Part shown: positions 1-64,000 of the stretch, in pieces
How the letters are laid out: each line of letters starts with the position of its first letter
Numbering within the stretch: position 1 is the first letter of the stretch
From: Pseudomonas sp. Leaf58
GTDB taxonomy: Bacteria; Pseudomonadota; Gammaproteobacteria; Pseudomonadales; Pseudomonadaceae
Direction: 5' to 3'
DNA: 64,000 nt
Assembly (NCBI RefSeq): GCF_003627215.1
Contig: NZ_CP032677.1
Coordinates: forward strand, 3,601,501 to 3,665,500
Translations under genes and position numbers: made by a program
Notes under the pieces: generated by a model
Told to the model about the DNA's origin: nothing
The model's input: the letters and a program-made list of their open reading frames with translations, nothing else
The model's database searches: none

Positions 1-1964
1 CGGGCAGCATGACCGTGCTCGACAGCGCGCTGATCCGTGCCAGCGGTGCCCGTGACATCCCCGAACTGCTGCGCCTGGTGCCGGGCATGATGATCGGCTA
101 CGGCGCCGGCAACCAACCCACGGTCAACTACCACGGCAGCAACGTCAACGACGCACGACGCATGCAGGTGCTGATCGATGGCCGTTCGGTGTACCGCGCT
201 GGCCTGGCCACGGTGGACTGGAGCGACATCCCCCTGGCCATGGAGGACATCGAGCGTATCGAGGTGTTCCGTGGCCCCAACACGGTCAGTTACGGCGCCA
301 ACGCGCTGATGGCGGTGGTCAACATCCTCACCCGCAACCCCGCTGACAGCCATGGCACGCGGCTGAAAATCACCCGCGGCCAGGATGGCATCAACGACTT
401 CTATAGCAGCCACGGCTTCGGCTGGGATGGCGGCGACATGCGCCTGTCGCTGTCCGGCCAGCAGGACGATGGCTTCGACGAGAACCAGTTCGGCCAGGAT
501 TACCGCGACAGCCGCCGGCTTACCCGCTTCAACCTCAGCGCCAGCCACAACCTGGCGGTCGACCAGACCTTGGAATGGCAACTGGCGGCAAAGGAAGGCA
601 GTAACCAACGGCCTTATACCTACCAGCCGGTCTTCGCCAAATACGAGGCAGGCAACGACGCTGACGTCAGCGCCAAGGACTACGCCGGGTCTTTGCGCTG
701 GACCAAGGACTTCAGCTCCGAGCACAGTCTCTATATCCAAGGCGCCGCCCAGCATTTTGACCGTCAACAGGTGTGGCGCGCTTGTGACGCGTTGCAGTCG
801 TTCAGCCCTGAATTGACCCAGCTCTGGCAAACGAACCCTGACTTCGCCGAAAAAGTGGCACGCGGCATCGCTACCGGAGTGCCTCTTTCGACCAACGACC
901 CGGTGCTCCAAGGGCTTGTGCAAAAGGTGCAACAGCAATGGGCCAACGGCGGTAAGCAGCAAGTGTGCGGCGATGTCGACCAGAGCACCCGCGAAACCCG
1001 CTACGACCTGGAAATCCAGGACACCTTGAGCCTGACCGACAACCTGCGCCTGCTCAGCGGCATGAACTACCGCTATGATCGTGCCGACTCGCAGACCTAT
1101 TTCAACGGCAGCCTCGACGACCAGACCTGGCGCCTGTTCGGCCAGCTGGAATGGCGTGCCGACGAGCATTGGATCCTGCAGGGCGGCGCCATGTTCGAGG
1201 ACTCGCGGCTGTCGGGCAGCTCGCTGACCCCACGGGTGGCAGTCAACTACTTGATCACCCCGCGTCATGGCTTGCGCGCAGTGTATTCCGAGGCGGTGCG
1301 CTCGCCTGACATGTTCGAGAACAACGTCAACTGGAGCTATACGGTCAAGAACCTGACCCCGAATGCGTTCGGCCTGCAAAACGGCGAGTACTTCGTCAAG
1401 ACCCGCGGCCCGGGCGACCTCGATCAAGAACGCATGCGCTCGCGCGAGCTGGGCTACAACGGCTATTTCAGCGACATCGACCTGAGCATGGACGTGAAGC
1501 TGTTCTACGACGAGATCACCGGCATGATCAGCGAGCCCCTGAAAAACAACCAGTACATCGCCAGCAACGCCAACAAGGCCCGGTTCAGCGGCAGCGAGGC
1601 GCAGCTGGACTGGCGCCTCAGCCTGCGCGACCGCCTGCGCCTGACCTACGCCTATGTCGATGCCTGGGCCAGCAACCCCGACGACCGCCGCCTCAGTGCG
1701 CGCAACAGCGGCTCGGCCGGGTGGATGCGCGAATGGGGCGACGGCTGGTCGAGCGCGCTGTTCTATTACGGCGACGATGCGCTCAACCAGTACCGTTATG
1801 AGCGCCTGGACCTGCGCTTGGCCAAACGCTTACAGGTGTACGGCAGTAGCCTGGAGCTGGCGGCACTCTGGCAACAGCGCCTGGACGATGAACCGACCAC
1901 GGCGAGCCAGAACCGCTTTGACAGCCGCCACCGCCTGAGCGTCAGTGCGGAGCTGGAGTTCTGA
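1..1964 (+). CDS. TonB-dependent outer-membrane receptor (5' end outside window)
   Basis: The visible 651 residues begin inside the plug domain (MTVLDSALIRASGARDIPELL, then an IERIEVFRGPNTVSYGANAL stretch typical of plug domains) and run through a long beta-barrel to a C-terminal phenylalanine (ELEF), the usual outer-membrane sorting signal. The frame is open to base 1, so the signal peptide, TonB box and true start lie upstream; the ATG at 9 is internal. The ligand cannot be read. Its stop overlaps the start of the next gene (TGATG at 1962-1966), so it heads a coupled operon with a periplasmic binding protein and a hybrid kinase, which suggests sensing as well as uptake. Confidence 0.9.
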   Translation, partial: GSMTVLDSALIRASGARDIPELLRLVPGMMIGYGAGNQPTVNYHGSNVNDARRMQVLIDGRSVYRAGLATVDWSDIPLAMEDIERIEVFRGPNTVSYGANALMAVVNILTRNPADSHGTRLKITRGQDGINDFYSSHGFGWDGGDMRLSLSGQQDDGFDENQFGQDYRDSRRLTRFNLSASHNLAVDQTLEWQLAAKEGSNQRPYTYQPVFAKYEAGNDADVSAKDYAGSLRWTKDFSSEHSLYIQGAAQHFDRQQVWRACDALQSFSPELTQLWQTNPDFAEKVARGIATGVPLSTNDPVLQGLVQKVQQQWANGGKQQVCGDVDQSTRETRYDLEIQDTLSLTDNLRLLSGMNYRYDRADSQTYFNGSLDDQTWRLFGQLEWRADEHWILQGGAMFEDSRLSGSSLTPRVAVNYLITPRHGLRAVYSEAVRSPDMFENNVNWSYTVKNLTPNAFGLQNGEYFVKTRGPGDLDQERMRSRELGYNGYFSDIDLSMDVKLFYDEITGMISEPLKNNQYIASNANKARFSGSEAQLDWRLSLRDRLRLTYAYVDAWASNPDDRRLSARNSGSAGWMREWGDGWSSALFYYGDDALNQYRYERLDLRLAKRLQVYGSSLELAALWQQRLDDEPTTASQNRFDSRHRLSVSAELEF

Positions 1965-2851
1965 TGGCCCTGCTGCGCCTGTTGTTGCTGTGCCTATGGC
2001 CGTTGGGGCCACTGTCTGCCAGCGAAATCCTGCTGGTGGGCGCACAAGACCAGCCCGGCATTCGCAGTTTCGTCGCAGCGCTGGAAAGCCGCCGGCCGCA
2101 CGATCATGTGCATTTCCAGACCACCGCCGAGCTACCACGCCCAGGTAAGCTAAAGACCGACCAACGCCTGGTGTTACTCGACAATGCCGCACTGGAGTGG
2201 CGCCTGGGGGACAACGCCGGCCCGCCGGCCCTGGCTATGCGGGTGAGCCGGGTAGAGGCTGAACAGCGCCTGGGAAAGTCGCGCCCTCCGTTCCTCACCC
2301 TGTTGTGGAGTGACCCGCCGCTGGGCCGGCAACTGCGCCTGGCGCGCTACCTGCTGCCACAAGCCCAACGCATTGGTGTGCTGTACGGTGAGCACAGCGG
2401 CTTCTTGCTCGAAGAGCTGCGCCATGCCGCCCGCCCGCTGGGCCTGGAGATCATTGCGCAGAACTGGCCCGACCCGCGCGACAGCCGGCCGCTGCAAGCG
2501 TTGTTGGCCAACAGTGACGTGCTGTTAGGCCTGGACGACCCCGACCTGTACAACTCCAAGACCGCCAAGAACCTGCTGTTAAGCAGTTACGGCCGGCAGA
2601 TGGCGCTGATAGGCCCGAACGCGGGCTTCGTCCGCGCGGGCGCTTTGGCCAGCACTTACAGCGACCAGGACGACTGGCTGGCGGTGCTCGACCAGTTGCT
2701 CGACCAGCCGCCAGCGCGCTGGCCGCGTAGCGTGTACCCGGCACGCTTCGGCGTTAGTGGCAACCAGCAGGTGGCGCGCGCCCTAGGCCTGGAACCGATC
2801 GATCCGAACGCCGCCGCCAAGGCCCTGGCCGCAGGAGAACCGACCCCATGA
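1964..2851 (+). CDS. Exported substrate-binding-like protein
   Basis: This 295-residue protein has an N-terminal signal peptide (hydrophobic [17 protein letters not shown], cleavage probably near SA-SE) followed by an alpha/beta fold resembling ABC-type periplasmic binding proteins of the TrpX/COG2984 kind. No permease or ATPase gene is adjacent. The start shares one base with the receptor stop and the end overlaps the kinase start by 4 bp, so the three products are probably made together. A likely role is presenting a periplasmic signal to the kinase; this is inference from context. Confidence 0.75.
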
Positions 2852-4779
2852 GCAAGCGCCTGAGCTGGGACATTCACACTCGCACGCAGATCATCAGCCT
2901 CGGCCCGGCCCTGCTGCTGACCCTGCTGCTGATCAGCTTTTTCACCTTCGTGCGTATCCAAGACCTGCGCCAGGAACTGAACCACACCGGGCAGCTGATC
3001 GCCAACCAGTTGGCGCCGGCCTCGGAATACGGTGTGATTTCGGGTAATAACGAAGTGCTCGAAGGCCTGATGCGCGCCACCCTCAGCATCCCCCACGTGC
3101 GCTTCCTCGAGGTGCAGGACAGCCGCAACCACATTCTGGTGTACGTCGAGCAGTCCGACGAAAGCGCCAACCGTGCGCAGCAGGTGGAAGTATTCCAGGC
3201 GCCCATTCGCCTGCAGCAAATCCGCCTGGACAACGACTTCCTGCAACAGGGCAAGGCCACCACCCCGGCCATCGGCGACGACTACCTAGGGCGGGTGATC
3301 GTTGGCATGTCCGATGGTGCCTTCAGCCAGCGCCAGAAAGAAATCGTGATCAAGGCCGGCATCCTCGCGCTGTTCGCCCTACTGTTCACCTTTTTGCTGG
3401 CGCGCCGCCTGGCCCTGAGCCTGGCCAAGCCGATCAGCGACATGGGCGATGCGGTCAAGGCTATCCAGCAGGGCGAGTACAGCACCCTGTTACCGGTGGT
3501 CGATGACAGTGAGCTAGGCCACCTGGCGCGCCACATCAACAACCTGGCCCACGCCCTGGAGCAGGCCAGCGCGGAACAGAAGCAGGCCATTGCCGAACTG
3601 GTCCAGGCTCGCGAAGAAGCCGAACAGGCCAACCGTGCCAAATCGGACTTTCTGGCGATGATGAGCCACGAGCTGCGCACACCGATGAATGGCGTGCTGG
3701 GCATGCTGCAGTTGCTGGAAACCACGCCTTTGAGCAACGAGCAGGCCGATTACACCGCGGTGGCCAGTGAATCCACTGGGCACCTGCTGAAGGTCATCAA
3801 CGACATCCTCGACTTCTCGCGCATCGAGCGCGCCGCGCTACAACTGGAACACATCGACTTCAACCTGGGCGAGCTGATCACCAGCAGCGTCCAGTCGTTC
3901 CAGCACAGCGCCCAGCAGCGCGGCCTCGGTCTGCACTTGCAATTACCGGCGGGGATCGAGCAGTTGCAGGTCAATGGCGACCCCACACGCATCCGCCAGA
4001 TTCTGCTGAACCTGATAGGCAACGCCCTGAAGTTCACCGAACGCGGCCAGGTGCAGGTCGAGGCGCGCTGGCAGGTGCTGGACCGCCAACTGATCTGGCT
4101 AAGCTGCAGCGTGCGCGACACCGGTATTGGCATCGACAACGCGCGCCTGGAAATGATGTTCGTCGCCTTCCAGCAAGCCGACAGCTCGATTTCCCGTCGC
4201 TATGGTGGCACCGGGCTGGGCTTGTCGATCGCCCGTACCCTGGCCGAACGCATGGGCGGCAAGCTTCGCGGCGAAAGCCGTGAAGGCCTGGGCTCGACCT
4301 TTACCCTGGAAATGCCTTTGGCTCTGGCCAGCCCTGCCCTCGTTCAGCTGACGGCGCCCATGGATGCGCCAGCGACGGTGGCCGACAATGATCAGGTCCT
4401 GCTGGTAGAGGATAATCCGGTCAACCAGAGTGTCATCGCGGCCATGCTGCGCAGCCTGGGGCTGGCGGTATGCACGGTCGAAGACGGCCTGGAGGCGGTC
4501 GAACGGGTCAGCCAGCAGCGCTTTGCTGCCGTGCTGATGGACTGCCGCCTGCCGCATCTGGACGGCTATGAAGCCACCCGGCGCATCCGCCAGTTGCCCA
4601 ACGGCACCGGGCTACCGATCATCGCCCTGACCGCCAACGCCTTGCAGGGCGACCGCGAGCGCTGCATGGCCGCCGGCATGGACGACTACCTGAGCAAACC
4701 CTTGCGCCGCACCGAACTGCAGCGCGTGCTGCAGCGCTGGCTACCCGGTCAGACAACCGCGACTGGCGATAAATGCTAA
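2848..4779 (+). CDS. Hybrid sensor histidine kinase
   Basis: The 643-residue product has a membrane segment (about 18-37), a periplasmic region of about 130 residues resembling the CHASE8/YfiN-type sensor domain, a second membrane segment (about 169-187), and HAMP (about 190-242). A HisKA box follows with phospho-acceptor His274 ([12 protein letters not shown]), then an HATPase domain with N box ([11 protein letters not shown]), DTGIGID and GTGLGL. A C-terminal receiver carries the phospho-acceptor Asp565 ([12 protein letters not shown]). No Hpt domain is present, so phosphotransfer to another protein is expected. It starts with a 4-bp ATGA overlap on the binding-protein gene. Target and ligand are unknown. 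Confidence 0.92.
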
Positions 4780-4986
4780 AGTGCGGCAGTCTTAAACACT
4801 GGACAGGACCTTCATCGGACCTGAAAATAGACGTTTCAGTGCACACCTGTACTTCTTTCGCCAGGTGCACTGTGACTTTCACCACAACGCAATAGTCTAC
4901 CTGTAGGCTGCCGCCCCGAAGCTGTAGGTTTTCGGGCCGGTCGGGAAGATTCATCCCCTGCCACAGGGGGTTATTGAGGAGCTCGC
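4780..4986 (+). promoter_or_regulatory. fabA upstream region with inverted repeats
   Basis: This stretch has no ORF and must hold the fabAB promoter. It contains an imperfect inverted repeat at 4837-4872 (CAGTGCACACCTG, 12-nt loop, CAGGTGCACTG) and a small hairpin at 4955-4969 (CCCCTG CCA CAGGGG) just before the GAGGAG ribosome binding site at 4976-4981. In pseudomonads fabAB is controlled by the TetR-type regulator DesT; whether either repeat is its operator cannot be decided from sequence alone. Confidence 0.45.
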
Positions 4987-5502
4987 ATGACCAAACAACA
5001 CGCCTTTACTCGGGAAGACCTGCTGCGCTGCAGTCGCGGTGAGCTGTTCGGCCCAGGTAATGCGCAACTGCCCGCGCCGAACATGCTGATGGTCGATCGC
5101 ATCACCCATATCAGCGAAGAAGGCGGCAAGTACGGCAAAGGTGAATTGGTCGCCGAGCTGGATATCACCCCAGACCTGTGGTTCTTCGCCTGCCACTTCG
5201 AAGGCGATCCAGTGATGCCGGGCTGCCTGGGCCTCGACGCCATGTGGCAGTTGGTAGGCTTCTTCCTCGGCTGGCAGGGCCTGCCGGGCCGCGGTCGCGC
5301 CCTGGGTTCGGGCGAGGTGAAGTTCTTCGGCCAGGTATTGCCTACCGCCAAGAAAGTCACTTACAACATTCACATCAAGCGCGTCCTGAAGGGCAAGCTG
5401 AACATGGCCATCGCCGATGGCTCGGTCAGCGTCGACGGCCGCGAGATCTACACTGCCGAAGGCCTGCGGGTCGGCGTGTTCACCTCCACTGACAATTTCT
5501 AA
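4987..5502 (+). CDS. fabA: 3-hydroxydecanoyl-ACP dehydratase/isomerase
   Basis: FabA dehydrates 3-hydroxydecanoyl-ACP and isomerises trans-2- to cis-3-decenoyl-ACP, the entry into anaerobic-type unsaturated fatty acid synthesis in the cytoplasm. The 171 residues match the family length. The catalytic His70 ([11 protein letters not shown]) and Asp84 (GLDAMWQ) sit exactly at the E. coli positions. GAGGAG at 4976-4981 sets the start. fabB follows 11 bp downstream, the usual fabAB operon. Confidence 0.98.
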
Positions 5503-5513
5503 GGGTTATTCGC

Positions 5514-6734
5514 ATGCGCCGCGTCGTTATCACTGGTCTGGGCATCGTATCGTGCCTGGGCAATGACAAAGCTACCGTCACCGAAAACCTGCGCAACAGC
5601 CGTCCGGGTATCCGTTACAACCCGGAATACAAGGAAATGGGGCTGCGTAGCCAGGTTTCCGGGTCCATCGACCTCAACCTCGAAGAACTGATCGACCGCA
5701 AGGTCTACCGCTTCGTCGGCCACGCTGCTGCCTACGCCTACCTGGCGATGCAGGACGCGATCAAGGACTCTGGCCTGACCGAAGAGCAGGTTTCCAGCCC
5801 GCGTACCGGCCTGGTGGCTGGCTCTGGCGGCGCCTCGACCCTGAACCAGATGGAAGCGCTGGATACCCTGCGCGAGAAAGGCGTCAAGCGCGTCGGCCCA
5901 TACCGCGTCACCCGCACCATGGGCAGCACCGTATCGGCGTGCCTGGCCACCCCGTTCAAGATCAAGGGCATCAACTACTCGATCTCGTCGGCCTGCGCGA
6001 CTTCGGCACACTGCATCGGCACCGCCATGGAGCAGATCCAGTGGGGCAAGCAGGATATCGTCTTCGCCGGTGGCGGTGAAGAAGAGCACTGGAGCCAGTC
6101 GTTCCTGTTCGATGCCATGGGCGCCCTGTCGACCAAGCGCAACGAAACCCCGGAATTGGCCTCGCGCGCCTACGATGCCGACCGCGATGGCTTCGTCATC
6201 GCCGGTGGTGGCGGTATGGTGGTGGTCGAGGAGCTGGAACACGCCCTGGCCCGTGGCGCCAAGATCTACGCCGAAATCGTGGGCTACGGTGCCACTTCCG
6301 ACGGCTACGACATGGTTGCCCCGAGCGGCGAAGGTGCCATTCGCTGCATGCAGCAGGCGCTGTCCACCGTCGACACGCCGATCGATTACCTGAACACCCA
6401 CGGCACCTCGACCCCGGTCGGCGACGTTGCCGAGATCAAGGGCGTTCGCGCGGTATTCGGCGACAAGGCACCGAAAATCAGCTCGACCAAGAGCCTGTCG
6501 GGCCACTCGCTGGGCGCCGCAGGCGTGCACGAGGCGATCTACTGCCTGCTGATGATGGAAAACAACTTCATCGCCGGCTCCGCCAACATCGACGAGCTGG
6601 ACCCGGAGGTCGCCGACCTGCCGATCCTGCGCAAGACCGAAGAAAACGCCAAGATCGACACGGTCATGAGCAACAGCTTCGGCTTTGGCGGCACCAACGC
6701 CACCCTGGTGCTCAAGCGCTGGGAAGGCAAGTAA
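5514..6734 (+). CDS. fabB: 3-oxoacyl-ACP synthase I
   Basis: FabB condenses malonyl-ACP with acyl-ACP and elongates the cis-3-decenoyl-ACP made by FabA. The 406-residue protein carries the KAS triad: Cys161 (SSACATSAH), His296 ([11 protein letters not shown]) and His331 (SGHSLGAAG). It is the second gene of the fabAB operon and is closed by a strong hairpin terminator. Confidence 0.98.
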
Positions 6735-6752
6735 GACGCTGACGCGGTAACC

Positions 6753-6783
6753 GAAAACGCCCCGACTGGTTCGGGGCGTTTTC
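6753..6783 (+). terminator. Rho-independent terminator of fabAB
   Basis: A stem AAAACGCCCCG / CGGGGCGTTTT with a 7-8 nt loop lies 20 bp after the fabB stop and ends in T residues. Confidence 0.9.
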
Positions 6784-6799
6784 ATTTGTGTCGCCTGTG

Positions 6800-6899
6800 C
6801 CGGCCTCTTCGCGGGCATGCCCGCTCCCACAGGCACTGCACAGGCTTTGGGATCTGCGCCCCCCTGTGGGAGCTGGCTTGCCGGCGATAGGGCCAGCAC
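6800..6899. repeat. REP pair in inverted orientation
   Basis: Two pseudomonad REP palindromes face each other: 6800-6833 (GGCCTCTTCGCGGGCATGCC then CGCTCCCACAGG) and 6863-6899 (CCTGTGGGAGCTGGCTTGCC followed by GGCGATAGGGCC). They belong to two sequence variants. They lie in the gap between the convergent fabB and amidohydrolase genes, the usual place for such elements. Confidence 0.85.
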
Positions 6900-6908
6900 A
6901 GGCAACCA

Positions 6909-7913
6909 TTATCTCTGCTTGGGCAGCACAGCCAGGAAGTTATCCCTGGCCACTTTGTTGGCCACCTGTTCCGGCAAGGCATCCAGAAACGGCCTGAAGC
7001 CGTGCATCTGCTCCCCCAGGCTACCAAACCGCCCCACCACATCCGACCCCAGCATGAACCGCTCCGGGTACTTCTCGACCAACGCTACCCACTCCTGGCG
7101 GGGTACGCCCCGACTATCCAGCAGATAAGGCTCCAGCACGCTCCACGACAGGTCGACATACAGGTTTGGGTATTCCTCCAGCAACCGCGTCAGCACCGGC
7201 AGCAGAAAGTCCATCTGCGTCTGGTGGCGGTGAATTTCCAGGCTGCTGCCGGCGTGCGCCCAGATGAACCGCGTGTGCGGGTGGTTGCGCAGCGGCTCTT
7301 CAATCTCTGCCAGGTACAGCGGGTTGCGCTCGCGCTTGGAGGTGATGTTGGAATGCAGCAGCACCGGCAGGTCGCGTTCGGCCGCCAGGTGGTAGATACG
7401 CGTCATGGCTTCGTTGTTGGCGCGCGGCGTGTCACCGCTGGTCAGTGCCGTGAGGTCATCGTGGCGGGTGAATTCCTCGCCAATGCCCTGCCACAGCCCT
7501 GGGTACAAGGCGAGCATACGCTCAATATGGCTAACCGCATTTTTGTCCACCGGGTTGAAGCCGGTCAAAAAAGCATGAAAACGCTTGCGCTGGTCGCCAG
7601 GCAATTGCTGCAACGCCGCCGCCACGTAGATGTCGGTGGCGCTGTACCAGTAAGCATCGGCATCGTCACCGGCGTAATAGCGCGGGCGCTTGGGCTCGTC
7701 TTCATGCCATTTCTTAGCCACCGGAATGCCAGAAATCATCGACTGCTCGATGCCCGCGGCGTCCATGGCCTTGATTAACGCCGGCATGCCTTCGCTTTCC
7801 TGGAAGAAATCGACATAGTGCAGGTGGGCATCGCTGTAGCGGTAGTCACGTGCTTGTACCACTTGGCATAGCCAAGCGAACAACAGCGCGCCGGCCAGCG
7901 CTCTGGCTATCAT
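6909..7913 (-). CDS. Exported amidohydrolase family protein
   Basis: A 334-residue TIM-barrel metal-dependent hydrolase of the amidohydrolase-2 type with a signal peptide (MIARALAGALLFAWLCQVVQA). Metal-binding motifs are visible: HLH (SDAHLHYVD), LLHSN, WAHAG and the late Asp in MLGSDVVG. The start at 7913 is set by AAGGA about 8 bases upstream; the longer frame to 8252 would cover the opposite-strand pirin gene. The substrate is unknown. Confidence 0.85.
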   Translation of the reverse strand: MIARALAGALLFAWLCQVVQARDYRYSDAHLHYVDFFQESEGMPALIKAMDAAGIEQSMISGIPVAKKWHEDEPKRPRYYAGDDADAYWYSATDIYVAAALQQLPGDQRKRFHAFLTGFNPVDKNAVSHIERMLALYPGLWQGIGEEFTRHDDLTALTSGDTPRANNEAMTRIYHLAAERDLPVLLHSNITSKRERNPLYLAEIEEPLRNHPHTRFIWAHAGSSLEIHRHQTQMDFLLPVLTRLLEEYPNLYVDLSWSVLEPYLLDSRGVPRQEWVALVEKYPERFMLGSDVVGRFGSLGEQMHGFRPFLDALPEQVANKVARDNFLAVLPKQR

Positions 7914-8030
7914 GGGCAGCGTCCTTTTCCAAGTGCGAACCCAGTAGACCGGCCAACAAACGAGACGGTTCAGCCGGGCTGGGCAAACCGCTATGCTTGG
8001 GGCATTTCCACCTTGCCTGGAGCCACTCCC

Positions 8031-8894
8031 ATGAGCAGCCCTTTGGTCATCCGCCCGCGCGCTGAATCGGTCGAGGGCCAGCCGATCCTGCGCCCGCTGC
8101 CGTCGGCCCAGTGCCGCAGCGTTGGCCCGTTCGTGTTCTTCGACCATATGCTCGAAACCGACTATGCCCCAGGGCATGGCATGGACATCCGCCAGCACCC
8201 GCATATCGGCCTGTCTACCCTGACCTACCTGTTCGAAGGGGCAATCCTGCACAAGGACAGCCTAGGCTCGGCGCAGCGGGTGCTACCCGGTGACGTCAGC
8301 TGGATGACCGCAGGTAGCGGCGTGGCCCACGTCGAGCGCACGCCTGCAGATGCCCTGGCCCATGGTTCACGCTTGCATGGGTTGCAGGTGTGGCTGGCGT
8401 CGCCGCGCGAGCACGAACAAGGCCCGCCGAGCTACAGCCACCACCCGGCTGCCAGCCTGCCGGTCAGTGACAACCTGGGGGTGCGTATCTGCATGATTGC
8501 CGGCAGCGGGTTCTGCCTGGAATCGCCGGTGCCGGTACTCTCCCCCACCCTTTACGCGCACGTACAGATGCAGCCGGCGACGACCTTGCAGGTGCCGAAT
8601 GAGCAGCCGCAGCGGGCGCTGTACCTGCTCGATGGTGAGCTGATGATGGACGATGAACAGGTTGAGGCCTGCTGCCTGATCGTGTTGCCGGAGGGTGAAG
8701 AGGTAACGCTGTATGCGGAACAGGAATGCCAACTGGTGCTGATTGGCGGTGCGCCACTGGATGGGCCGCGGCGGATGAACTGGAATTTTGTCGCCAGCGA
8801 CCCGGAGCTGATCGAGCAGGCCAGGGCCAGGTGGGCAGCAGGGGACTGGCCGAGGGTGCCGGGGGAAACCTCAAGAATCGAATTGCCGCGTTGA
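8031..8894 (+). CDS. Pirin family protein
   Basis: A 287-residue bicupin of the pirin family. The N-terminal cupin has the metal-binding pattern HMLETD..HPHIGLSTLTY and the TAGSGVAHVER motif; the C-terminal part fits the pirin_C domain. The ATG at 8031 follows TGGAG at 8018-8022. A TTG at 8013 would add six residues but has no ribosome binding site. Pirins include quercetin dioxygenases and redox regulators; the specific role here is unknown. Confidence 0.9.
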   Translation: MSSPLVIRPRAESVEGQPILRPLPSAQCRSVGPFVFFDHMLETDYAPGHGMDIRQHPHIGLSTLTYLFEGAILHKDSLGSAQRVLPGDVSWMTAGSGVAHVERTPADALAHGSRLHGLQVWLASPREHEQGPPSYSHHPAASLPVSDNLGVRICMIAGSGFCLESPVPVLSPTLYAHVQMQPATTLQVPNEQPQRALYLLDGELMMDDEQVEACCLIVLPEGEEVTLYAEQECQLVLIGGAPLDGPRRMNWNFVASDPELIEQARARWAAGDWPRVPGETSRIELPR

Positions 8895-8925
8895 TTTCGG
8901 GGCTGCTTTGCAGCCCCTTGCAATC

Positions 8926-9651
8926 TCAGCGCTGGAACACCTCAGTCAGCAGGTTATGCATCGAGCGGAACGCCCGCTCCGAGGTGCGCCGGTCATACTG
9001 CATCTTGCCCGGCACATTGGCGCCCGGGTCGGTAAACGAGTGCACCGCACCGCCATAGCTCAACAACTGCCAGTCGACTTTGGCCGCGTTCATCTCTTCT
9101 TCGAACGCCGGCAACTGCTCTTTCGGCACCAACGGGTCGGCAGCGCCATGCAGCACCAGCACCGAGCCCTTGATGCGCTTGGCATCCTCAGGGTTCGGTG
9201 TGTCCAAGGTACCGTGGAACGATACAGCCGCACGCAAATCGGCACCGGTTCGCGCCAACTCCAGCGCACAGCAACCACCGAAGCAGAAACCAAAGGTGGC
9301 GACCTTGCCCGGCTCCAACAGCGCCTTCGATTGCCCCAACAACTGCGCCAAGGCCTCTTGCATGCGCTTGCGCAGTTCACCACGGTCGTTCTTCAGCGGC
9401 ATCATCGCCGCGCCGGCCTCATCGGCATTGGACGGGCGCACCGATTGCCCGTAAAGGTCGGCAATCAGTACCACATAGCCCTTCTCGGCCACTTCCTTGG
9501 CGATGCGTTCGGCCCCTTCAGCAATGCCCATCCAGTTCGGCGCCATCACCAGGCCTGGGCGGCCCAGCGCACCCGGCTCGTACACCAGGCGGCTTTCATA
9601 CGCCTTGCCGGACAGGTGATAGACCAGCGATTCGACGATTACTTTGCTCAT
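8926..9651 (-). CDS. Dienelactone hydrolase family protein
   Basis: A 241-residue alpha/beta hydrolase with the dienelactone hydrolase triad Cys123 (GFCFGGCC), Asp172 (GAADPLVP) and His204 (GGAVHSFTD). The start at 9651 is preceded by AAGGAG with 6-base spacing. It has no aromatic-degradation neighbours, so it is probably a general hydrolase. It lies downstream of htpG beyond that gene's terminator and probably has its own promoter. Confidence 0.9.
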   Translation of the reverse strand: MSKVIVESLVYHLSGKAYESRLVYEPGALGRPGLVMAPNWMGIAEGAERIAKEVAEKGYVVLIADLYGQSVRPSNADEAGAAMMPLKNDRGELRKRMQEALAQLLGQSKALLEPGKVATFGFCFGGCCALELARTGADLRAAVSFHGTLDTPNPEDAKRIKGSVLVLHGAADPLVPKEQLPAFEEEMNAAKVDWQLLSYGGAVHSFTDPGANVPGKMQYDRRTSERAFRSMHNLLTEVFQR

Positions 9652-9692
9652 CAAGCACTCCTTTGGCTCTCATCTTGAAAACGCCCGCCATG

Positions 9693-9717
9693 AAAAAAGC
9701 CCGCCGAAGCGGGCTTT
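9693..9717 (-). terminator. Rho-independent terminator of htpG
   Basis: A stem AAAGCCCGC-CGAA-GCGGGCTTT, followed on the minus strand by a run of six T, lies directly after the htpG stop. Confidence 0.9.
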
Positions 9718-9730
9718 CCTAACCATCAAC

Positions 9731-11635
9731 TCAAGCAGACAGCTCGACCAACAGCTTGTTCAGGCGACGAACGTAAGCCGCCGGGTCCTTCAGGCTGTCG
9801 CCAGCCGCCAGGGCCGCCTGATCGAACAAGATATGCGACAGCTCGGCGAAGCGGTCTTCGCTCTGCTCATTGTCCAGTTTCTCGATCAGCGGGTGGGTCG
9901 GGTTGAACTCGAAGATCGGCTTGGACTCCGGCACCTTCTGCCCGCTGGCTTCAAGGATCTGGCGCATCTGCAGGCCCAGGTCCTGTTCGCCAATAGCCAG
10001 GATCGCCGGCGAGTCGGTCAGGCGGTGCGACACGCGCACCTCAGCCACGCTCTCACCCAGCGCACCCTTCAGGCGCTCGACCAGGCCTTCCTTGTCTTTG
10101 GCGACTTCTTCCTGGGCTTTTTTGTCTTCTTCCGAATCCAGCTTGCCCAGGTCCAGGTCGCCACGGGCGACGTCGACGAAGGCCTTGCCATCGAACTCAT
10201 TGAGGTAGCTCATCAGCCACTCGTCAATGCGGTCGGTCAGCAGCAGCACTTCGATGCCTTTCTTGCGGAAGACTTCCAGGTGTGGGCTGTTCTTGACCTG
10301 CGCGTACGACTCACCGGTGAGGTAGTAGATCTTGTCCTGGCCTTCCTTGGCGCGGGCCAGGTAGTCAGCCAGAGCAACGCCTTGCTCACCGCTTTCGTCC
10401 TGGGTAGACGCGAAGCGCAGCAGGCCAGCGATTTTTTCCTTGTTGGCGAAGTCTTCGGCTGGGCCTTCCTTCAGCACCTGGCCGAAGTTCTTCCAGAAGC
10501 CCTTGTATTGCTCGGGCTCGTTCTTGGCCAGCTTCTCCAGCATGTCCAGCACGCGCTTGGTCAGCGCGGTTTTCATCGAGTCGATGATCGGGTCTTTCTG
10601 CAGGATTTCACGCGAGACGTTCAGCGACAGGTCGTTGGAATCGACCACGCCCTTGATGAAACGCAGGTACAGCGGCAGGAACGACTCGGCCTGGTCCATG
10701 ATGAACACGCGCTGCACGTACAGCTTCAGCCCGCGTGGCGCTTCGCGCTGGTACAGGTCGAACGGCGCACGGGCCGGCACGTACAGCAGCGAGTTGTATT
10801 CGAGCTTGCCTTCAACCTTGTTGTGGCTCCAGGCCAGCGGGTTTTCGAAGTCATGGCCGATGTGTTTGTAGAACTCCTGGTATTCCTCGTCCTTGATCTC
10901 GGTACGCGGACGAGTCCACAGGGCGCTGGCACGGTTGACGGTTTCCCACTCTTCAGCCGGCTGTGCTTCGCCCTCTGCAGCAGCTTGCTCTTTCGGCAGC
11001 TGAATTGGCATGGCGATGTGGTCGGAGTACTTCTTGACCACGTTGCGCAGGCGCCAGCCATCGGCGAATTCCTGCTCGTCCTTCTTCAAGTGCAGGACGA
11101 TGCGGGTACCGCGCTGTGGCTTGTCGATTGTGGCGACTTCGAACTCGCCCTCACCTTTCGACGACCAGTGCACGCCTTCGGCAGCTGGCTGACCGGCGCG
11201 GCGGCTGTACACGTCGACCTTGTCAGCAACGATGAACGCAGAGTAGAAGCCAACACCGAACTGACCGATCAGGTGCGAGTCCTTCTTCTGGTCACCGGTG
11301 AGGTTTTTCATGAAGTCCGCAGTGCCGGACTTGGCGATGGTGCCCAGGTGTGCGATGACCTCTTCGCGGCTCATGCCGATGCCGTTGTCCTCGAGGGTGA
11401 CGGTACCGGCATCCTTATCGAAGCTCAGGCGAATCTTCAGCTCGGCGTCGCCTTCGAACAGCTCTGGCTTGGCCAGTGCCTCGAAACGCAGCTTGTCGGC
11501 GGCGTCGGAGGCGTTGGAGATCAGTTCACGCAGGAAGATCTCCTTGTTCGAATACAAGGAATGGATCATGAGGTGCAGCAGTTGCTTTACCTCGGTCTGG
11601 AAGCCCAGCGTTTCTTTTTGAGTCTCCACACTCAT
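9731..11635 (-). CDS. htpG: Molecular chaperone HtpG (Hsp90)
   Basis: The bacterial Hsp90 chaperone, a cytosolic ATP-dependent dimer that helps client proteins fold under stress. The 634 residues show the GHKL ATPase motifs: [20 protein letters not shown] and [11 protein letters not shown]. The middle and dimerisation domains follow at full length. The start [12 protein letters not shown] at 11635 is preferred over an upstream TTG at 11644 because GGAG lies 11 bases before the ATG. Confidence 0.97.
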
Positions 11636-11705
11636 GGTCTTCAAAACTCCGATCTGATGGCAGTTGGCGCCGGGCGGCCACTGTGGCCTGCGTTAACGGC
11701 GGATG

Positions 11706-12188
11706 TCATTCAGATGGGGGCTGCCCAGATGATTTCAAGGGCTTTTCCGGTTCGATCTTGAAATGCGCACGCGCCGTGGCAATTGGCGACTGCCTGTCGC
11801 CCTGCCAGGCAGTGATCGCCACATTGGTCACCCGCCGCCCCTGGCGCCACAGCTGGCACTGGGCGTAAGTATCGCGAAAGTGCCCAGCGCGTAGGTAATC
11901 GATAGAGAAGTCGATGATTTTCGGGATGCTCGCACTCTCGCTGTAGATCAGCAGGTACAACGCTGCGGACAGCTCCATGAAGCCGGCAATCACACCGCCA
12001 TGGATAGCCGGCAGCAGTGGGTTGCCGATGTTGGCCTGGCTGGCCGGCAAGCGGAACAACAAGTCATCGCCCTGGCGCTCGCACTCGATGCCGATCAAGC
12101 CGGCGTAGGGGATCAGTGCCAGCAAAGGCCGGTAGTCGCCCTGCGCATGGGCAGCATTGAGTTTCTGCCGAACCGCGTGCGGGATCAT
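11706..12188 (-). CDS. PaaI-type hotdog thioesterase (second of pair)
   Basis: A 160-residue single hotdog-fold protein with the PaaI/4HBT signature around HGGVIAGFMELSAALYLL. It probably hydrolyses an acyl- or aryl-CoA. Its ATG overlaps the stop of the upstream paralogue by 4 bp (ATGA at 12185-12188), so the two are translationally coupled and may form a heteromer. The substrate is unknown. Confidence 0.85.
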   Translation of the reverse strand: MIPHAVRQKLNAAHAQGDYRPLLALIPYAGLIGIECERQGDDLLFRLPASQANIGNPLLPAIHGGVIAGFMELSAALYLLIYSESASIPKIIDFSIDYLRAGHFRDTYAQCQLWRQGRRVTNVAITAWQGDRQSPIATARAHFKIEPEKPLKSSGQPPSE

Positions 12189-12661
12189 GCGCCGCCCTCC
12201 TTCAGGCTGTTGCCAAAGCGGATGCCACCTTTGATCTCCTGGCCCAGCCGCATAAACGTGCCCACCACCTGGCAGATCGGCTCAGCGGGGTCATCCTGGT
12301 AGGCAGTGCCACGGGTGAAAATCACATCGCGAGTGACCCGATAGCACTGGGCATGACCATAAATGTCCTGGCCCGGTTTGGCCGGGTGCATGTAGTCGAT
12401 ACGCAGGTCCAGGGTCGGGCAAACCTCGAAGCGCGGCAGCACGCACAGTGTGGCCATGCCACAGGTGGTGTCCATCAGCGTGGTCAAGGCTCCGCCATGC
12501 ACGGCGCCAGTCTGCGGGTTGCCAACAATGCGCGGTGACCAAGGCAGTACCAGGGTCATACCATCGCCGTCGGCCTGCACCACGCGCATTTGCAACAACT
12601 GGCAATGTTGCAGGGCCGAGAGGAAACGCTCGGCCATGGCCATCAGGGTTGAATCGCTCAT
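12185..12661 (-). CDS. PaaI-type hotdog thioesterase (first of pair)
   Basis: A 158-residue hotdog thioesterase with the canonical motif GAVHGGALTTLMDTTCGMA. The start MSDSTLMAMAERF at 12661 is set by GTGGAG six bases upstream. The longer frame to 12787 would add an unlikely Cys-rich N-terminus. It is coupled to the second thioesterase; the two probably arose by an old tandem duplication. Confidence 0.87.
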   Translation of the reverse strand: MSDSTLMAMAERFLSALQHCQLLQMRVVQADGDGMTLVLPWSPRIVGNPQTGAVHGGALTTLMDTTCGMATLCVLPRFEVCPTLDLRIDYMHPAKPGQDIYGHAQCYRVTRDVIFTRGTAYQDDPAEPICQVVGTFMRLGQEIKGGIRFGNSLKEGGA

Positions 12662-12813
12662 TCGCTGCTCCACCGGCATGCCGCAACTGCATAAAACCGT
12701 AAAAAAGTCTATATAGAACGGGGCGTTATATATCTTTAATATGCGTGGAACTTCTTCCGCGTAGTTGCACTCGAAGGAACAAGTCACTTATTCCACCAAG
12801 GAGAAACACCCCC

Positions 12814-13095
12814 ATGCGTAAACCTTTTGCTTTTGCTCTGATGCTGGCCGCTGCCATGGGCCTGGCTGCTTGCGATAAAGCGAGCGAAGACAAAGCCCAG
12901 GACGCACAGCAACACGCCGAGCAAGCCCAGGAAAAAATGGGCGAAGCTCAGGATAAGATGAACGAAGCCGCTAAGGAAAACGCCGAAGCCGCCAAAGATC
13001 AGGCTGAAGCTGAGCAGAAGGCTGCCGAAGAAGCCGCACCGGCTACTCCGGCTCCGGAAGCACCAGCTGCTCCGGCCGAACCTGCCAAGCAGTGA
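12814..13095 (+). CDS. Small alanine/glutamate-rich lipoprotein
   Basis: A 93-residue protein with a lipoprotein signal peptide (MRKPFAFALMLAAAMGLAAC, lipobox LAAC, Cys20). A highly charged Ala/Glu/Lys/Gln helix follows (about 21-72, heptad-like, probably a coiled coil), then a Pro/Ala-rich tail (APATPAPEAPAAPAEPAKQ). AAGGAG at 12798-12803 sets the start. It may be a periplasmic or peptidoglycan-spanning stress lipoprotein; function unknown. Confidence 0.85.
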   Translation: MRKPFAFALMLAAAMGLAACDKASEDKAQDAQQHAEQAQEKMGEAQDKMNEAAKENAEAAKDQAEAEQKAAEEAAPATPAPEAPAAPAEPAKQ

Positions 13096-13107
13096 TCGGC
13101 TAAAACA

Positions 13108-13135
13108 AAAAAACCCGACATTGTCGGGTTTTTTT
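13108..13135. terminator. Bidirectional terminator
   Basis: A near-perfect palindrome AAACCCGACA-T-TGTCGGGTTT flanked by A and T runs lies between the convergent lipoprotein gene and the DUF599 gene, so it can serve both strands. Confidence 0.9.
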
Positions 13136-13162
13136 ATACCTGCAACTTTTGGATTAAACGTT

Positions 13163-13912
13163 TCAGGCGCCGGGTGCGGCATTTTCCTTGGCAAGTTCAA
13201 CCGGTGCACTCTCAGTCGGTGTGAACACCATCACATCCAACACATCCGAATGGAACTCGCGACGGTACAAAATCAGCACAACCCCAACACTCATGGCCAT
13301 GAACAACCAGGGGCTAATGAACCAGCTCAACATGGCCATGCCGAAGTAGTACGAACGCAGGCCGAAGTTGAACTGGTTGGCAGCCAAAGACAGCACCCGG
13401 GCCGCTCGCGAGGCGAACGCCTTGCGTTCCAGTTCATTGACCAGCCGTTCGCCAATCATTGGCGCCGAGCCCACCAGTACAGCGGCGAAGTTGTATTGAC
13501 GCATGCACCAGCTGAAGGTGAAGAAGGCGTAGACGAAGACCGTGGCCAGGCACAGCAGCTTGATCTCTGACATGCCCTGGGAGGTCTGCTGCACCAGCGG
13601 CAGGTCAGCCAGCAGCGACAGTGCCCGGTCGGAGGCACCGAGTACAGTGAGGATACCGGCGAGAATGATTAAAGTGCTGGAGGCGAAAAACGATGCGTTG
13701 CGCTCGAGATTGCCGATCACACTGGCATCGGCGATGCGGTTGTCGCGCAGTAGCATGCGGCGCATCCAATCCTCGCGGTACAAGTGCAGTACGCTGGCCA
13801 GGCATGCGGTGTCACGGCCCTTCCAAATGGCATAGCGGGTGTACCCGCCCCAGCACAGGGCGAACCAGGCGATGGCCAACAGGTTGTTGAGGTTGCTTTG
13901 GATGAAATTCAT
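13163..13912 (-). CDS. DUF599 family membrane protein
   Basis: A 249-residue inner-membrane protein with about four hydrophobic segments (LLAIAWFALCWGGY near the start; ASSTLIILAGILTVLG; LLCLATVFVYAFFTFSWC; FFISPWLF-like segment near the end). It carries the conserved DUF599 core YNFAAVLVGSAP. The start MNFIQSNLNNLL at 13912 fits the family; the frame to 14050 runs over the brnQ terminator. Function unknown. Confidence 0.82.
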   Translation of the reverse strand: MNFIQSNLNNLLAIAWFALCWGGYTRYAIWKGRDTACLASVLHLYREDWMRRMLLRDNRIADASVIGNLERNASFFASSTLIILAGILTVLGASDRALSLLADLPLVQQTSQGMSEIKLLCLATVFVYAFFTFSWCMRQYNFAAVLVGSAPMIGERLVNELERKAFASRAARVLSLAANQFNFGLRSYYFGMAMLSWFISPWLFMAMSVGVVLILYRREFHSDVLDVMVFTPTESAPVELAKENAAPGA

Positions 13913-14036
13913 GCAGGGTTCCAAGAGGGCCAGGTGCCTAAAGGATAGGGACCGGATTTCGACGCTGGCAAGCAGCAAAAGGCACACTTGGGCGTTGAAA
14001 TCTTCATTACCGGCGACGAGGCAACTCCAGGCAAAC

Positions 14037-14070
14037 AAAAAGCCCCGCATCGTCTGGGATACGGGGCTTT
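14037..14070 (-). terminator. Rho-independent terminator of brnQ
   Basis: A stem of AAAGCCCCG / CGGGGCTTT with a 14-nt loop lies downstream of brnQ on the minus strand, followed by TTTT. Confidence 0.8.
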
Positions 14071-14134
14071 CAGGCTTCCACCCTTGGCGAGCACCTTGCG
14101 GCTTGTGGCCGATGCCGCCCTCAGGCGTGGGCTA

Positions 14135-15448
14135 TCAGGCCAGCGCCTCGCGCGGCTTGCCGAGCATGCGGTCGCAGGCCACAGCACCAACCAAGGTCAC
14201 CACCGACGGCACCAGCCAGGCCAGGCCCTGGTCGCTCAACGGCAGGTTCGCCAGAACGTCCGGCAGCACGTGGGCAATACTGCTGCCCTTGATTGCATCG
14301 ACCATACCGAACACCAGCGACACCAGCATCACTGGCGCCAGGATGCGGGTCGGCGAGTTCCACAGGTCCTTCACGAAGCTCAGGCCAACCACCACGATGC
14401 ACGGCGGGTAAATGGCAGTGAGTACCGGGATGGAGAACATGATCAGCTTGGTCAGGCCGAGGTTGGAGATGAGCAGCGAGAAGCCGGCCAAGATCACCAC
14501 CAATGCGCGGTACGACAGCGGCAGAACCTGGCTGAAGTACTCGGCGCAAGCGCAGGTCAGGCCTACCGCGGTCACCAGGCACGCCAAGGCGATCAGCACG
14601 GCAAGGAAGCCACTGCCCAGCGAGCCGAAGGTATGCTGCACGTAGGCATGCAGTACCGCCGCGCCGTTGGTGGCGTCAGCCGCGATGTCGTGGCTGGTAG
14701 CGCCCAAGCGGAACAGGCTGATGTACACCAGGGCCAGGCCGACACCGGCGATCAAGCCGGCGATGATGGCATAGCGGGTGATCAGCTTCGGCGACTCGAC
14801 ACCACGCGAGCGGATGGCGTTGACGATGACGATACCGAACACCAGGGCACCCAGGGTATCCATGGTCAGGTAGCCATCGGAGAAGCCTTTGGAGAACGCG
14901 GCGGCGGCATAGGCCGGCTGCGCTTCGCCAATACCACCGGCAGGCAGCGCGAAGGCCGCGATACCCAGTACCGCCAGGGCGATGATCTTCAACGGTGCCA
15001 GGAAACGGCCCACGGTGTCGAGCAGCTTACCCGGGTACATGGACACTGCCAGCACCACGATGAAATACACCAAGCTGTAGAGGAACAGCGCCAGCGGGCT
15101 TTCACCGGTCAGCGGTGCTACGCCCACTTCGAACGACACGGTCGCGGTGCGCGGGGTGGCGAACAATGGGCCGACCGACAGGTAGCACACGGCTGCCAAC
15201 AGGCCACCGAAGAATTTGCCAATCGGGCTGCTCAGGGCATCCATGCCGCCACCGACCTTGGCCAGCGCGACCACGGTAATGACCGGCAGGCCTACTGCAG
15301 TAACCAGGAAGCCTAGGGCGGCCATCCATACATTCGGGCCAGACTGCAGACCGACGATAGGTGGGAAGATAATATTGCCCGCGCCTACGAAAAGCGCAAA
15401 CGTCATAAAGCCAAGTGCCAGGATGTCCTGGCCTTTTAAAACTTTCAT
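14135..15448 (-). CDS. brnQ: Branched-chain amino acid Na+-coupled carrier
   Basis: A LIVCS-family inner-membrane carrier for Leu, Ile and Val, 437 residues and about 12 hydrophobic segments. The characteristic N-terminus is [20 protein letters not shown] followed by [10 protein letters not shown]. The ATG at 15448 matches family starts; a GTG at 15463 would add five residues. It is monocistronic, with its own terminator and a roughly 150-nt leader. Confidence 0.95.
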
Positions 15449-15758
15449 TTGAAGTAGTACCACACTGCTGAAATCGGGATTCGAGAAGGGACTTCCCTAT
15501 GGATGAGGGAAATGCTGCCCGGCTTGGTGAGCCAGACCCGTTTAGCGTGTCGTTCCCTTTTGGGGGACGGGCACAGAGTGAGCGCGTAGGGTAACTGTTT
15601 TACCACTTAAACGCACTGGCACAGTGCTGCTTGTCCGATGTGCGTATGTGTTTGTCGTCTGTGCGACCGGGGACAGGCGGAATTATCCTCAGATTGAAAC
15701 ATTCGTCTGCGTGAAAATTCCTATCAAACCCATCGAAAAATCTATGTCGTCAGTTCCG

Positions 15759-15853
15759 ACTGCTTCGCGGGTAAACCCGCTCCCACAGGTACTGCATAAA
15801 CCGCTGCCGCCGTGGCGATCCTGTGGGAGCGGGTTTACCCGCGAAGAGGCCGG
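15759..15853. repeat. REP pair in inverted orientation
   Basis: Left REP 15759-15789 (TTCGCGGGTAAACCCGCTCC) and right REP 15820-15853 (GGGAGCGGGTTTACCCGCGA) are inverted copies separated by 30 bp, between divergent transcription of brnQ and the end of sucD. Confidence 0.9.
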
Positions 15854-15881
15854 TGCAGGAAATACCAGCCCCAGGAACGAC

Positions 15882-15905
15882 AAAGGCCACCCGAAGGTGG
15901 CCTCT
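15882..15905 (-). terminator. Terminator of the suc operon
   Basis: The stem AGGCCACC-CGAA-GGTGGCCT is followed on the minus strand by TTTG, about 26 bp after the sucD stop. Confidence 0.8.
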
Positions 15906-15930
15906 GTGCGCGTGGGGGGGTGTAGCAGTA

Positions 15931-16815
15931 TTACTTCTTGACTTCCCAGCCAGTCAGCTCGGCCAAGGCCTTGCCGATGTCAGCCAGGGAACGCACGGTC
16001 TTCACACCAGCGTCCTGCAGTGCAGCGAATTTCTCGTCTGCAGTGCCCTTGCCGCCGGAGATGATGGCGCCAGCGTGGCCCATGCGCTTGCCCGCAGGTG
16101 CGGTAACACCAGCGATGTAGGAAACCACTGGCTTGGTAACGTTGGCCTTGATGTAGGCCGCAGCTTCTTCTTCAGCCGAACCGCCGATCTCACCGATCAT
16201 GACGATCGCTTCGGTCTTCGGGTCTTCCTGGAACAGCTTCAGGATGTCGATGAAGTTGGAGCCTGGGATCGGGTCACCGCCGATGCCGACGCAGGTCGAC
16301 TGGCCGAAGCCGGCGTCGGTGGTCTGCTTCACAGCTTCATAGGTCAGGGTGCCGGAGCGCGAAACGATACCGACCTTGCCTGGCAGGTGAATGTGACCTG
16401 GCATGATGCCGATCTTGCACTCGCCTGGGGTGATGACGCCTGGGCAGTTAGGGCCGATCAGGGTAACACCCAGTTCGTCGCACTTGACCTTGGCATCCAG
16501 CATGTCCAGGGTAGGAATACCTTCGGTGATGCACACGATCAGCTTGATGCCGCCGAAGGCCGCTTCCAGGATCGAGTCTTTGCAGAAAGGCGCCGGAACG
16601 TAGATGACCGAAGCGTCAGCGCCGGTAGCTTCTACAGCTTCTTTTACAGTGTTGAACACTGGCAGGCCCAGGTGGGTAGTACCACCCTTGCCTGGGGTCA
16701 CGCCGCCAACCATCTTGGTGCCGTAGGCGATGGCTTGTTCGGAGTGGAAAGTACCCTGCGAGCCGGTGAAGCCCTGGCAGATAACTTTGGTGTCTTTATT
16801 GATCAGGACGCTCAT
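15931..16815 (-). CDS. sucD: Succinyl-CoA synthetase alpha subunit
   Basis: The alpha subunit of the TCA-cycle enzyme that converts succinyl-CoA, phosphate and NDP to succinate, CoA and NTP. At 294 residues it is full length. It has the CoA-binding N-terminus ([20 protein letters not shown]) and the phospho-histidine His247 ([15 protein letters not shown]), equivalent to E. coli His246. Its ATG shares one base with the sucC stop (TAATG), so the subunits are translationally coupled. Confidence 0.98.
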
Positions 16816-17981
16816 TACTTGCCCTCCGCAGCTTTAACAACTTGTTGAGCAGCGTCGGTCAGGCTGGTGGCCGCAATGATGTTCAAACCGCTTTCTGCCA
16901 GTACTTTAGCGCCCAGTTCGGCGTTGTTGCCTTCGAGGCGAACGACGACCGGAACTTTAACGCCGACTTCTTTCACTGCACCGATGATGCCTTCGGCAAT
17001 CATGTCGCAGCGAACGATGCCGCCGAAGATGTTGACCAGAACGGCCGCGACATTGCTGTCGGACAGAATGATCTTGAACGCTTCGGTAACGCGCTCTTTG
17101 GTAGCACCACCGCCAACGTCGAGGAAGTTGGCCGGCTTGCCGCCGTGCAGGTTGACGATGTCCATGGTACCCATGGCCAGGCCGGCACCGTTGACCATGC
17201 AGCCGATGTTGCCTTCGAGGGCAACGTAGTTCAGTTCGAACTTGGCAGCGTGGGCTTCACGGGCGTCGTCCTGCGACGGGTCGTGGAAGGTTTTCAGCTT
17301 AGGCTGACGGTACATGGCGTTGGCATCGATGTTGATCTTGGCATCGAGGCAATGCAGGTCGCCGTCGGCCTTGATCACCAGCGGGTTCACTTCCAGCAGG
17401 GCCAGATCGTGATCCTTGAACAGCTTGGCCAGGCCCACGAAGATCTTGGCGAACTGTTGAACTTGCTTGCCTTCCAGGCCCAGCTGGAACGCCAGCTCAC
17501 GACCCTGGAACGGCTGAGCGCCAACCAGTGGGTCGATAGTAGCCTTGATGATTTTTTCAGGAGTTTCGTGCGCAACTTTCTCGATGTCCACGCCACCTTC
17601 GGTGGAGGCCATGAACACGATACGGCGGCTCGAACGATCCACTACAGCGCCCAGGTACAGCTCTTTGGCGATGTCAGTGCAGGATTCGACCAGAATCTTG
17701 GAGACGGGTTGACCGTTGGCATCGGTCTGGTAGGTAACCAGATTCTTGCCCAACCACTGTGCAGCGAACGCCTTGGCGTCTTCCTTGCTGCGAACCAGCT
17801 TGACGCCGCCCGCTTTACCGCGACCACCCGCGTGAACCTGGGCTTTTACTACCCACTCGTTCCCGCCGATCTTGTCGCAGGCTTCTGCTGCAGCTTCAGG
17901 GGTGTCGACTGCGAAACCCTTGGAAACTGGCAGGCCGTATTCAGCGAACAGCTGCTTACCCTGATACTCGTGAAGATTCAT
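16815..17981 (-). CDS. sucC: Succinyl-CoA synthetase beta subunit
   Basis: The beta subunit of succinyl-CoA synthetase, 388 residues. It has an N-terminal ATP-grasp domain ([20 protein letters not shown] start; [18 protein letters not shown]) and a C-terminal domain with [16 protein letters not shown]. It pairs with sucD at a one-base overlap and lies 172 bp downstream of lpdG, as in the usual pseudomonad suc cluster. Confidence 0.98.
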
Positions 17982-18153
17982 GCTTTTTACCGTCTTCGTT
18001 AGGTACTGCGCTTCGGCGCTGCGCCATTACTGGCGCCGCACCACCTGTGACCGTTGACCCCGGGTTTTCCCGTGTGATCCGGTCCGGCGGACTTTCCGCG
18101 GTGAGTCATGCACGCAAGACTCACGACGGGCAGCCCGCCGTGGTTTCTTATAA
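17982..18153 (-). promoter_or_regulatory. lpdG-sucC intercistronic region with hairpins
   Basis: This 172-bp gap contains a hairpin GTGAGTC / GACTCAC at 18101-18124 and adjacent GC-rich stems (GACGGGCAGCCCGCCG near 18125-18140). They may attenuate read-through, stabilise one side of the message, or precede a separate sucCD promoter. None ends in a clear T run on the minus strand. Confidence 0.4.
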
Positions 18154-19686
<1,533 letters not shown>

Positions 19687-20907
19687 TTAGATGTCCAGCA
19701 GCAGGCGAGACGGATCTTCCAGCAGGTTCTTGATGGTGACCAGGAAGGTGACTGCTTCCTTGCCATCGATCAGGCGGTGATCGTAGGACAGCGCCAGGTA
19801 CATCATCGGGCGAATCACCACTTGGCCGTTGATGGCCATCGGACGCTGGATGATGTTGTGCATGCCGAGGATCGCGGCCTGCGGCGGGTTGACGATCGGG
19901 GTCGACATCATCGAGCCGAAGGTGCCGCCGTTGGTGATGGTGAAGGTACCGCCGGTCATTTCTTCGATCGACAGTTTGCCGTCACGGGCTTTCTTACCGA
20001 AGGTGGCGATGCCGTTTTCGATTTCAGCCAGGCTCATCGACTCGGCGTTACGCAGGACCGGTACCACCAGGCCACGGTCGCTGGAAACCGCAACACCCAC
20101 GTCAGCGAAGCCGTGGTAGACGATGTCGTTGCCGTCGATCGAGGCGTTGACCGCTGGGAAGCGCTTGAGGGCTTCGGTGGCGGCTTTGACGAAGAACGAC
20201 ATGAAGCCCAGGCGTACGCCGTTGTGGGTCTTCTCGAACAGGTCCTTGTACTTCGAACGCAGGGCCATGACTTCGGTCATGTCGACTTCGTTGAAGGTGG
20301 TCAGCATGGCCATGTTCGACTGGGCTTCGACCAGACGCTCAGCGATCTTGGCACGCAGGCGGGTCATCGGCACGCGCTTCTCGGTGCGGTCGCCAGCAGC
20401 GGTTACCACCGGAGCGGCAGCGGCAGCGGCAGGCTTGGCTGCCGCTGCAGCGGCTGGTGCCGACTTCTTGTTGGCAACCGCAGCCACCACGTCTTCCTTG
20501 GTGATACGACCACCTTTGCCAGTACCGGCAACGGCAGCCAGGTCGATGCCGTTTTCTTCAGCCAGCTTGCGCGCGGCCGGGGCAGCAACCGGGTCATCTT
20601 CGCCAGCATCAGCGGCGGCAGCGGCCGGCGCGGCAGCCGGAGCGGCAGCAGCAGGTGCAGCGGCAGCACCGCCTTCAACGATCGAACCCAGCACTTCGTC
20701 GGACAGGACGGTGTCACCCTCGCCCTTGACGATGTCGCCCAGCACGCCATCAGCGGTAGCCAGCACTTCCAGAACAACCTTGTCGGTTTCGATGTCGACG
20801 ATCAGCTCGTCACGCTTGACGGCTTCGCCCGGCTTCTTGTGCCAAGTGGCAACGGTGCCATCGGCAACCGATTCCGGGAAGGTTGGGGCTTTGATCTCGA
20901 TAGCCAT
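19687..20907 (-). CDS. sucB: 2-Oxoglutarate dehydrogenase E2, dihydrolipoyl succinyltransferase
   Basis: The core of the 2-oxoglutarate dehydrogenase complex; it transfers the succinyl group to CoA. Its 406 residues include the lipoyl domain with the modified Lys43 ([11 protein letters not shown]), an Ala/Pro-rich linker (about 80-105), the peripheral subunit-binding domain ([20 protein letters not shown]), a second Ala-rich linker, and the catalytic domain with His377 and Asp381 ([12 protein letters not shown]). It lies between sucA and lpdG. Confidence 0.98.
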
Positions 20908-20949
20908 TATCTGTGTTTCCTTAAATTCGGTTTCAGGTGCGCGAAGGCG

Positions 20950-23781
20950 TTAGACAGTGAAGGCGTCTTGCAGCAGTTTTTCCTGCTGTTCGGCGTGCTT
21001 CGAAGCGTATCCACAAGCTGGCGCGGCAGAAGCGTCGCGGCCGGCGTATTCCAGGACCAGTGCCTTGTTGTGGCGGCCCAGGATACGGCGCATGTGGTGC
21101 TGGCTGCTGTACCAGGCGCCCTGGTTCATCGGTTCTTCCTGGCACCAGACGGCATGCTTGAGGTTGCTGTATTGCGCCAGGATTTCGACCAGGTCGTCCT
21201 CCGGGAACGGATACAGCTGCTCGATACGCAGGATGGCGATGTCATCGCGGCCTTCGGCACGGCGTTTTTCCAGAAGGTCGTAGTAGACCTTGCCGCTGCA
21301 CAGCACCAGGCGCTCGACCTTGGCCGGATCGATCGCGTCGATTTCCGGGATCACGGTCTGGAACGAGCCTTCTGCCAGGTCTTCCAGCGTCGAGATGGCC
21401 AGCTTGTGGCGCAGCAGCGACTTCGGCGTCAGGACCACCAGCGGCTTGCGCAGCGGGCGAATCACTTGGCGACGCAGCAGGTGGTAGATCTGTGCCGGGG
21501 TGGTCGGTACGCAAACCTGAATGTTGTGCTCAGCGCACAGCTGCAGGTAACGCTCCAGACGCGCGGAGGAGTGCTCCGGTCCCTGCCCTTCATAACCGTG
21601 CGGCAGCAGCATGGTCAGACCGCACAGGCGGCCCCACTTGTGCTCGCCGCTGGTGATGAACTGGTCGATTACAACCTGGGCACCGTTGGCGAAGTCGCCG
21701 AACTGGGCTTCCCAGATCACCAGCGCGTTCGGCGTGGTGGTGGAGTAGCCGTATTCGAAGGCCAGCACTGCTTCTTCGGACAGGAACGAATCGTACAGGT
21801 CGAAACGTGGCTGGCCCGGGAACAGGTTCTGCAGCGGAATGTAGGTGCTGGCGTCCTTCTGGTTGTGCAACACCGCGTGACGGTGCGAGAAGGTGCCACG
21901 GCCGATGTCCTGGCCGGTCATGCGGATCGGGTGGCCTTCGAACTGCAGGGTGGCGTAGGCCATGGTTTCGGCATAACCCCAGTTGATCGGCAAGCCACCG
22001 GCCTGCATCTTCTGGCGGTCTTCGTAGATCTTCGCAACCTGGCGCTGAACGACGAAGCCTTCTGGCAGTTCGAGCAGCTTGGCCGACAGATCCTGCAGGG
22101 TCTTGAGGTCGAAGCGGGTGTCGTGACGCGCGGTCCAGGCGTGGCCCAGGTATGGACGCCAGTCGACGAACAGCTCGCGGTTCGGCTCCTTGACCAGGCT
22201 TTTAACCACGTGCAGACCGTTGTCCAGCGCGTTGCGGTACTCATCGACCTTGGCCTGAGCGCGCTCGGCATCGATACGGCCGGCCTGGATCAGTGCCTCG
22301 GCGTACAGCTCACGGGTAGTGCGCTGCTTGCTGATCTGCTGGTACATCAACGGCTGGGTGCCGTTCGGCTCGTCGGCCTCGTTGTGGCCGCGACGGCGGT
22401 AGCAAACCAGGTCGATGACCACGTCACGCTTGAACTGCATGCGGTAATCGATGGCCAGCTGGGTGACGAACAGCACTGCTTCCGGGTCGTCGCCGTTCAC
22501 GTGCAGGATCGGCGCCTGGATCATCTTGGCAACGTCGGTGGCGTACTCGGTAGAACGCGAGTCCAGCGGGTTGCTGATGGTGAAACCAACCTGGTTGTTG
22601 ATCACGATGTGCACGGTACCGCCGGTCTTGAAACCGCGGGTCTGCGACATCTGGAAGGTTTCCATGACCACGCCCTGGCCGGCGAATGCTGCGTCGCCGT
22701 GGATCGAGATCGGCAGCACCTTGTCGCCAACGGTGTCGTTGCGGCGGTCCTGACGGGCGCGCACCGAACCCTCGACCACTGGCGAGACGATTTCCAGGTG
22801 GGACGGGTTGAACGCCATGGCCAGGTGCACTTCGCCACCCGGGGTCATCACGTTCGAGGAGAAGCCCTGGTGATACTTCACGTCACCGGAGCCCAGCTCG
22901 TTCATCTTCTTGCCTTCGAACTCGTCGAACAGCTCGCGCGGGTTCTTGCCGAAGGTGTTGACCAGTACGTTCAGGCGGCCACGGTGAGCCATGCCGATCA
23001 CGACTTCCTTGGTGCCGTAGGAACCGGAACGCTGGATCATTTCGTCCAGCATCGGGATCAGGCTTTCGCCGCCCTCAAGGCCAAAACGCTTGGTGCCCGG
23101 GTACTTGGTGCCCAGGTATTTCTCCAGGCCTTCACCAGCGGTCACGCGCTCGAGCAGGTGAGCCTGCACGTCAGCGGAAAACTCCGGACGGCCGCGCACG
23201 CTTTCCAGGCGCTGCTGGAACCAGCTGCGCTGCTCGGAATCGACGATATGGGTGAATTCGGCGCCAATGGTGCGACAATATGTCTTCTGGAGCGCCTCGA
23301 AGATCTCGCGTAGGCTCCCCTCCTCTTTGCCGATGAACAGGTCGCCGGCACGGAAGGTCGTATCAAGATCGGCATTGGTCAAGCCGTAGTGATTGATCGA
23401 CAGGTCTACAGGCGCAGGGCGCTGCCACAACCCCAACGGGTCGAGCTTGGCAGCCTGATGGCCGCGCATACGATAGGCCTGGATCAGTCGCAGAACTTCA
23501 ACCTGCTTCTTCTCGTGTTCACTGCTCACGCTTCCGGCAGATACCGGTTGGGCGCGGCGCTGGTTCTTTGCCAGCAGTACGAAATGGTCGCGGATTGTCG
23601 AGTGCGATACATCAGTAGCGGTGCTGCCGTCGGCTGGCAACTTCTGGAAGTAAGTGCGCCACTCTTCTGGCACAGCGTTAGGGTCGTGCAGGTAGAGCTC
23701 GTAGAGCTCTTCCACATATGCAGCGTTACCACCTGAAAGGTGGGCGCTATCCCACATGCGCTGCATCACGCTTTCTTGCAT
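20950..23781 (-). CDS. sucA: 2-Oxoglutarate dehydrogenase E1
   Basis: The thiamine-diphosphate-dependent decarboxylase of the complex, 943 residues. It has the N-terminal E2-binding segment (MQRMWDSAHLSGGNAAYVEE), substrate-site histidines around GMAHRGRLNVL, a TPP motif (GDAAFAGQGVVMETF .. NNQVGFTISNP) and the C-terminal transketolase-like domain. The ATG at 23781 follows GAGGGTGA. It is the first gene of the suc operon. Confidence 0.98.
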   Translation of the reverse strand: MQESVMQRMWDSAHLSGGNAAYVEELYELYLHDPNAVPEEWRTYFQKLPADGSTATDVSHSTIRDHFVLLAKNQRRAQPVSAGSVSSEHEKKQVEVLRLIQAYRMRGHQAAKLDPLGLWQRPAPVDLSINHYGLTNADLDTTFRAGDLFIGKEEGSLREIFEALQKTYCRTIGAEFTHIVDSEQRSWFQQRLESVRGRPEFSADVQAHLLERVTAGEGLEKYLGTKYPGTKRFGLEGGESLIPMLDEMIQRSGSYGTKEVVIGMAHRGRLNVLVNTFGKNPRELFDEFEGKKMNELGSGDVKYHQGFSSNVMTPGGEVHLAMAFNPSHLEIVSPVVEGSVRARQDRRNDTVGDKVLPISIHGDAAFAGQGVVMETFQMSQTRGFKTGGTVHIVINNQVGFTISNPLDSRSTEYATDVAKMIQAPILHVNGDDPEAVLFVTQLAIDYRMQFKRDVVIDLVCYRRRGHNEADEPNGTQPLMYQQISKQRTTRELYAEALIQAGRIDAERAQAKVDEYRNALDNGLHVVKSLVKEPNRELFVDWRPYLGHAWTARHDTRFDLKTLQDLSAKLLELPEGFVVQRQVAKIYEDRQKMQAGGLPINWGYAETMAYATLQFEGHPIRMTGQDIGRGTFSHRHAVLHNQKDASTYIPLQNLFPGQPRFDLYDSFLSEEAVLAFEYGYSTTTPNALVIWEAQFGDFANGAQVVIDQFITSGEHKWGRLCGLTMLLPHGYEGQGPEHSSARLERYLQLCAEHNIQVCVPTTPAQIYHLLRRQVIRPLRKPLVVLTPKSLLRHKLAISTLEDLAEGSFQTVIPEIDAIDPAKVERLVLCSGKVYYDLLEKRRAEGRDDIAILRIEQLYPFPEDDLVEILAQYSNLKHAVWCQEEPMNQGAWYSSQHHMRRILGRHNKALVLEYAGRDASAAPACGYASKHAEQQEKLLQDAFTV

Positions 23782-24027
23782 GCTTGGTCACCCTCGATTA
23801 GGGGACTGATCGGCGAGAGCCACAGCAAACCTGGAAAAGTCCGAATACAGCGACTGAACCACGCCACTTGGATCCTGCTGATTTTCCGGGTACCAGCCCG
23901 GAAAGCCCCTGCTGGTCTCATATCTTCATAGGTAATGAACGCGGGCTTTGTGGGCCCTTGTTCGGGTTTTACCTCAGTGCGGGCTCACCACCCGCACCTC
24001 GGCTTACTGCAGGTACAACGCTTTGTA
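23782..24027 (-). promoter_or_regulatory. sdhB-sucA intercistronic region
   Basis: A 246-bp gap without an ORF. It contains a strong hairpin GTGCGGG-CTCACCA-CCCGCAC at 23977-23997 just after sdhB without a T run, so it may be a partial terminator or an mRNA-stabilising stem. It should also hold a sucA promoter, but none could be assigned. Confidence 0.4.
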
Positions 24028-24732
24028 TCAGGTGCCGCTTTGCAGCAGCATGTTACGTACGTGACCGATCGCCTTGGTCGGGTTCAGACCTTTCGGGCAA
24101 ACGTTTACGCAGTTCATGATCCCGCGGCAGCGGAATACGCTGAACGGGTCATCCAGGGACGCCAGGCGCTCCTGAGTCTTGGTGTCGCGGCTGTCGGCCA
24201 GGAAGCGATAGGCCTGCAGCAGTGCAGCGGGGCCCAGGAACTTGTCTGGGTTCCACCAGAACGACGGGCAGGACGTCGAGCAGCACGCACACAGAATGCA
24301 CTCGTACAGGCCGTCCAGCTTGTCACGCTCTTCTGGCGACTGCAGGCGCTCGATGGCTGGCGCCGGGGTATCGTTCTGCAGGAACGGCTTCACCTTCTCG
24401 TACTGCTTGTAGAAGATGCTCATATCGACGACCAGGTCACGAATGACCGGCAAGCCCGGCAACGGACGCAGCACCAGCTTGTTGCCCTTGACCACGCCCG
24501 ACAGCGGGGTGATGCAGGCCAGGCCGTTCTTGCCGTTCATGTTCATGCCATCGGAACCGCACACGCCTTCACGGCAGGAGCGACGGTACGAGAAACCCTC
24601 GTCCTTTTCCTTGATCAGCGCCAATACATCGAGAACCATCAGGTCCTTGCCGCCGGTATCGACGTCGAACGACTCCATTTTGGGCGCCGAGTCGGTGTCG
24701 GGGTTGTAACGATAAACTTCGACTTTCAACAT
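24028..24732 (-). CDS. sdhB: Succinate dehydrogenase iron-sulfur subunit
   Basis: The iron-sulfur subunit of complex II, which passes electrons from SdhA to ubiquinone. At 234 residues it has the [2Fe-2S] cysteines (SCREGVCGSDGMNMNG .. NGLACIT) and the [4Fe-4S]/[3Fe-4S] ligands (CILCACCSTSCPSFWW and CRGIMNCVNVCPKGLNP). The ATG at 24732 (MLKVEVYRYNPD) follows AGGGTGG; a GTG at 24741 would add three residues but sits on the ribosome binding site. Confidence 0.98.
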   Translation of the reverse strand: MLKVEVYRYNPDTDSAPKMESFDVDTGGKDLMVLDVLALIKEKDEGFSYRRSCREGVCGSDGMNMNGKNGLACITPLSGVVKGNKLVLRPLPGLPVIRDLVVDMSIFYKQYEKVKPFLQNDTPAPAIERLQSPEERDKLDGLYECILCACCSTSCPSFWWNPDKFLGPAALLQAYRFLADSRDTKTQERLASLDDPFSVFRCRGIMNCVNVCPKGLNPTKAIGHVRNMLLQSGT

Positions 24733-24743
24733 AGCAGCCACCC

Positions 24744-26516
24744 TTAGTAAGTCCGGATTTTTGGCTCGAAGGCCGGAACGGCCTTCGGCGCAAAGTTGAC
24801 GCCGCGCTTGGCAACGCGCTTCTCACCCGGGTAGTACAGGGTGTGGCACAGCCAGTTTTCGTCGTCACGGTCTTCGAAGTCTTCACGGGCGTGAGCGCCG
24901 CGGGACTCTTTACGGGCTTCGGCCGCGATGGCAGTAGCTTCGGCGACTTCCAGCAGGTTCTGCAGCTCCAGCGCTTCGATACGCGCGGTGTTGAAGGCCT
25001 GGGACTTGTCGTTGATTTTGACGTTGGCGATACGGTCACGCAGACCGGCCAGCTGCTCGATACCCTTCTGCATGTATTCGCCAGTACGGAATACACCGAA
25101 GTAGTTCTGCATGCAGCTCTGCAGCTCGCGCTTCAGGCTGGCAACGTCTTCACCGCTGGTACGCTCGTTGAGCTTGTTCAGGCGGTTCAGGGCAACATCG
25201 ACGTCGGTGTCGCTGGCATCGCGGTATTCGACGCCTTCGGTCAGCGCCTTCTCCAGGTGCAGGCCGGCAGCACGGCCGAACACCACCAGGTCGAGCAGCG
25301 AGTTGCCGCCCAGGCGGTTGGCACCGTGAACCGATACGCACGCCACTTCGCCAACGGCGAACAGGCCCGGGATGATGTGGTCCTTGCCTTCGGCGTCCAT
25401 GGTGATGGCCTGGCCATGAATGTTGGTGGCAACGCCGCCCATCATGTAGTGGCAGGTTGGAACGACCGGCACCGGCGCGACAACTGGGTCGACGTGGGCG
25501 AAGGTCTTGGACAGTTCGCAGATACCTGGCAGGCGGCTGTGCAGCACTTCCTCACCCAGGTGGTCCAGCTTCAGCAGTACGTGGTCCTTGTTCGGGCCCA
25601 CGCCGTTGCCGGCGATGATTTCCTTGACCATGGAACGGGCGACAACGTCGCGGCCGGCCAAGTCTTTCGCGTTCGGCGCGTAACGCTCCATGAAGCGCTC
25701 GCCGTGGGCGTTGATCAGGTAACCACCTTCACCGCGGCAACCTTCAGTAACCAGTACACCGGCGCCGGCGATACCGGTCGGGTGGAACTGCCACATCTCG
25801 ATGTCCTGTACCGGTACGCCTGCACGCAGGGCCATGCCGATACCGTCGCCGGTGTTGATCAGGGCGTTGGTGGTCGAGGCGTAGATACGGCCCGCACCGC
25901 CAGTAGCCAGAACGGTGGCTTTGGACTTGATGTACAGGGTTTCGCCGGTTTCGATGCAGATCGCGATCACACCAACGAACGCGCCGTCCTGGTTCTTCAC
26001 CAGGTCAACAGCGTAGTACTCGTTGAGGAAGGTGGTGCCGGCTTTCAGGTTGCCCTGGTACAGGGTGTGCAGCAGCGCGTGGCCGGTACGGTCGGAAGCG
26101 GCGCAGGTACGGGCGGCCTGGCCACCTTTACCGAAGTCCTTGGACTGGCCACCGAACGGACGCTGGTAGATACGGCCGGTTTCGGTACGCGAGAACGGCA
26201 GGCCCATGTGGTCCAGCTCGAAGACCGCAGCCGGGCCTTCCTGACACATGTATTCGATAGCGTCCTGGTCACCGATGTAGTCGGAGCCTTTGACGGTATC
26301 GTACATGTGCCAGCGCCAGTCGTCGTTCGGGTCGGCCGAAGCGATGGCGCAGGTGATGCCGCCCTGGGCGGATACAGTGTGCGAACGGGTCGGGAAGACC
26401 TTGGTGACTACGGCAGTCTTGTGGCCGCCTTGAGCCAGCTGCAGCGCTGCGCGCATGCCGGCGCCGCCGCCACCGATGATGATGGCGTCGAAAGAAATGG
26501 TTGGAATGCTAGCCAT
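24744..26516 (-). CDS. sdhA: Succinate dehydrogenase flavoprotein subunit
   Basis: The catalytic subunit of complex II, 590 residues, oxidising succinate to fumarate. It has the FAD motif [17 protein letters not shown], the covalent-FAD histidine motif [11 protein letters not shown], the active-site region [21 protein letters not shown] and the late [19 protein letters not shown] motif. It starts 3 bp after the sdhD stop within sdhCDAB. Confidence 0.98.
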
Positions 26517-26519
26517 GGA

Positions 26520-26888
26520 TCAGATACCCCAGAGAATCTGCACACCCCAGACGAAGTAAGCGAACATCGCAACGCCGCATACCGCCTGGAACAGGAAACG
26601 AATCGCAGTTGCCGACTTGCCGAACGACATTGGCGTCAGGTAGTCGGTCGCAATGGTCCACATGCCAACCCAGGCGTGAGCGCCCAGGGCAACGAGGGCC
26701 AGCAGACTGAAGATCCGCATCGCGTTGTTGGAGAACAGACCATGCCACTGGGTGTAGTCGATGCCTGGGTGGGCGACCACGTAGCCGATCAGGAAGAGGA
26801 AGTAAGCCGCGAGAACGACCGCAGAAACGCGCTGCGCCATCCAGTCATAGAGGCCCGAACGCGACAGGTTCGTGACATTGGTTACCAT
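26520..26888 (-). CDS. sdhD: Succinate dehydrogenase membrane anchor SdhD
   Basis: A 122-residue integral membrane protein with three hydrophobic segments. It carries the haem-ligand histidine region (LGAHAWVGMWTIATDY) and helps form the quinone site. The ATG at 26888 overlaps the end of sdhC by 7 bp and is preceded by GGGAG. In P. aeruginosa sdhD mRNA is a target of the iron-responsive PrrF RNAs; whether that holds here was not tested. Confidence 0.96.
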   Translation of the reverse strand: MVTNVTNLSRSGLYDWMAQRVSAVVLAAYFLFLIGYVVAHPGIDYTQWHGLFSNNAMRIFSLLALVALGAHAWVGMWTIATDYLTPMSFGKSATAIRFLFQAVCGVAMFAYFVWGVQILWGI

Positions 26889-27268
26889 ACCCAAACTCCC
26901 ACCAGAACGATCAGCACCACGGAGATGACAATCACGATTTTCGAGCCCAGTTTGCCGCCTTCCAGCGTCTCACCGATGCCCATGTCCATGATCAGGTGAC
27001 GTACACCTGCCACGAGGTGATAAAGCAGGGCGGACAGCAGGCCCCAGGTCACGAATTTGGCCAGCGGGCTGGTCAGACACGCCTTCACCTCACCGAAGCC
27101 TTCCTCGGAACCCAGCGATTTGCCCAGTGCATAAAGCATGATGGCAAGGCCGATGAACAGGATGACGCCGGAGATACGGTGCAGGATGGACGTGTACGCA
27201 GTGACGGGGAGCTTGATGGTCCTTAGGTCTAGGTTTACAGGTCGTTGGCTTTTCACGGCTTTTTTCAC
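26882..27268 (-). CDS. sdhC: Succinate dehydrogenase cytochrome b556 subunit SdhC
   Basis: A 128-residue membrane anchor with the family pattern RPVNLDL..LPVTAYTSILHRISGV and the haem-ligand region ALLYHLVAGVRHLIMD. Translation begins at a GTG at 27268 (a second in-frame GTG lies four codons on), preceded by AGGGG. It is the first gene of sdhCDAB, about 117 nt downstream of a clear promoter. Confidence 0.95.
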   Translation of the reverse strand: MKKAVKSQRPVNLDLRTIKLPVTAYTSILHRISGVILFIGLAIMLYALGKSLGSEEGFGEVKACLTSPLAKFVTWGLLSALLYHLVAGVRHLIMDMGIGETLEGGKLGSKIVIVISVVLIVLVGVWVW

Positions 27269-27360
27269 ACTGAAGAGCCCCTAGCGAATCAGGGCAAAGT
27301 TGTTGGTAAGTGTACTGGTCAGGTACCCACCACCCAGGGAACGGCGACCCCCAGCAGTTC

Positions 27361-27374
27361 GGGCTTGCAAGCCC
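27361..27374 (-). promoter_or_regulatory. Hairpin in the sdhC leader
   Basis: The perfect palindrome GGGCTTGCAAGCCC lies at the 5' end of the expected sdhC transcript, just downstream of its promoter. It could stabilise or regulate the leader. Confidence 0.4.
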
Positions 27375-27391
27375 CTGGCGGTCGGGTTGCG

Positions 27392-27420
27392 AGTATAGAC
27401 AGTTAGGCTGCTTATGACAA
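27392..27420 (-). promoter_or_regulatory. Sigma-70 promoter of sdhCDAB
   Basis: On the minus strand TTGTCA (27420-27415) and TATACT (27397-27392) are separated by exactly 17 bp, which predicts a start near 27385. Confidence 0.8.
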
Positions 27421-27493
27421 CGTGACGGGGTAGCCCAAATAGCGCATTGCCTTTAGCGAACAAAAGGCGTAAATGGGCGAGAATTTCGCGAAA

Positions 27494-27515
27494 AAACAGG
27501 CCCCAATGCCTGTTT
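27494..27515. promoter_or_regulatory. Inverted repeat upstream of the gltA promoter
   Basis: AAACAGGC and GCCTGTTT are separated by 6 bp, 20 bp upstream of the gltA -35 box. This is a possible operator between the divergent sdh and gltA promoters. Confidence 0.4.
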
Positions 27516-27534
27516 CAACAAGCCTTTAGGCAAA

Positions 27535-27562
27535 TTGACATCTGAATTTATCCCTCTATAGT
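27535..27562 (+). promoter_or_regulatory. Sigma-70 promoter of gltA
   Basis: TTGACA (27535-27540) and TATAGT (27557-27562) with a 16-bp spacer lie about 50 bp upstream of the AGGAGG site (27611-27616) of gltA. Confidence 0.85.
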
Positions 27563-27620
27563 GGTGCGGGCCCTGCGTGGGGGGTCTGTCTGATGATTTC
27601 AAGCATTAATAGGAGGCCAC

Positions 27621-28910
27621 ATGGCTGACAAAAAAGCGCAGTTGGTCATCGAGGGCGCTGCCCCCGTCGAGCTGCCCATTTTAACCGGCACCGTTGGTCC
27701 TGATGTAATCGACGTCCGCGGGTTGGGGGCCACTGGTCACTTCACCTTCGACCCTGGTTTCATGGCGACCGCCTCGTGCGAGTCGAAGATCACCTACATT
27801 GACGGCGACAAAGGTATCCTGCTGCACCGCGGCTACCCGATCGAGCAGCTTGCCGAACAGTCCGACTACCTCGAAACCTGCTACCTGCTGCTCAACGGCG
27901 AACTGCCGAATGCCGAGCAAAAGGCGCAGTTCGTCAGCACCGTCAAGAACCACACCATGGTTCACGAGCAGCTGAAGTCCTTCTTCAACGGCTTCCGCCG
28001 CGACGCCCACCCGATGGCGGTGATGTGCGGCGTGGTCGGCGCCTTGTCGGCGTTCTATCACGACTCCCTGGACATCAATAACCCGCAACACCGCGAAATT
28101 TCCGCGGTGCGCCTGGTCGCCAAAATGCCGACCCTGGCCGCGATGGTTTACAAGTACTCCATGGGCCAGCCGATGATGTACCCGCGCAACGACCTGTCGT
28201 ACGCGGAAAACTTCCTGCACATGATGTTCAACACCCCGTGCGAGATCAAACCGATCAGCCCAGTGCTGGCCAAGGCGATGGACCGGATCTTCATCCTCCA
28301 CGCTGACCACGAGCAGAACGCCTCCACATCCACCGTTCGTCTGGCCGGTTCGTCGGGTGCCAACCCGTTCGCCTGTATCGCCGCCGGTATCGCCGCACTG
28401 TGGGGCCCGGCCCACGGCGGTGCGAACGAAGCCGTACTGACCATGCTCGATGAAATCGGCGATGTTTCGAACATCGACACGTTCATCGCCAAGGCCAAGG
28501 ACAAGAACGACCCCTTCAAGCTGATGGGCTTCGGTCACCGCGTGTACAAAAACCGCGACCCGCGCGCCACCGTGATGAAGCAGACCTGCGACGAAGTCCT
28601 GCGCGAGCTGGGCATCAAGAACGACCCGCAGCTGGAGCTGGCCATGCGCCTGGAAGAGATCGCCCTGACCGATCCTTACTTCATCGAGCGCTCGCTGTAC
28701 CCGAACGTCGACTTCTACTCGGGGATCATCCTCAAGGCGATCGGCATTCCGACCAGCATGTTCACCGTGATCTTCGCCTTGGCACGCACTGTCGGCTGGA
28801 TCTCGCACTGGAAAGAAATGCTCTCCAGCCCGTACAAGATTGGCCGCCCGCGCCAGCTGTACACCGGCGAGCAGAAGCGCGACATCGTTGCGCTGCAGGA
28901 CCGCAAGTAA
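27621..28910 (+). CDS. gltA: Citrate synthase (type II)
   Basis: Condenses oxaloacetate and acetyl-CoA to citrate, the first TCA step. At 429 residues it is the hexameric NADH-sensitive type found in Gram-negatives. Visible motifs are [15 protein letters not shown] (catalytic His), [11 protein letters not shown] and [14 protein letters not shown] (second catalytic His and substrate-binding Arg). AGGAGG four bases before the ATG defines the start. It is monocistronic with its own promoter and terminator. Confidence 0.98.
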
Positions 28911-28928
28911 GCTTTAATAGCCGAACGC

Positions 28929-28957
28929 AAAAAGGCTGCCCTCGGGCAGCCTTTTTT
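28929..28957 (+). terminator. Rho-independent terminator of gltA
   Basis: The stem AAAGGCTGCCC / GGGCAGCCTTT with a TC loop is followed by T residues. The A run before it could also serve the convergent gene. Confidence 0.92.
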
Positions 28958-28971
28958 ATTGACGCAGAACC

Positions 28972-29580
28972 TCAGTTTTTCTCAGCCCGCTCACGCAGCC
29001 CCTTCAGGGTATTGAACGGCGCGTCTACCACGAACTTGTTGGCCACCATCGCCGGCACGCTACCACCCGGCTCGGTGTGCACCTGGTACGTCACCTCAGT
29101 GCTATCGCCCTTGGGCACCAGTTTCCAGAAGCCTTCAACTTTCGTCACCCGCACAAAGCCCTTCTCCTCCGGGACATAGGCCGGCTCTTCTTTCAGGTTG
29201 CGCACCAAGCTGCCGTCGGCCTCCTTGACCGTGGTCACATGCAGCACCGAGTCACGCGGCGTCACCGGCCAGGGGGTATTGAACTGGGTGTAGGTCCAGG
29301 TCTGATCGCCCTCATGCTTGAGCACCTTTTGCGTCCTGCATTCGTGAATCCAGGCGCAAGCCCCCACCGCATCCTCCTGCAGCGCCTCGACCTTGGCCAG
29401 CGGCGCCTTGATCACGGTTACCCCACGGTAGGCCTTGTACTTGGAGCCCGCTACTTCGCTGAGGGAGACCTTGATCCCGTCCTCGTCCTTGGCCAGCTGC
29501 CAGTTTTCGGCCCAGGCCACCGGCGACAGCAGAACACCCATGCCACACAGCAGTGCAATACGCTTGAACGATCTCATCAT
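28972..29580 (-). CDS. Exported START-domain protein
   Basis: A 202-residue protein with a signal peptide (RIALLCGMGVLLSPVAWA) followed by a START/polyketide-cyclase-like lipid-binding fold, recognised by ACAWIHECRTQKVL, PWPVTPRDSVLHV and the C-terminal PGGSVPAMVANKFVVDAPF. AAGGAT precedes the ATG at 29580. It probably binds a hydrophobic ligand in the periplasm; the ligand is unknown. Confidence 0.85.
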   Translation of the reverse strand: MMRSFKRIALLCGMGVLLSPVAWAENWQLAKDEDGIKVSLSEVAGSKYKAYRGVTVIKAPLAKVEALQEDAVGACAWIHECRTQKVLKHEGDQTWTYTQFNTPWPVTPRDSVLHVTTVKEADGSLVRNLKEEPAYVPEEKGFVRVTKVEGFWKLVPKGDSTEVTYQVHTEPGGSVPAMVANKFVVDAPFNTLKGLRERAEKN

Positions 29581-29610
29581 ATTTATCCTTGTTGTCGAAG
29601 ATCCAGCCTG

Positions 29611-29865
29611 TCACGCCGCCGTCATCTGCTCCCACCAACCCAGAATCCTGATGGCCTCGTCGCGATCATTGCCACACACCTCGACATCTGCCTTGAAACC
29701 GCCACACACGGCTGGCCGCTCGGGCTTGCCAAACAAGTCGCAGAGGTTGTCGAGCGTCAGGTGCAGGCAGCGCTCGCCAGCAGGCTTGCCATTGGGCATG
29801 CGCGGCATGGCAGAAGTGATGGACGGGGCGATGCAGCAGGCACCACAACCCTCACGGCAATTCAT
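29611..29865 (-). CDS. YkgJ family cysteine-cluster protein
   Basis: An 84-residue protein of the YkgJ/CxxCxxCC family: MNCREGCGACC at the N-terminus, with further cysteines at GERCLH, NLCDLF, AVCGGF and VEVCGN that could bind Zn or an Fe-S cluster. It lies 30 bp upstream of the START-domain gene in the same direction and may be co-transcribed. Function unknown. Confidence 0.82.
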   Translation of the reverse strand: MNCREGCGACCIAPSITSAMPRMPNGKPAGERCLHLTLDNLCDLFGKPERPAVCGGFKADVEVCGNDRDEAIRILGWWEQMTAA

Positions 29866-29995
29866 GGCTACTCACCAAAATCAGGACTCCCTGGAACACA
29901 ATGGGACGAACGTCCCTGGATAGTACTCGCTCAAACAGGCGTTTGAAATTACTGGCACACGGAAATGTGCCATGACCCACCAGTCAGTTCGACGA

Positions 29996-30475
29996 CTACT
30001 GGCGGTACTCGAACTCGATGGCCGCCCCCTCCACATCATGACGGCTGTCATTGCGCAGTTGCAGCTGCATTTCGTTATTGATCAGCCGCCCATTGAGCTG
30101 GAACGGGCTGTCGCTGGCCTCTGGTTTTTCGGTGAACATGGGCGGTAGCAAAGGCTTGCGCCGCCGGATGGGCGATGGGTTGCCAACATTTGGCTCCAAA
30201 TCGTCGACCAAGTCCGCCGGCAGGCTGAGGTCAATATTGGCCGCAGGCAACGGCTTGGCCACCGCCTTGTTCACCGCTTTGCGCGCAGGCTTGGCCTGGC
30301 GGTGAGCGGCTTTTTTCACTGGCTGCTTCTGCGCAGGCGTGTGCGCCGCCTTGGGCACCAGTTTGCCCTGGGCCGCCTGCGCCTGGCCAACCGGTTGCGC
30401 AGCCTGGGCCGCAGCACCCAGGTAGCACAACGGCGCAAGGCACAAGACAAGGGCGAATAGGCGCAAAACATTCAT
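29996..30475 (-). CDS. Exported hypothetical protein with basic linker
   Basis: A 159-residue protein with a signal peptide (MNVLRLFALVLCLAPLCYLG, then AAAQA). A Lys/Ala/Pro-rich segment follows (about 35-75), then a compact C-terminal part with PPMFTEKPEASDSPFQLNGR. The ATG at 30475 is preferred over a TTG at 30496. No known domain was recognised; the basic stretch could contact the cell wall or DNA. Confidence 0.7.
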   Translation of the reverse strand: MNVLRLFALVLCLAPLCYLGAAAQAAQPVGQAQAAQGKLVPKAAHTPAQKQPVKKAAHRQAKPARKAVNKAVAKPLPAANIDLSLPADLVDDLEPNVGNPSPIRRRKPLLPPMFTEKPEASDSPFQLNGRLINNEMQLQLRNDSRHDVEGAAIEFEYRQ

Positions 30476-30538
30476 GGCAAATGGACAGGCTGGCAAGAAA
30501 AGTGCGTATGCTCTCTGTTCCGCAAGCGCCTGGCAAGC

Positions 30539-31981
30539 CTACAACAGTGAACCTACAGGCTCCCGGCATAGTTGCTGGGCCAACAAACCGAGGGTGATCA
30601 CAGCCCGCTCGGCTTCCTTGTTCCACGGTATGGCGCAGTTAAGACGAATACAGTGGTTGAATTGCTCGGTGTTACTAAAGATTAGCCCCGGCGCAATACT
30701 AATGCCCTGCTCCAGTGCCCGCACATGCAGCTCCTGGGTATTGACCCGCCCAGGCAGGCTCACCCAAAGGATGAAACCACCCGTCGGCCGGGTCATCTGG
30801 GTACCCTCGGGGAAGTGCTGTTGCACCGCCAACTGGTACGCACTGAGGTTCTTGCGATACTCCTGGCGGATGTAGCGCAGGTGCCGATCGTAACCGCCAT
30901 TTTCCAGGTAAGCCGCCACCCCCATTTGCGTCACACTGCAGGCCGAATGGGTGGTGAAGGTTTGCAAGCGCTGGATTTCGTCCTGGTAGCGCCCAGCGAT
31001 CATCCAGCCAACGCGCACGCCAGGAGACAGGGTTTTGGAGAAGCTCGAACAATAGATCACTCGATCCAGCCGATCGAACGCCTTCAGCGCCTTGGTCTTG
31101 CCCTGCTCGAACATCAACTCGCCATAGATATCGTCCTCGACGATCTGGATATCGAAGTCCGATGCCAGGCGCAGCAACTGCTTCTGCCGTTCTTCCGGCA
31201 CCGTGCCGCCCAGCGGGTTGCTCAGCCGCGCCGTCAGCACCAGGGCCTTGATCGACCACTGGTTAGCCGCCAACTGCAAGGCCTCGAGGCTAATCCCGGT
31301 GGAGGGGTCGCTGGGGATCTCGATCACCTTCAGGCCCAGCAGGTCAGCCAGTTGTAACAGGCCGTAATAAGCCGGGGACTCGGCAGCGATCAGGTCGCCG
31401 GGGCGGGTCAGCACGCGCAGCGACATCTGCAGCGCATCGACACAACCATGGGTCACGATCACTTCGCGCGGGTCGACCAGCACACCGGCATCACGCATGC
31501 GAATGGCAATTTGCCGGCGTAACGGCTCAAAACCGGGGCTGAACATGTAGCTGAAGGCGCGCGGGCTGTGAAAGCGCGTCACTTTGGCAATTTGCTGGTG
31601 CAAGGCACGCACCGGCAAGTAATCGACGTGCGGTACCGCGGCGCCGAACGGGAATACGCCGTCGCGGCGCGCCTCGGTCAGCACCTGCTGGATGATGCTG
31701 GCGCGGGTGACCAGGCCGGGGCGTTCCACCCGGGCGATGTCCGGGGTTTGCGCGGTCAGCGCCGGCGTCTGGTGCACATAGTAGCCGGACTGCGGCCGCG
31801 CGCGGATCAGGCCTTGGTCCTCGAGGTTGGCGTAGGCCTGCAACACCGTGGCATGGCTGACATTGAGCTGGGCGCTCATCTTGCGCACGGAGGGTACCCG
31901 CTCGCCTGGCTGGTAGACACCGCGACGGATGTCATCGGCCAGTTGCTGGGCGATACGCTGGTACAGCAGCAGGTTGGTCAT
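30539..31981 (-). CDS. MocR/GntR-type PLP-dependent transcription regulator
   Basis: A 480-residue fusion of an N-terminal GntR winged-helix domain (1-70; GERVPSVRKMSAQLNVSHAT) to a fold-type I aminotransferase domain with the PLP lysine Lys316 (CSSFSKTLSPGVRVGW). Such regulators sense an amine or amino acid through PLP. It stands alone; the closest regulated gene is not obvious. The 252-bp upstream gap should hold its promoter. Confidence 0.92.
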   Translation of the reverse strand: MTNLLLYQRIAQQLADDIRRGVYQPGERVPSVRKMSAQLNVSHATVLQAYANLEDQGLIRARPQSGYYVHQTPALTAQTPDIARVERPGLVTRASIIQQVLTEARRDGVFPFGAAVPHVDYLPVRALHQQIAKVTRFHSPRAFSYMFSPGFEPLRRQIAIRMRDAGVLVDPREVIVTHGCVDALQMSLRVLTRPGDLIAAESPAYYGLLQLADLLGLKVIEIPSDPSTGISLEALQLAANQWSIKALVLTARLSNPLGGTVPEERQKQLLRLASDFDIQIVEDDIYGELMFEQGKTKALKAFDRLDRVIYCSSFSKTLSPGVRVGWMIAGRYQDEIQRLQTFTTHSACSVTQMGVAAYLENGGYDRHLRYIRQEYRKNLSAYQLAVQQHFPEGTQMTRPTGGFILWVSLPGRVNTQELHVRALEQGISIAPGLIFSNTEQFNHCIRLNCAIPWNKEAERAVITLGLLAQQLCREPVGSLL

Positions 31982-32180
31982 GGCTGGATCTCGACGCGCG
32001 GGACGGGCTCGTTATTCTTGTGCGGTTCACTGACAGTAGAGAATACCGTAACAGTTGCAAAGTGTACTGGGACAGATCGCAGGATAGTCAACAATACAGT
32101 TGCGTGACAGCTATAGAAACGATTAAGCCACAAATTGCCAGAGCCTGCAGAAGCGTAGGTGCGCAGCATGGCACCGACTT

Positions 32181-32219
32181 CGTTCGCGGGCTTGCCCGCG
32201 AAGGGCCGCAACGCGGCCC
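32181..32219 (-). terminator. Double hairpin after the OmpA-like gene
   Basis: Two adjacent stems, TTCGCGGG-CTTG-CCCGCGAA (32182-32201) and GGGCCGC-AAC-GCGGCCC (32203-32219), lie between the OmpA-like gene and the MocR start. The first is REP-derived. They probably end the minus-strand operon, though the T run is weak. Confidence 0.55.
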
Positions 32220-32233
32220 CGCGTTCAGAAAAC

Positions 32234-33046
32234 TCAGCGCGCTGGCGCGAGCTTGCCCTTGTCATCGGAGAACACGATCTCTACCCGGCGGTTCTGCGCC
32301 CTGCCCCGCTCCGAGGCATTGGCTTCGATCGGGTACTGGTCGCCATACCCTTCCACCTGCAGGCGCTTTTCATCGATCCCCAGATCCACCAGCATGTCGG
32401 CCACCGCCTGTGCCCGGTCGCTGGACAGCTTCAGGTTGTCCTCCGGCGTGCCGGTGCTGTCGGTATAACCCTCGATACGCACCACCCGGCGTGGGTTGAG
32501 CTGAAGGAACTGCACCAGCTTGAGCACCGTACGGCTCGCAGAGTTCTTCAGGTCGGCACGGCCAGTGTCGAACAACACATCGCCCAGGGTCATCACCAGG
32601 CCGCGGTCGGTCTGCTCGGAGGCCAGTGCGGCAATCTGCGATTCCAGCCATTTGCCCTGCTGCTGCACGCTGGCGAGCTTGGCCTCACGCAGCGCCAACT
32701 GCAGACGCTGGCGCTCCAGGTCGAGCTTGGCCTGGCGCTCCTGGCTCAGCGCCAACTTGGCATGCTCGCTAGCGATTTCACTGTAACGCTGGCTGAGGTA
32801 GGCGTAATGACGTACATCGGTCCCGGTGCCGATGTAACTGGACAGGCGCTCGGCACGGGCCAGCGACTCGCCGGCGCGGATCACGTCACGTGGTGCGCTA
32901 CGCAGTACATCGGAATCGTCCTTGACCTTCTGGAACGCCGCGGTGGCATCATCCAGTGCTGCGCTGCTGCGCTGGCTGGCGCAACCTTGCAAACCTGCCG
33001 CCAGCGCCAGCACTGCCAGCGCCGCTAATGGCATACGGCGGTTCAT
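32234..33046 (-). CDS. OmpA-family lipoprotein with DUF4398-like N-terminus
   Basis: A 270-residue lipoprotein (signal MNRRMPLAALAVLALAAGLQ, Cys at QGC). A long helical region (about 40-150) resembles the preceding DUF4398 protein, and a C-terminal OmpA-like peptidoglycan-binding domain follows (VLFDTGRADLKNSASRTV, EGYTDSTGTPEDNLKLSSDR, NRRVEIVFSDD). Its start overlaps the upstream stop (ATGA at 33043-33046), so the long frame up to 33400 is an artefact. It may tether the outer membrane to peptidoglycan. Confidence 0.9.
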   Translation of the reverse strand: MNRRMPLAALAVLALAAGLQGCASQRSSAALDDATAAFQKVKDDSDVLRSAPRDVIRAGESLARAERLSSYIGTGTDVRHYAYLSQRYSEIASEHAKLALSQERQAKLDLERQRLQLALREAKLASVQQQGKWLESQIAALASEQTDRGLVMTLGDVLFDTGRADLKNSASRTVLKLVQFLQLNPRRVVRIEGYTDSTGTPEDNLKLSSDRAQAVADMLVDLGIDEKRLQVEGYGDQYPIEANASERGRAQNRRVEIVFSDDKGKLAPAR

Positions 33047-33396
33047 GGCTGCACCTCCAGTTGCTTGCGCAGGCGCTTGACCCGCGATTGCAGCAGTTGC
33101 AGTTGCTCTTCGCTCTTCTGGTTCAACACCTGGGCTTCGGCCAGGCGCGCATCCAACTCGGCCTGCTCGGCGCGCATGCGCGCATCGCGGTAGTCCTCGG
33201 TGAGCATGTTGGTCTTGGCCCGGGCCAGCTTGTCTTCTGCCAGCTTGAGCGTCTCGACCTGCTCGGTGGCACCGACAGCCCTGGCCTGTTCCAGTGCTTG
33301 CTCGGAAATGCGCATCTGCTCGTTGGGAGCCGGATCGTTGGCGCAGCCAGCCAGGCCGAACACGGCCAGGGCAAGGATTAGTGGTTGGGTTCTCAC
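33043..33396 (-). CDS. DUF4398 small lipoprotein
   Basis: A 117-residue lipoprotein starting at GTG 33396 (AGGAAG seven bases upstream) with lipobox LAGC (MRTQPLILALAVFGLAGC). A DUF4398 alpha-helical domain with many Ala/Glu/Lys heptads follows. It is coupled to the OmpA-like gene by a 4-bp overlap and lies 9 bp after a binding-protein gene, so all three form one operon. Confidence 0.85.
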   Translation of the reverse strand: MRTQPLILALAVFGLAGCANDPAPNEQMRISEQALEQARAVGATEQVETLKLAEDKLARAKTNMLTEDYRDARMRAEQAELDARLAEAQVLNQKSEEQLQLLQSRVKRLRKQLEVQP

Positions 33397-33405
33397 GCAA
33401 TCTTC

Positions 33406-34227
33406 CTAGTGTTTGGGGGCATCCGGCGACACGTGCAACTGCGCTTTCCAGCGCTCGACATTACGTTGCAACACGGCCTCGGACGCACCGGAGATCGGCA
33501 ATTCTGTCAGTTTTTTCGCCAATTGCCCACGCAACCAGCTGTCATTGCAGGCCGAATTGTGCGAAACGGCCAGGTACAGGCCCGGTCGATCCACCGGCAG
33601 GCCGCGGGCGATCAGGTCATTGCTCATGCCCAGGCTCTGGGCCATGGCCATGCCCGAATAGCGGCCGGCGAGCACATAGTCCACCTGGCCAAGCACCAGC
33701 TTCTGGAACGCCTGGGTCAGGTTCTGCGCCGGCACCAGCTTGAGCTGGGCCTTGGCGAAGGCGGTGAAGGCCGGGGTCAGGCGCGCCCGCTCAGACACAC
33801 TGCCCTGGTATTTACCCAGGTCTGCCGGGCCATCAAAGCTCAGCGCAGCGTCATGGCGCGTCCATACCAGGTATTCATTCAGTTGCAGGGGTGGGTGGAT
33901 GTAATCCAGCGCTGTCAGTTGCTCTACCTGCATGGGGGTGTCGAGCAGCAGGTCGATGCGCCCGCTGCGTACTTCTTCCAGCGCCTGGTCACGACGACCG
34001 GCATTCAACACCTCGACCTTCACGCCCAACTCGCCAGCCACCTGGCGCAACAGGTCGACGTTGGTACCAATCAGGTGTTTCGGGTCTTGCGGGTCTTGCC
34101 AGGAATAGGGCGGAGCATCGGGGCTTCCCGTTGCCACCAGGCGTTCGCACTTGCCTGCCGCGATGGCCAACGGCGACAGCAAAACCGCCAAGCATGCCAG
34201 CACTCTGCCCGTTCCGTGCAACCTCAT
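33406..34227 (-). CDS. Periplasmic solute-binding protein, SBP_bac_3 type
   Basis: A 273-residue protein with a signal peptide (VLACLAVLLSPLAIAAG) and the family-3 extracellular solute-binding fold (PPYSW, IGTNVDLLRQVAGELG, GRIDLLLDTP). GAGGAG precedes the ATG at 34227. No ABC transporter gene is nearby; the downstream genes are the DUF4398 and OmpA-like lipoproteins, so it may sense or scavenge rather than feed a permease. The ligand is unknown. Confidence 0.85.
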   Translation of the reverse strand: MRLHGTGRVLACLAVLLSPLAIAAGKCERLVATGSPDAPPYSWQDPQDPKHLIGTNVDLLRQVAGELGVKVEVLNAGRRDQALEEVRSGRIDLLLDTPMQVEQLTALDYIHPPLQLNEYLVWTRHDAALSFDGPADLGKYQGSVSERARLTPAFTAFAKAQLKLVPAQNLTQAFQKLVLGQVDYVLAGRYSGMAMAQSLGMSNDLIARGLPVDRPGLYLAVSHNSACNDSWLRGQLAKKLTELPISGASEAVLQRNVERWKAQLHVSPDAPKH

Positions 34228-34246
34228 CCCTTGCTCCTCAAGCGCA

Positions 34247-34283
34247 TAAAAAAACCCGGCCCTCCAAACGAGGGCCGGGTTCT
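34247..34283 (-). terminator. Rho-independent terminator of etfBA
   Basis: The stem AACCCGGCCCTC / GAGGGCCGGGTT with a 5-nt loop is followed by seven T on the minus strand. Confidence 0.93.
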
Positions 34284-34303
34284 TTATAAGTGAAGCAGCC
34301 GGA

Positions 34304-35233
34304 TCAGACCAGCTTTTCCAGTTCTGGCACGGCTTCGAACAGGTCAGCGACCAAGCCGTAGTCGGCTACCTGGAAGATCGGCGCTTCTTCGTCCTTGTTG
34401 ATCGCCACGATCACCTTGGAGTCTTTCATGCCGGCCAGGTGCTGGATCGCGCCGGAGATACCGACTGCGATGTACAGCTGCGGTGCAACGATCTTGCCGG
34501 TCTGGCCGACCTGCATGTCGTTGGGCACGAAGCCGGCGTCGACGGCGGCGCGCGAGGCACCGACGGCCGCGCCCAGCTTGTCGGCCAGGCTGTACAGGTG
34601 CTTGAAGTTGTCCCCGTTGCCCATGCCACGGCCGCCGGAAACGACGATCTTGGCAGCAGTCAGCTCTGGGCGGTCGGACTTGGCCAGCTCTTCACCTACA
34701 AAGGCCGAGATACCGGCATTGTGCGCAGCGCCAACCGCTTCAACAGCAGCCGAACCACCTTCGCTAGCCACGGCATCGAAGCCGGTGCTACGCACGGTGA
34801 TGACCTTGATGGCCGCGCTCGATTGCACGGTGGCAATGGCGTTACCGGCATAGATCGGACGCTTGAAGGTGTCTGCGGACTCGACCGCGATGATCTCGGA
34901 GATCTGATCCACGTCCAGCAGCGCGGCAACGCGCGGCAGGATGTTCTTGCCGTTGCTGGTAGCCGGGGCCAGCACATGGCTGTAACCCTTTGCCAGTTCG
35001 ACGATCAGCGGCGCGACGTTTTCCGGCAGGGCGTGGGCGTAGGCTGCGTTGTCGGCAACCAGCACCTTGGCCACACCGGCGATCTTGGCAGCGGCTTCGG
35101 CAACGCCGCCCACGTTCTGGCCAGCGACCAGCACGTGCACATCACCACCGATCTTGGCAGCTGCGGCAACAGTGTTCAGGGTGGCCGGGGCTACGGCACC
35201 GTTCTCGTGTTCAGCGACAACCAGGATAGTCAT
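34304..35233 (-). CDS. etfA: Electron transfer flavoprotein alpha subunit
   Basis: The FAD-carrying subunit of ETF, which accepts electrons from acyl-CoA dehydrogenases. At 309 residues it contains the C-terminal FAD domain ([49 protein letters not shown]). It directly abuts etfB (TAAATG at 35236-35231). Confidence 0.97.
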
Positions 35234-35983
35234 TTAGATTACCTTCGCTTCGTTCTTCAGCTTCTCGACCAGTTCGGCCACCGATTTGACCTTGACGCCA
35301 GCGCTGCGGGCAGCCGGCGCTTCAACCTTCAGGGTCTTGTTGGTGGAGGCGAGGGAAACGCCCAGCGCGTCTGGCGCAAGGGTTTCCAGCGGCTTTTTCT
35401 TGGCCTTCATGATGTTCGGCAGCGACGCATAGCGCGGCTCGTTCAGGCGCAGGTCGGTGGTGACGATGGCGGGCAGGCTCAGCGCAACGGTTTGCAGGCC
35501 GCCGTCGATTTCACGGGTGACGTTCAGCTTATCGCCAGCCACCTCAACCTTGGAGGCGAAGGTGCCTTGGGCGTAGCCGGTCAACGCGGCGAGCATCTGG
35601 CCGGTCTGGTTGTTGTCGCTGTCGATGGCCTGCTTGCCGAGGATGACCAGCTGCGGCTGTTCTTTGTCGACAACGGCTTTCAGCGCCTTGGCCACGGCCA
35701 GGGAGTTCAGTTCGTCAACAGCTTCGACCAGGATGGCACGGTCGGCACCCAGGGCCAGAGCAGTACGCAGTTGCTCCTGAGCAGTGGTCGGGCCGACGGA
35801 AACGACGACGATCTCGGTCGCGATGCCTTTTTCCTTCAGGCGAACGGCCTCTTCCACGGCGATTTCGCAGAAGGGGTTCATGGACATCTTGACGTTAGCA
35901 AGGTCGACGCCGGAGTTGTCCGCTTTGACGCGAACCTTGACGTTGTAGTCGACCACTCGTTTGACAGCTACAAGAACCTTCAT
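35234..35983 (-). CDS. etfB: Electron transfer flavoprotein beta subunit
   Basis: The 249-residue ETF beta subunit ([20 protein letters not shown]; family signature around [20 protein letters not shown]). It is first in etfBA and divergent from the ETF:ubiquinone oxidoreductase gene, so the whole electron path from fatty acyl and amino acid dehydrogenases to ubiquinone is encoded here. Confidence 0.97.
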
Positions 35984-36358
35984 GGATTCCTCGTTACTCT
36001 CCGGTGAATAGATAGTCGCCTGGGGCCATGCCCGGCGATGCGCGTGGGTACAAGGGCACCTCTAAAAACGTACCGGGAGCGAATAACTTCACAGTGACCG
36101 AACAGTCTGGTTCGGACCTTTGCGACAAATACTCACGGGTCATTTTCTGTCGTGGCGTGTAAACTCCACTACAACCCGGCCCAAGGCCGCTGAACCCTGC
36201 TCCACACCTGGTCTTTAGAGGTGTACCTGCGCCCGGCTGCAAGCCTACGGCGAACGTAAAACCGCTCGTATCTTGACCGTAACACCCAATCCGGTCAATA
36301 CGGCAAATCGGTCACCCTCCAGCCGCGTTCCTGTGATTTTACTGGCCTGCGGCAAATT

Positions 36359-36372
36359 CAAACAAACGTTTG
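36359..36372 (+). promoter_or_regulatory. PsrA-like operator
   Basis: CAAAC-AAAC-GTTTG matches the published Pseudomonas PsrA motif (G/C)AAAC-N2-4-GTTTG(C), and ends 2 bp before the etfD -35 box. PsrA is a TetR-type repressor released by long-chain fatty acyl ligands. It overlaps the perfect palindrome ACAAACGTTTGT at 36362-36373. Confidence 0.65.
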
Positions 36373-36374
36373 TA

Positions 36375-36403
36375 TTGGACCCGCCAAGTGGTGTAGATAT
36401 AAT
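36375..36403 (+). promoter_or_regulatory. Sigma-70 promoter of etfD
   Basis: TTGGAC (36375-36380) and a perfect TATAAT (36398-36403) are spaced by 17 bp. They predict a leader of about 130 nt before the GTG start at 36539. Confidence 0.85.
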
Positions 36404-36538
36404 GCGCGGCCAAGACAAAACGGTGTAGTCCGTCATTTGTCCAGCTACAGTTCCGCCGTTGCGTAGAACCGCTGCGAATGCCCGCGCACCCAATAAGACA
36501 AAGCAACAGCACGAGCCTTGATGAGTAGGAGAGAACCA

Positions 36539-38203
36539 GTGGAACGCGAATACATGGAATTCGACGTGGTCATCGTCGGCGCCGGCCCGGCAGGCCTGTC
36601 CGCCGCCTGCCGCCTGAAGCAGAAGGCCGCCGAAGCCGGTAGCGAAATCAGCGTCTGCGTGGTGGAAAAAGGCTCTGAAGTCGGCGCCCACATCCTCTCC
36701 GGCGCGGTGTTCGAACCCCGCGCCCTGAACGAACTGTTCCCTGACTGGAAAGCGCTCGGCGCGCCGCTGAACACCGAAGTGAAGCGCGACGACATCTATG
36801 TGCTCAAGGATGCCGGCAGCTCGACCAAGGTGCCTGACCTGTTCGTGCCCAAGACCATGCATAACCAGGGCAACTACATCATCTCCCTGGGCAACCTGTG
36901 CCGCTGGCTGGCCCAGCAGGCCGAGAACCTGGGCGTGGAAATTTACCCAGGCTTCGCCGCGCAGGAAGCACTGTTCGACGAAAACGGCGTAGTCCGCGGC
37001 ATCGTCACCGGTGACCTGGGTGTCGACCGTGAAGGCAACCCGAAGGACGGCCTGTACACCCCAGGCATGGAGCTGCGTGCCAAGTACACCCTGTTCGCCG
37101 AAGGCTGCCGTGGCCATATCGGCAAGCAGCTGATCAAGCGCTTCAACCTCGACAGCGAAGCTGACGTCCAGCACTACGGCATCGGCCTTAAGGAAATCTG
37201 GGAAATCGACCCCGCCAAGCACGAGCAGGGCCTGGTGGTGCACACCGCCGGCTGGCCGCTGGATGTGATGGCCAAGGACAATACCGGTGGTTCGTTCCTC
37301 TATCACCTGGAAAACAACCAGGTGGTGGTCGGCCTGATCGTCGACCTGTCCTACGCCAACCCGTACCTGTCGCCGTTCGACGAATTCCAACGCCTCAAGC
37401 ACCACCCGGTGATGAGCCAGTACCTCGAAGGCGGCAAGCGCATCAGCTACGGTGCCCGGGCCATCTGCAAGGGCGGCTTCAACTCGCTGCCGAAGATGGT
37501 CTTCAACGGTGGCGCGCTGATCGGCTGTGACCTTGGCACCCTGAACTTCGCCAAGATCAAAGGCAGCCACACCGCGATGAAGTCCGGCATGCTCGCCGCC
37601 GAAGCGGTGGCCGATGCCCTGCTCGCCGGCAGCGAAGGCGGTGACCAGTTGAACGGCTACGTCAGCGCCTTCAAGGCCAGCTGGCTGTACGAAGAACTGT
37701 TCGCCAGCCGCAACTTCGGCCCGGCCATGCACAAGTTCGGCCCGCTGCTGGGCGCGGCGTTCAACTATGTGGACCAGAACTGGTTTGGCGGCAAGCTGCC
37801 ATTCACCTTGCACGACACCAAGCCAGATTACGCCTGCCTGAAGCTGGCGGCCGATTCGAAAAAAATCGACTACCCACGCCCAGACGGCAAGCTCAGCTTC
37901 GACAAGCTCAGCTCGGTATTCCTCTCCAGCACCAACCATGAAGAGGAACAACCCTGCCACTTGAAACTGACCGACCCTAACGTGCCAATCGCCAGCAACC
38001 TGCCGCTGTACGACGAGCCAGCCCAGCGCTACTGCCCAGCGGGCGTGTACGAGGTGGTCACCCAGGAAGACGGCAACAAGCGCTTCCAGATCAACGCGCA
38101 GAACTGCGTGCACTGCAAGACCTGCGACATCAAGGACCCAGCCCAGAACATCACCTGGGTTACCCCTGAAGGCGCCGGCGGGCCGAACTACCCGAACATG
38201 TAA
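36539..38203 (+). CDS. etfD: ETF:ubiquinone oxidoreductase
   Basis: A 554-residue membrane-associated FAD and [4Fe-4S] enzyme that passes electrons from reduced ETF to ubiquinone. It has the FAD motif VIVGAGPAGLSAACRLKQKA, an internal quinone-binding region, and the C-terminal cluster cysteines (CPAGVYEVV .. CVHCKTCDIKDP). A GTG start at 36539 (VEREYMEFDVV) with AGGAG seven bases upstream is preferred over ATG 36521, which lies before that site. Confidence 0.95.
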   Translation: MEREYMEFDVVIVGAGPAGLSAACRLKQKAAEAGSEISVCVVEKGSEVGAHILSGAVFEPRALNELFPDWKALGAPLNTEVKRDDIYVLKDAGSSTKVPDLFVPKTMHNQGNYIISLGNLCRWLAQQAENLGVEIYPGFAAQEALFDENGVVRGIVTGDLGVDREGNPKDGLYTPGMELRAKYTLFAEGCRGHIGKQLIKRFNLDSEADVQHYGIGLKEIWEIDPAKHEQGLVVHTAGWPLDVMAKDNTGGSFLYHLENNQVVVGLIVDLSYANPYLSPFDEFQRLKHHPVMSQYLEGGKRISYGARAICKGGFNSLPKMVFNGGALIGCDLGTLNFAKIKGSHTAMKSGMLAAEAVADALLAGSEGGDQLNGYVSAFKASWLYEELFASRNFGPAMHKFGPLLGAAFNYVDQNWFGGKLPFTLHDTKPDYACLKLAADSKKIDYPRPDGKLSFDKLSSVFLSSTNHEEEQPCHLKLTDPNVPIASNLPLYDEPAQRYCPAGVYEVVTQEDGNKRFQINAQNCVHCKTCDIKDPAQNITWVTPEGAGGPNYPNM

Positions 38204-38224
38204 GGCCCTGCCCTTGCGCTAACG

Positions 38225-38263
38225 AAAAGCCCCCGGTTCTCTCGAGCCGGGGGCTTTTTGTTT
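38225..38263 (+). terminator. Rho-independent terminator of etfD
   Basis: The stem AAAAGCCCCCGG / CCGGGGGCTTTTT with T-rich tail follows the etfD stop by about 20 bp. Confidence 0.93.
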
Positions 38264-38290
38264 TACCTGTTCTGGCTGCCCTGGCCGCTG

Positions 38291-39613
38291 CTACAAAGCC
38301 CGCGTCAGCGGCAAGTCTGCCTCGATCATTGTCAGCGACTCACGCCGCCCGAAATACAACGCCGTCAGCAACCCCACCGCGCCCATGATCAGGCAAAAAC
38401 CGACACACACCCACGGGCTCCACGGCATCAGCGCAATCAGCGCCAGCGGCGTGGTACTGGCCCACAGCGCGTAGGCCACGTTGTAAGTGAAGGAAATGCC
38501 CGACACACGGATCTCCGCCGGGAACAGCCCAACCATCACCGATGGCACCACCCCCACCACACCGCAGCTTAACCCCGCCAGCGCATAGGCCAGCCAGGTC
38601 ATGCCCCATTGCCCCACCAGGCTGGCGTACAACACGCCAATACCCAGCGGCAGCAACAGGCTGTACAGCATCAGCGCACGCCAGGCGCCCACGCGGTCGA
38701 CCAGCAGCCCGGCCAGTACGCAGCCGATGTTGAGGAAGACGATGCCCACGCTGCTTAGAGCAAAGGTGTGCCCAGCTGTCATGCCGAAGCGCTGCTGCAT
38801 CACCGTCGGGGTAATCACCACCAACACCACCACGGCGGAGGTCAGCACACAGGTCAGTAGCGCCGCCGGGATCAACGCCCGGCGGTGCTCGCTAATCACC
38901 CGCCGCAGCGGGAAGGTTACTGGCTGGTCCTGGCGTGCGCGCAGGGCGAGGAACACCGGTGTTTCGCTGAGCCAGCGGCGCAGCCATACGCCAATCACCC
39001 CAAACACCCCACCCAGCAGGAACGGGTAGCGCCAGGCATAGTCGAGGATTTCCTGCGGGGTGAACAGCTGCGCCAGCAACGTCGCGGTCAGCGCCCCCAG
39101 CAGGTAGCCGAAGGTTAGCCCGGCCTGCAGGAAGCCCAAGGCGTAGCCGCGCCGCCCGGCCGGGGCATGCTCGGCGACGAAGGTCCAGGCACTCGGCACT
39201 TCGCCGCCCACCGCTGCGCCCTGCAGGATACGCAGGCCCAGCAGGAGCAGCGGTGCGGCATAGCCGATGTCGGCGTAGGTCGGCATTACCCCGATCAGTA
39301 GGCACGGCAGGGCCATCATCAGGATACTCAGGCTGAACACCCGCTTGCGCCCCAGGTGGTCGGCGAAGTGCGCCATCAGGATGCCGCCCAACGGCCGCGC
39401 CAGGTAGCCGGTGACGAAGATCCCGAAGCTTTGCAACAGGCGCAACCATTCGGGCATCTCAGGCGGGAAGAACAGCTGGCTGAGGGTTAGCGCAAAGAAT
39501 ACGAAAATGATGAAATCGTAAATTTCCAGCGCGCCGCCCAATGCCGCCAGGCCCAAGGTCCGGTGGTCGCCGCGGCTGAACCGGGGCGGGCGAGCGGTAT
39601 CGATGGCTGTCAT
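38291..39613 (-). CDS. MFS transporter, metabolite:H+ symporter type
   Basis: A 440-residue protein with about 12 membrane segments. It has the MHS-family marks ALEIYDFIIF in helix 1 and HFADHLGRKRVF (the MFS loop 2-3 motif), plus GLRILQGAAVGGEVPSAWTFVAEHAP. MHS carriers move citrate, shikimate, proline/betaine or other organic acids; the substrate here cannot be read. Confidence 0.92.
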   Translation of the reverse strand: MTAIDTARPPRFSRGDHRTLGLAALGGALEIYDFIIFVFFALTLSQLFFPPEMPEWLRLLQSFGIFVTGYLARPLGGILMAHFADHLGRKRVFSLSILMMALPCLLIGVMPTYADIGYAAPLLLLGLRILQGAAVGGEVPSAWTFVAEHAPAGRRGYALGFLQAGLTFGYLLGALTATLLAQLFTPQEILDYAWRYPFLLGGVFGVIGVWLRRWLSETPVFLALRARQDQPVTFPLRRVISEHRRALIPAALLTCVLTSAVVVLVVITPTVMQQRFGMTAGHTFALSSVGIVFLNIGCVLAGLLVDRVGAWRALMLYSLLLPLGIGVLYASLVGQWGMTWLAYALAGLSCGVVGVVPSVMVGLFPAEIRVSGISFTYNVAYALWASTTPLALIALMPWSPWVCVGFCLIMGAVGLLTALYFGRRESLTMIEADLPLTRAL

Positions 39614-39685
39614 GGCAGGGTCCGCAAATCGGCAAAGGGCAAGAGGATAGCAAATAGCTGCCCGCTTGCCCCGCTGGCGGCAACG

Positions 39686-40165
39686 CTAGCGGTTGAACAC
39701 CGTGTGCGCGAAGTTGGCCCGTGGCCGTGGCCGCCCCGACGGCGCTGGCAAAGCGCCCGGCAGCGGCAGCTTGCCGACCACCAGCGGCGTGTCGATGATC
39801 GCCATGAACGCCTCCAACGCCTCGTTATCGGGTGCCTGTGGCAGGCTCAGGCTGACGGCCTGGCGCTCGGCCTGCGGTACCGAGGGCACTTTCAACTGGC
39901 TGGAGTGATAAAGCAGCGCGTGCTGGATTTGCGTGCTGACGCGGCAGAAGCGCGCCAGGTCGACCCCAGCGTGGCTGGCCAGCTCGATATTGCCCAGCAG
40001 CAGGTGAAAGGGCTGCAAAGCACACAGCACCAAGCGCTGCAGCTCCTCGAAGCTGTCCACCGGCGCTATCCGGTAGTAGCCCAGGCCATTGAGCAGCCGT
40101 TCCAGCTGCAGGCGCTGGCATAGGTGGGCATCGGCGATGAGAATGCGCAGGGACTTGTTTGCCAT
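39686..40165 (-). CDS. Degenerate response-regulator receiver protein
   Basis: A 159-residue protein (ATG at 40165). Its N-terminal part follows the receiver fold (RILIADAHLCQRLQLERLLNG), but the phospho-acceptor position reads Asn59 (LLLGNIELAS) instead of Asp. The C-terminal 50 residues are Pro/Arg-rich with no DNA-binding domain. It probably works without phosphorylation. It lies next to the ECF sigma gene on the same strand, 168 bp downstream. Confidence 0.75.
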   Translation of the reverse strand: MANKSLRILIADAHLCQRLQLERLLNGLGYYRIAPVDSFEELQRLVLCALQPFHLLLGNIELASHAGVDLARFCRVSTQIQHALLYHSSQLKVPSVPQAERQAVSLSLPQAPDNEALEAFMAIIDTPLVVGKLPLPGALPAPSGRPRPRANFAHTVFNR

Positions 40166-40333
40166 GGTCGGACCTGGGCAGTTGGGTAATGGGTACGCTC
40201 CACGACCATACGGCACCAGTAACGGCTGCTGCCAAGGCTACCTGTGGCAGGGGTCTTCTTTGATAGAAGTCGGGAAAGCGGCAGAAATCAAGTGAGTGAC
40301 TGACGGAATTTTCATTTGCCTTTGACCCGGCAA

Positions 40334-40840
40334 TCAGCATTCCCATTCGCGCATGCGCATCCTGCAGTGCTTCATGGCATTGACGATGTGCTTTTCCACC
40401 AGGCTGCGGGAAATGCCCAAATGCTGGGCAATTTGTTGGTGTGACAGGCCCTCGAGCTTGCGCAACAGGAAGCACTCGCGGCACACCTTGCTCAGCTCAT
40501 CCAGGGCGCGCTGCATCAGCGCCAGGCGCTGGTCAAGCTGCATGCCGTGGGCTGGCGCCGGGGTGTGCCAGCGTTCGTCGCTGTCCAGCACCTCCAGCGG
40601 TTCGGCCTGGCGCACCTGGTGGCGCCGGTGGCGGTCGACTACCAGGTTGAGCGCGGTGCGGTAAAGAAAGGCACGCGGGTGCTCGATGCGCTCGGCGCCG
40701 GTGCGCTCCAGCACCCGCAGGTAGGCATCATGCGCTACGTCTTCGGCGGCCTGACGATTGCCCAGGCGCGCAGAAAGGAAACCCACCAGTTCGCGATAGT
40801 AATGTTCCACGACGTTACCTGAGATCGTCCTGCCAGCCAC
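40334..40840 (-). CDS. FecI-type ECF sigma factor (FpvI-like)
   Basis: A 168-residue ECF sigma factor. Region 2 reads LGNRQAAEDVAHDAYLRVLERTG..PRAFLYRTALNLVVD and region 4 reads CRECFLLRKLEGLSHQQIAQHLGISRSLVEKHI, as in iron-starvation sigma factors. It starts at GTG 40840; GTG 40810 (VEHYYRELVGF) with AGGT upstream is a serious alternative. No anti-sigma gene is adjacent. A Fur box upstream and the divergent pyoverdine export operon suggest a role in siderophore uptake or synthesis. Confidence 0.88.
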   Translation of the reverse strand: MAGRTISGNVVEHYYRELVGFLSARLGNRQAAEDVAHDAYLRVLERTGAERIEHPRAFLYRTALNLVVDRHRRHQVRQAEPLEVLDSDERWHTPAPAHGMQLDQRLALMQRALDELSKVCRECFLLRKLEGLSHQQIAQHLGISRSLVEKHIVNAMKHCRMRMREWEC

Positions 40841-40900
40841 TACCCGAAAGCCCTTTCAGGCAGTAACGCGGGACCCAGTGATATCAATGTGCAATCTTAC

Positions 40901-40921
40901 AAATTATAATGATTCTCAGCA
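40901..40921. promoter_or_regulatory. Fur box
   Basis: On the minus strand the core GAGAATCATTATA matches 11 of 13 positions of the half GATAATCATTATC of the Fur consensus. It lies about 60 bp upstream of the ECF sigma gene and 115 bp upstream of pvdR, so it most likely represses the sigma gene in iron-replete cells. Confidence 0.7.
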
Positions 40922-40980
40922 ATAACGTGCACGGCGCTAGACCGTCGCGCGTTCCCACAGCACGCGCCAACCCTGCACGC

Positions 40981-41004
40981 TAAATCCCTTCCTGGCGCTT
41001 TCGT
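40981..41004 (+). promoter_or_regulatory. PvdS-dependent promoter (iron-starvation box) of pvdR
   Basis: TAAAT (40981-40985), 16 bp, CGT (41002-41004): an exact match to the PvdS promoter signature, 31 bp before the pvdR ATG. Confidence 0.85.
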
Positions 41005-41035
41005 CTATCTGGCACCCCCTCGGCTGGATGCCTGC

Positions 41036-42208
41036 ATGAGACCTTTATCCAACACCCGTCGCCGAGCCCTGCTCACCGGCCTGGGCCTGCTCAGCCTGGG
41101 CAGCCTGCTGGCGTGGAAGGCGCTGCCCTATGGCGCACAGCCGCTCAGCACGGTCGCCGTGACCCGCGCCGACATCGAAAGCAGCGTCACCGCACTGGGC
41201 ACCCTGCAACCACGGCGCTACGTGGACGTTGGCGCCCAGGCGTCCGGGCAGATCCACACGCTGCACGTCGAAGTCGGCGACACGGTGCGCAAAGGCCAGT
41301 TGCTGGTCGAGATCGACCCTTCGACCCAGCAGGCACGGCTGGACGCCGGGCGCTACTCGATCGACAACCTCAAAGCCCAGTTGGCCGAACAGCGCGCGCA
41401 GTTCCAACTGGCCCAGCAACAGCTCAGGCGCCAACGCGACCTGGCCGCTGCCGGTGCCACTCGCGCCGAAGACGTGCAAACCGCCGCAGCGCAGCTCAAA
41501 GTCACCCAGGCCCGCATCGACATGTTCCAGGCGCAAATCCGCCAGGCCCAGGCCAGCCTGCGCAGCGACGAGGCCGAACTGGGCTACACACGCATCTACG
41601 CGCCGATGGACGGCACCGTAGTGGCGGTGGATGCCCGGGAAGGGCAAACCCTCAACGCCCAGCAGCAAACGCCGCTGATCCTGCGCATTGCCAAGCTCTC
41701 GCCCATGACGGTGTGGGCCCAGGTGTCAGAGGCCGACATCGGCAATGTCACACCCGGCATGACCGCCTACTTCACCACCCTGGCCGGCGGCAAGCGCCGC
41801 TGGACCAGCACCGTGCGGCAAGTGTTGCCGATCCCACCCAAGCCGCTGGAGCAAGCCAGCCAGGGCGGCGGTAGCCCGGCCAGCGTCAGCAATGGCAGCG
41901 CCGGCAGCCAGGTGGTGCAGTACAGCGTGTTGCTGGATGTCGACAACCCCGACGGCGCGCTGATGGCCGAGATGACCACCCAAGTGTTCTTTGTTGCAGG
42001 CCAAGCCCGCCAAGTGCTGACCGTGCCGCTGGCGGCACTGGACGACGCTGATGGCACGCGCCTGGCGCATGTGCTGAGCCGCGACGGCAAGGTCGAACAG
42101 CGCCAGGTACGCACCGGCCTCAGCGACCGCCTACGGGTACAGGTGCTGGACGGCCTCGACGAAGGTGAACGCCTGGTGATCGGCGCCGCCGACGCAAACG
42201 GAGGCTAA
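41036..42208 (+). CDS. pvdR: Pyoverdine export, periplasmic adaptor PvdR
   Basis: A 390-residue MacA-like membrane fusion protein with an N-terminal membrane anchor (ALLTGLGLLSLGSLLAW). It has split lipoyl/barrel domains (VGAQASGQIHTLHVEVGDTV .. YTRIYAPMDGTVVAVDAREG) around a helical hairpin (about 105-180). It links the PvdT ATPase-permease to OpmQ. The operon pvdR-pvdT-opmQ secretes or recycles pyoverdine. The stop abuts the pvdT ATG directly. A PvdS box lies just upstream. Confidence 0.95.
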   Translation: MRPLSNTRRRALLTGLGLLSLGSLLAWKALPYGAQPLSTVAVTRADIESSVTALGTLQPRRYVDVGAQASGQIHTLHVEVGDTVRKGQLLVEIDPSTQQARLDAGRYSIDNLKAQLAEQRAQFQLAQQQLRRQRDLAAAGATRAEDVQTAAAQLKVTQARIDMFQAQIRQAQASLRSDEAELGYTRIYAPMDGTVVAVDAREGQTLNAQQQTPLILRIAKLSPMTVWAQVSEADIGNVTPGMTAYFTTLAGGKRRWTSTVRQVLPIPPKPLEQASQGGGSPASVSNGSAGSQVVQYSVLLDVDNPDGALMAEMTTQVFFVAGQARQVLTVPLAALDDADGTRLAHVLSRDGKVEQRQVRTGLSDRLRVQVLDGLDEGERLVIGAADANGG

Positions 42209-44173
42209 ATGAGCACGCCCTTGATCGAGCTGGTCGACATCCGTAAGTCCTACGGCGGCGTCGATACACCCAAGGTCGATATCCTCCATGGCATCAGCCT
42301 GCGCATCTACCCCGGTGAATTCGTCGCCATCGTCGGCGCCTCCGGCTCCGGCAAGTCGACCTTGATGAACATCCTCGGCTGCCTCGACCAGCCCACCTCT
42401 GGCCACTACCGCTTCGCCGGCAAGGACGTGGCCACGCTGGGCAGCGACGAGTTGGCCTGGCTGCGCCGTGAGGCGTTTGGCTTCGTGTTCCAGGGCTACC
42501 ACCTGATCCCCTCAGGTTCGGCCCAGGAAAACGTCGAAATGCCAGCCATCTATGCCGGCATCGCCGCCAGCGAACGCCACGCCCGCGCCAATGCCCTGCT
42601 TGGCCGCCTGGGCCTGGCCAGCCGCACGGGCAACCGCCCGCACCAGTTGTCCGGCGGCCAGCAGCAACGGGTGTCGATTGCCCGGGCCTTGATGAACGGC
42701 GGCCATATCATCCTCGCCGACGAACCCACCGGCGCCCTCGACAGCCACAGCGGCACCGAGGTAATGGCATTGCTCGACGAACTGGCCAGCCAGGGCCACG
42801 TGATCATCCTGATCACCCATGACCGCAACGTGGCGGCGCGGGCGCAGCGCGTGATCGAGATCAGTGACGGCCTGATCACCCGTGATTCGGCCACCGCCCC
42901 GCCCCCAGCCGACAACGGACAAGGCCTGCAGGCCGACGAATTGCGCCAGCGCCTGGACCGTGGCGCGACCTTGCGCGGGGCCTGGAAAGGCGAATTGCTC
43001 GAAGCCCTGCAGGCTGCCTGGCGGGTGATGTGGGTCAACCGCTTCCGCACCGCCCTGACCCTGCTCGGCATCGTCATCGGCGTGGCCTCGGTGGTGGTGA
43101 TGCTGGCCGTGGGCGAAGGCAGCAAGCGCCAGGTCATGGCGCAGATGGCCGCCTTTGGCTCGAACATCCTCTATCTCAACGGCAAGCCGGCGAGCCTGGG
43201 TGAACAGGCCGGCACCATCACCCTTCACGATGTCGCCGCCATTGGCCAACTACCGCAGGTCAAGCACGTGATGCCGGTGATCGGCGAAAAGATGATGGTG
43301 CGCCACGGCAACAACAGCCAGCAGTTCTATGTGGGCGGCAACAACACCGAGTTCCCCGATATCTTCAACTGGCCGGCGGTGGAAGGCAGTTTCTACACCG
43401 CTGCCGATGAAGCCAACGCCGCAGCAGTGGCGGTGATTGGCCAGAAGGTGCGGGAAAAGATGCTCGACCCCGGGCGCGACCCGTTGGGGCAGTACATTCT
43501 GATCGGCAATGTGCCGTTCCAGGTAGTCGGCATCCTCGCCGGCAAGGGCGCCAGCTCTGGCGACCAGGACAGCGACGGGCGCATCGTGGTGCCCTACTCC
43601 GCCGCCGCCATCCGCCTGTTCGGCCAACGCGACCCGGACTACATCGCCGTCGCCGCCCTCGACTCCACCCAAGTCAACCAAGCCGAAGCGGCCATCGACA
43701 AGCTGCTGCGCCAACGCCATAGCGGCCGCCAGGACTTCGAACTGACCAACGACGCCGCCTTGATCCAGGCCGAAGCGCGCACGCAGAACAGCCTGTCGCT
43801 GATGCTCGGGGCCATTGCCGCGATCTCGCTACTGGTGGGCGGCATCGGCGTGATGAACATCATGCTGATGACCGTGCGCGAGCGCACCCGCGAAATCGGC
43901 ATCCGCATGGCCACCGGCGCACGCCAGCGCGACATTCTGCGGCAATTTCTCAGCGAGGCGGTGATGCTGTCGATGGTCGGCGGCGTGGCCGGCATCGTCC
44001 TGGCCCTGGCCATCGGCGGCGCCCTGGTAGTGGCCGAAGTGGCGGTGGCCTTTGCCCTGCCCGCCATGCTCGGGGCCTTCGCCTGCGCCGTCGTCACCGG
44101 CATCGTGTTCGGCTTCATGCCAGCGCGCAAGGCTGCCCGCCTCGACCCGGTCAAAGCCCTTACCAGCGAATAA
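42209..44173 (+). CDS. pvdT: Pyoverdine export, MacB-type ABC ATPase-permease PvdT
   Basis: A 654-residue MacB-like protein. The N-terminal ATPase has Walker [10 protein letters not shown], signature [15 protein letters not shown] and Walker [14 protein letters not shown] membrane segment near 285 leads to a large periplasmic domain, and three C-terminal membrane segments follow ([20 protein letters not shown] and the helices after it). It works with PvdR and OpmQ as a tripartite pump. Confidence 0.95.
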
Positions 44174-44176
44174 CCC

Positions 44177-45580
44177 ATGACCCTGCCCAGCCGCATCAGC
44201 TTGTTGACCCTGTGTGTAAGCCTGGTGGCCTGCAGCACGCCGCCCACCCCCACCAGCGGCGTCAGCGCGCCGCTCGCCTGGCAAGGCGAAGCCGCATCAC
44301 CCTCGGCACACCTGCCGACGCGCCAGTGGTGGCACGCCTTCGCCAGCCGCGAACTGGACCGCCTGGTGCAGCATGCCCTGCACAATGCCCACGACCTGGC
44401 CGCCGCCACCGCGCGCGTGCGCCAAGCCCAGGCCCGCGCGCTCATCGCCGGCGCACCGTTGCTGCCGGAGCTGAAGCTGGGCCTGGACGGCAGCCGCCAA
44501 CGCCTGCTGCACGGCGAGGGCAACGACCAGCTCGACGTCAGCCGCAGCGAACCCACCAGCACCTCGTTCGACATGCAGCTCAGCGCCAGCTACGAAATCG
44601 ACTTCTGGGGCGGCCTGCGGGCGACCCGCGACAATGCCCTGCGCAGCCTGGATGCTAGCCGTTTCGACCGCCAGACCGTTGAACTGACCTTGGTCAGCGC
44701 GGTGGCCGACAGCTACCTGCAGGGGCTGGCCGTGGAAGAGCAGCTGCGCATCGCCCGCCTGAACCTGCGCAATGCCCAGGACGTGCTGGGGCTGGTCGAG
44801 GCACGCCAGCGCAGCGGGTCCGCCACACGCCTGGAGCTGGCTCAGCAGCGCAGCCTGGTAGCCGCCCAGCAACGCCAGTTGCCCTTGCTGGAACAGAAGT
44901 GGCAGGACAGCCGGGTCATCCTGGCGACCCTGCTCGGTGACCCCGTGCAGGCGCTGCCCGCCAGCCAGGAAGCGATTGCCAACCTGCAATGGCCGGCCAT
45001 TGGCAGCGGCGTGCCTAGCGCACTACTCACCCGCCGCCCAGACATTGCCGCCGCCGAAGCACGGCTGGCCGCCGCCAGCGCCAACGTGCAGGTCGCCCGT
45101 GCCGCCATGCTGCCCAAGCTCACCCTCGGGGCCAACCTGGGGGCTGGCGCCACTAGCTTTGCCCACGTGCTCGACAGCGCCTACTACACCCTCACCAGCG
45201 GCCTGATCGCGCCAATCTTCAACAACGGCCGGCTGCGCGCTGCGCGTGAACTGGCCGAGGCCGAACAGGCGGAATTGCTCGAGGCTTACCGCAGCAGCAT
45301 CCTGGCCGGCTTTGCCGATGTCGAAAAAGCGCTCAATGCGATCGAGGGGGTGGACCGCCAGCGGCACTGGCAGGATGAAGAGCTGCAGCAGGCGCGGCTG
45401 GCATTCGACCTGGCGCAACAGCGTTATGGGGCGGGGGCGGAGACCTTGTTGAGTGTGTTGGAAACCCAGCGCACCTTGTATGTGGCGCAGGACCAGCAGG
45501 CGCAACTGCGCTTGGCCCGGTTGCAGGGGAGCGTGGCGTTGTACAAGGCATTGGGTGGGGGGTGGCAAGTCGAGCGCTAG
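44177..45580 (+). CDS. opmQ: Pyoverdine export, outer-membrane channel OpmQ
   Basis: A 467-residue TolC/NodT-family outer-membrane lipoprotein (signal ending in SLVAC, Cys19) with the two repeated OEP domains (SYEIDFWGGLRATRDNALRS; RRPDIAAAEARLAAASANVQ). It starts 3 bp after pvdT and completes the operon. A GGGCTGC/GCAGCCC stem at 45597-45613 lies after the stop. Confidence 0.93.
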   Translation: MTLPSRISLLTLCVSLVACSTPPTPTSGVSAPLAWQGEAASPSAHLPTRQWWHAFASRELDRLVQHALHNAHDLAAATARVRQAQARALIAGAPLLPELKLGLDGSRQRLLHGEGNDQLDVSRSEPTSTSFDMQLSASYEIDFWGGLRATRDNALRSLDASRFDRQTVELTLVSAVADSYLQGLAVEEQLRIARLNLRNAQDVLGLVEARQRSGSATRLELAQQRSLVAAQQRQLPLLEQKWQDSRVILATLLGDPVQALPASQEAIANLQWPAIGSGVPSALLTRRPDIAAAEARLAAASANVQVARAAMLPKLTLGANLGAGATSFAHVLDSAYYTLTSGLIAPIFNNGRLRAARELAEAEQAELLEAYRSSILAGFADVEKALNAIEGVDRQRHWQDEELQQARLAFDLAQQRYGAGAETLLSVLETQRTLYVAQDQQAQLRLARLQGSVALYKALGGGWQVER

Positions 45581-45615
45581 ACCGCGTTACCTGCTGGGGC
45601 TGCTGCGCAGCCCTG

Positions 45616-47235
45616 TCAGGGCGAGCGCTGCACACCCTTCAGGTTGCGCGCATACCACGGCCGCTGCGGCACCTTGGGCCGCAGCTTGTCGAACAAGCCC
45701 TCATCGCTGTAGATGATGCGCAACGCCAGCTTCATGGTCTCTGGGTCCATCTCCACGCTGCGCCCGGGCCGCAGCCCTGGCACCGTCGAACAACCGTGGG
45801 TATCCGGCCCCAGCCACGGGTCTGCCACTTCCACCCAGCGCCCCGGCGCAAACCAAGGCACACCGTTGACTTGCAAGCGCCGTACTTCGCCAGGGTGCAG
45901 CCGCTCATGGGCATGGAACCAGTCCTCGATGCGGTCATCGATCCAGCCATGGAAGTGCCAGAACACCGGGTTTACATGGGATGAAAACGGGTCACCGAGG
46001 AAGTCGTTGTGCGCGGCGAACCAGCGTTCGGCAAAGTCGTCCGGCGTGCGCGCCGTCGGCACCGGCATGCCGTTGGACGGGTCACGCGGCACCGAAGCCC
46101 AGCGCATGTGCAACCAATCGTGCAGGCCCAACTCCACTTCCGCGCCGAACTGCCCCAGGGTCAGGCTGCTCAAGTACTCCGGGTCGGTGTAGCGCGACTC
46201 CCAAACCTGGAAGTTGCCATGGAAGGTATCCGGCGTTTTGATATCGCGTACCCACTGGGTGTACTCCGCGTCACCGCTGGCCAGCCAGGTGGGCGGTAGG
46301 GCGTTGCCGTCATGGTTGTCGAAGTAGCGGGCGAAGCCTGCGCGGTCACGCTCCAGCTCTGGCTGCGGCAGCGGGAAACGTGGCCAGGAAGGCAGGTCCT
46401 GCAAGGCACGGGCGCTGCCGAGCATATGCCGGTGCATGAACAAGAAGTCCTCGCCCGAGCCATTACGGTCCTTGTGTCGGCCACGCGCATCACGCTCGCG
46501 GTCACGCGGCCCGGGCTGCCAGCCCAGGCCACGCAGGGCGCCCTGCTTGTGTTTGTCCAGCTTGTGCCATTTGTCCCGCGACGCGTGCCACAGTTGGTGG
46601 AACAGGCGATGCTCCGGGGCGATCAGCCAGGCCAGCAGTTGCGGGTTCAGCGGGGTTCGTTCACGGGCTTCGGGGAAAGTGCGCTTCAAGGCCAAAAACT
46701 GATTGTCCTGCACCGGCAACGACAGCGCCCGGTCCAGCCGCGCAATGCGCCCGTTGAGCGTCGCCGGCCCGGCGTTGCCGAAGCGCCCCCACACCTCGTC
46801 GAGCACGACATGGCATTCATAACGCGCCTGGGCCGAGAACAACCGCCAGCGCAAAGTGCCTGGCTTGTCCGCCAGCAGGTCACCCACCACGCGGTAGCGC
46901 GGTTCTGCATCTGCGCGCAGGCGCTCGGGGGTATCCAGGTAGCCGCGCAGGGCGCGCCCACTGGCGGCAACGTCAAGGAACAGCTCCAGCTCGCCCGCCG
47001 GCAAGCCTTGCAAGCCCGCGTCCTGGCCCTGCAAAGTGCAGCGCCAGATGCCGCGCAAGGTATCGCCCAACTGCTGCAGGCGGGTATCGGCCAGCTCGAC
47101 GACGGCCTCGCCGGGCGTTTCCGGGAATTGCTCGGCGGCACGCTGGCGCTGCACATACAGCGCACCCACCGCACCGGGCACCACCACACCCGTCAATGCC
47201 ACACCGGCGATGAAACCGCGTCGGGAAATCGTCAT
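45616..47235 (-). CDS. pvdP: Pyoverdine chromophore maturation tyrosinase PvdP
   Basis: A 539-residue periplasmic copper enzyme that oxidises ferribactin toward dihydropyoverdine. It has a Tat signal (MTISRRGFIAGVALTG). A copper-ligand-like histidine set is seen in FLFMHRHMLG, and in VNPVFWHFHGWIDDRIEDW with FHAHERLH following. The ATG at 47235 is chosen over 47250 because the Tat motif then sits at the N-terminus and AGG precedes it. It diverges from pvdM, and each side has its own PvdS box. Confidence 0.92.
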   Translation of the reverse strand: MTISRRGFIAGVALTGVVVPGAVGALYVQRQRAAEQFPETPGEAVVELADTRLQQLGDTLRGIWRCTLQGQDAGLQGLPAGELELFLDVAASGRALRGYLDTPERLRADAEPRYRVVGDLLADKPGTLRWRLFSAQARYECHVVLDEVWGRFGNAGPATLNGRIARLDRALSLPVQDNQFLALKRTFPEARERTPLNPQLLAWLIAPEHRLFHQLWHASRDKWHKLDKHKQGALRGLGWQPGPRDRERDARGRHKDRNGSGEDFLFMHRHMLGSARALQDLPSWPRFPLPQPELERDRAGFARYFDNHDGNALPPTWLASGDAEYTQWVRDIKTPDTFHGNFQVWESRYTDPEYLSSLTLGQFGAEVELGLHDWLHMRWASVPRDPSNGMPVPTARTPDDFAERWFAAHNDFLGDPFSSHVNPVFWHFHGWIDDRIEDWFHAHERLHPGEVRRLQVNGVPWFAPGRWVEVADPWLGPDTHGCSTVPGLRPGRSVEMDPETMKLALRIIYSDEGLFDKLRPKVPQRPWYARNLKGVQRSP

Positions 47236-47288
47236 TGCATACCTGTGCATTCATTGCGGCCATGGAACACGGCCCGTCCAAGCCTAGA

Positions 47289-47312
47289 ACGTTGCACTGC
47301 CGGCGAAATTTA
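47289..47312 (-). promoter_or_regulatory. PvdS-dependent promoter of pvdP
   Basis: On the minus strand TAAAT (47312-47308), 16 bp, CGT (47291-47289), an exact match to the iron-starvation box, 54 bp before the pvdP ATG. Confidence 0.85.
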
Positions 47313-47361
47313 TAGACTCGCTGTCTGCATATGGGGCCGCAAGGCGGCCCCCTGCAGGCAC

Positions 47362-47385
47362 TAAATTTCCGGGTTGCGAGCTCGT
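47362..47385 (+). promoter_or_regulatory. PvdS-dependent promoter of pvdMN
   Basis: TAAAT (47362-47366), 16 bp, CGT (47383-47385), 61 bp before the pvdM ATG, divergent from the pvdP box 50 bp away. Confidence 0.85.
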
Positions 47386-47446
47386 TCACTGCAGGTAGCG
47401 GCGGCCTTCGTGCCCATCCCTCGACGGTGAACCAACTGAGACCAAG

Positions 47447-48793
47447 ATGACGACTCCACGCTGGAACAAAGCCCTGTTTATCAGCCTGGCCGCGGCGGTT
47501 GCCGCCGGTGCCGGGTTTGCCGCCTGGCACTACTTCGCCACACCTGCCGGCTATTCCAGGGAGGTGACCCGCCAAGCCAACGACCTGCAGGCACGCATCA
47601 TCTCGTTCGACAGCCACGTCACCCTGCCGCTGACCTTCGGCACCGAGGGCAGTGAGGCCGACAAGGATGGCAATGGCCGCTTCGACCTGGCCAAGGCCGC
47701 ACGCGGGCGCTTGTCGGGCGCCGCCCTTACCGTCTTCGCCTGGCCAGAGTCCTGGACCGGCAACGATGGCCCGCACCGCCCTACCCCAGGCTTCGTCGAG
47801 GCCGCCCGGCATACTCAGGAAGTGCGCTACAACGCCATCACCGCCATGGTTCGCGACTTCCCGCAACAAGTCGGCATTGCCTATACGCCACAAGACCTGC
47901 GGCGTCTGCACGGCGAAGGCAAGTTTGCGGTGTTCATCAGCATGCTCAACGCCTACGCCCTGGGCGACGACATCGACCAGCTCGACCGCTGGGCCGCACG
48001 CGGTGTGCGCATGTTCGGTTTCAGCTACGTGGGCAACAACAGCTGGGCCGACTCCTCGCGCCCGCTGCCGTTTTTCAATGACACTGCCGATGCCCTGGAG
48101 GGCCTGTCAGCGCTGGGCAAGCGCGCGGTGCAACGGCTCAATGAGCTGGGCGTGATCATCGATGTGTCGCAGATGTCGAGCAAGGCGCTGGCCCAAGCCG
48201 TGGCCCTTAGCCGCGCCCCGGTGGTGGCCTCGCACTCGGCGCCACGGGCCATGGTCGACATTGACCGCAACCTCTCCGACAAGGAATTGCAACTGATCAA
48301 GGACAGCGGCGGGGTGGTCCAGCTGGTGGCCTTCTCCACCTACCTCAAGCCGCTGAGCAGCAAAACCCAGGACCAACTCAACGCCCTGCGCGCCCGCTAC
48401 GACCTGCCGCCGCTGGCCAACCTCAATTACGCGCTGATGCCCGGCGACCCGGTGATCGCCGGCTGGCCCGAGCAGAAGGTCGGCGCGTACGCCAACGCGT
48501 TGTACGGCATTCTCGAGGAGGAGCCCGTGGCCACGCTCAAGGACTATGGCGACGCCATCGACTACACCGTACGCAAGGTCGGCATCGACCACGTCGGCCT
48601 GAGCTCGGACTTCAACGAAGGCGGCGGTATCGACGGCTGGCAGGACGCCAGCCAAGCACGCAATGTCACCGCCGAGCTGATCAGCCGCGGCTACTCCGAA
48701 GCCGATATTGCCAAGCTTTGGGGCGGCAACTTCCTGCGGGTGTGGGAACAGGTGCAGCGCGCCGCGCAACCTGTTGCCAGCTCCTCTCCCTGA
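47447..48793 (+). CDS. pvdM: Periplasmic dipeptidase-like protein PvdM
   Basis: A 448-residue membrane-dipeptidase (peptidase M19) family protein with an N-terminal signal/anchor (ALFISLAAAVAAGAGFAAW). It is needed in pseudomonads for oxidation of dihydropyoverdine in the periplasm. The usual HxD metal motif reads His57-Val-Thr59 (SFDSHVTLPLTF), so the Asp ligand is missing, while VASHSAPRAM and DHVGLSSDFNEGG are kept. pvdN starts 17 bp downstream. Confidence 0.93.
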   Translation: MTTPRWNKALFISLAAAVAAGAGFAAWHYFATPAGYSREVTRQANDLQARIISFDSHVTLPLTFGTEGSEADKDGNGRFDLAKAARGRLSGAALTVFAWPESWTGNDGPHRPTPGFVEAARHTQEVRYNAITAMVRDFPQQVGIAYTPQDLRRLHGEGKFAVFISMLNAYALGDDIDQLDRWAARGVRMFGFSYVGNNSWADSSRPLPFFNDTADALEGLSALGKRAVQRLNELGVIIDVSQMSSKALAQAVALSRAPVVASHSAPRAMVDIDRNLSDKELQLIKDSGGVVQLVAFSTYLKPLSSKTQDQLNALRARYDLPPLANLNYALMPGDPVIAGWPEQKVGAYANALYGILEEEPVATLKDYGDAIDYTVRKVGIDHVGLSSDFNEGGGIDGWQDASQARNVTAELISRGYSEADIAKLWGGNFLRVWEQVQRAAQPVASSSP

Positions 48794-48810
48794 CCCTTGC
48801 GAGCAACGTG

Positions 48811-50103
48811 ATGAACGACCGTCGCACTTTTCTCAAGCAGGCTGGCCTGCTGGCCGCCGCCCTGCCCCTGAGCGGCCCCGGCCCGTTACTGCCAGCCGCC
48901 CACGCGGCACCTGCCAAGCCCGCCACTGCCGATGACTGGGCCGCGTTTCGCGGCCTGTTCGAGCTGGACCCGACCTACGCACACTTCGCCAACTTTTTGA
49001 TCACCTCGCACCCCAGGCCAGTGCGTGAAGCCATCGAGGCCCTGCGTGCCCGCTTCGACCGCCACCCGGCCCGCATGGTCGACTGGGACAGCCAGTCAGA
49101 ATGGAAGCACGAAGCCGCCGTGCGCGAATGGGCGGCCCGCTACCTCGAAGTGACGCCCCGGCAAATTGCCCTGACCGGCAGCACCACCGAAGGCCTGGGG
49201 CTGATCTACGGCGGGCTGAAAATTGCACCGGGGCAGGAAATTCTCACCACCGTGCACGAGCATTCGGCCGCGCGCCATACCCTGGGCTTTCGCACCACGC
49301 GTGACGGCACCCCGGTGCGCCGCTTGCGCCTGTTCGACGACCCGGCCAAGGTCAGCAGCGACCAGGTACTGGCCACCATTGCCGGCGCAATTGCGCCGAA
49401 AACCCGGGTGCTGGGCATGACCTGGGTGCACTCGGGCAGTGGCGTCAAGCTGCCGGTGGGCGAAATCGGCGCGCTGGTGCGTGAGGTCAACCGCCAGCGT
49501 GACGAGCACGACCAGATCATCTACGTGATCGACGGTGTCCATGGTTTTGGCGTCGAGGACATGCGCTTTGCCGACCTCAACTGCGATTACTTCATCGCCG
49601 GCACGCACAAGTGGATGTTCGGGCCGCGAGGTACCGGGATCATCTGCGCGGCGTCCACCGAGATTAAGCAACTGACCCCGACCCTTGCCACGTTTTCGCA
49701 GAACGAAGACTTCGCCACGGTCATGACGCCTGGGGGCTACCACGCGTTCGAGCATCGCTGGGCGCTGGGCAAGGCATTCGAGTTGCACCTGCAGTTGGGC
49801 AAGGCCAAGGTGCAGGCGCGGATTCATGGGCTTAATGACTACCTCCGGCAGCGGCTGCAGGCCCTGCCGGCAATCGAGCTAGTGACACCGCACAGCGCGC
49901 GGTATTCAGCGGGGTTCACCTTCTTCCGGGTCAAGGGGCAGGATGCCGATCAGGTGGCCCAGCATCTCAATAGCCAGCGCATTGTGGTGGACGCGGTGTC
50001 GCGGGATGTGGGGCCGGTAGTGCGGACGGCGCCCGGGTTGTTGAATACCGAGGCCGAGATCGAGCGGTTGGTGGCGGTGCTGAAGCGCCACCTGCGCGCT
50101 TAA
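48811..50103 (+). CDS. pvdN: PLP-dependent pyoverdine side-chain enzyme PvdN
   Basis: A 430-residue fold-type I PLP enzyme exported by Tat (MNDRRTFLKQAGLLAAALP). The PLP lysine is in FIAGTHKWMFGPRGTGI. In P. fluorescens PvdN converts the glutamate side chain at the chromophore to succinamide. The ATG at 48811 is chosen; the longer frame from 48718 lies within pvdM. It is co-transcribed with pvdM. The pvdO gene that follows in P. aeruginosa is absent here. Confidence 0.93.
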   Translation: MNDRRTFLKQAGLLAAALPLSGPGPLLPAAHAAPAKPATADDWAAFRGLFELDPTYAHFANFLITSHPRPVREAIEALRARFDRHPARMVDWDSQSEWKHEAAVREWAARYLEVTPRQIALTGSTTEGLGLIYGGLKIAPGQEILTTVHEHSAARHTLGFRTTRDGTPVRRLRLFDDPAKVSSDQVLATIAGAIAPKTRVLGMTWVHSGSGVKLPVGEIGALVREVNRQRDEHDQIIYVIDGVHGFGVEDMRFADLNCDYFIAGTHKWMFGPRGTGIICAASTEIKQLTPTLATFSQNEDFATVMTPGGYHAFEHRWALGKAFELHLQLGKAKVQARIHGLNDYLRQRLQALPAIELVTPHSARYSAGFTFFRVKGQDADQVAQHLNSQRIVVDAVSRDVGPVVRTAPGLLNTEAEIERLVAVLKRHLRA

Positions 50104-50115
50104 GGTTTGCTTGGA

Positions 50116-50209
50116 CCGGCCCTATCGCCGGCAAGCCAGCTCCCACAGATACGCCACACGGCTTGAAATCTGTAGTGGGGCAGTGGGAGCTGGCTTGCCG
50201 GCGATAGGG
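50116..50209. repeat. REP pair in inverted orientation
   Basis: Two copies of the CCGGCGATA-type REP (left 50116-50147, right 50183-50209) face each other between the convergent pvdN and hydrolase genes. Confidence 0.88.
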
Positions 50210-50236
50210 GCGCACAGCGCCCTCGGCAATCGCAAG

Positions 50237-51205
50237 TCAGGACTGGCCCCCGATTGCCTGCAGCCACTCCCCGACATCTCGATAAATCCCCTCCACCTGC
50301 CCGACAATCCCCGACATGCGCAGGAAGTCATGGGTCAGCCCCTCCCCCCGCGCAAAGGTCACCGCCGTCCCGCCCGCCCGCAACCAGTCGCGATAGGCCA
50401 TGCCTTCGTCATGCAACGGGTCATACTCGGCCACCCACAAGTACGTCGGCGCCAGCGGCTCGCGCAGCGTCGACAGCAACGGCGACACCCGCCAGTCCAG
50501 GCGCTGCTCTGGCTGCGGCGCATAATGCCGGTAGAACCACTCCAGCGTGGGCGTCTCCAGCAGGTAACCCTCGGCATGCTCGCGATGCGAGTCACGCTGG
50601 CAGGAGATATCGGTCACCGGGTAGAACAGCAACTGCGCCAGCGGCTTGAACGCCAGCGCCTCAGGCTGCTCGACCGCCGTAATGGCCAACACTGCCGCCA
50701 GGCTGGCCCCCACACTGTCCCCCGCCAACACCACCCGGCGGTTGTCCAGGCCCTGCGCCGCCGCCTGTTCGGCCAGCCAGTTGGCGGCATCGAGCACATC
50801 GTGCAAGGCCACCGGAAACTGCTGCTCCGGGGCCAGCCGGTAGTCCGCCGCCAGCACCGCGAACTCGCCCAGGGCCGCCAGGCGGCGGCACACCGAGTCG
50901 TGCGAGTCGAGGCTGCCGACCACGTATCCACCACCGTGCAGGTACAGAATCACCGGCTGCAAGGCCGCGCCGGCATCGCCCTGGCGATACAAGCGAGCGC
51001 CCAGGCGGGCGCCGTCACGCGCGGGAATTTGCAGTTCGCTGACCGTGACACTGCCCGGCGGGCTCGGGTCGAGCACCTGCGAACTGCCGGCGAACTCGGC
51101 GCGCGCCTGGGCCACATCCATCGCGTGCATGGGCAAGCTCTTGCCCGTCAGCCGGCCAAATTCGACCAGTTCCAGAAATGCCGCCAAATCAGGGTGCAGT
51201 GCCAT
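50237..51205 (-). CDS. HSL-family alpha/beta hydrolase in the pyoverdine locus
   Basis: A 322-residue hormone-sensitive-lipase-type esterase. The oxyanion motif HGGGYVVGS, nucleophile Ser164 (AGDSVGASLA), Asp262 (AEYDPLHDEG) and His292 (LTHDFLRM) are all intact. There is no signal peptide, so it acts in the cytoplasm. AAGGAA precedes the ATG at 51205. A one-mismatch PvdS box lies upstream and the neighbours are pyoverdine genes. It may trim or open a siderophore or its precursor; the substrate is unknown. Confidence 0.85.
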   Translation of the reverse strand: MALHPDLAAFLELVEFGRLTGKSLPMHAMDVAQARAEFAGSSQVLDPSPPGSVTVSELQIPARDGARLGARLYRQGDAGAALQPVILYLHGGGYVVGSLDSHDSVCRRLAALGEFAVLAADYRLAPEQQFPVALHDVLDAANWLAEQAAAQGLDNRRVVLAGDSVGASLAAVLAITAVEQPEALAFKPLAQLLFYPVTDISCQRDSHREHAEGYLLETPTLEWFYRHYAPQPEQRLDWRVSPLLSTLREPLAPTYLWVAEYDPLHDEGMAYRDWLRAGGTAVTFARGEGLTHDFLRMSGIVGQVEGIYRDVGEWLQAIGGQS

Positions 51206-51249
51206 GGGGGTTCCTTGGGTGAACAATGTGCCTTGAGCCTCCCTACGGG

Positions 51250-51273
51250 ACGTAGCAGCACCGCCAAAAATTA
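51250..51273 (-). promoter_or_regulatory. Variant PvdS box upstream of the hydrolase
   Basis: On the minus strand TAATT (51273-51269), 16 bp, CGT (51252-51250): one mismatch from TAAAT-N16-CGT, 45 bp before the hydrolase ATG and divergent from an exact box 15 bp away. Confidence 0.55.
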
Positions 51274-51287
51274 CCCGTCCCTACGGC

Positions 51288-51311
51288 TAAATCGTTGGCG
51301 CAGGCGCTCGT
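51288..51311 (+). promoter_or_regulatory. PvdS-dependent promoter of the SCP2-JmjC gene
   Basis: TAAAT (51288-51292), 16 bp, CGT (51309-51311), an exact match, 36 bp before the start codon at 51348. Confidence 0.8.
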
Positions 51312-51347
51312 TATCCCTGCACAACGAAACACCGCCAGAGGCACACC

Positions 51348-52469
51348 GTGGACCTTCAGAGCATCCTCAGCAAACTGTTCGCCAACGCCCATGCCGTCGG
51401 CATCGAAGGCGTCTTCCAGTTCGTCTTCAGCCAGGACCGGGCGTTTTGGGCGGAGGTGCGCGACAGCAGCCGTACCGGTGCCGGCCGGCACAGCGCCCCG
51501 GACGTCACCATCGAGCTGGCCGAACGCGACTTTCTTGGCATCATGGGCGGCACGGCCAACGTCGAGGAGTTGTTCGCCAGCGCGCGCCTGAAGATCACCG
51601 GCAATATGGGCTTGGCCACCCTGCTGCCGCAGATCATCAGCAATGCCCGCCGCGGAGCAACGGCGACCAAGGTGTCGATGAACCAACGCTACCCAACGCC
51701 GGCGCGCCTCAGTGAACGGCTGTCGGCTGCCCAACCCGTGCAGCGCGAAGTGGCACGCATCGCCCGCGCCGACATGCCGCTGGCGCGCTTCCACAACGAA
51801 TACCTGGTGCACGGCACACCGGTGGTGATTAGCGACGCCCTGCAGGACTGGCCGCTGTTCACCATGGGCCGCGAGGCCTCGCTGGAGCATTTTGCCGAAC
51901 TGCAGGGCATCACCCGGCATGGCGATTACGTGAAGAAAACCTTTTCCACTGACCGCGACTTCCGCTCCACCTCCATGGCCGCTTTCATCGCCTCGCTGGA
52001 CACCCCGGCCAAACCGGGCGAAACCCCGGCCTACATGGGCAACAACATCGTCCCGGAAAAGCTGCTGACGCTGATCCGCTACCCGCAGTATTTCGCCCGC
52101 GACCAGTACATTGCTCCGCGCATCTGGATCGGCCCCAAGGGCACCCTCACGCCGCTGCACCGCGACGATACCGACAACCTGTTCGCTCAGGTCTGGGGGC
52201 AGAAGTCGTTCATCCTTGCTGCGCCGCATCAGCGCCCGGCCCTGGGCACCTGGTCGACCAGCCCCAAGGGCGGCCTGGACGGCTGCGACTTCAACCCCGA
52301 CGCGCCGGATTACCAACGCTTCCCGGCGGCGCGCGACGTGCCGTTTCTGCGCGTGCTGCTGCAGGCCGGCGACCTGCTGTTCCTGCCTGAGGGCTGGTTC
52401 CACCAAGTGGAGTCGGTGTCCACCTCGTTGTCGGTGAACTTCTGGGTGAATTCTGGGCGCGGGGGGTAG
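51348..52469 (+). CDS. SCP2-like / JmjC (cupin_8) fusion protein
   Basis: A 373-residue two-domain protein that begins with GTG at 51348. Residues 1-105 resemble an SCP2 lipid/acyl-carrier-binding domain (IELAERDFLGIMGGTANVEE, LKITGNMGLATLLPQI). Residues about 130-370 form a JmjC-type Fe(II)/2-oxoglutarate oxygenase with the triad His271, Asp273 (TPLHRDDTDN) and His352 (LPEGWFHQVESV). The exact PvdS box and pyoverdine neighbours suggest hydroxylation of a siderophore residue, perhaps on the NRPS-bound chain. No named gene was recognised. Confidence 0.85.
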   Translation: MDLQSILSKLFANAHAVGIEGVFQFVFSQDRAFWAEVRDSSRTGAGRHSAPDVTIELAERDFLGIMGGTANVEELFASARLKITGNMGLATLLPQIISNARRGATATKVSMNQRYPTPARLSERLSAAQPVQREVARIARADMPLARFHNEYLVHGTPVVISDALQDWPLFTMGREASLEHFAELQGITRHGDYVKKTFSTDRDFRSTSMAAFIASLDTPAKPGETPAYMGNNIVPEKLLTLIRYPQYFARDQYIAPRIWIGPKGTLTPLHRDDTDNLFAQVWGQKSFILAAPHQRPALGTWSTSPKGGLDGCDFNPDAPDYQRFPAARDVPFLRVLLQAGDLLFLPEGWFHQVESVSTSLSVNFWVNSGRGG

Positions 52470-52472
52470 CAG

Positions 52473-52509
52473 GGATTACCGGGGGCGCTTTGCGCCCCCC
52501 CGGTAATCG
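52473..52509. terminator. Bidirectional terminator between convergent genes
   Basis: A long stem GATTACCGGGGGCGC / GCGCCCCCCCGGTAATC with a TTT loop fills the 41-bp gap between the SCP2-JmjC gene and pvdH. Confidence 0.75.
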
Positions 52510-52510
52510 A

Positions 52511-53902
52511 TCAGACCGCCGCGATCAACGCCTCGGCAAACCGCTGCGCCACTTCATCGATTTGCGCAGCCGTGATGATCAGCGGCGGCAGAAAGCGCAC
52601 CACCGCACCCTGCCGCCCACCCAGCTCAAGAATCAACCCACGCTTGAGGCATTCACGCTGCACCTTCGTCGCCAGCTCGCGGTTGGCCAGCGGGTGGCCA
52701 AGGGCATCACGCTGGCCGTGCGGGCTCACCAGTTCCACCCCAAGCATCAGCCCACGCCCGCGAATATCCCCCAACTGCGGATAATCCCGCTGCAACTGCT
52801 GCAAATGTGTGCGCAAGCGCAGGCCCATGGCCTCGGCATGTTCGGCCAAGCGATGCTCGACCAGGTAATCGATGACTGCCGACCCCGCCGCCATGGCCAT
52901 CTGGTTGCCACGGAAGGTACCGGCGTGGGCGCCTGGCTGCCAGGTATCCAGCCAGTCGCGGTACACCACCACCGCCAGCGGCAGGCTGCCGCCAATGGCT
53001 TTGGACAGGGTAACCACATCCGGCACGATGCCGGCATGCTCGAAGGCGAACATGCGCCCGGTACGGGCAAAACCGCTTTGGATCTCATCGACGATCAGCG
53101 CCACGCCGGCCTGCTCGGTGATACGCCGCACGCCCTGGAGCCATTCGATATCGGCCGGAATGACCCCGCCCTCACCCTGCACCACCTCAAGGATCACCGC
53201 CGCTGGCAGCGGTACGCCGCTTTCCGGGTCGAGCAGCAGGTTCTCCAGGTAATGCAGGTTGGCCTTGACCCCGGCTTCGCCGCCCAGGCCGAATGGGCAA
53301 CGGTAGTCGTAGGGGTACGGCATGAACTGCACACCGTTACCGAGCAAGGCCGCCAGCGGCTGCTTCGGCGCGTGGCTGCCCATCAGGCTCAGGGCACCCT
53401 GGCTCATGCCATGGTAGGCACCCTGAAAGGCCAGCACGGTGCTACGGCCGGTGGCGCTGCGTACCAGCTTGAGCGCTGCTTCCACCGCATCGGTACCGGT
53501 TGGGCCACAGAACTGCACCTTGGCCTCGCGGCGCAGGGCCTCGGGCAGTATGCCGAACAAGTCCTGGACGAAGCGGTCCTTGACCGGTGTGGTCAGGTCC
53601 AGGGTGTGCAGGGGCAGCTCATCGGCCAGCACCTGCTGGATCGCCGCGACCACCACCGGGTGGTTATGGCCCAACGCCAGGGTGCCAGCGCCGGCCAGGC
53701 AATCGATGAACTGGCGGCCTTCGACATCTTCCACATGAATGCCACGGGCACGCTTGAGCGCCAGCGGGATGCGCCGCGGGTAGCTGCGGGCGTTGGATTC
53801 TTGTTGCTGCTGGCGTTGCAGCAAAGGCGAGTCGGTAAATTCGTACAAAGGACGCGGCGCGCTGGCCGGCAGAACCTGGGCAAGGCAGGAAGCGGTGGAC
53901 AT
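52511..53902 (-). CDS. pvdH: Diaminobutyrate:2-oxoglutarate aminotransferase PvdH
   Basis: A 463-residue class III PLP aminotransferase that makes L-2,4-diaminobutyrate from aspartate semialdehyde, a building block of the pyoverdine chromophore. Motifs: VQFCGPTGTDAVEAALKLVR, VDEIQSGFARTG, and the PLP lysine Lys301 (VTLSKAIGGSLPL). The ATG at 53902 follows AGGA with 7-base spacing; the frame to 54037 includes a REP. An exact PvdS box lies upstream. Confidence 0.95.
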   Translation of the reverse strand: MSTASCLAQVLPASAPRPLYEFTDSPLLQRQQQQESNARSYPRRIPLALKRARGIHVEDVEGRQFIDCLAGAGTLALGHNHPVVVAAIQQVLADELPLHTLDLTTPVKDRFVQDLFGILPEALRREAKVQFCGPTGTDAVEAALKLVRSATGRSTVLAFQGAYHGMSQGALSLMGSHAPKQPLAALLGNGVQFMPYPYDYRCPFGLGGEAGVKANLHYLENLLLDPESGVPLPAAVILEVVQGEGGVIPADIEWLQGVRRITEQAGVALIVDEIQSGFARTGRMFAFEHAGIVPDVVTLSKAIGGSLPLAVVVYRDWLDTWQPGAHAGTFRGNQMAMAAGSAVIDYLVEHRLAEHAEAMGLRLRTHLQQLQRDYPQLGDIRGRGLMLGVELVSPHGQRDALGHPLANRELATKVQRECLKRGLILELGGRQGAVVRFLPPLIITAAQIDEVAQRFAEALIAAV

Positions 53903-53952
53903 GGGTGAATCCTCGCAAGCAAGCGAAAGTGCGGGTGTTCGTCGCTTGAAAA

Positions 53953-53976
53953 ACGCTTGAGTGCGGGGAGGATTTA
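53953..53976 (-). promoter_or_regulatory. PvdS-dependent promoter of pvdH
   Basis: On the minus strand TAAAT (53976-53972), 16 bp, CGT (53955-53953), an exact iron-starvation box 51 bp before the pvdH ATG. Confidence 0.85.
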
Positions 53977-54006
53977 GCGGTTGCTGTGGGATTTTTGCAA
54001 GCACGG

Positions 54007-54100
54007 TCGGCCTCTTCGCGGGTAAACCCGCTCCCACAGGATTTGCACAGATCTCAGGGGTATTGTGGGCGCGGGTTTACCCGCGAAGAGGCCGGCGCAG
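54007..54100. repeat. REP pair in inverted orientation
   Basis: Left REP 54007-54040 (CGGCCTCTTCGCGGGTAAAC) and right REP 54067-54100 are inverted copies separated by 26 bp, between the kinase gene end and the pvdH promoter. Confidence 0.9.
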
Positions 54101-54110
54101 GCGGTAGCGA

Positions 54111-55433
54111 TCAATGCCCCAAACGTGCCGGTACCTGCAACCACACCCGCAACCCATCACTGCGGCTGTCGAACTTCAGGCTACCGGCACAGCGCTGCAC
54201 GATCGCCTGCACAATCGCCAACCCCAGCCCACAGCCGCCACTCTGCCCATTACGCCAGAAGCGCTCGGTCAGGTGCACGAGATCGGCCTCGGCAATCCCC
54301 GGCCCATGGTCACGCACCATGAAGCCCACCTGCCCGTCGGCCAGCTGTACCTCCAGCTCCACCGCCTCATCGCCGCCATGGCGCAAGGCGTTGTCCAGCA
54401 GGTTGCGCAATGCTGCCACTGCCAACGGTGCCGGCATACCCAGGTAAATTTGTGCGGCCTCTTCTGGCAAACGCAGCACGATACGCCGGTTGTCACCGCC
54501 GCCGGCATCCTGCACCGCCTGCCGGGCCACCTGTTCGGCGCTGCACTGCACACCGTCCTCGAACGACAGGCTGCCTTCCACGCGCGCCAGCATCAACAAC
54601 TGTTCCAGCGTGCGGTGCATGCGGTCAGCACCCTGCTCGGCATGCTCCAACGCTTGCTCACGCACGGCACCCTCGGTCATGCGCGCCACTTGCAGGTGGG
54701 TCTTGATCGCCGTCAGCGGGCTGCGCAGTTCATGCGCGGCATCGTCGGTCAGGCGCCGCTCACGCTCGATGGTCTGGGCAATGCGCAGAAACAGCTGGTT
54801 CTGGGTTTCCAGCAACGGCTGCAGTTCGCTAGGCATGCCCGCCACCTGCAACGGCTCGACACTGTCCGCGCGCCTGCGGCGCAGCGCATCGCGCATGCGG
54901 TTGAGCGGCTCCAGGCCCTTGCCCAGGCCGATCCACAACAACCCCAAGCTGCCGAGCAAGGCCATCAGCACCGGCGCCGAGGCCGCCAGCAGAATCGACT
55001 GGTTCAGCGCCTCGCGCTCCATGTGCCGGTCGGCGGTGGTGATGCGCACATCGCCATGGTGGTAGGTAAAGGTGCGCCACAGCGCGTCGTCGATGGTCTG
55101 GTCACGGAAGCCGCTGCGCTCGTCGTCCATGGTGCCATCGTGCTTGTGGTTGCTGGCCAGGATCTCGCCACGCAGCGAGCTGACCTGGCAGGCCATGCCG
55201 TCCGGTACGCTGAACTGGTCGGCGGAAATGTGCGCCTCGCCGCCCTTGGCGGTCAGCGGCTGCGGCAGCTGGTCGATCAACCCGGCGACCATACGCGCCG
55301 AAGCCACCAGGCGCTGGTCGAGGGAAAACATCATCTGCTGGCGCAGGTCACGCAGCATCCACGCAGCGGCCAGCACCCAGATGATGACGAAAGCGCTGCC
55401 CAGGATCAGGCTCAAACGGACTCGCAGGCTCAC
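54111..55433 (-). CDS. Two-component sensor histidine kinase (QseC/PmrB type)
   Basis: A 440-residue kinase with a membrane segment (about 10-27), a periplasmic domain of about 120 residues, a second segment (about 150-170), and HisKA with His234 (DAAHELRSPLTAIKTHL). The HATPase domain has LRNLLDNALRHGG, VRDHGPGIA and GCGLGLAIVQ. It overlaps the response regulator by 4 bp. The signal is unknown; the type often senses cations or antimicrobial peptides. Confidence 0.93.
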   Translation of the reverse strand: MSLRVRLSLILGSAFVIIWVLAAAWMLRDLRQQMMFSLDQRLVASARMVAGLIDQLPQPLTAKGGEAHISADQFSVPDGMACQVSSLRGEILASNHKHDGTMDDERSGFRDQTIDDALWRTFTYHHGDVRITTADRHMEREALNQSILLAASAPVLMALLGSLGLLWIGLGKGLEPLNRMRDALRRRRADSVEPLQVAGMPSELQPLLETQNQLFLRIAQTIERERRLTDDAAHELRSPLTAIKTHLQVARMTEGAVREQALEHAEQGADRMHRTLEQLLMLARVEGSLSFEDGVQCSAEQVARQAVQDAGGGDNRRIVLRLPEEAAQIYLGMPAPLAVAALRNLLDNALRHGGDEAVELEVQLADGQVGFMVRDHGPGIAEADLVHLTERFWRNGQSGGCGLGLAIVQAIVQRCAGSLKFDSRSDGLRVWLQVPARLGH

Positions 55434-56113
55434 GAGGCTGCCTCGTCGGGCGCCTGCGCCGGGCCCAGCCGGTAGCCCAGGCCGCGCACGGTCTCGACGA
55501 TGCCGTTGCCCAGCTTGCGCCGCAGGTGGTGAATATGCACGTTGAGGGCGTTGCTCTCGACTTCGTCGCTGAAGCCGTACACGCAGTCTTTCAGTTGCTC
55601 GCTGGACAACACCCGCCCGGGGTTCTGCAGCAGCGCCTGGAGCAGCGCCTGTTCACGACGCGACAGGTCGACCGGATGGCCGGCCAGGGTGGCCTCGCAA
55701 CTGCTCGGGTCATAACGCAGAGGGCCGTGTTCGATAGCATTCACCGCCCGCCCGGCCACTCGCCGCAGCAGGGTGTGCAGGCGGGCCGCCAGCTCGCGCA
55801 GGTCGAAGGGTTTGAGCAGGTAATCGTCGGCGCCGGCCTGCAGGCCATCGACCCGATCAGTGACTGCATCACGCGCGGTGAGCACCAGCACCGGCAGCGT
55901 CTCGCCCTGCTGGCGCAGGCGCCGCAGCAGCTTGAGGCCGTCTTCGTCGGGCAAGCCGAGGTCGAGGATCATCACGTCGAACTGCGCAGCCTGCAGCATC
56001 GCCCGCGCATCGGCAGCGTTACCCACCCGGTCCACGGTCAGGCCCTGGGCGGTAAGGCCGGCGCAGATACCGGCGGCGATCAGGTCATCGTCCTCGCAGA
56101 GCAGAACGTGCAT
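55430..56113 (-). CDS. OmpR-family response regulator
   Basis: A 227-residue regulator with a receiver (phospho-acceptor Asp51 in VMILDLGLPDEDG; conserved Lys in LLKPFDLREL) and a winged-helix DNA-binding domain (LSRREQALLQALLQNPGRVL .. NVHIHHLRRKLG). The ATG at 56113 follows GGGAG. It is first in the two-gene operon with the kinase. Confidence 0.95.
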   Translation of the reverse strand: MHVLLCEDDDLIAAGICAGLTAQGLTVDRVGNAADARAMLQAAQFDVMILDLGLPDEDGLKLLRRLRQQGETLPVLVLTARDAVTDRVDGLQAGADDYLLKPFDLRELAARLHTLLRRVAGRAVNAIEHGPLRYDPSSCEATLAGHPVDLSRREQALLQALLQNPGRVLSSEQLKDCVYGFSDEVESNALNVHIHHLRRKLGNGIVETVRGLGYRLGPAQAPDEAAS

Positions 56114-56843
56114 GTTGGGGCTCCCGGAGAGTTGTGGCTGGCATTGCACCTTGGGCGGATTAAGGGGGGATTATGGACCTTTTGTGGGGGGGGGTGTTCG
56201 TCTTTGGTGCGGTGGTGGGCTGGGTGTTCGCCACATTATTTTCTGCGCCTGGCAGATCGAGCGCCGCCCGCGCGGCGCTTCGCGGGGCAAGCCCGCTCCC
56301 ACATCTGTTTCAGGCCAGTTATTCCTGTGCCAGGTGGGTTGCAGCCTTGGTGCATGACTGAAGACGGATGAAGATCAGCTGCGCAATCTTCGATATCGAA
56401 TGGAACAAACAAGGCGAACAAAGGTGACCTCACAGAAGGCACTGGCCTGAAACGATGTTTCAGGCCAGTTATTCCTGTGCCAGGTGGGTTGCAGCCTTGA
56501 TGCATGACTGAAGACGGATGAAGATCAGCTGCGCAATCTTCGATATCGAATGGAACAAACAAGGCGAACAAAGGTGGCCTCACAGGAGGCACTGGCCTGA
56601 AACGATGTTTCAGGCCAGTTATTCCTGTGCCAGGTGGGTTGCAGCCTTGGTGCATGACTGAAGACGGATGAAGATCAGCTGCGCAATCTTCGATATTGAA
56701 TGGAACAAACAAGGCGAACAAAGGTGACCTCACAGGAGGCACTGGCCTGAAACAGATGTGGGAGCGGGCTTGCCCCGCGAAGCGCCGCGCGGGCGGCGCT
56801 CGATCTGCCAGGCGCAGCAAATGTTGCGGCTGACCCCTGGGAC
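56114..56843. other. 730-bp gap filled by a repeat array
   Basis: The only structure seen is the palindromic repeat array listed below, plus about 130 bp before it that should hold the promoter of the two-component operon. A 194-codon minus-strand frame crosses the array (56236-56820) but is read as an artefact of a 150-bp period being a multiple of three. Confidence 0.75.
56243..56817. repeat. Three 150-bp tandem repeats between 77-bp inverted arms
   Basis: The left arm 56243-56319 and right arm 56741-56817 are perfect inverted copies over 77 bp and contain REP palindromes. Between and partly within them lie three tandem units starting at 56307, 56457 and 56607 with an exact 150-bp period and only about five base differences. 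Each unit has its own 13-bp ends GTTTCAGGCCAGT and ACTGGCCTGAAAC, so the units are themselves MITE-like palindromic elements joined by GAT. Confidence 0.92.
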
Positions 56844-57407
56844 CTAGATCAACCCCTGCGGCGTGTCGACATCCCGCAATACCCCGGCATCCTCCACTTC
56901 AACCACCTCACAACAATCCCGCTGCGCCCGCACCACCGCTCGCGCCCCTTCATCACCCGACAGCTGCCCCAGCGCCGGCCAGAACTGCCGCCCGAAGATT
57001 ACCGGGTGCCCCTGCTGCCCGGCATGCTGCGGCAACACGATACGCGAAGCGCTGGCGGCCTCGGCCAAGCGGCGCAAGGTTGCCCATTCGATCCACGGCA
57101 TATCACCCAGCAAAATCGCCACCGCCTGCGCCTGGCTATCGCCCAACGCCCTTGCCCCAGCCGCCAGGCTATGCCCCATTCCCGATGCCGCATGCGGGCT
57201 GATGATGACCTGGCAACCGGCAGGCAAGCCAAAATCCTCGCCCCGCTCCCCCGCGCGCAACACCACCCGCACATCATCGAACACCGCCTGCGCCCGCGCC
57301 ACGCTGTGCGCCAGCAAGCTGCGACCGTCGGCCAATGTCGCCCGGCGCTTGTCCGAACCGAATCGCGTGCCGCGCCCAGCCGCCAGCACCAATGCGACCA
57401 CTGTCAC
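56844..57407 (-). CDS. MobA-like nucleotidyltransferase
   Basis: A 187-residue protein of the MobA/MocA family with the nucleotide-binding start ALVLAAGRGTRFGSDKRRAT and the metal-binding ILLGDMPWI. It probably adds CMP or GMP to the molybdopterin cofactor for a xanthine-dehydrogenase-type enzyme. Its ATG overlaps the stop of the upstream chimeric gene (57404-57407), as it would normally follow xdhC. Its enzyme partner in this operon has been deleted. Confidence 0.88.
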   Translation of the reverse strand: MTVVALVLAAGRGTRFGSDKRRATLADGRSLLAHSVARAQAVFDDVRVVLRAGERGEDFGLPAGCQVIISPHAASGMGHSLAAGARALGDSQAQAVAILLGDMPWIEWATLRRLAEAASASRIVLPQHAGQQGHPVIFGRQFWPALGQLSGDEGARAVVRAQRDCCEVVEVEDAGVLRDVDTPQGLI

Positions 57408-58171
57408 AGCGCGGCCCGCTCGATACCGTTGCGCACCCGCAGGATATCGGCCAGCACCGCTAGGGCGATTTCGGCCGGGGTCTTGCTACCCAGGTTGAGG
57501 ATGGTCGGGAACAGCATGGCGTTCTTCAGGCTGGAGAACTCATCGTCGTCGAACGCTGTCGCACCGCCCACGCGCACAAAGCGGAAACTGCCGTAAGGGT
57601 CGCGCTGGTACAGCGGCGCCTGGGCGCCGTAGCGGATCGCCTGGTCGTTGAACTGCAACTTGCGCTTGGCCTGGCGGAAGCGCTCGAAGTCGTGCCAGAT
57701 CAAAATCGCCACCGGGTGGCCGATGAACATCGGCACCTTGCCGGGCGGCAGCAGCGGGTCGGGCGAGTGCGCCTCGGGCCAGGCGATGCCGTCCTGCACC
57801 AGATCAGCGGCGGTGACGATGCGGTCCGGCTGCAGCTCGGCGCCCAGCAGGCTGAGGTCATGCCCGGCATAGATGCGGTCGGCCTTGGTTGCCTTGAGCA
57901 GCAACGCATGGCCCTGCTGTGCTGGCCAGCCGGGCATGTCCTTGGCGCGGATGTCACGGGCGAACACCTTGTCGCCGCAAACCTTGGACAAGGCGTCGTT
58001 ACGGAAACGCGCCTTGCCGTCATGGTTCATCCACTTTTGCGGCGAGGTGGTGACGCGGTCCTCCATCAGCGCGGCGAACGCCTGGCTGCCAAGCGGCGCC
58101 ATGGTCACGCCGACGCCAGCGATCAGGCCGCCTTGCAAGAAGGCGCGCCGGGAAACATCACGGTTGGACAT
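57404..58171 (-). pseudogene. Chimeric remnant: molybdopterin oxidoreductase N-terminus fused to XdhC C-terminus
   Basis: The 255-codon frame starts with a Tat signal (MSNRDVSRRAFLQGGLIAGV). For about 224 residues it follows the N-terminus of the large subunit of isoquinoline 1-oxidoreductase/aldehyde oxidase-type enzymes (GHPVAILIWHDFERFRQAKR, YQRDPYGSFRFVRVGG), which are normally 700 or more residues. The last 31 residues (LNLGSKTPAEIALAVLADIL then RVRNGIERAAL) read instead like the C-terminus of XdhC. The in-frame junction is near 57500. The cofactor domains are gone, so it cannot be active. Confidence 0.75.
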
Positions 58172-58414
58172 GCTGGATCCTCTGGGCAGTAGGGGGTTCT
58201 GCCCACTCTTTCTGATTCTAGTGCGGGGGACTCGGACGGGTAAGAACCTTGTCACGCGAGTCAAAAAATCTGACTTATGTGTCAACTCTACAGCGAAGAA
58301 AGGTGTTTGCCTCGTTAATGCCGTAATGCCACCACTGACTAACACCAGCGTTAACCTTGGGTTAATCGACCCCAGCCAGCATGGCCCCATTCCTAGATCT
58401 GCCAAGGCGAAGAC
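58172..58414. promoter_or_regulatory. Divergent region upstream of dsbD
   Basis: A 243-bp gap with no ORF. A palindrome TTAACC-TTG-GGTTAA at 58351-58365 lies about 50 bp before dsbD and is a candidate operator. No clear -35/-10 pair was assigned. Confidence 0.4.
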
Positions 58415-60127
58415 ATGCGCGTCCTCCTGCTCTTCCTGACACTGCTGCTGGCCGGCCCGTTGCAGGCCAACCCGTTCGAGGTCAAACCCGACTTCCTGCC
58501 GGTCAACCAGGCCTTCGTGCTGACCCACGACCGCCAGGCCGATGGCCAGATGCGCCTGTACTTCCAGATCAAACCTGGCTACTACCTGTACCAGAAACGC
58601 CTGAAGTTCGACGGCCTGCCCGCCGACCAGCACCCGCAACTGCCCCCAGCCCTGAACCACCATGACGAGTTTTTCGGCGACAGTGCGGTGTACCGCGACC
58701 AACTCGAACTGCGGCTCCCCGCCAATGCCCAGGGCCAGCTGCGCCTGGGCTGGCAGGGCTGTGCCGACGCCGGCCTGTGCTACCCGCCACAAACCACGTC
58801 GATCGACCTGGGTGGCAGTGTGGCGCCTGCGGTCGAGCAAGCCAGTGATCAGGCCTTGGCCAGCGGCCTGCAGCAGGGCCACCTGGCCTGGAGCCTGCTG
58901 GCGTTCTTCGGCCTTGGCCTGTTGCTGGCCTTTACCCCCTGCTCGCTGCCAATGCTGCCAATCCTCGCCGGGCTGGTCCTTGGCAACGGCGCCAGTGCCC
59001 GGCGCGGCTGGCTGCTAGCTGGGGTCTATGTGCTGAGCATGGCCCTGGTGTACGCCGCCCTCGGCGTGGTCGCCGCATTGCTCGGCGCCAGCCTGCAGGC
59101 CTGGCTGCAGCAACCCTGGCTGCTGGGCAGCCTGGCGGGGCTGTTCGTGGTCCTGGCCCTGCCGATGTTCGGCGCCTTCGAGCTGCAACTGCCGGCCGCC
59201 CTGCGCGACCGCCTCGACCGCGCCGGGCAAGGCACGCGTGGCGGCAACCTGTATGGCGCGGCGCTGCTGGGGGCGTTGTCTGGCCTGCTGATGGGCCCGT
59301 GCATGACCGCGCCGTTGGCCGGCGCGCTGCTGTACATCGCCCAGAGCGGTGACGTGCTACAGGGGGCGCTGGTGCTGTTCAGCCTGGGCCTGGGCATGGG
59401 CGTGCCGCTGCTGTTGCTGGTAACCCTGGGCAATCGCTACCTGCCACGCCCAGGCGCCTGGATGAACCGGGTCAAGGGCGTGTTCGGCTTCGTGTTCCTG
59501 GCCATGGCGCTGTACACCGTGCGCAGCCTGCTGCCGGCGGCGTTGCTGCTGGCCCTGAGCGGCGCCTTGCTGATTGCCCTGGCCTGGGCGGCCTGGCCGG
59601 CCCTGCAACGGTTGCCGGCCTTGCGTGCAATACCCCTGCTGGGTGCCCTGTGGGGCGGCTTGTTGCTGGTGGGGGCAGCGGCCGGTGGCGACGACCTCTG
59701 GCAGCCCTTGCGCCCATTTGCTGGCGGCCCTGCACCCGCCGCCGGCCAGCACGCCGAAGACGCCTTTGTCAGCGTCAGCCGCCCCGAAGACTTACAACGC
59801 GAGTTGGATGCCGCCAAGGCCCGGGGCCAGTGGGTGATGCTCGACTACTATGCCGACTGGTGCGTGTCGTGCAAGGTCATGGAAAAACAGGTGTTCGCCC
59901 GCAGCGACGTGCAGGCCAGCCTGGCCGGCGTGCACCTGCTGCGCTTGGACGTGACCGCCGACACCCCGGCCAGCCAGGCCCTGCTGCAGCGCTACCAGGT
60001 ACCCGGCCCGCCCAGCATCATCTGGGTCGGCCCGGAAGGCGACGAACGCCGCGCGCGGCGCATCACCGGCGAAGTGGATGCGGCTGCGTTCCTGCAACAT
60101 TGGGCCCAGACCAGGAGCCAAGGCTGA
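58415..60127 (+). CDS. dsbD: Thiol:disulfide interchange protein DsbD
   Basis: A 570-residue inner-membrane protein that carries electrons from cytoplasmic thioredoxin to periplasmic thiol reductases. It has a signal peptide (LLLFLTLLLAGPLQA), an N-terminal domain with Cys116 and Cys122 (GCADAGLCYPP), eight membrane segments with the paired cysteines FTPCSLPMLP and MGPCMTAPL, and a C-terminal thioredoxin domain (DWCVSCKVMEK). It heads a three-gene operon with tlpA- and dsbG-like genes. Confidence 0.95.
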   Translation: MRVLLLFLTLLLAGPLQANPFEVKPDFLPVNQAFVLTHDRQADGQMRLYFQIKPGYYLYQKRLKFDGLPADQHPQLPPALNHHDEFFGDSAVYRDQLELRLPANAQGQLRLGWQGCADAGLCYPPQTTSIDLGGSVAPAVEQASDQALASGLQQGHLAWSLLAFFGLGLLLAFTPCSLPMLPILAGLVLGNGASARRGWLLAGVYVLSMALVYAALGVVAALLGASLQAWLQQPWLLGSLAGLFVVLALPMFGAFELQLPAALRDRLDRAGQGTRGGNLYGAALLGALSGLLMGPCMTAPLAGALLYIAQSGDVLQGALVLFSLGLGMGVPLLLLVTLGNRYLPRPGAWMNRVKGVFGFVFLAMALYTVRSLLPAALLLALSGALLIALAWAAWPALQRLPALRAIPLLGALWGGLLLVGAAAGGDDLWQPLRPFAGGPAPAAGQHAEDAFVSVSRPEDLQRELDAAKARGQWVMLDYYADWCVSCKVMEKQVFARSDVQASLAGVHLLRLDVTADTPASQALLQRYQVPGPPSIIWVGPEGDERRARRITGEVDAAAFLQHWAQTRSQG

Positions 60128-60963
60128 TGCTGACCGTAACCCTCGGGCCCCTGACCATGGCCCTCAACCACCTGCTGATGCTCACCGCCCTGGTGATCGC
60201 CAGCGTGGTCGGCTGGTGGGTCGCCCGGCGTGGCGGCGAGAGCCCGGAATCTGCGCTGTTCAACTTGTTCCTGGTCGGCCTGCTGTGCGCCCGCGCCGGC
60301 TTCGTACTGGCCTACTGGCCGATGTACCAGGGTGATCCGCTGCAGATCATCGACATCCGTGACGGGGGCTTCCTGCTCTGGTCTGGCCTTGCCGGCATCG
60401 TGCTCGGTGCCCTGTGGCAGGGCTGGCGCCACCCGGGCCTGCGCCGCCCGCTAGGCTGGGCGCTGTTCAGCGGCGCGCTGTTCTGGGGCCTGGCCAGCCT
60501 GGGGGGCCACCTGTACAGCAAAGGCACCGAACTGCCCGAACTGAGCCTGCGCAACGCTGGCGGCCAGCCGGTGGCGCTGCACAGTTACCGCGGCAAGCCG
60601 CTGGTGATCAACATCTGGGCCACCTGGTGCCCGCCCTGCCGGCGCGAAATGCCGGTGCTGCAACAGGCGCAAAGCGACTACCCGCACGTGACCTTTCTGT
60701 TCGTCAACCAAGGCGAAACCCCGGAAAACGTCAGCACCTTTCTCGCTACCACCGGCCTGAGCCTGACCCACGTACTGTTCGACGGCACCGGCCTGCTGGC
60801 CCAGCGCGTCGGGTCCATGGCCCTGCCCACCACCCTGTTCTACAACGCCGACGGGCGGCTGGTCGGCAGCCACCTCGGCGAGTTATCCCGGGCCAGCCTG
60901 CGCCATGCCCTGGAGCCTTTCGACCGGGCCGCCGCGCCCGCCCCTGCCGCACAAGGAAACTGA
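60127..60963 (+). CDS. Lgt-like membrane domain fused to TlpA-type thioredoxin
   Basis: A 278-residue protein whose start shares one base with the dsbD stop (TGATG). Residues about 10-125 form four membrane segments resembling the core of prolipoprotein diacylglyceryl transferase (ARAGFVLAYWP, DPLQIIDIRDGGFLLWSGL), but the catalytic His of Lgt is absent. Residues about 135-270 are a TlpA/ResA thioredoxin domain with Cys168-Pro-Pro-Cys171 facing the periplasm. It probably receives electrons from DsbD. Confidence 0.85.
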   Translation: MLTVTLGPLTMALNHLLMLTALVIASVVGWWVARRGGESPESALFNLFLVGLLCARAGFVLAYWPMYQGDPLQIIDIRDGGFLLWSGLAGIVLGALWQGWRHPGLRRPLGWALFSGALFWGLASLGGHLYSKGTELPELSLRNAGGQPVALHSYRGKPLVINIWATWCPPCRREMPVLQQAQSDYPHVTFLFVNQGETPENVSTFLATTGLSLTHVLFDGTGLLAQRVGSMALPTTLFYNADGRLVGSHLGELSRASLRHALEPFDRAAAPAPAAQGN

Positions 60964-60964
60964 C

Positions 60965-61723
60965 ATGCGATTGACTGCACTGCTGCCCCTGTCCCTGGCC
61001 CTGCTGGCTGCCCCCAGTTTGCAAGCCGAAGAATTACCCAAGGCGGTTCAGCAACTGCAAGCCAAGGGCGCTGTGATCAAAGGCAGCTTCGACGCCCCCA
61101 ACGGCCTGCGCGGGTATGCCGCCGAGTACCAGAACAACGGCCTGGCCCTGTACCTCACCCCCGACGGCAAGCATGTACTGGTCGGCAGCCTGTTCGACGA
61201 ACAGGGCCAGGACCTCAGTGCCGAGCCCCTGCAAAAGCTGGTGTACGCGCCGATGAGCAAGGCGATCTGGGCAAAAATGGAGAAAACCGCCTGGATCGCC
61301 GACGGCAAGGCCGATGCGCCGCGCAAGGTGTACCTGTTCAGCGACCCCAACTGCCCGTACTGCAACATGTTCTGGGAACAGGCGCGGCCGTGGGTAGAGT
61401 CGGGCAAGGTGCAGTTGCGCCACATTATGGTGGGCATCATCCGCGAAGACAGCCCGGGCAAGTCGGCGGCGCTGCTGGCAGCGAAAGACCCGGCCAAGGC
61501 ACTGCAGCAGCATGAACAGGCCGGCAAGGCCAGTACCCTGAAAGCGTTGGACAAGGTGCCCGAGGCGGTGCAGCAGCAGTTGGCAGTGAACATGGCGTTG
61601 ATGGAAGAGATGGGCTTGCAGGCGACCCCGGCGATTTTCTACCAGGATGAGCAGGGCAACCTGCAGAGCCAGCAAGGGGCACCGCGGCCAGAGATGCTCG
61701 GCAAAATTCTCGGCAAGCGCTGA
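60965..61723 (+). CDS. dsbG: Thiol:disulfide interchange protein DsbG
   Basis: A 252-residue periplasmic DsbC/DsbG-type protein with a signal peptide (LLPLSLALLAAPSLQA), an N-terminal dimerisation domain and a thioredoxin domain with Cys130-Pro-Tyr-Cys133 (SDPNCPYCNMFW). It starts 1 bp after the preceding stop; AAGGAAA is upstream. DsbG protects and repairs single cysteines and is kept reduced by DsbD. Confidence 0.93.
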   Translation: MRLTALLPLSLALLAAPSLQAEELPKAVQQLQAKGAVIKGSFDAPNGLRGYAAEYQNNGLALYLTPDGKHVLVGSLFDEQGQDLSAEPLQKLVYAPMSKAIWAKMEKTAWIADGKADAPRKVYLFSDPNCPYCNMFWEQARPWVESGKVQLRHIMVGIIREDSPGKSAALLAAKDPAKALQQHEQAGKASTLKALDKVPEAVQQQLAVNMALMEEMGLQATPAIFYQDEQGNLQSQQGAPRPEMLGKILGKR

Positions 61724-61734
61724 AAGCTGGGTTG

Positions 61735-61800
61735 CCTGAACAGGCCCTTTCGCGGGTAAACCCGCTCCTACGGGTTTACCCGCGAAAGGGCCTGTTCAGG
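61735..61800. terminator. Perfect 30-bp palindrome, probable bidirectional terminator (REP-derived)
   Basis: The arms 61735-61764 and 61771-61800 are perfect inverted copies of 30 bp (start CCTGAACAGGCCCTTTCGCG) around a 6-nt loop. It lies between the convergent dsbG and NRPS genes. The inner half is a REP sequence. Confidence 0.85.
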
Positions 61801-61812
61801 CAGACCGTTAGC

Positions 61813-64000
61813 CTACAGGCCTTCGAGCTCGGCCATCAGGTCACTGAGCCGGTCGACTTTGTCGCCATCCAGCGCACTGCCCTGCAGCCCCTGCACATAC
61901 ACCGCCAGCTCCGCTACCGTGCTGCACTCGAACATCGCCCGCAGCGGTACGTTCAACTGCAGCTGCTTCTGCACCCGCGAGGCGATTTGGGTGGCCAGTA
62001 ACGAGTGCCCACCAAGCTCGAAGAAGTGGTCGTGCACCCCAACCCGCTCAGCCTTGAGCACATCGGCCCAGATGCCGGCCAGCACCTCCTCCAACTCATT
62101 ACGCGGCGCCTGGTAGGCTTGGCTGTGCTGGCCGCCGATGTCGATGGCCGGCAACGCCTTGCGGTCGAGCTTGCCGTTGGCGGTGTGCGGCAGGCTGTCG
62201 AACCAGCCCCAATGCAGCGGCACCATGTACTCCGGCAACTCGGCACGCAGGCGCTGCTTGAGCTGCTCCAGCAACGCAGCGTCGGCGGCAATGCCCTGAT
62301 GCGCCACCAGGTAGCCCACCAAGTGCTTACCCTTCACGCCCTCCTGCACGCCAACGGCAGCGTCGCGAAGCTCGGCCTGCTCGTGCAAGCGGGCTTCGAT
62401 CTCGCCCAGTTCAATGCGGTAGCCGCGAATTTTCACCTGGTGGTCAATGCGCCCGACATACTCCAGCACGCCATCCGGGCGCTGCCGCGCCAGGTCACCG
62501 GTGCGGTACAGCCGCTCCCCCGGCGCGCCGTAAGGGTGCGGGATAAATGCCAGCGCAGTGCGCAGCGGGTCGCCGACATAGCCGCGGCCAACGCCCGTGC
62601 CAGCCACGCACAGCTCACCGACCGCGCCCAGCGGCACCAGCAGCTGCTCCTCACCCAACAGGTACAGGCGGTTGTTGTCGGTCGGCGTGCCAATTGGCAA
62701 GTAACTGCCTTGGGTCGACCCAGCATCGACGCGGAAAAACGCCACATCATCCGAGCACTCTGCCGGGCCGTAGGCGTTGACCAGGCCGATCTGCGGGTAA
62801 CGCTGCAGCCACTGCGCCGCCAGCTCCGGCGGCATGGCTTCGCCGGTCGGCAGCATCCAGCGCAGGCCGTCGAGGGCTAGGTGGTCGCTGGCCAGCATGC
62901 CCTGTATCAGCGACGGCACGCTTTCCAGCACGGTGATGCCGCTGGCCTGCACATGCGCCAGCAGGCCCTGCGGGTCATGGGCGATGGCGTTTGGCACGAT
63001 CTGTACCTTGGCCCCGAACAGCGGTGCTGCAAGGAACTGCCACACCGAAATATCGAAGCTCTGCGAGGCAGTCTGGGCGATCACGTCCTGCTCGCTAAGG
63101 GCCAGGTACGGCACCTTGCTCAGTTGGTTGTTGAGCATACCGCGCTGCTCCACCATCACCCCTTTCGGCACGCCGGTGGAGCCTGAGGTGTAGATCACAT
63201 AGGCGAGGTTGTCTGGCCCGCTGTGAATGCCCGGGTTATGGCTGGCAAGCTGGCTGGCCTGCACCTCTTCCCATACCAGCAACTGCGGCCGAACCGCTGC
63301 TTGCAGCCCAGCCAGCAACTGTCGCGCTTGCTCGGCACAGGCCGCGCTGCACACCAGCACCGGGGTGCGGCTGAGCTGGACGATGCTTTGCAAGCGCGCC
63401 GCCGGCAGGCTTGGGTCCAGCGGCAGGTAGCCAGCACCGGCCTTGAAGCTGCCGACGATCATGCCCAGCAACGGCAACCCGCGTTCGGCCAACAGCGCTA
63501 CCGGCTGGTCCATGCGCACACCCGCCGCAATCAAGGTATGGCCCAGGCGGTTGGCCGCCAGGTTCAGCCCGGCGTAGTCATAGGACGCTTCCAGGCAACG
63601 GGCCACAGTACGCTGCGGATGCGCGGCAACCTGCGCTTCGAACAGCGCAATGTAGCTTTGCTCCAGCGGATACGCGCGCTGGGTACGGTTGCAGTCTTGC
63701 AGCAGGAAGCGCTGTTCTTCAGCGCCAAGCAACGGCAGCTCGCTCACCTCCCCTGCAAAGCCCTCGACCAGCGCCAGCAGCAAGCGCTTGAACTCGGCCA
63801 GCAGGCGCTCGACGGTCGCGTGGTCAAAGTAACGCTGGTCGAACGACAGGTGCAGGCCCAGCTCATCGCCCGGGTAGCACACTGCCGTCAGCGGGAAGTT
63901 GGTGTGGGTGCGGCCCGAGTCGGAGCTGGCGTTCAGTTGCTGGGCGTGGTCAAGCACGGCGGTTTCCACCGGCGCATTCTCGAACACGAACAGGCTGTCG
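61813..64000 (-). CDS. pvdL: Pyoverdine NRPS, last module (PvdL-like; 5' end outside window)
   Basis: The visible part contains the tail of a condensation domain, a complete adenylation domain ([40 protein letters not shown]) and a carrier domain ([15 protein letters not shown]), then a short end without a thioesterase. The ten specificity positions, aligned by eye to GrsA, read DIWELTADDK, which fits diaminobutyrate-activating pyoverdine modules. PvdL loads fatty acid, Glu, D-Tyr and Dab, so this is its last module passing the chain to the next synthetase. Confidence 0.88.

Follow-up and report, generated by a model that had tools for sequence, protein, structure and literature searches.

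A putative SCP2-JmjC oxygenase gene of the pyoverdine pathway in Pseudomonas, with the acylated Glu-1 as possible substrate

Described systems and the domains of the oxygenase

JMJD5, JMJD7 and FIH are protein hydroxylases, and for JmjC hydroxylases related to them the beta carbon of a residue is the usual site of attack. The SCP2 proteins UbiT and UbiJ of ubiquinone synthesis probably make a lipid-linked intermediate accessible to hydroxylases. In the case of pyoverdine maturation, PvdN and PtaA are PLP-type enzymes, a class that for PvdN also follows from its aminotransferase fold in Pfam.

The pyoverdine precursor is cytoplasmic and acylated on Glu-1. After export, PvdQ deacylates it and PvdP and PvdO oxidise it, and Glu-1 is then converted to succinamide by PvdN or to alpha-ketoglutarate by PtaA, both periplasmic (PMC6206403, available sections). 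The acyl chain is given as myristic or myristoleic acid in the accessible part of PMC12195549. Malamide and malic side chains are found as well, and the enzyme behind them is called unknown in what is available of two reviews (PMC6206403, PMC9569983). The position of the malamide hydroxyl is left unresolved in the available text of PMC6206403 and PMC8888394, and according to the former no hydroxy-Glu intermediate has ever been observed. Beta-hydroxylated residues are known in pyoverdines (PMC6206403), and pyoverdine clusters can carry a SyrP/TauD-type hydroxylase, e.g. in GB-1 (PMC4019867, both in part). In the literature searched, which consisted mostly of papers free of subscription, no report was found that ties pyoverdine to a JmjC or a sterol carrier protein.

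Here we describe an oxygenase gene in a window of 64,000 nucleotides from Pseudomonas sp. Leaf58. The preliminary description had placed it at 51288..52469. The end of this span holds, whereas its start is the first base of a promoter box, the gene itself beginning at the GTG at 51348 (Table 1). The layout proposed there, an SCP2-like domain followed by a JmjC domain with His271, Asp273 and His352, was borne out, as both domains score above their Pfam cut-offs and the triad is invariant. The SCP2 model covers residues 19-96 (36.9 bits, cut-off 21.3) and Cupin_8 (PF13621) residues 147-366 (131.3 bits, cut-off 27.4); JmjC_2 (PF08007) is above its cut-off too (26.2 against 22 bits), and JmjC (PF02373) just under it (21.4 against 24 bits). 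The nearest solved structures by sequence are JMJD5 for residues 127-366 (E 3.8e-24) and SCP2 lipid-transfer proteins for residues 47-95. The SCP2 domain begins at the start of the protein, and no export signal was seen there by eye.

His271, Asp273, Asn277, Lys286 and His352 are invariant in 42/42 aligned sequences. In a larger set of 83 rows, 81 carry His271, Asp273 and Lys286 and 80 carry His352, the other rows having gaps there; the short rows are L109 and L110, with a broken frame, and L115, a row from the wrong strand. From the JMJD5 alignment, we take Lys286 and Asn277 to be the counterparts of the 2OG-binding residues of JMJD5. Mean orthologue identity to the window protein is 76% in the SCP2 part, 70% in residues 141-255 and 90% in residues 256-373. 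Altogether, by domain and residues, the oxygenase belongs to the Cupin_8/JmjC superfamily and resembles a JmjC amino-acid hydroxylase, and the intact active site makes hydroxylase activity likely. The broken orthologue frames in L109 (P. baetica 25P2F9) and L110 (Pseudomonas sp. KNUC1026) are either pseudogenes or sequencing errors.

The likeness to JMJD5, JMJD7 and FIH thus consists of the Cupin_8/JmjC domain, the HxD...H triad and the Asn and Lys at JMJD5-aligned positions. Unlike these proteins, the window protein is bacterial, is fused to an SCP2 domain, stands in a siderophore regulon and has conserved basic residues between positions 190 and 206. With the SyrP/TauD siderophore beta-hydroxylases (IBH_Asp, IBH_His, TBH_Asp) it would share hydroxylation in an NRPS siderophore pathway. 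Judged by its domains, however, it is not of their type, since Pfam gives no TauD (PF02668) match at E up to 0.1, and the P. fulva peptide discussed below leaves no residue for such an enzyme to explain. PvdN and PtaA, in the part of the literature available, set the acyl side chain that derives from Glu-1, and going upstream in the window, the first pvd gene reached is pvdN; these enzymes are periplasmic, whereas the window protein is a cytoplasmic-looking oxygenase, and there is no aminotransferase family among its five Pfam matches. UbiT and UbiJ have the SCP2 domain in common with it, but they are separate proteins of another pathway without a fused oxygenase. In two relatives and in the protein of genome G449 (see below), the UbiT model scores about 17 bits, which is below its cut-off of 46.9.

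No NCBIfam model matches the window oxygenase at E 0.01, though the PvdN and PvdP models match in the same window, and the two relatives and the G449 protein have no NCBIfam match above a cut-off. The gene stands outside the standard named pvd genes, as the preliminary description had supposed.

Promoter and gene neighbourhood

The exact PvdS box that had been noted before the gene is present, with the form TAAAT-N16-CGT and its end 36 nt ahead of the GTG. The window contains five exact boxes where 0.41 are expected, and none of 100 shuffles reaches five. We take the genes of Table 1 named pvdM and pvdL, and also pvdRT-opmQ (the MacA, MacB and outer-membrane-protein genes), to be these on the basis of their position in the window. 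The pvdL model matches over profile positions 3611-4334 of 4334, and, with no more than the end of the gene inside the window, its score does not reach the whole-protein cut-off of 4090. The true start of pvdH is probably downstream of its box.

Table 1. Features of the window around the oxygenase gene.
Feature	Coordinates	Strand	Basis and remarks
PvdS box before MacA/MacB/outer-membrane-protein genes	40981	+	exact match
pvdP, tyrosinase	45616..47250	-	NF051454, 1015.5 bits, cut-off 625; PvdS box at 47289
PvdS box before pvdP	47289	-	exact match
PvdS box before pvdM (M19 peptidase gene)	47362	+	exact match
pvdM (M19 dipeptidase-like)	47447..48793	+	Pfam; PvdS box at 47362
pvdN, periplasmic side-chain tailoring enzyme (Glu to succinamide)	48718..50103	+	NF051467, 762.6 bits, cut-off 650
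alpha/beta-hydrolase (Abhydrolase_3, HSL-like)	50237-51226	-	Pfam; between pvdN and the oxygenase gene, divergent from the latter
PvdS-type box TAAAT-N16-CGT	51288..51311	+	exact match; 36 nt before GTG; TAAATCGTTGGCGCAGGCGCTCGT
SCP2-JmjC (Cupin_8) Fe(II)/2OG oxygenase gene	51348..52469	+	GTG start, 373 aa, stop ends at 52469; Pfam and structure-relative matches
SCP2-like lipid-binding domain, residues about 1-100	51348..51647	+	PF02036, E 4.7e-9 over 19-96
JmjC/Cupin_8 catalytic domain, residues about 141-373	51768..52466	+	PF13621, E 7.7e-38
pvdH ORF (diaminobutyrate--2-oxoglutarate transaminase)	52511..54037	-	NF005393, 858.4 bits, cut-off 671
PvdS box before pvdH	53953-53976	-	exact match
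pvdL, C-terminal part (chromophore/Glu-1 NRPS)	61813..63987	-	NF004282, 1485 bits; reaches window edge

To place the box in a wider context, orthologous loci were compared, namely the best 80 of 90 relatives. An exact box lies within 250 nt upstream of the gene in 72 of these 80 named loci, where about 0.4 would be expected by chance. The background in the same loci amounts to 58 exact boxes per 3,164 kb of strand, or 0.0046 per 250 nt, and some of these 58 are likely real pvd promoters themselves. The distance from box to start is 31-53 nt in the 72 loci, except for L057 (66) and L048 (91), and every one of the 72 boxes has a spacer of N16, although 15-17 was permitted. Four further loci (L091, L092, L093, L107) have TAATT-N16-CGT. 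Within the same 250 nt, L041 shows an unconvincing near-match only, and L088, L101 and L110 show no box.

As stated in the preliminary description, the gene lies between pvdN and pvdH, with pvdN upstream and pvdH convergent downstream. The order pvdP-pvdM-pvdN-gene-pvdH of the window recurs in its closest loci, L031-L035, L037 and L041, the last without the hydrolase. Many loci of the fluorescens group have the oxygenase gene near a thioesterase gene and an NRPS. Orthologues lying mainly outside siderophore loci had been named as a finding that would speak against the assignment; pvdP, pvdM, pvdN, pvdH or an NRPS was found in the examined flanks of 71/80 loci, so that this objection does not hold. 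Among the other nine, L044, L053, L075 and L087 lie close to the end of a contig or on a short one, and L092 has a 760-aa ORF of an NRPS cluster nearby. In the remaining four, L102, L103, L106 and L108, the examined flanks are free of pvd and NRPS genes, the nearby genes being a response regulator and a kinase in L102 and catalase-peroxidases in L103 and L106. All four keep an exact PvdS box, so that PvdS regulation seems to outlast the loss of synteny, and the genomes of L102, L106 and L108 (G342, G218 and G276, matched by contig coordinates) have pvdP elsewhere. Overall, membership of the gene in the pyoverdine pathway and its PvdS box are well supported by these genome comparisons, and we infer that PvdS controls it.

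Some smaller observations concern the neighbours. The alpha/beta-hydrolase gene has no PvdS box of its own and, among the 80 loci, adjoins the oxygenase gene in L031-L037 only. A gene for a siderophore-interacting FAD protein (PF08021/PF04954 in L038) occurs in the flanks of 11/80 loci (L031, L038, L040, L041, L044, L047, L077, L085, L088, L092, L096), sometimes directly behind the oxygenase gene. The record of L096 is titled Pantoea sp. Ap-967; it has the oxygenase gene, shares 89-94% identity with the window in pvdH and the two-component genes, and is probably a misnamed Pseudomonas.

Distribution and the Azotobacter-type carriers

Orthologues were found in 83/398 genomes of the genus Pseudomonas. 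This count derives from 84 matches at E 1e-40 or better, from which G174 was removed; G034, G080 and G105 are fragmentary. The G174 match (38%, residues 153-367) was rejected as an orthologue, because it is a 312-aa ORF without the SCP2 stretch and its locus L166 has no PvdS box. This ORF (L166 2361-3299, plus strand) looks like another NRPS-associated JmjC hydroxylase: by eye, its flanks read like a TauD gene, a methyltransferase gene and a thioesterase-carrying NRPS end, and it shares its contig with pvdN.

The preliminary description had proposed profiling co-occurrence with pvd genes, and the outcome agrees with it. The pvdP model (NF051454) matches in 284/398 genus genomes at E 0.001 (above its cut-off in 278), and pvdP is present in 83/83 gene-bearing genomes (hypergeometric P about 1e-14 for all 84 matches, relatedness ignored). 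Among the matches listed, 41 genomes have both genes on one contig, split-contig genomes being left out, and here the spacing is 1.2-54 kb with a median of 44 kb. In a family sample that partly overlaps the genus sample, the gene occurs in 8/248 genomes and 3/19 genera. In the order sample it occurs at E 1e-30 in 1/115 genomes, the window's own. A tblastn search of a plasmid collection gave 43 records. With identities below 60% throughout and less than 80% of the query covered in each, these are distant cupins. The reading as a housekeeping gene was rejected on account of the distribution and the promoter.

PvdN is somewhat enriched among carriers, being present in 79/83 of them against 173/201 other pvdP-bearing genomes, with best matches weaker than 1e-150 scored as absent (Fisher P 0.037, relatedness ignored). 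The four carriers without it are G026, G149, G155 and G181. Two of them, L083 (G026) and L050 (G155), are of the P. syringae/viridiflava type and combine pvdP and the oxygenase gene with no PvdN at E 1e-50.

Outside Pseudomonas, the protein collection holds a relative from Azotobacter vinelandii, P0123, with 66% identity over the full length. The protein of genome G449 is identical to P0123 at 365/375 positions, and G449 is therefore A. vinelandii or close kin; three of its genes pass the curated cut-off for nifH-type genes, one of them with an in-frame TGA. Here the oxygenase gene follows pvdP immediately, in the same orientation, and has its own exact PvdS box (L117 14097, minus strand) about 50 nt before the ATG. 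Within 20 kb there are pvdM, two FGE-type (PvdO-like) genes and a penicillin-amidase (PvdQ-like) gene, and NRPS modules were found in the 40 kb at higher coordinates and none in the 40 kb at lower coordinates. In G437, from a second nitrogen-fixing genus, pvdP is likewise followed by the oxygenase gene. Here no exact box lies within 250 nt of the gene, and the nearest one is at the start of the pvdP ahead. PvdN was not found in G437 or G449 at E 1e-50.

In a tree of 81 proteins with G437 and G449 set as outgroup, the root-side Pseudomonas rows L101 and L107 adjoin pvdP or pvdM. Taken together with G437 and G449, these neighbours suggest that a position beside the chromophore-maturation genes may be the old arrangement. 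Additionally, since 4/83 genus carriers as well as G437 and G449 are without PvdN, malamide cannot be the product in all carriers.

A possible reaction on Glu-1 and competing readings

The preliminary description had suggested a siderophore tailoring hydroxylase, and from the gene and its comparisons this remains the likely class, given the conserved PvdS-type promoter, the constant company of pvdP, the intact Fe/2OG signature and the absence of a standard pvd name. By inference, we place the target not in the peptide but at the acylated Glu-1, and thus in the malamide or malic side chain and perhaps in azotobactin as well. As no export signal was seen and PvdN and PtaA are periplasmic, the oxygenase would meet the precursor before export, when Glu-1 is still acylated. 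A lipid-binding SCP2 domain fits such a substrate, because Glu-1 bears its fatty acid before export. Being an Fe/2OG hydroxylase with a PvdS box that occurs only alongside pyoverdine-type genes, the oxygenase is an obvious candidate for the malamide enzyme.

The proposed mechanism is as follows. The C14 acyl chain of the precursor would be bound by the SCP2 domain, and hydroxylation of the glutamyl side chain, with C3 (beta) as the most likely position, would fall to the JmjC domain. The prediction of 3-hydroxy-Glu follows from the preference of related JmjC hydroxylases for the beta carbon. After export and deacylation, PvdN would turn the hydroxy-Glu into malamide instead of succinamide, and malic acid would arise by hydrolysis; the resulting malamide would carry its hydroxyl beside the carboxamide. 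In Azotobacter-type genomes without PvdN, the same oxidised side chain could let the azotobactin ring close. For the full statement, a PvdS-controlled member of the pyoverdine pathway acting as cytoplasmic Fe(II)/2OG hydroxylase on the fatty-acylated Glu-1, the scales are evenly balanced in our judgement, and Glu-1 as the substrate would be right about half the time. That one such hydroxylation yields malamide and malic pyoverdines (with PvdN) and also opens the azotobactin route (with or without PvdN) is a more tentative, rather doubtful extension.

Published pyoverdine structures allow a comparison with some carriers. The gene and an exact PvdS box are present in P. fulva NBRC 16637 (L038). 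In the available sections of PMC12195549, the main isoform of P. fulva NBRC 16639 was sequenced as malic-type with the peptide Asp-Ser-Ser-AcOHOrn-Lys-Lys-cOHOrn, which has no C-hydroxylated residue, and NBRC 16637, which has the same main masses, was assigned the same peptide (its malic-type isoform lies at m/z 1220.55, against 1220.56 in 16639). Since its B-ion of 488 sits 16 above the succinamide chromophore plus Asp ion listed at 472.15 in the accessible part of PMC8888394, the 16639 form would be the amide, malamide. Strain 16639 also makes an azotobactin-type form, and 16637 shows 1115.47, termed azotobactin type minus 16, and not 1131.50 (PMC12195549, in part). P. putida NBRC 14671 (L040) and NBRC 14164 (G217) have the gene and a mass pair differing by +16 in the same partial source. 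Such pairs occur in 11/13 strains of the mass table of PMC12195549 as available, being absent in NBRC 100650 and P. parafulva 16636. They therefore discriminate poorly and were dropped as strong support, and the three agreeing carrier strains are compatible with the proposal. NBRC 100650 is presumably a KT2440-type strain.

Malamide or malic forms together with azotobactin are reported for GB-1, MnB1 and CFML 90-51, azotobactin being the larger GB-1 fraction (53.9% against 30.7% by isotope cluster area) in the available part of PMC4019867, and GB-1 and NBRC 14164 fall in one sub-clade of the pyoverdine locus (PMC5187384, in part). The mass difference between GB-1 malamide and azotobactin, 89.04, equals C3H7NO2 and is expected if azotobactin keeps only the side-chain carbonyl; the same azotobactin mass is also reached from succinamide by a loss of 73.05, so that the difference is compatible with either origin. 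Strains reported without malamide have succinic and ketoglutaric side chains (SBW25, PMC2235872) or a ketoglutaric one only (W15Oct28, PMC4219678), each according to partial texts, and malamide is likewise missing from the forms given for A506 and PAO1 (PMC6206403) and for NBRC 100650.

These data also bear on the alternatives. A peptide amino acid such as Asp or His could be hydroxylated on the NRPS, as by the SyrP/TauD enzymes, and the flanks of the 80 loci with NRPS genes in 61 and a thioesterase gene in 52, as well as the beta-hydroxylated residues known in pyoverdines (PMC6206403, in part), are in line with this. However, NBRC 16637 has gene and box, yet its assigned peptide offers no such residue, and the P. 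fulva peptide needs no peptide hydroxylase, which is why this was rejected as the main reading. Moreover, the window protein has no TauD domain, a TauD gene occurs in 6/80 flanks alongside the JmjC gene rather than replacing it, and the reported peptides differ between the carriers P. fulva and P. putida NBRC 14164 (for the latter, a second paper, available in part, predicts another start, Asp-eLys-OHAsp-Ser). We therefore regard a peptide-residue target as unlikely. Alternatively, the azotobactin chromophore could be the real product, the Glu side chain being oxidised for ring closure, malamide then being a by-product or coming from another enzyme. The gene in A. vinelandii and its place beside pvdP without PvdN in G449 point in this direction, as do the azotobactin-type form of NBRC 16639 and the larger azotobactin fraction of GB-1, and PMC8085936 (available part) treats the lack of both PvdN and PtaA as an indication that the product is azotobactin-like, which also suits the broader form of the Glu-1 proposal. 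Against it stand the presence of PvdN in nearly all genus carriers, the mass of NBRC 16637 at 16 below the azotobactin type and a C-C cleavage chemistry that is hypothetical; azotobactin as the sole true product thus appears improbable.

Two further readings leave the glutamyl side chain aside. Hydroxylation of a fatty-acyl chain or another lipid bound by the SCP2 domain would account for the fusion, and removal of the chain would leave no trace in the final siderophore. JmjC hydroxylases of the JMJD5/FIH group act mainly on amino-acid side chains, however, and it is hard to see why residues 256-373 should be so strongly retained for a modification that disappears on deacylation. Although fatty acylation of the precursor is established (PMC12195549, PMC6206403, available sections), we give this reading little credence. 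With JMJD5, JMJD7 and FIH as its best solved relatives, the oxygenase could also have a regulator or a ribosomal protein as its target when iron is scarce; neither pvdP in every genus carrier nor confinement to the family in the order sample would be needed for a general regulator, and the chance of this reading is very slim.

In its broader form, the Glu-1 proposal, if true, would account for the joint occurrence of malamide and azotobactin in GB-1 and P. fulva, and for the retention of the oxygenase gene in Azotobacter-type genomes that are without pvdN. The gene offers a concrete candidate for the malamide/malic enzyme with a predicted regiochemistry, C3 of Glu-1, and a link from malamide to azotobactin, and its product would be a JmjC enzyme acting on a lipidated non-ribosomal peptide via a fused lipid-binding domain. 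As a minor point, the isoform labels at m/z 1205.54 (succinamide) and 1204.57 (succinylated) in the available part of PMC12195549 look swapped, since the amide should be 0.98 lighter.
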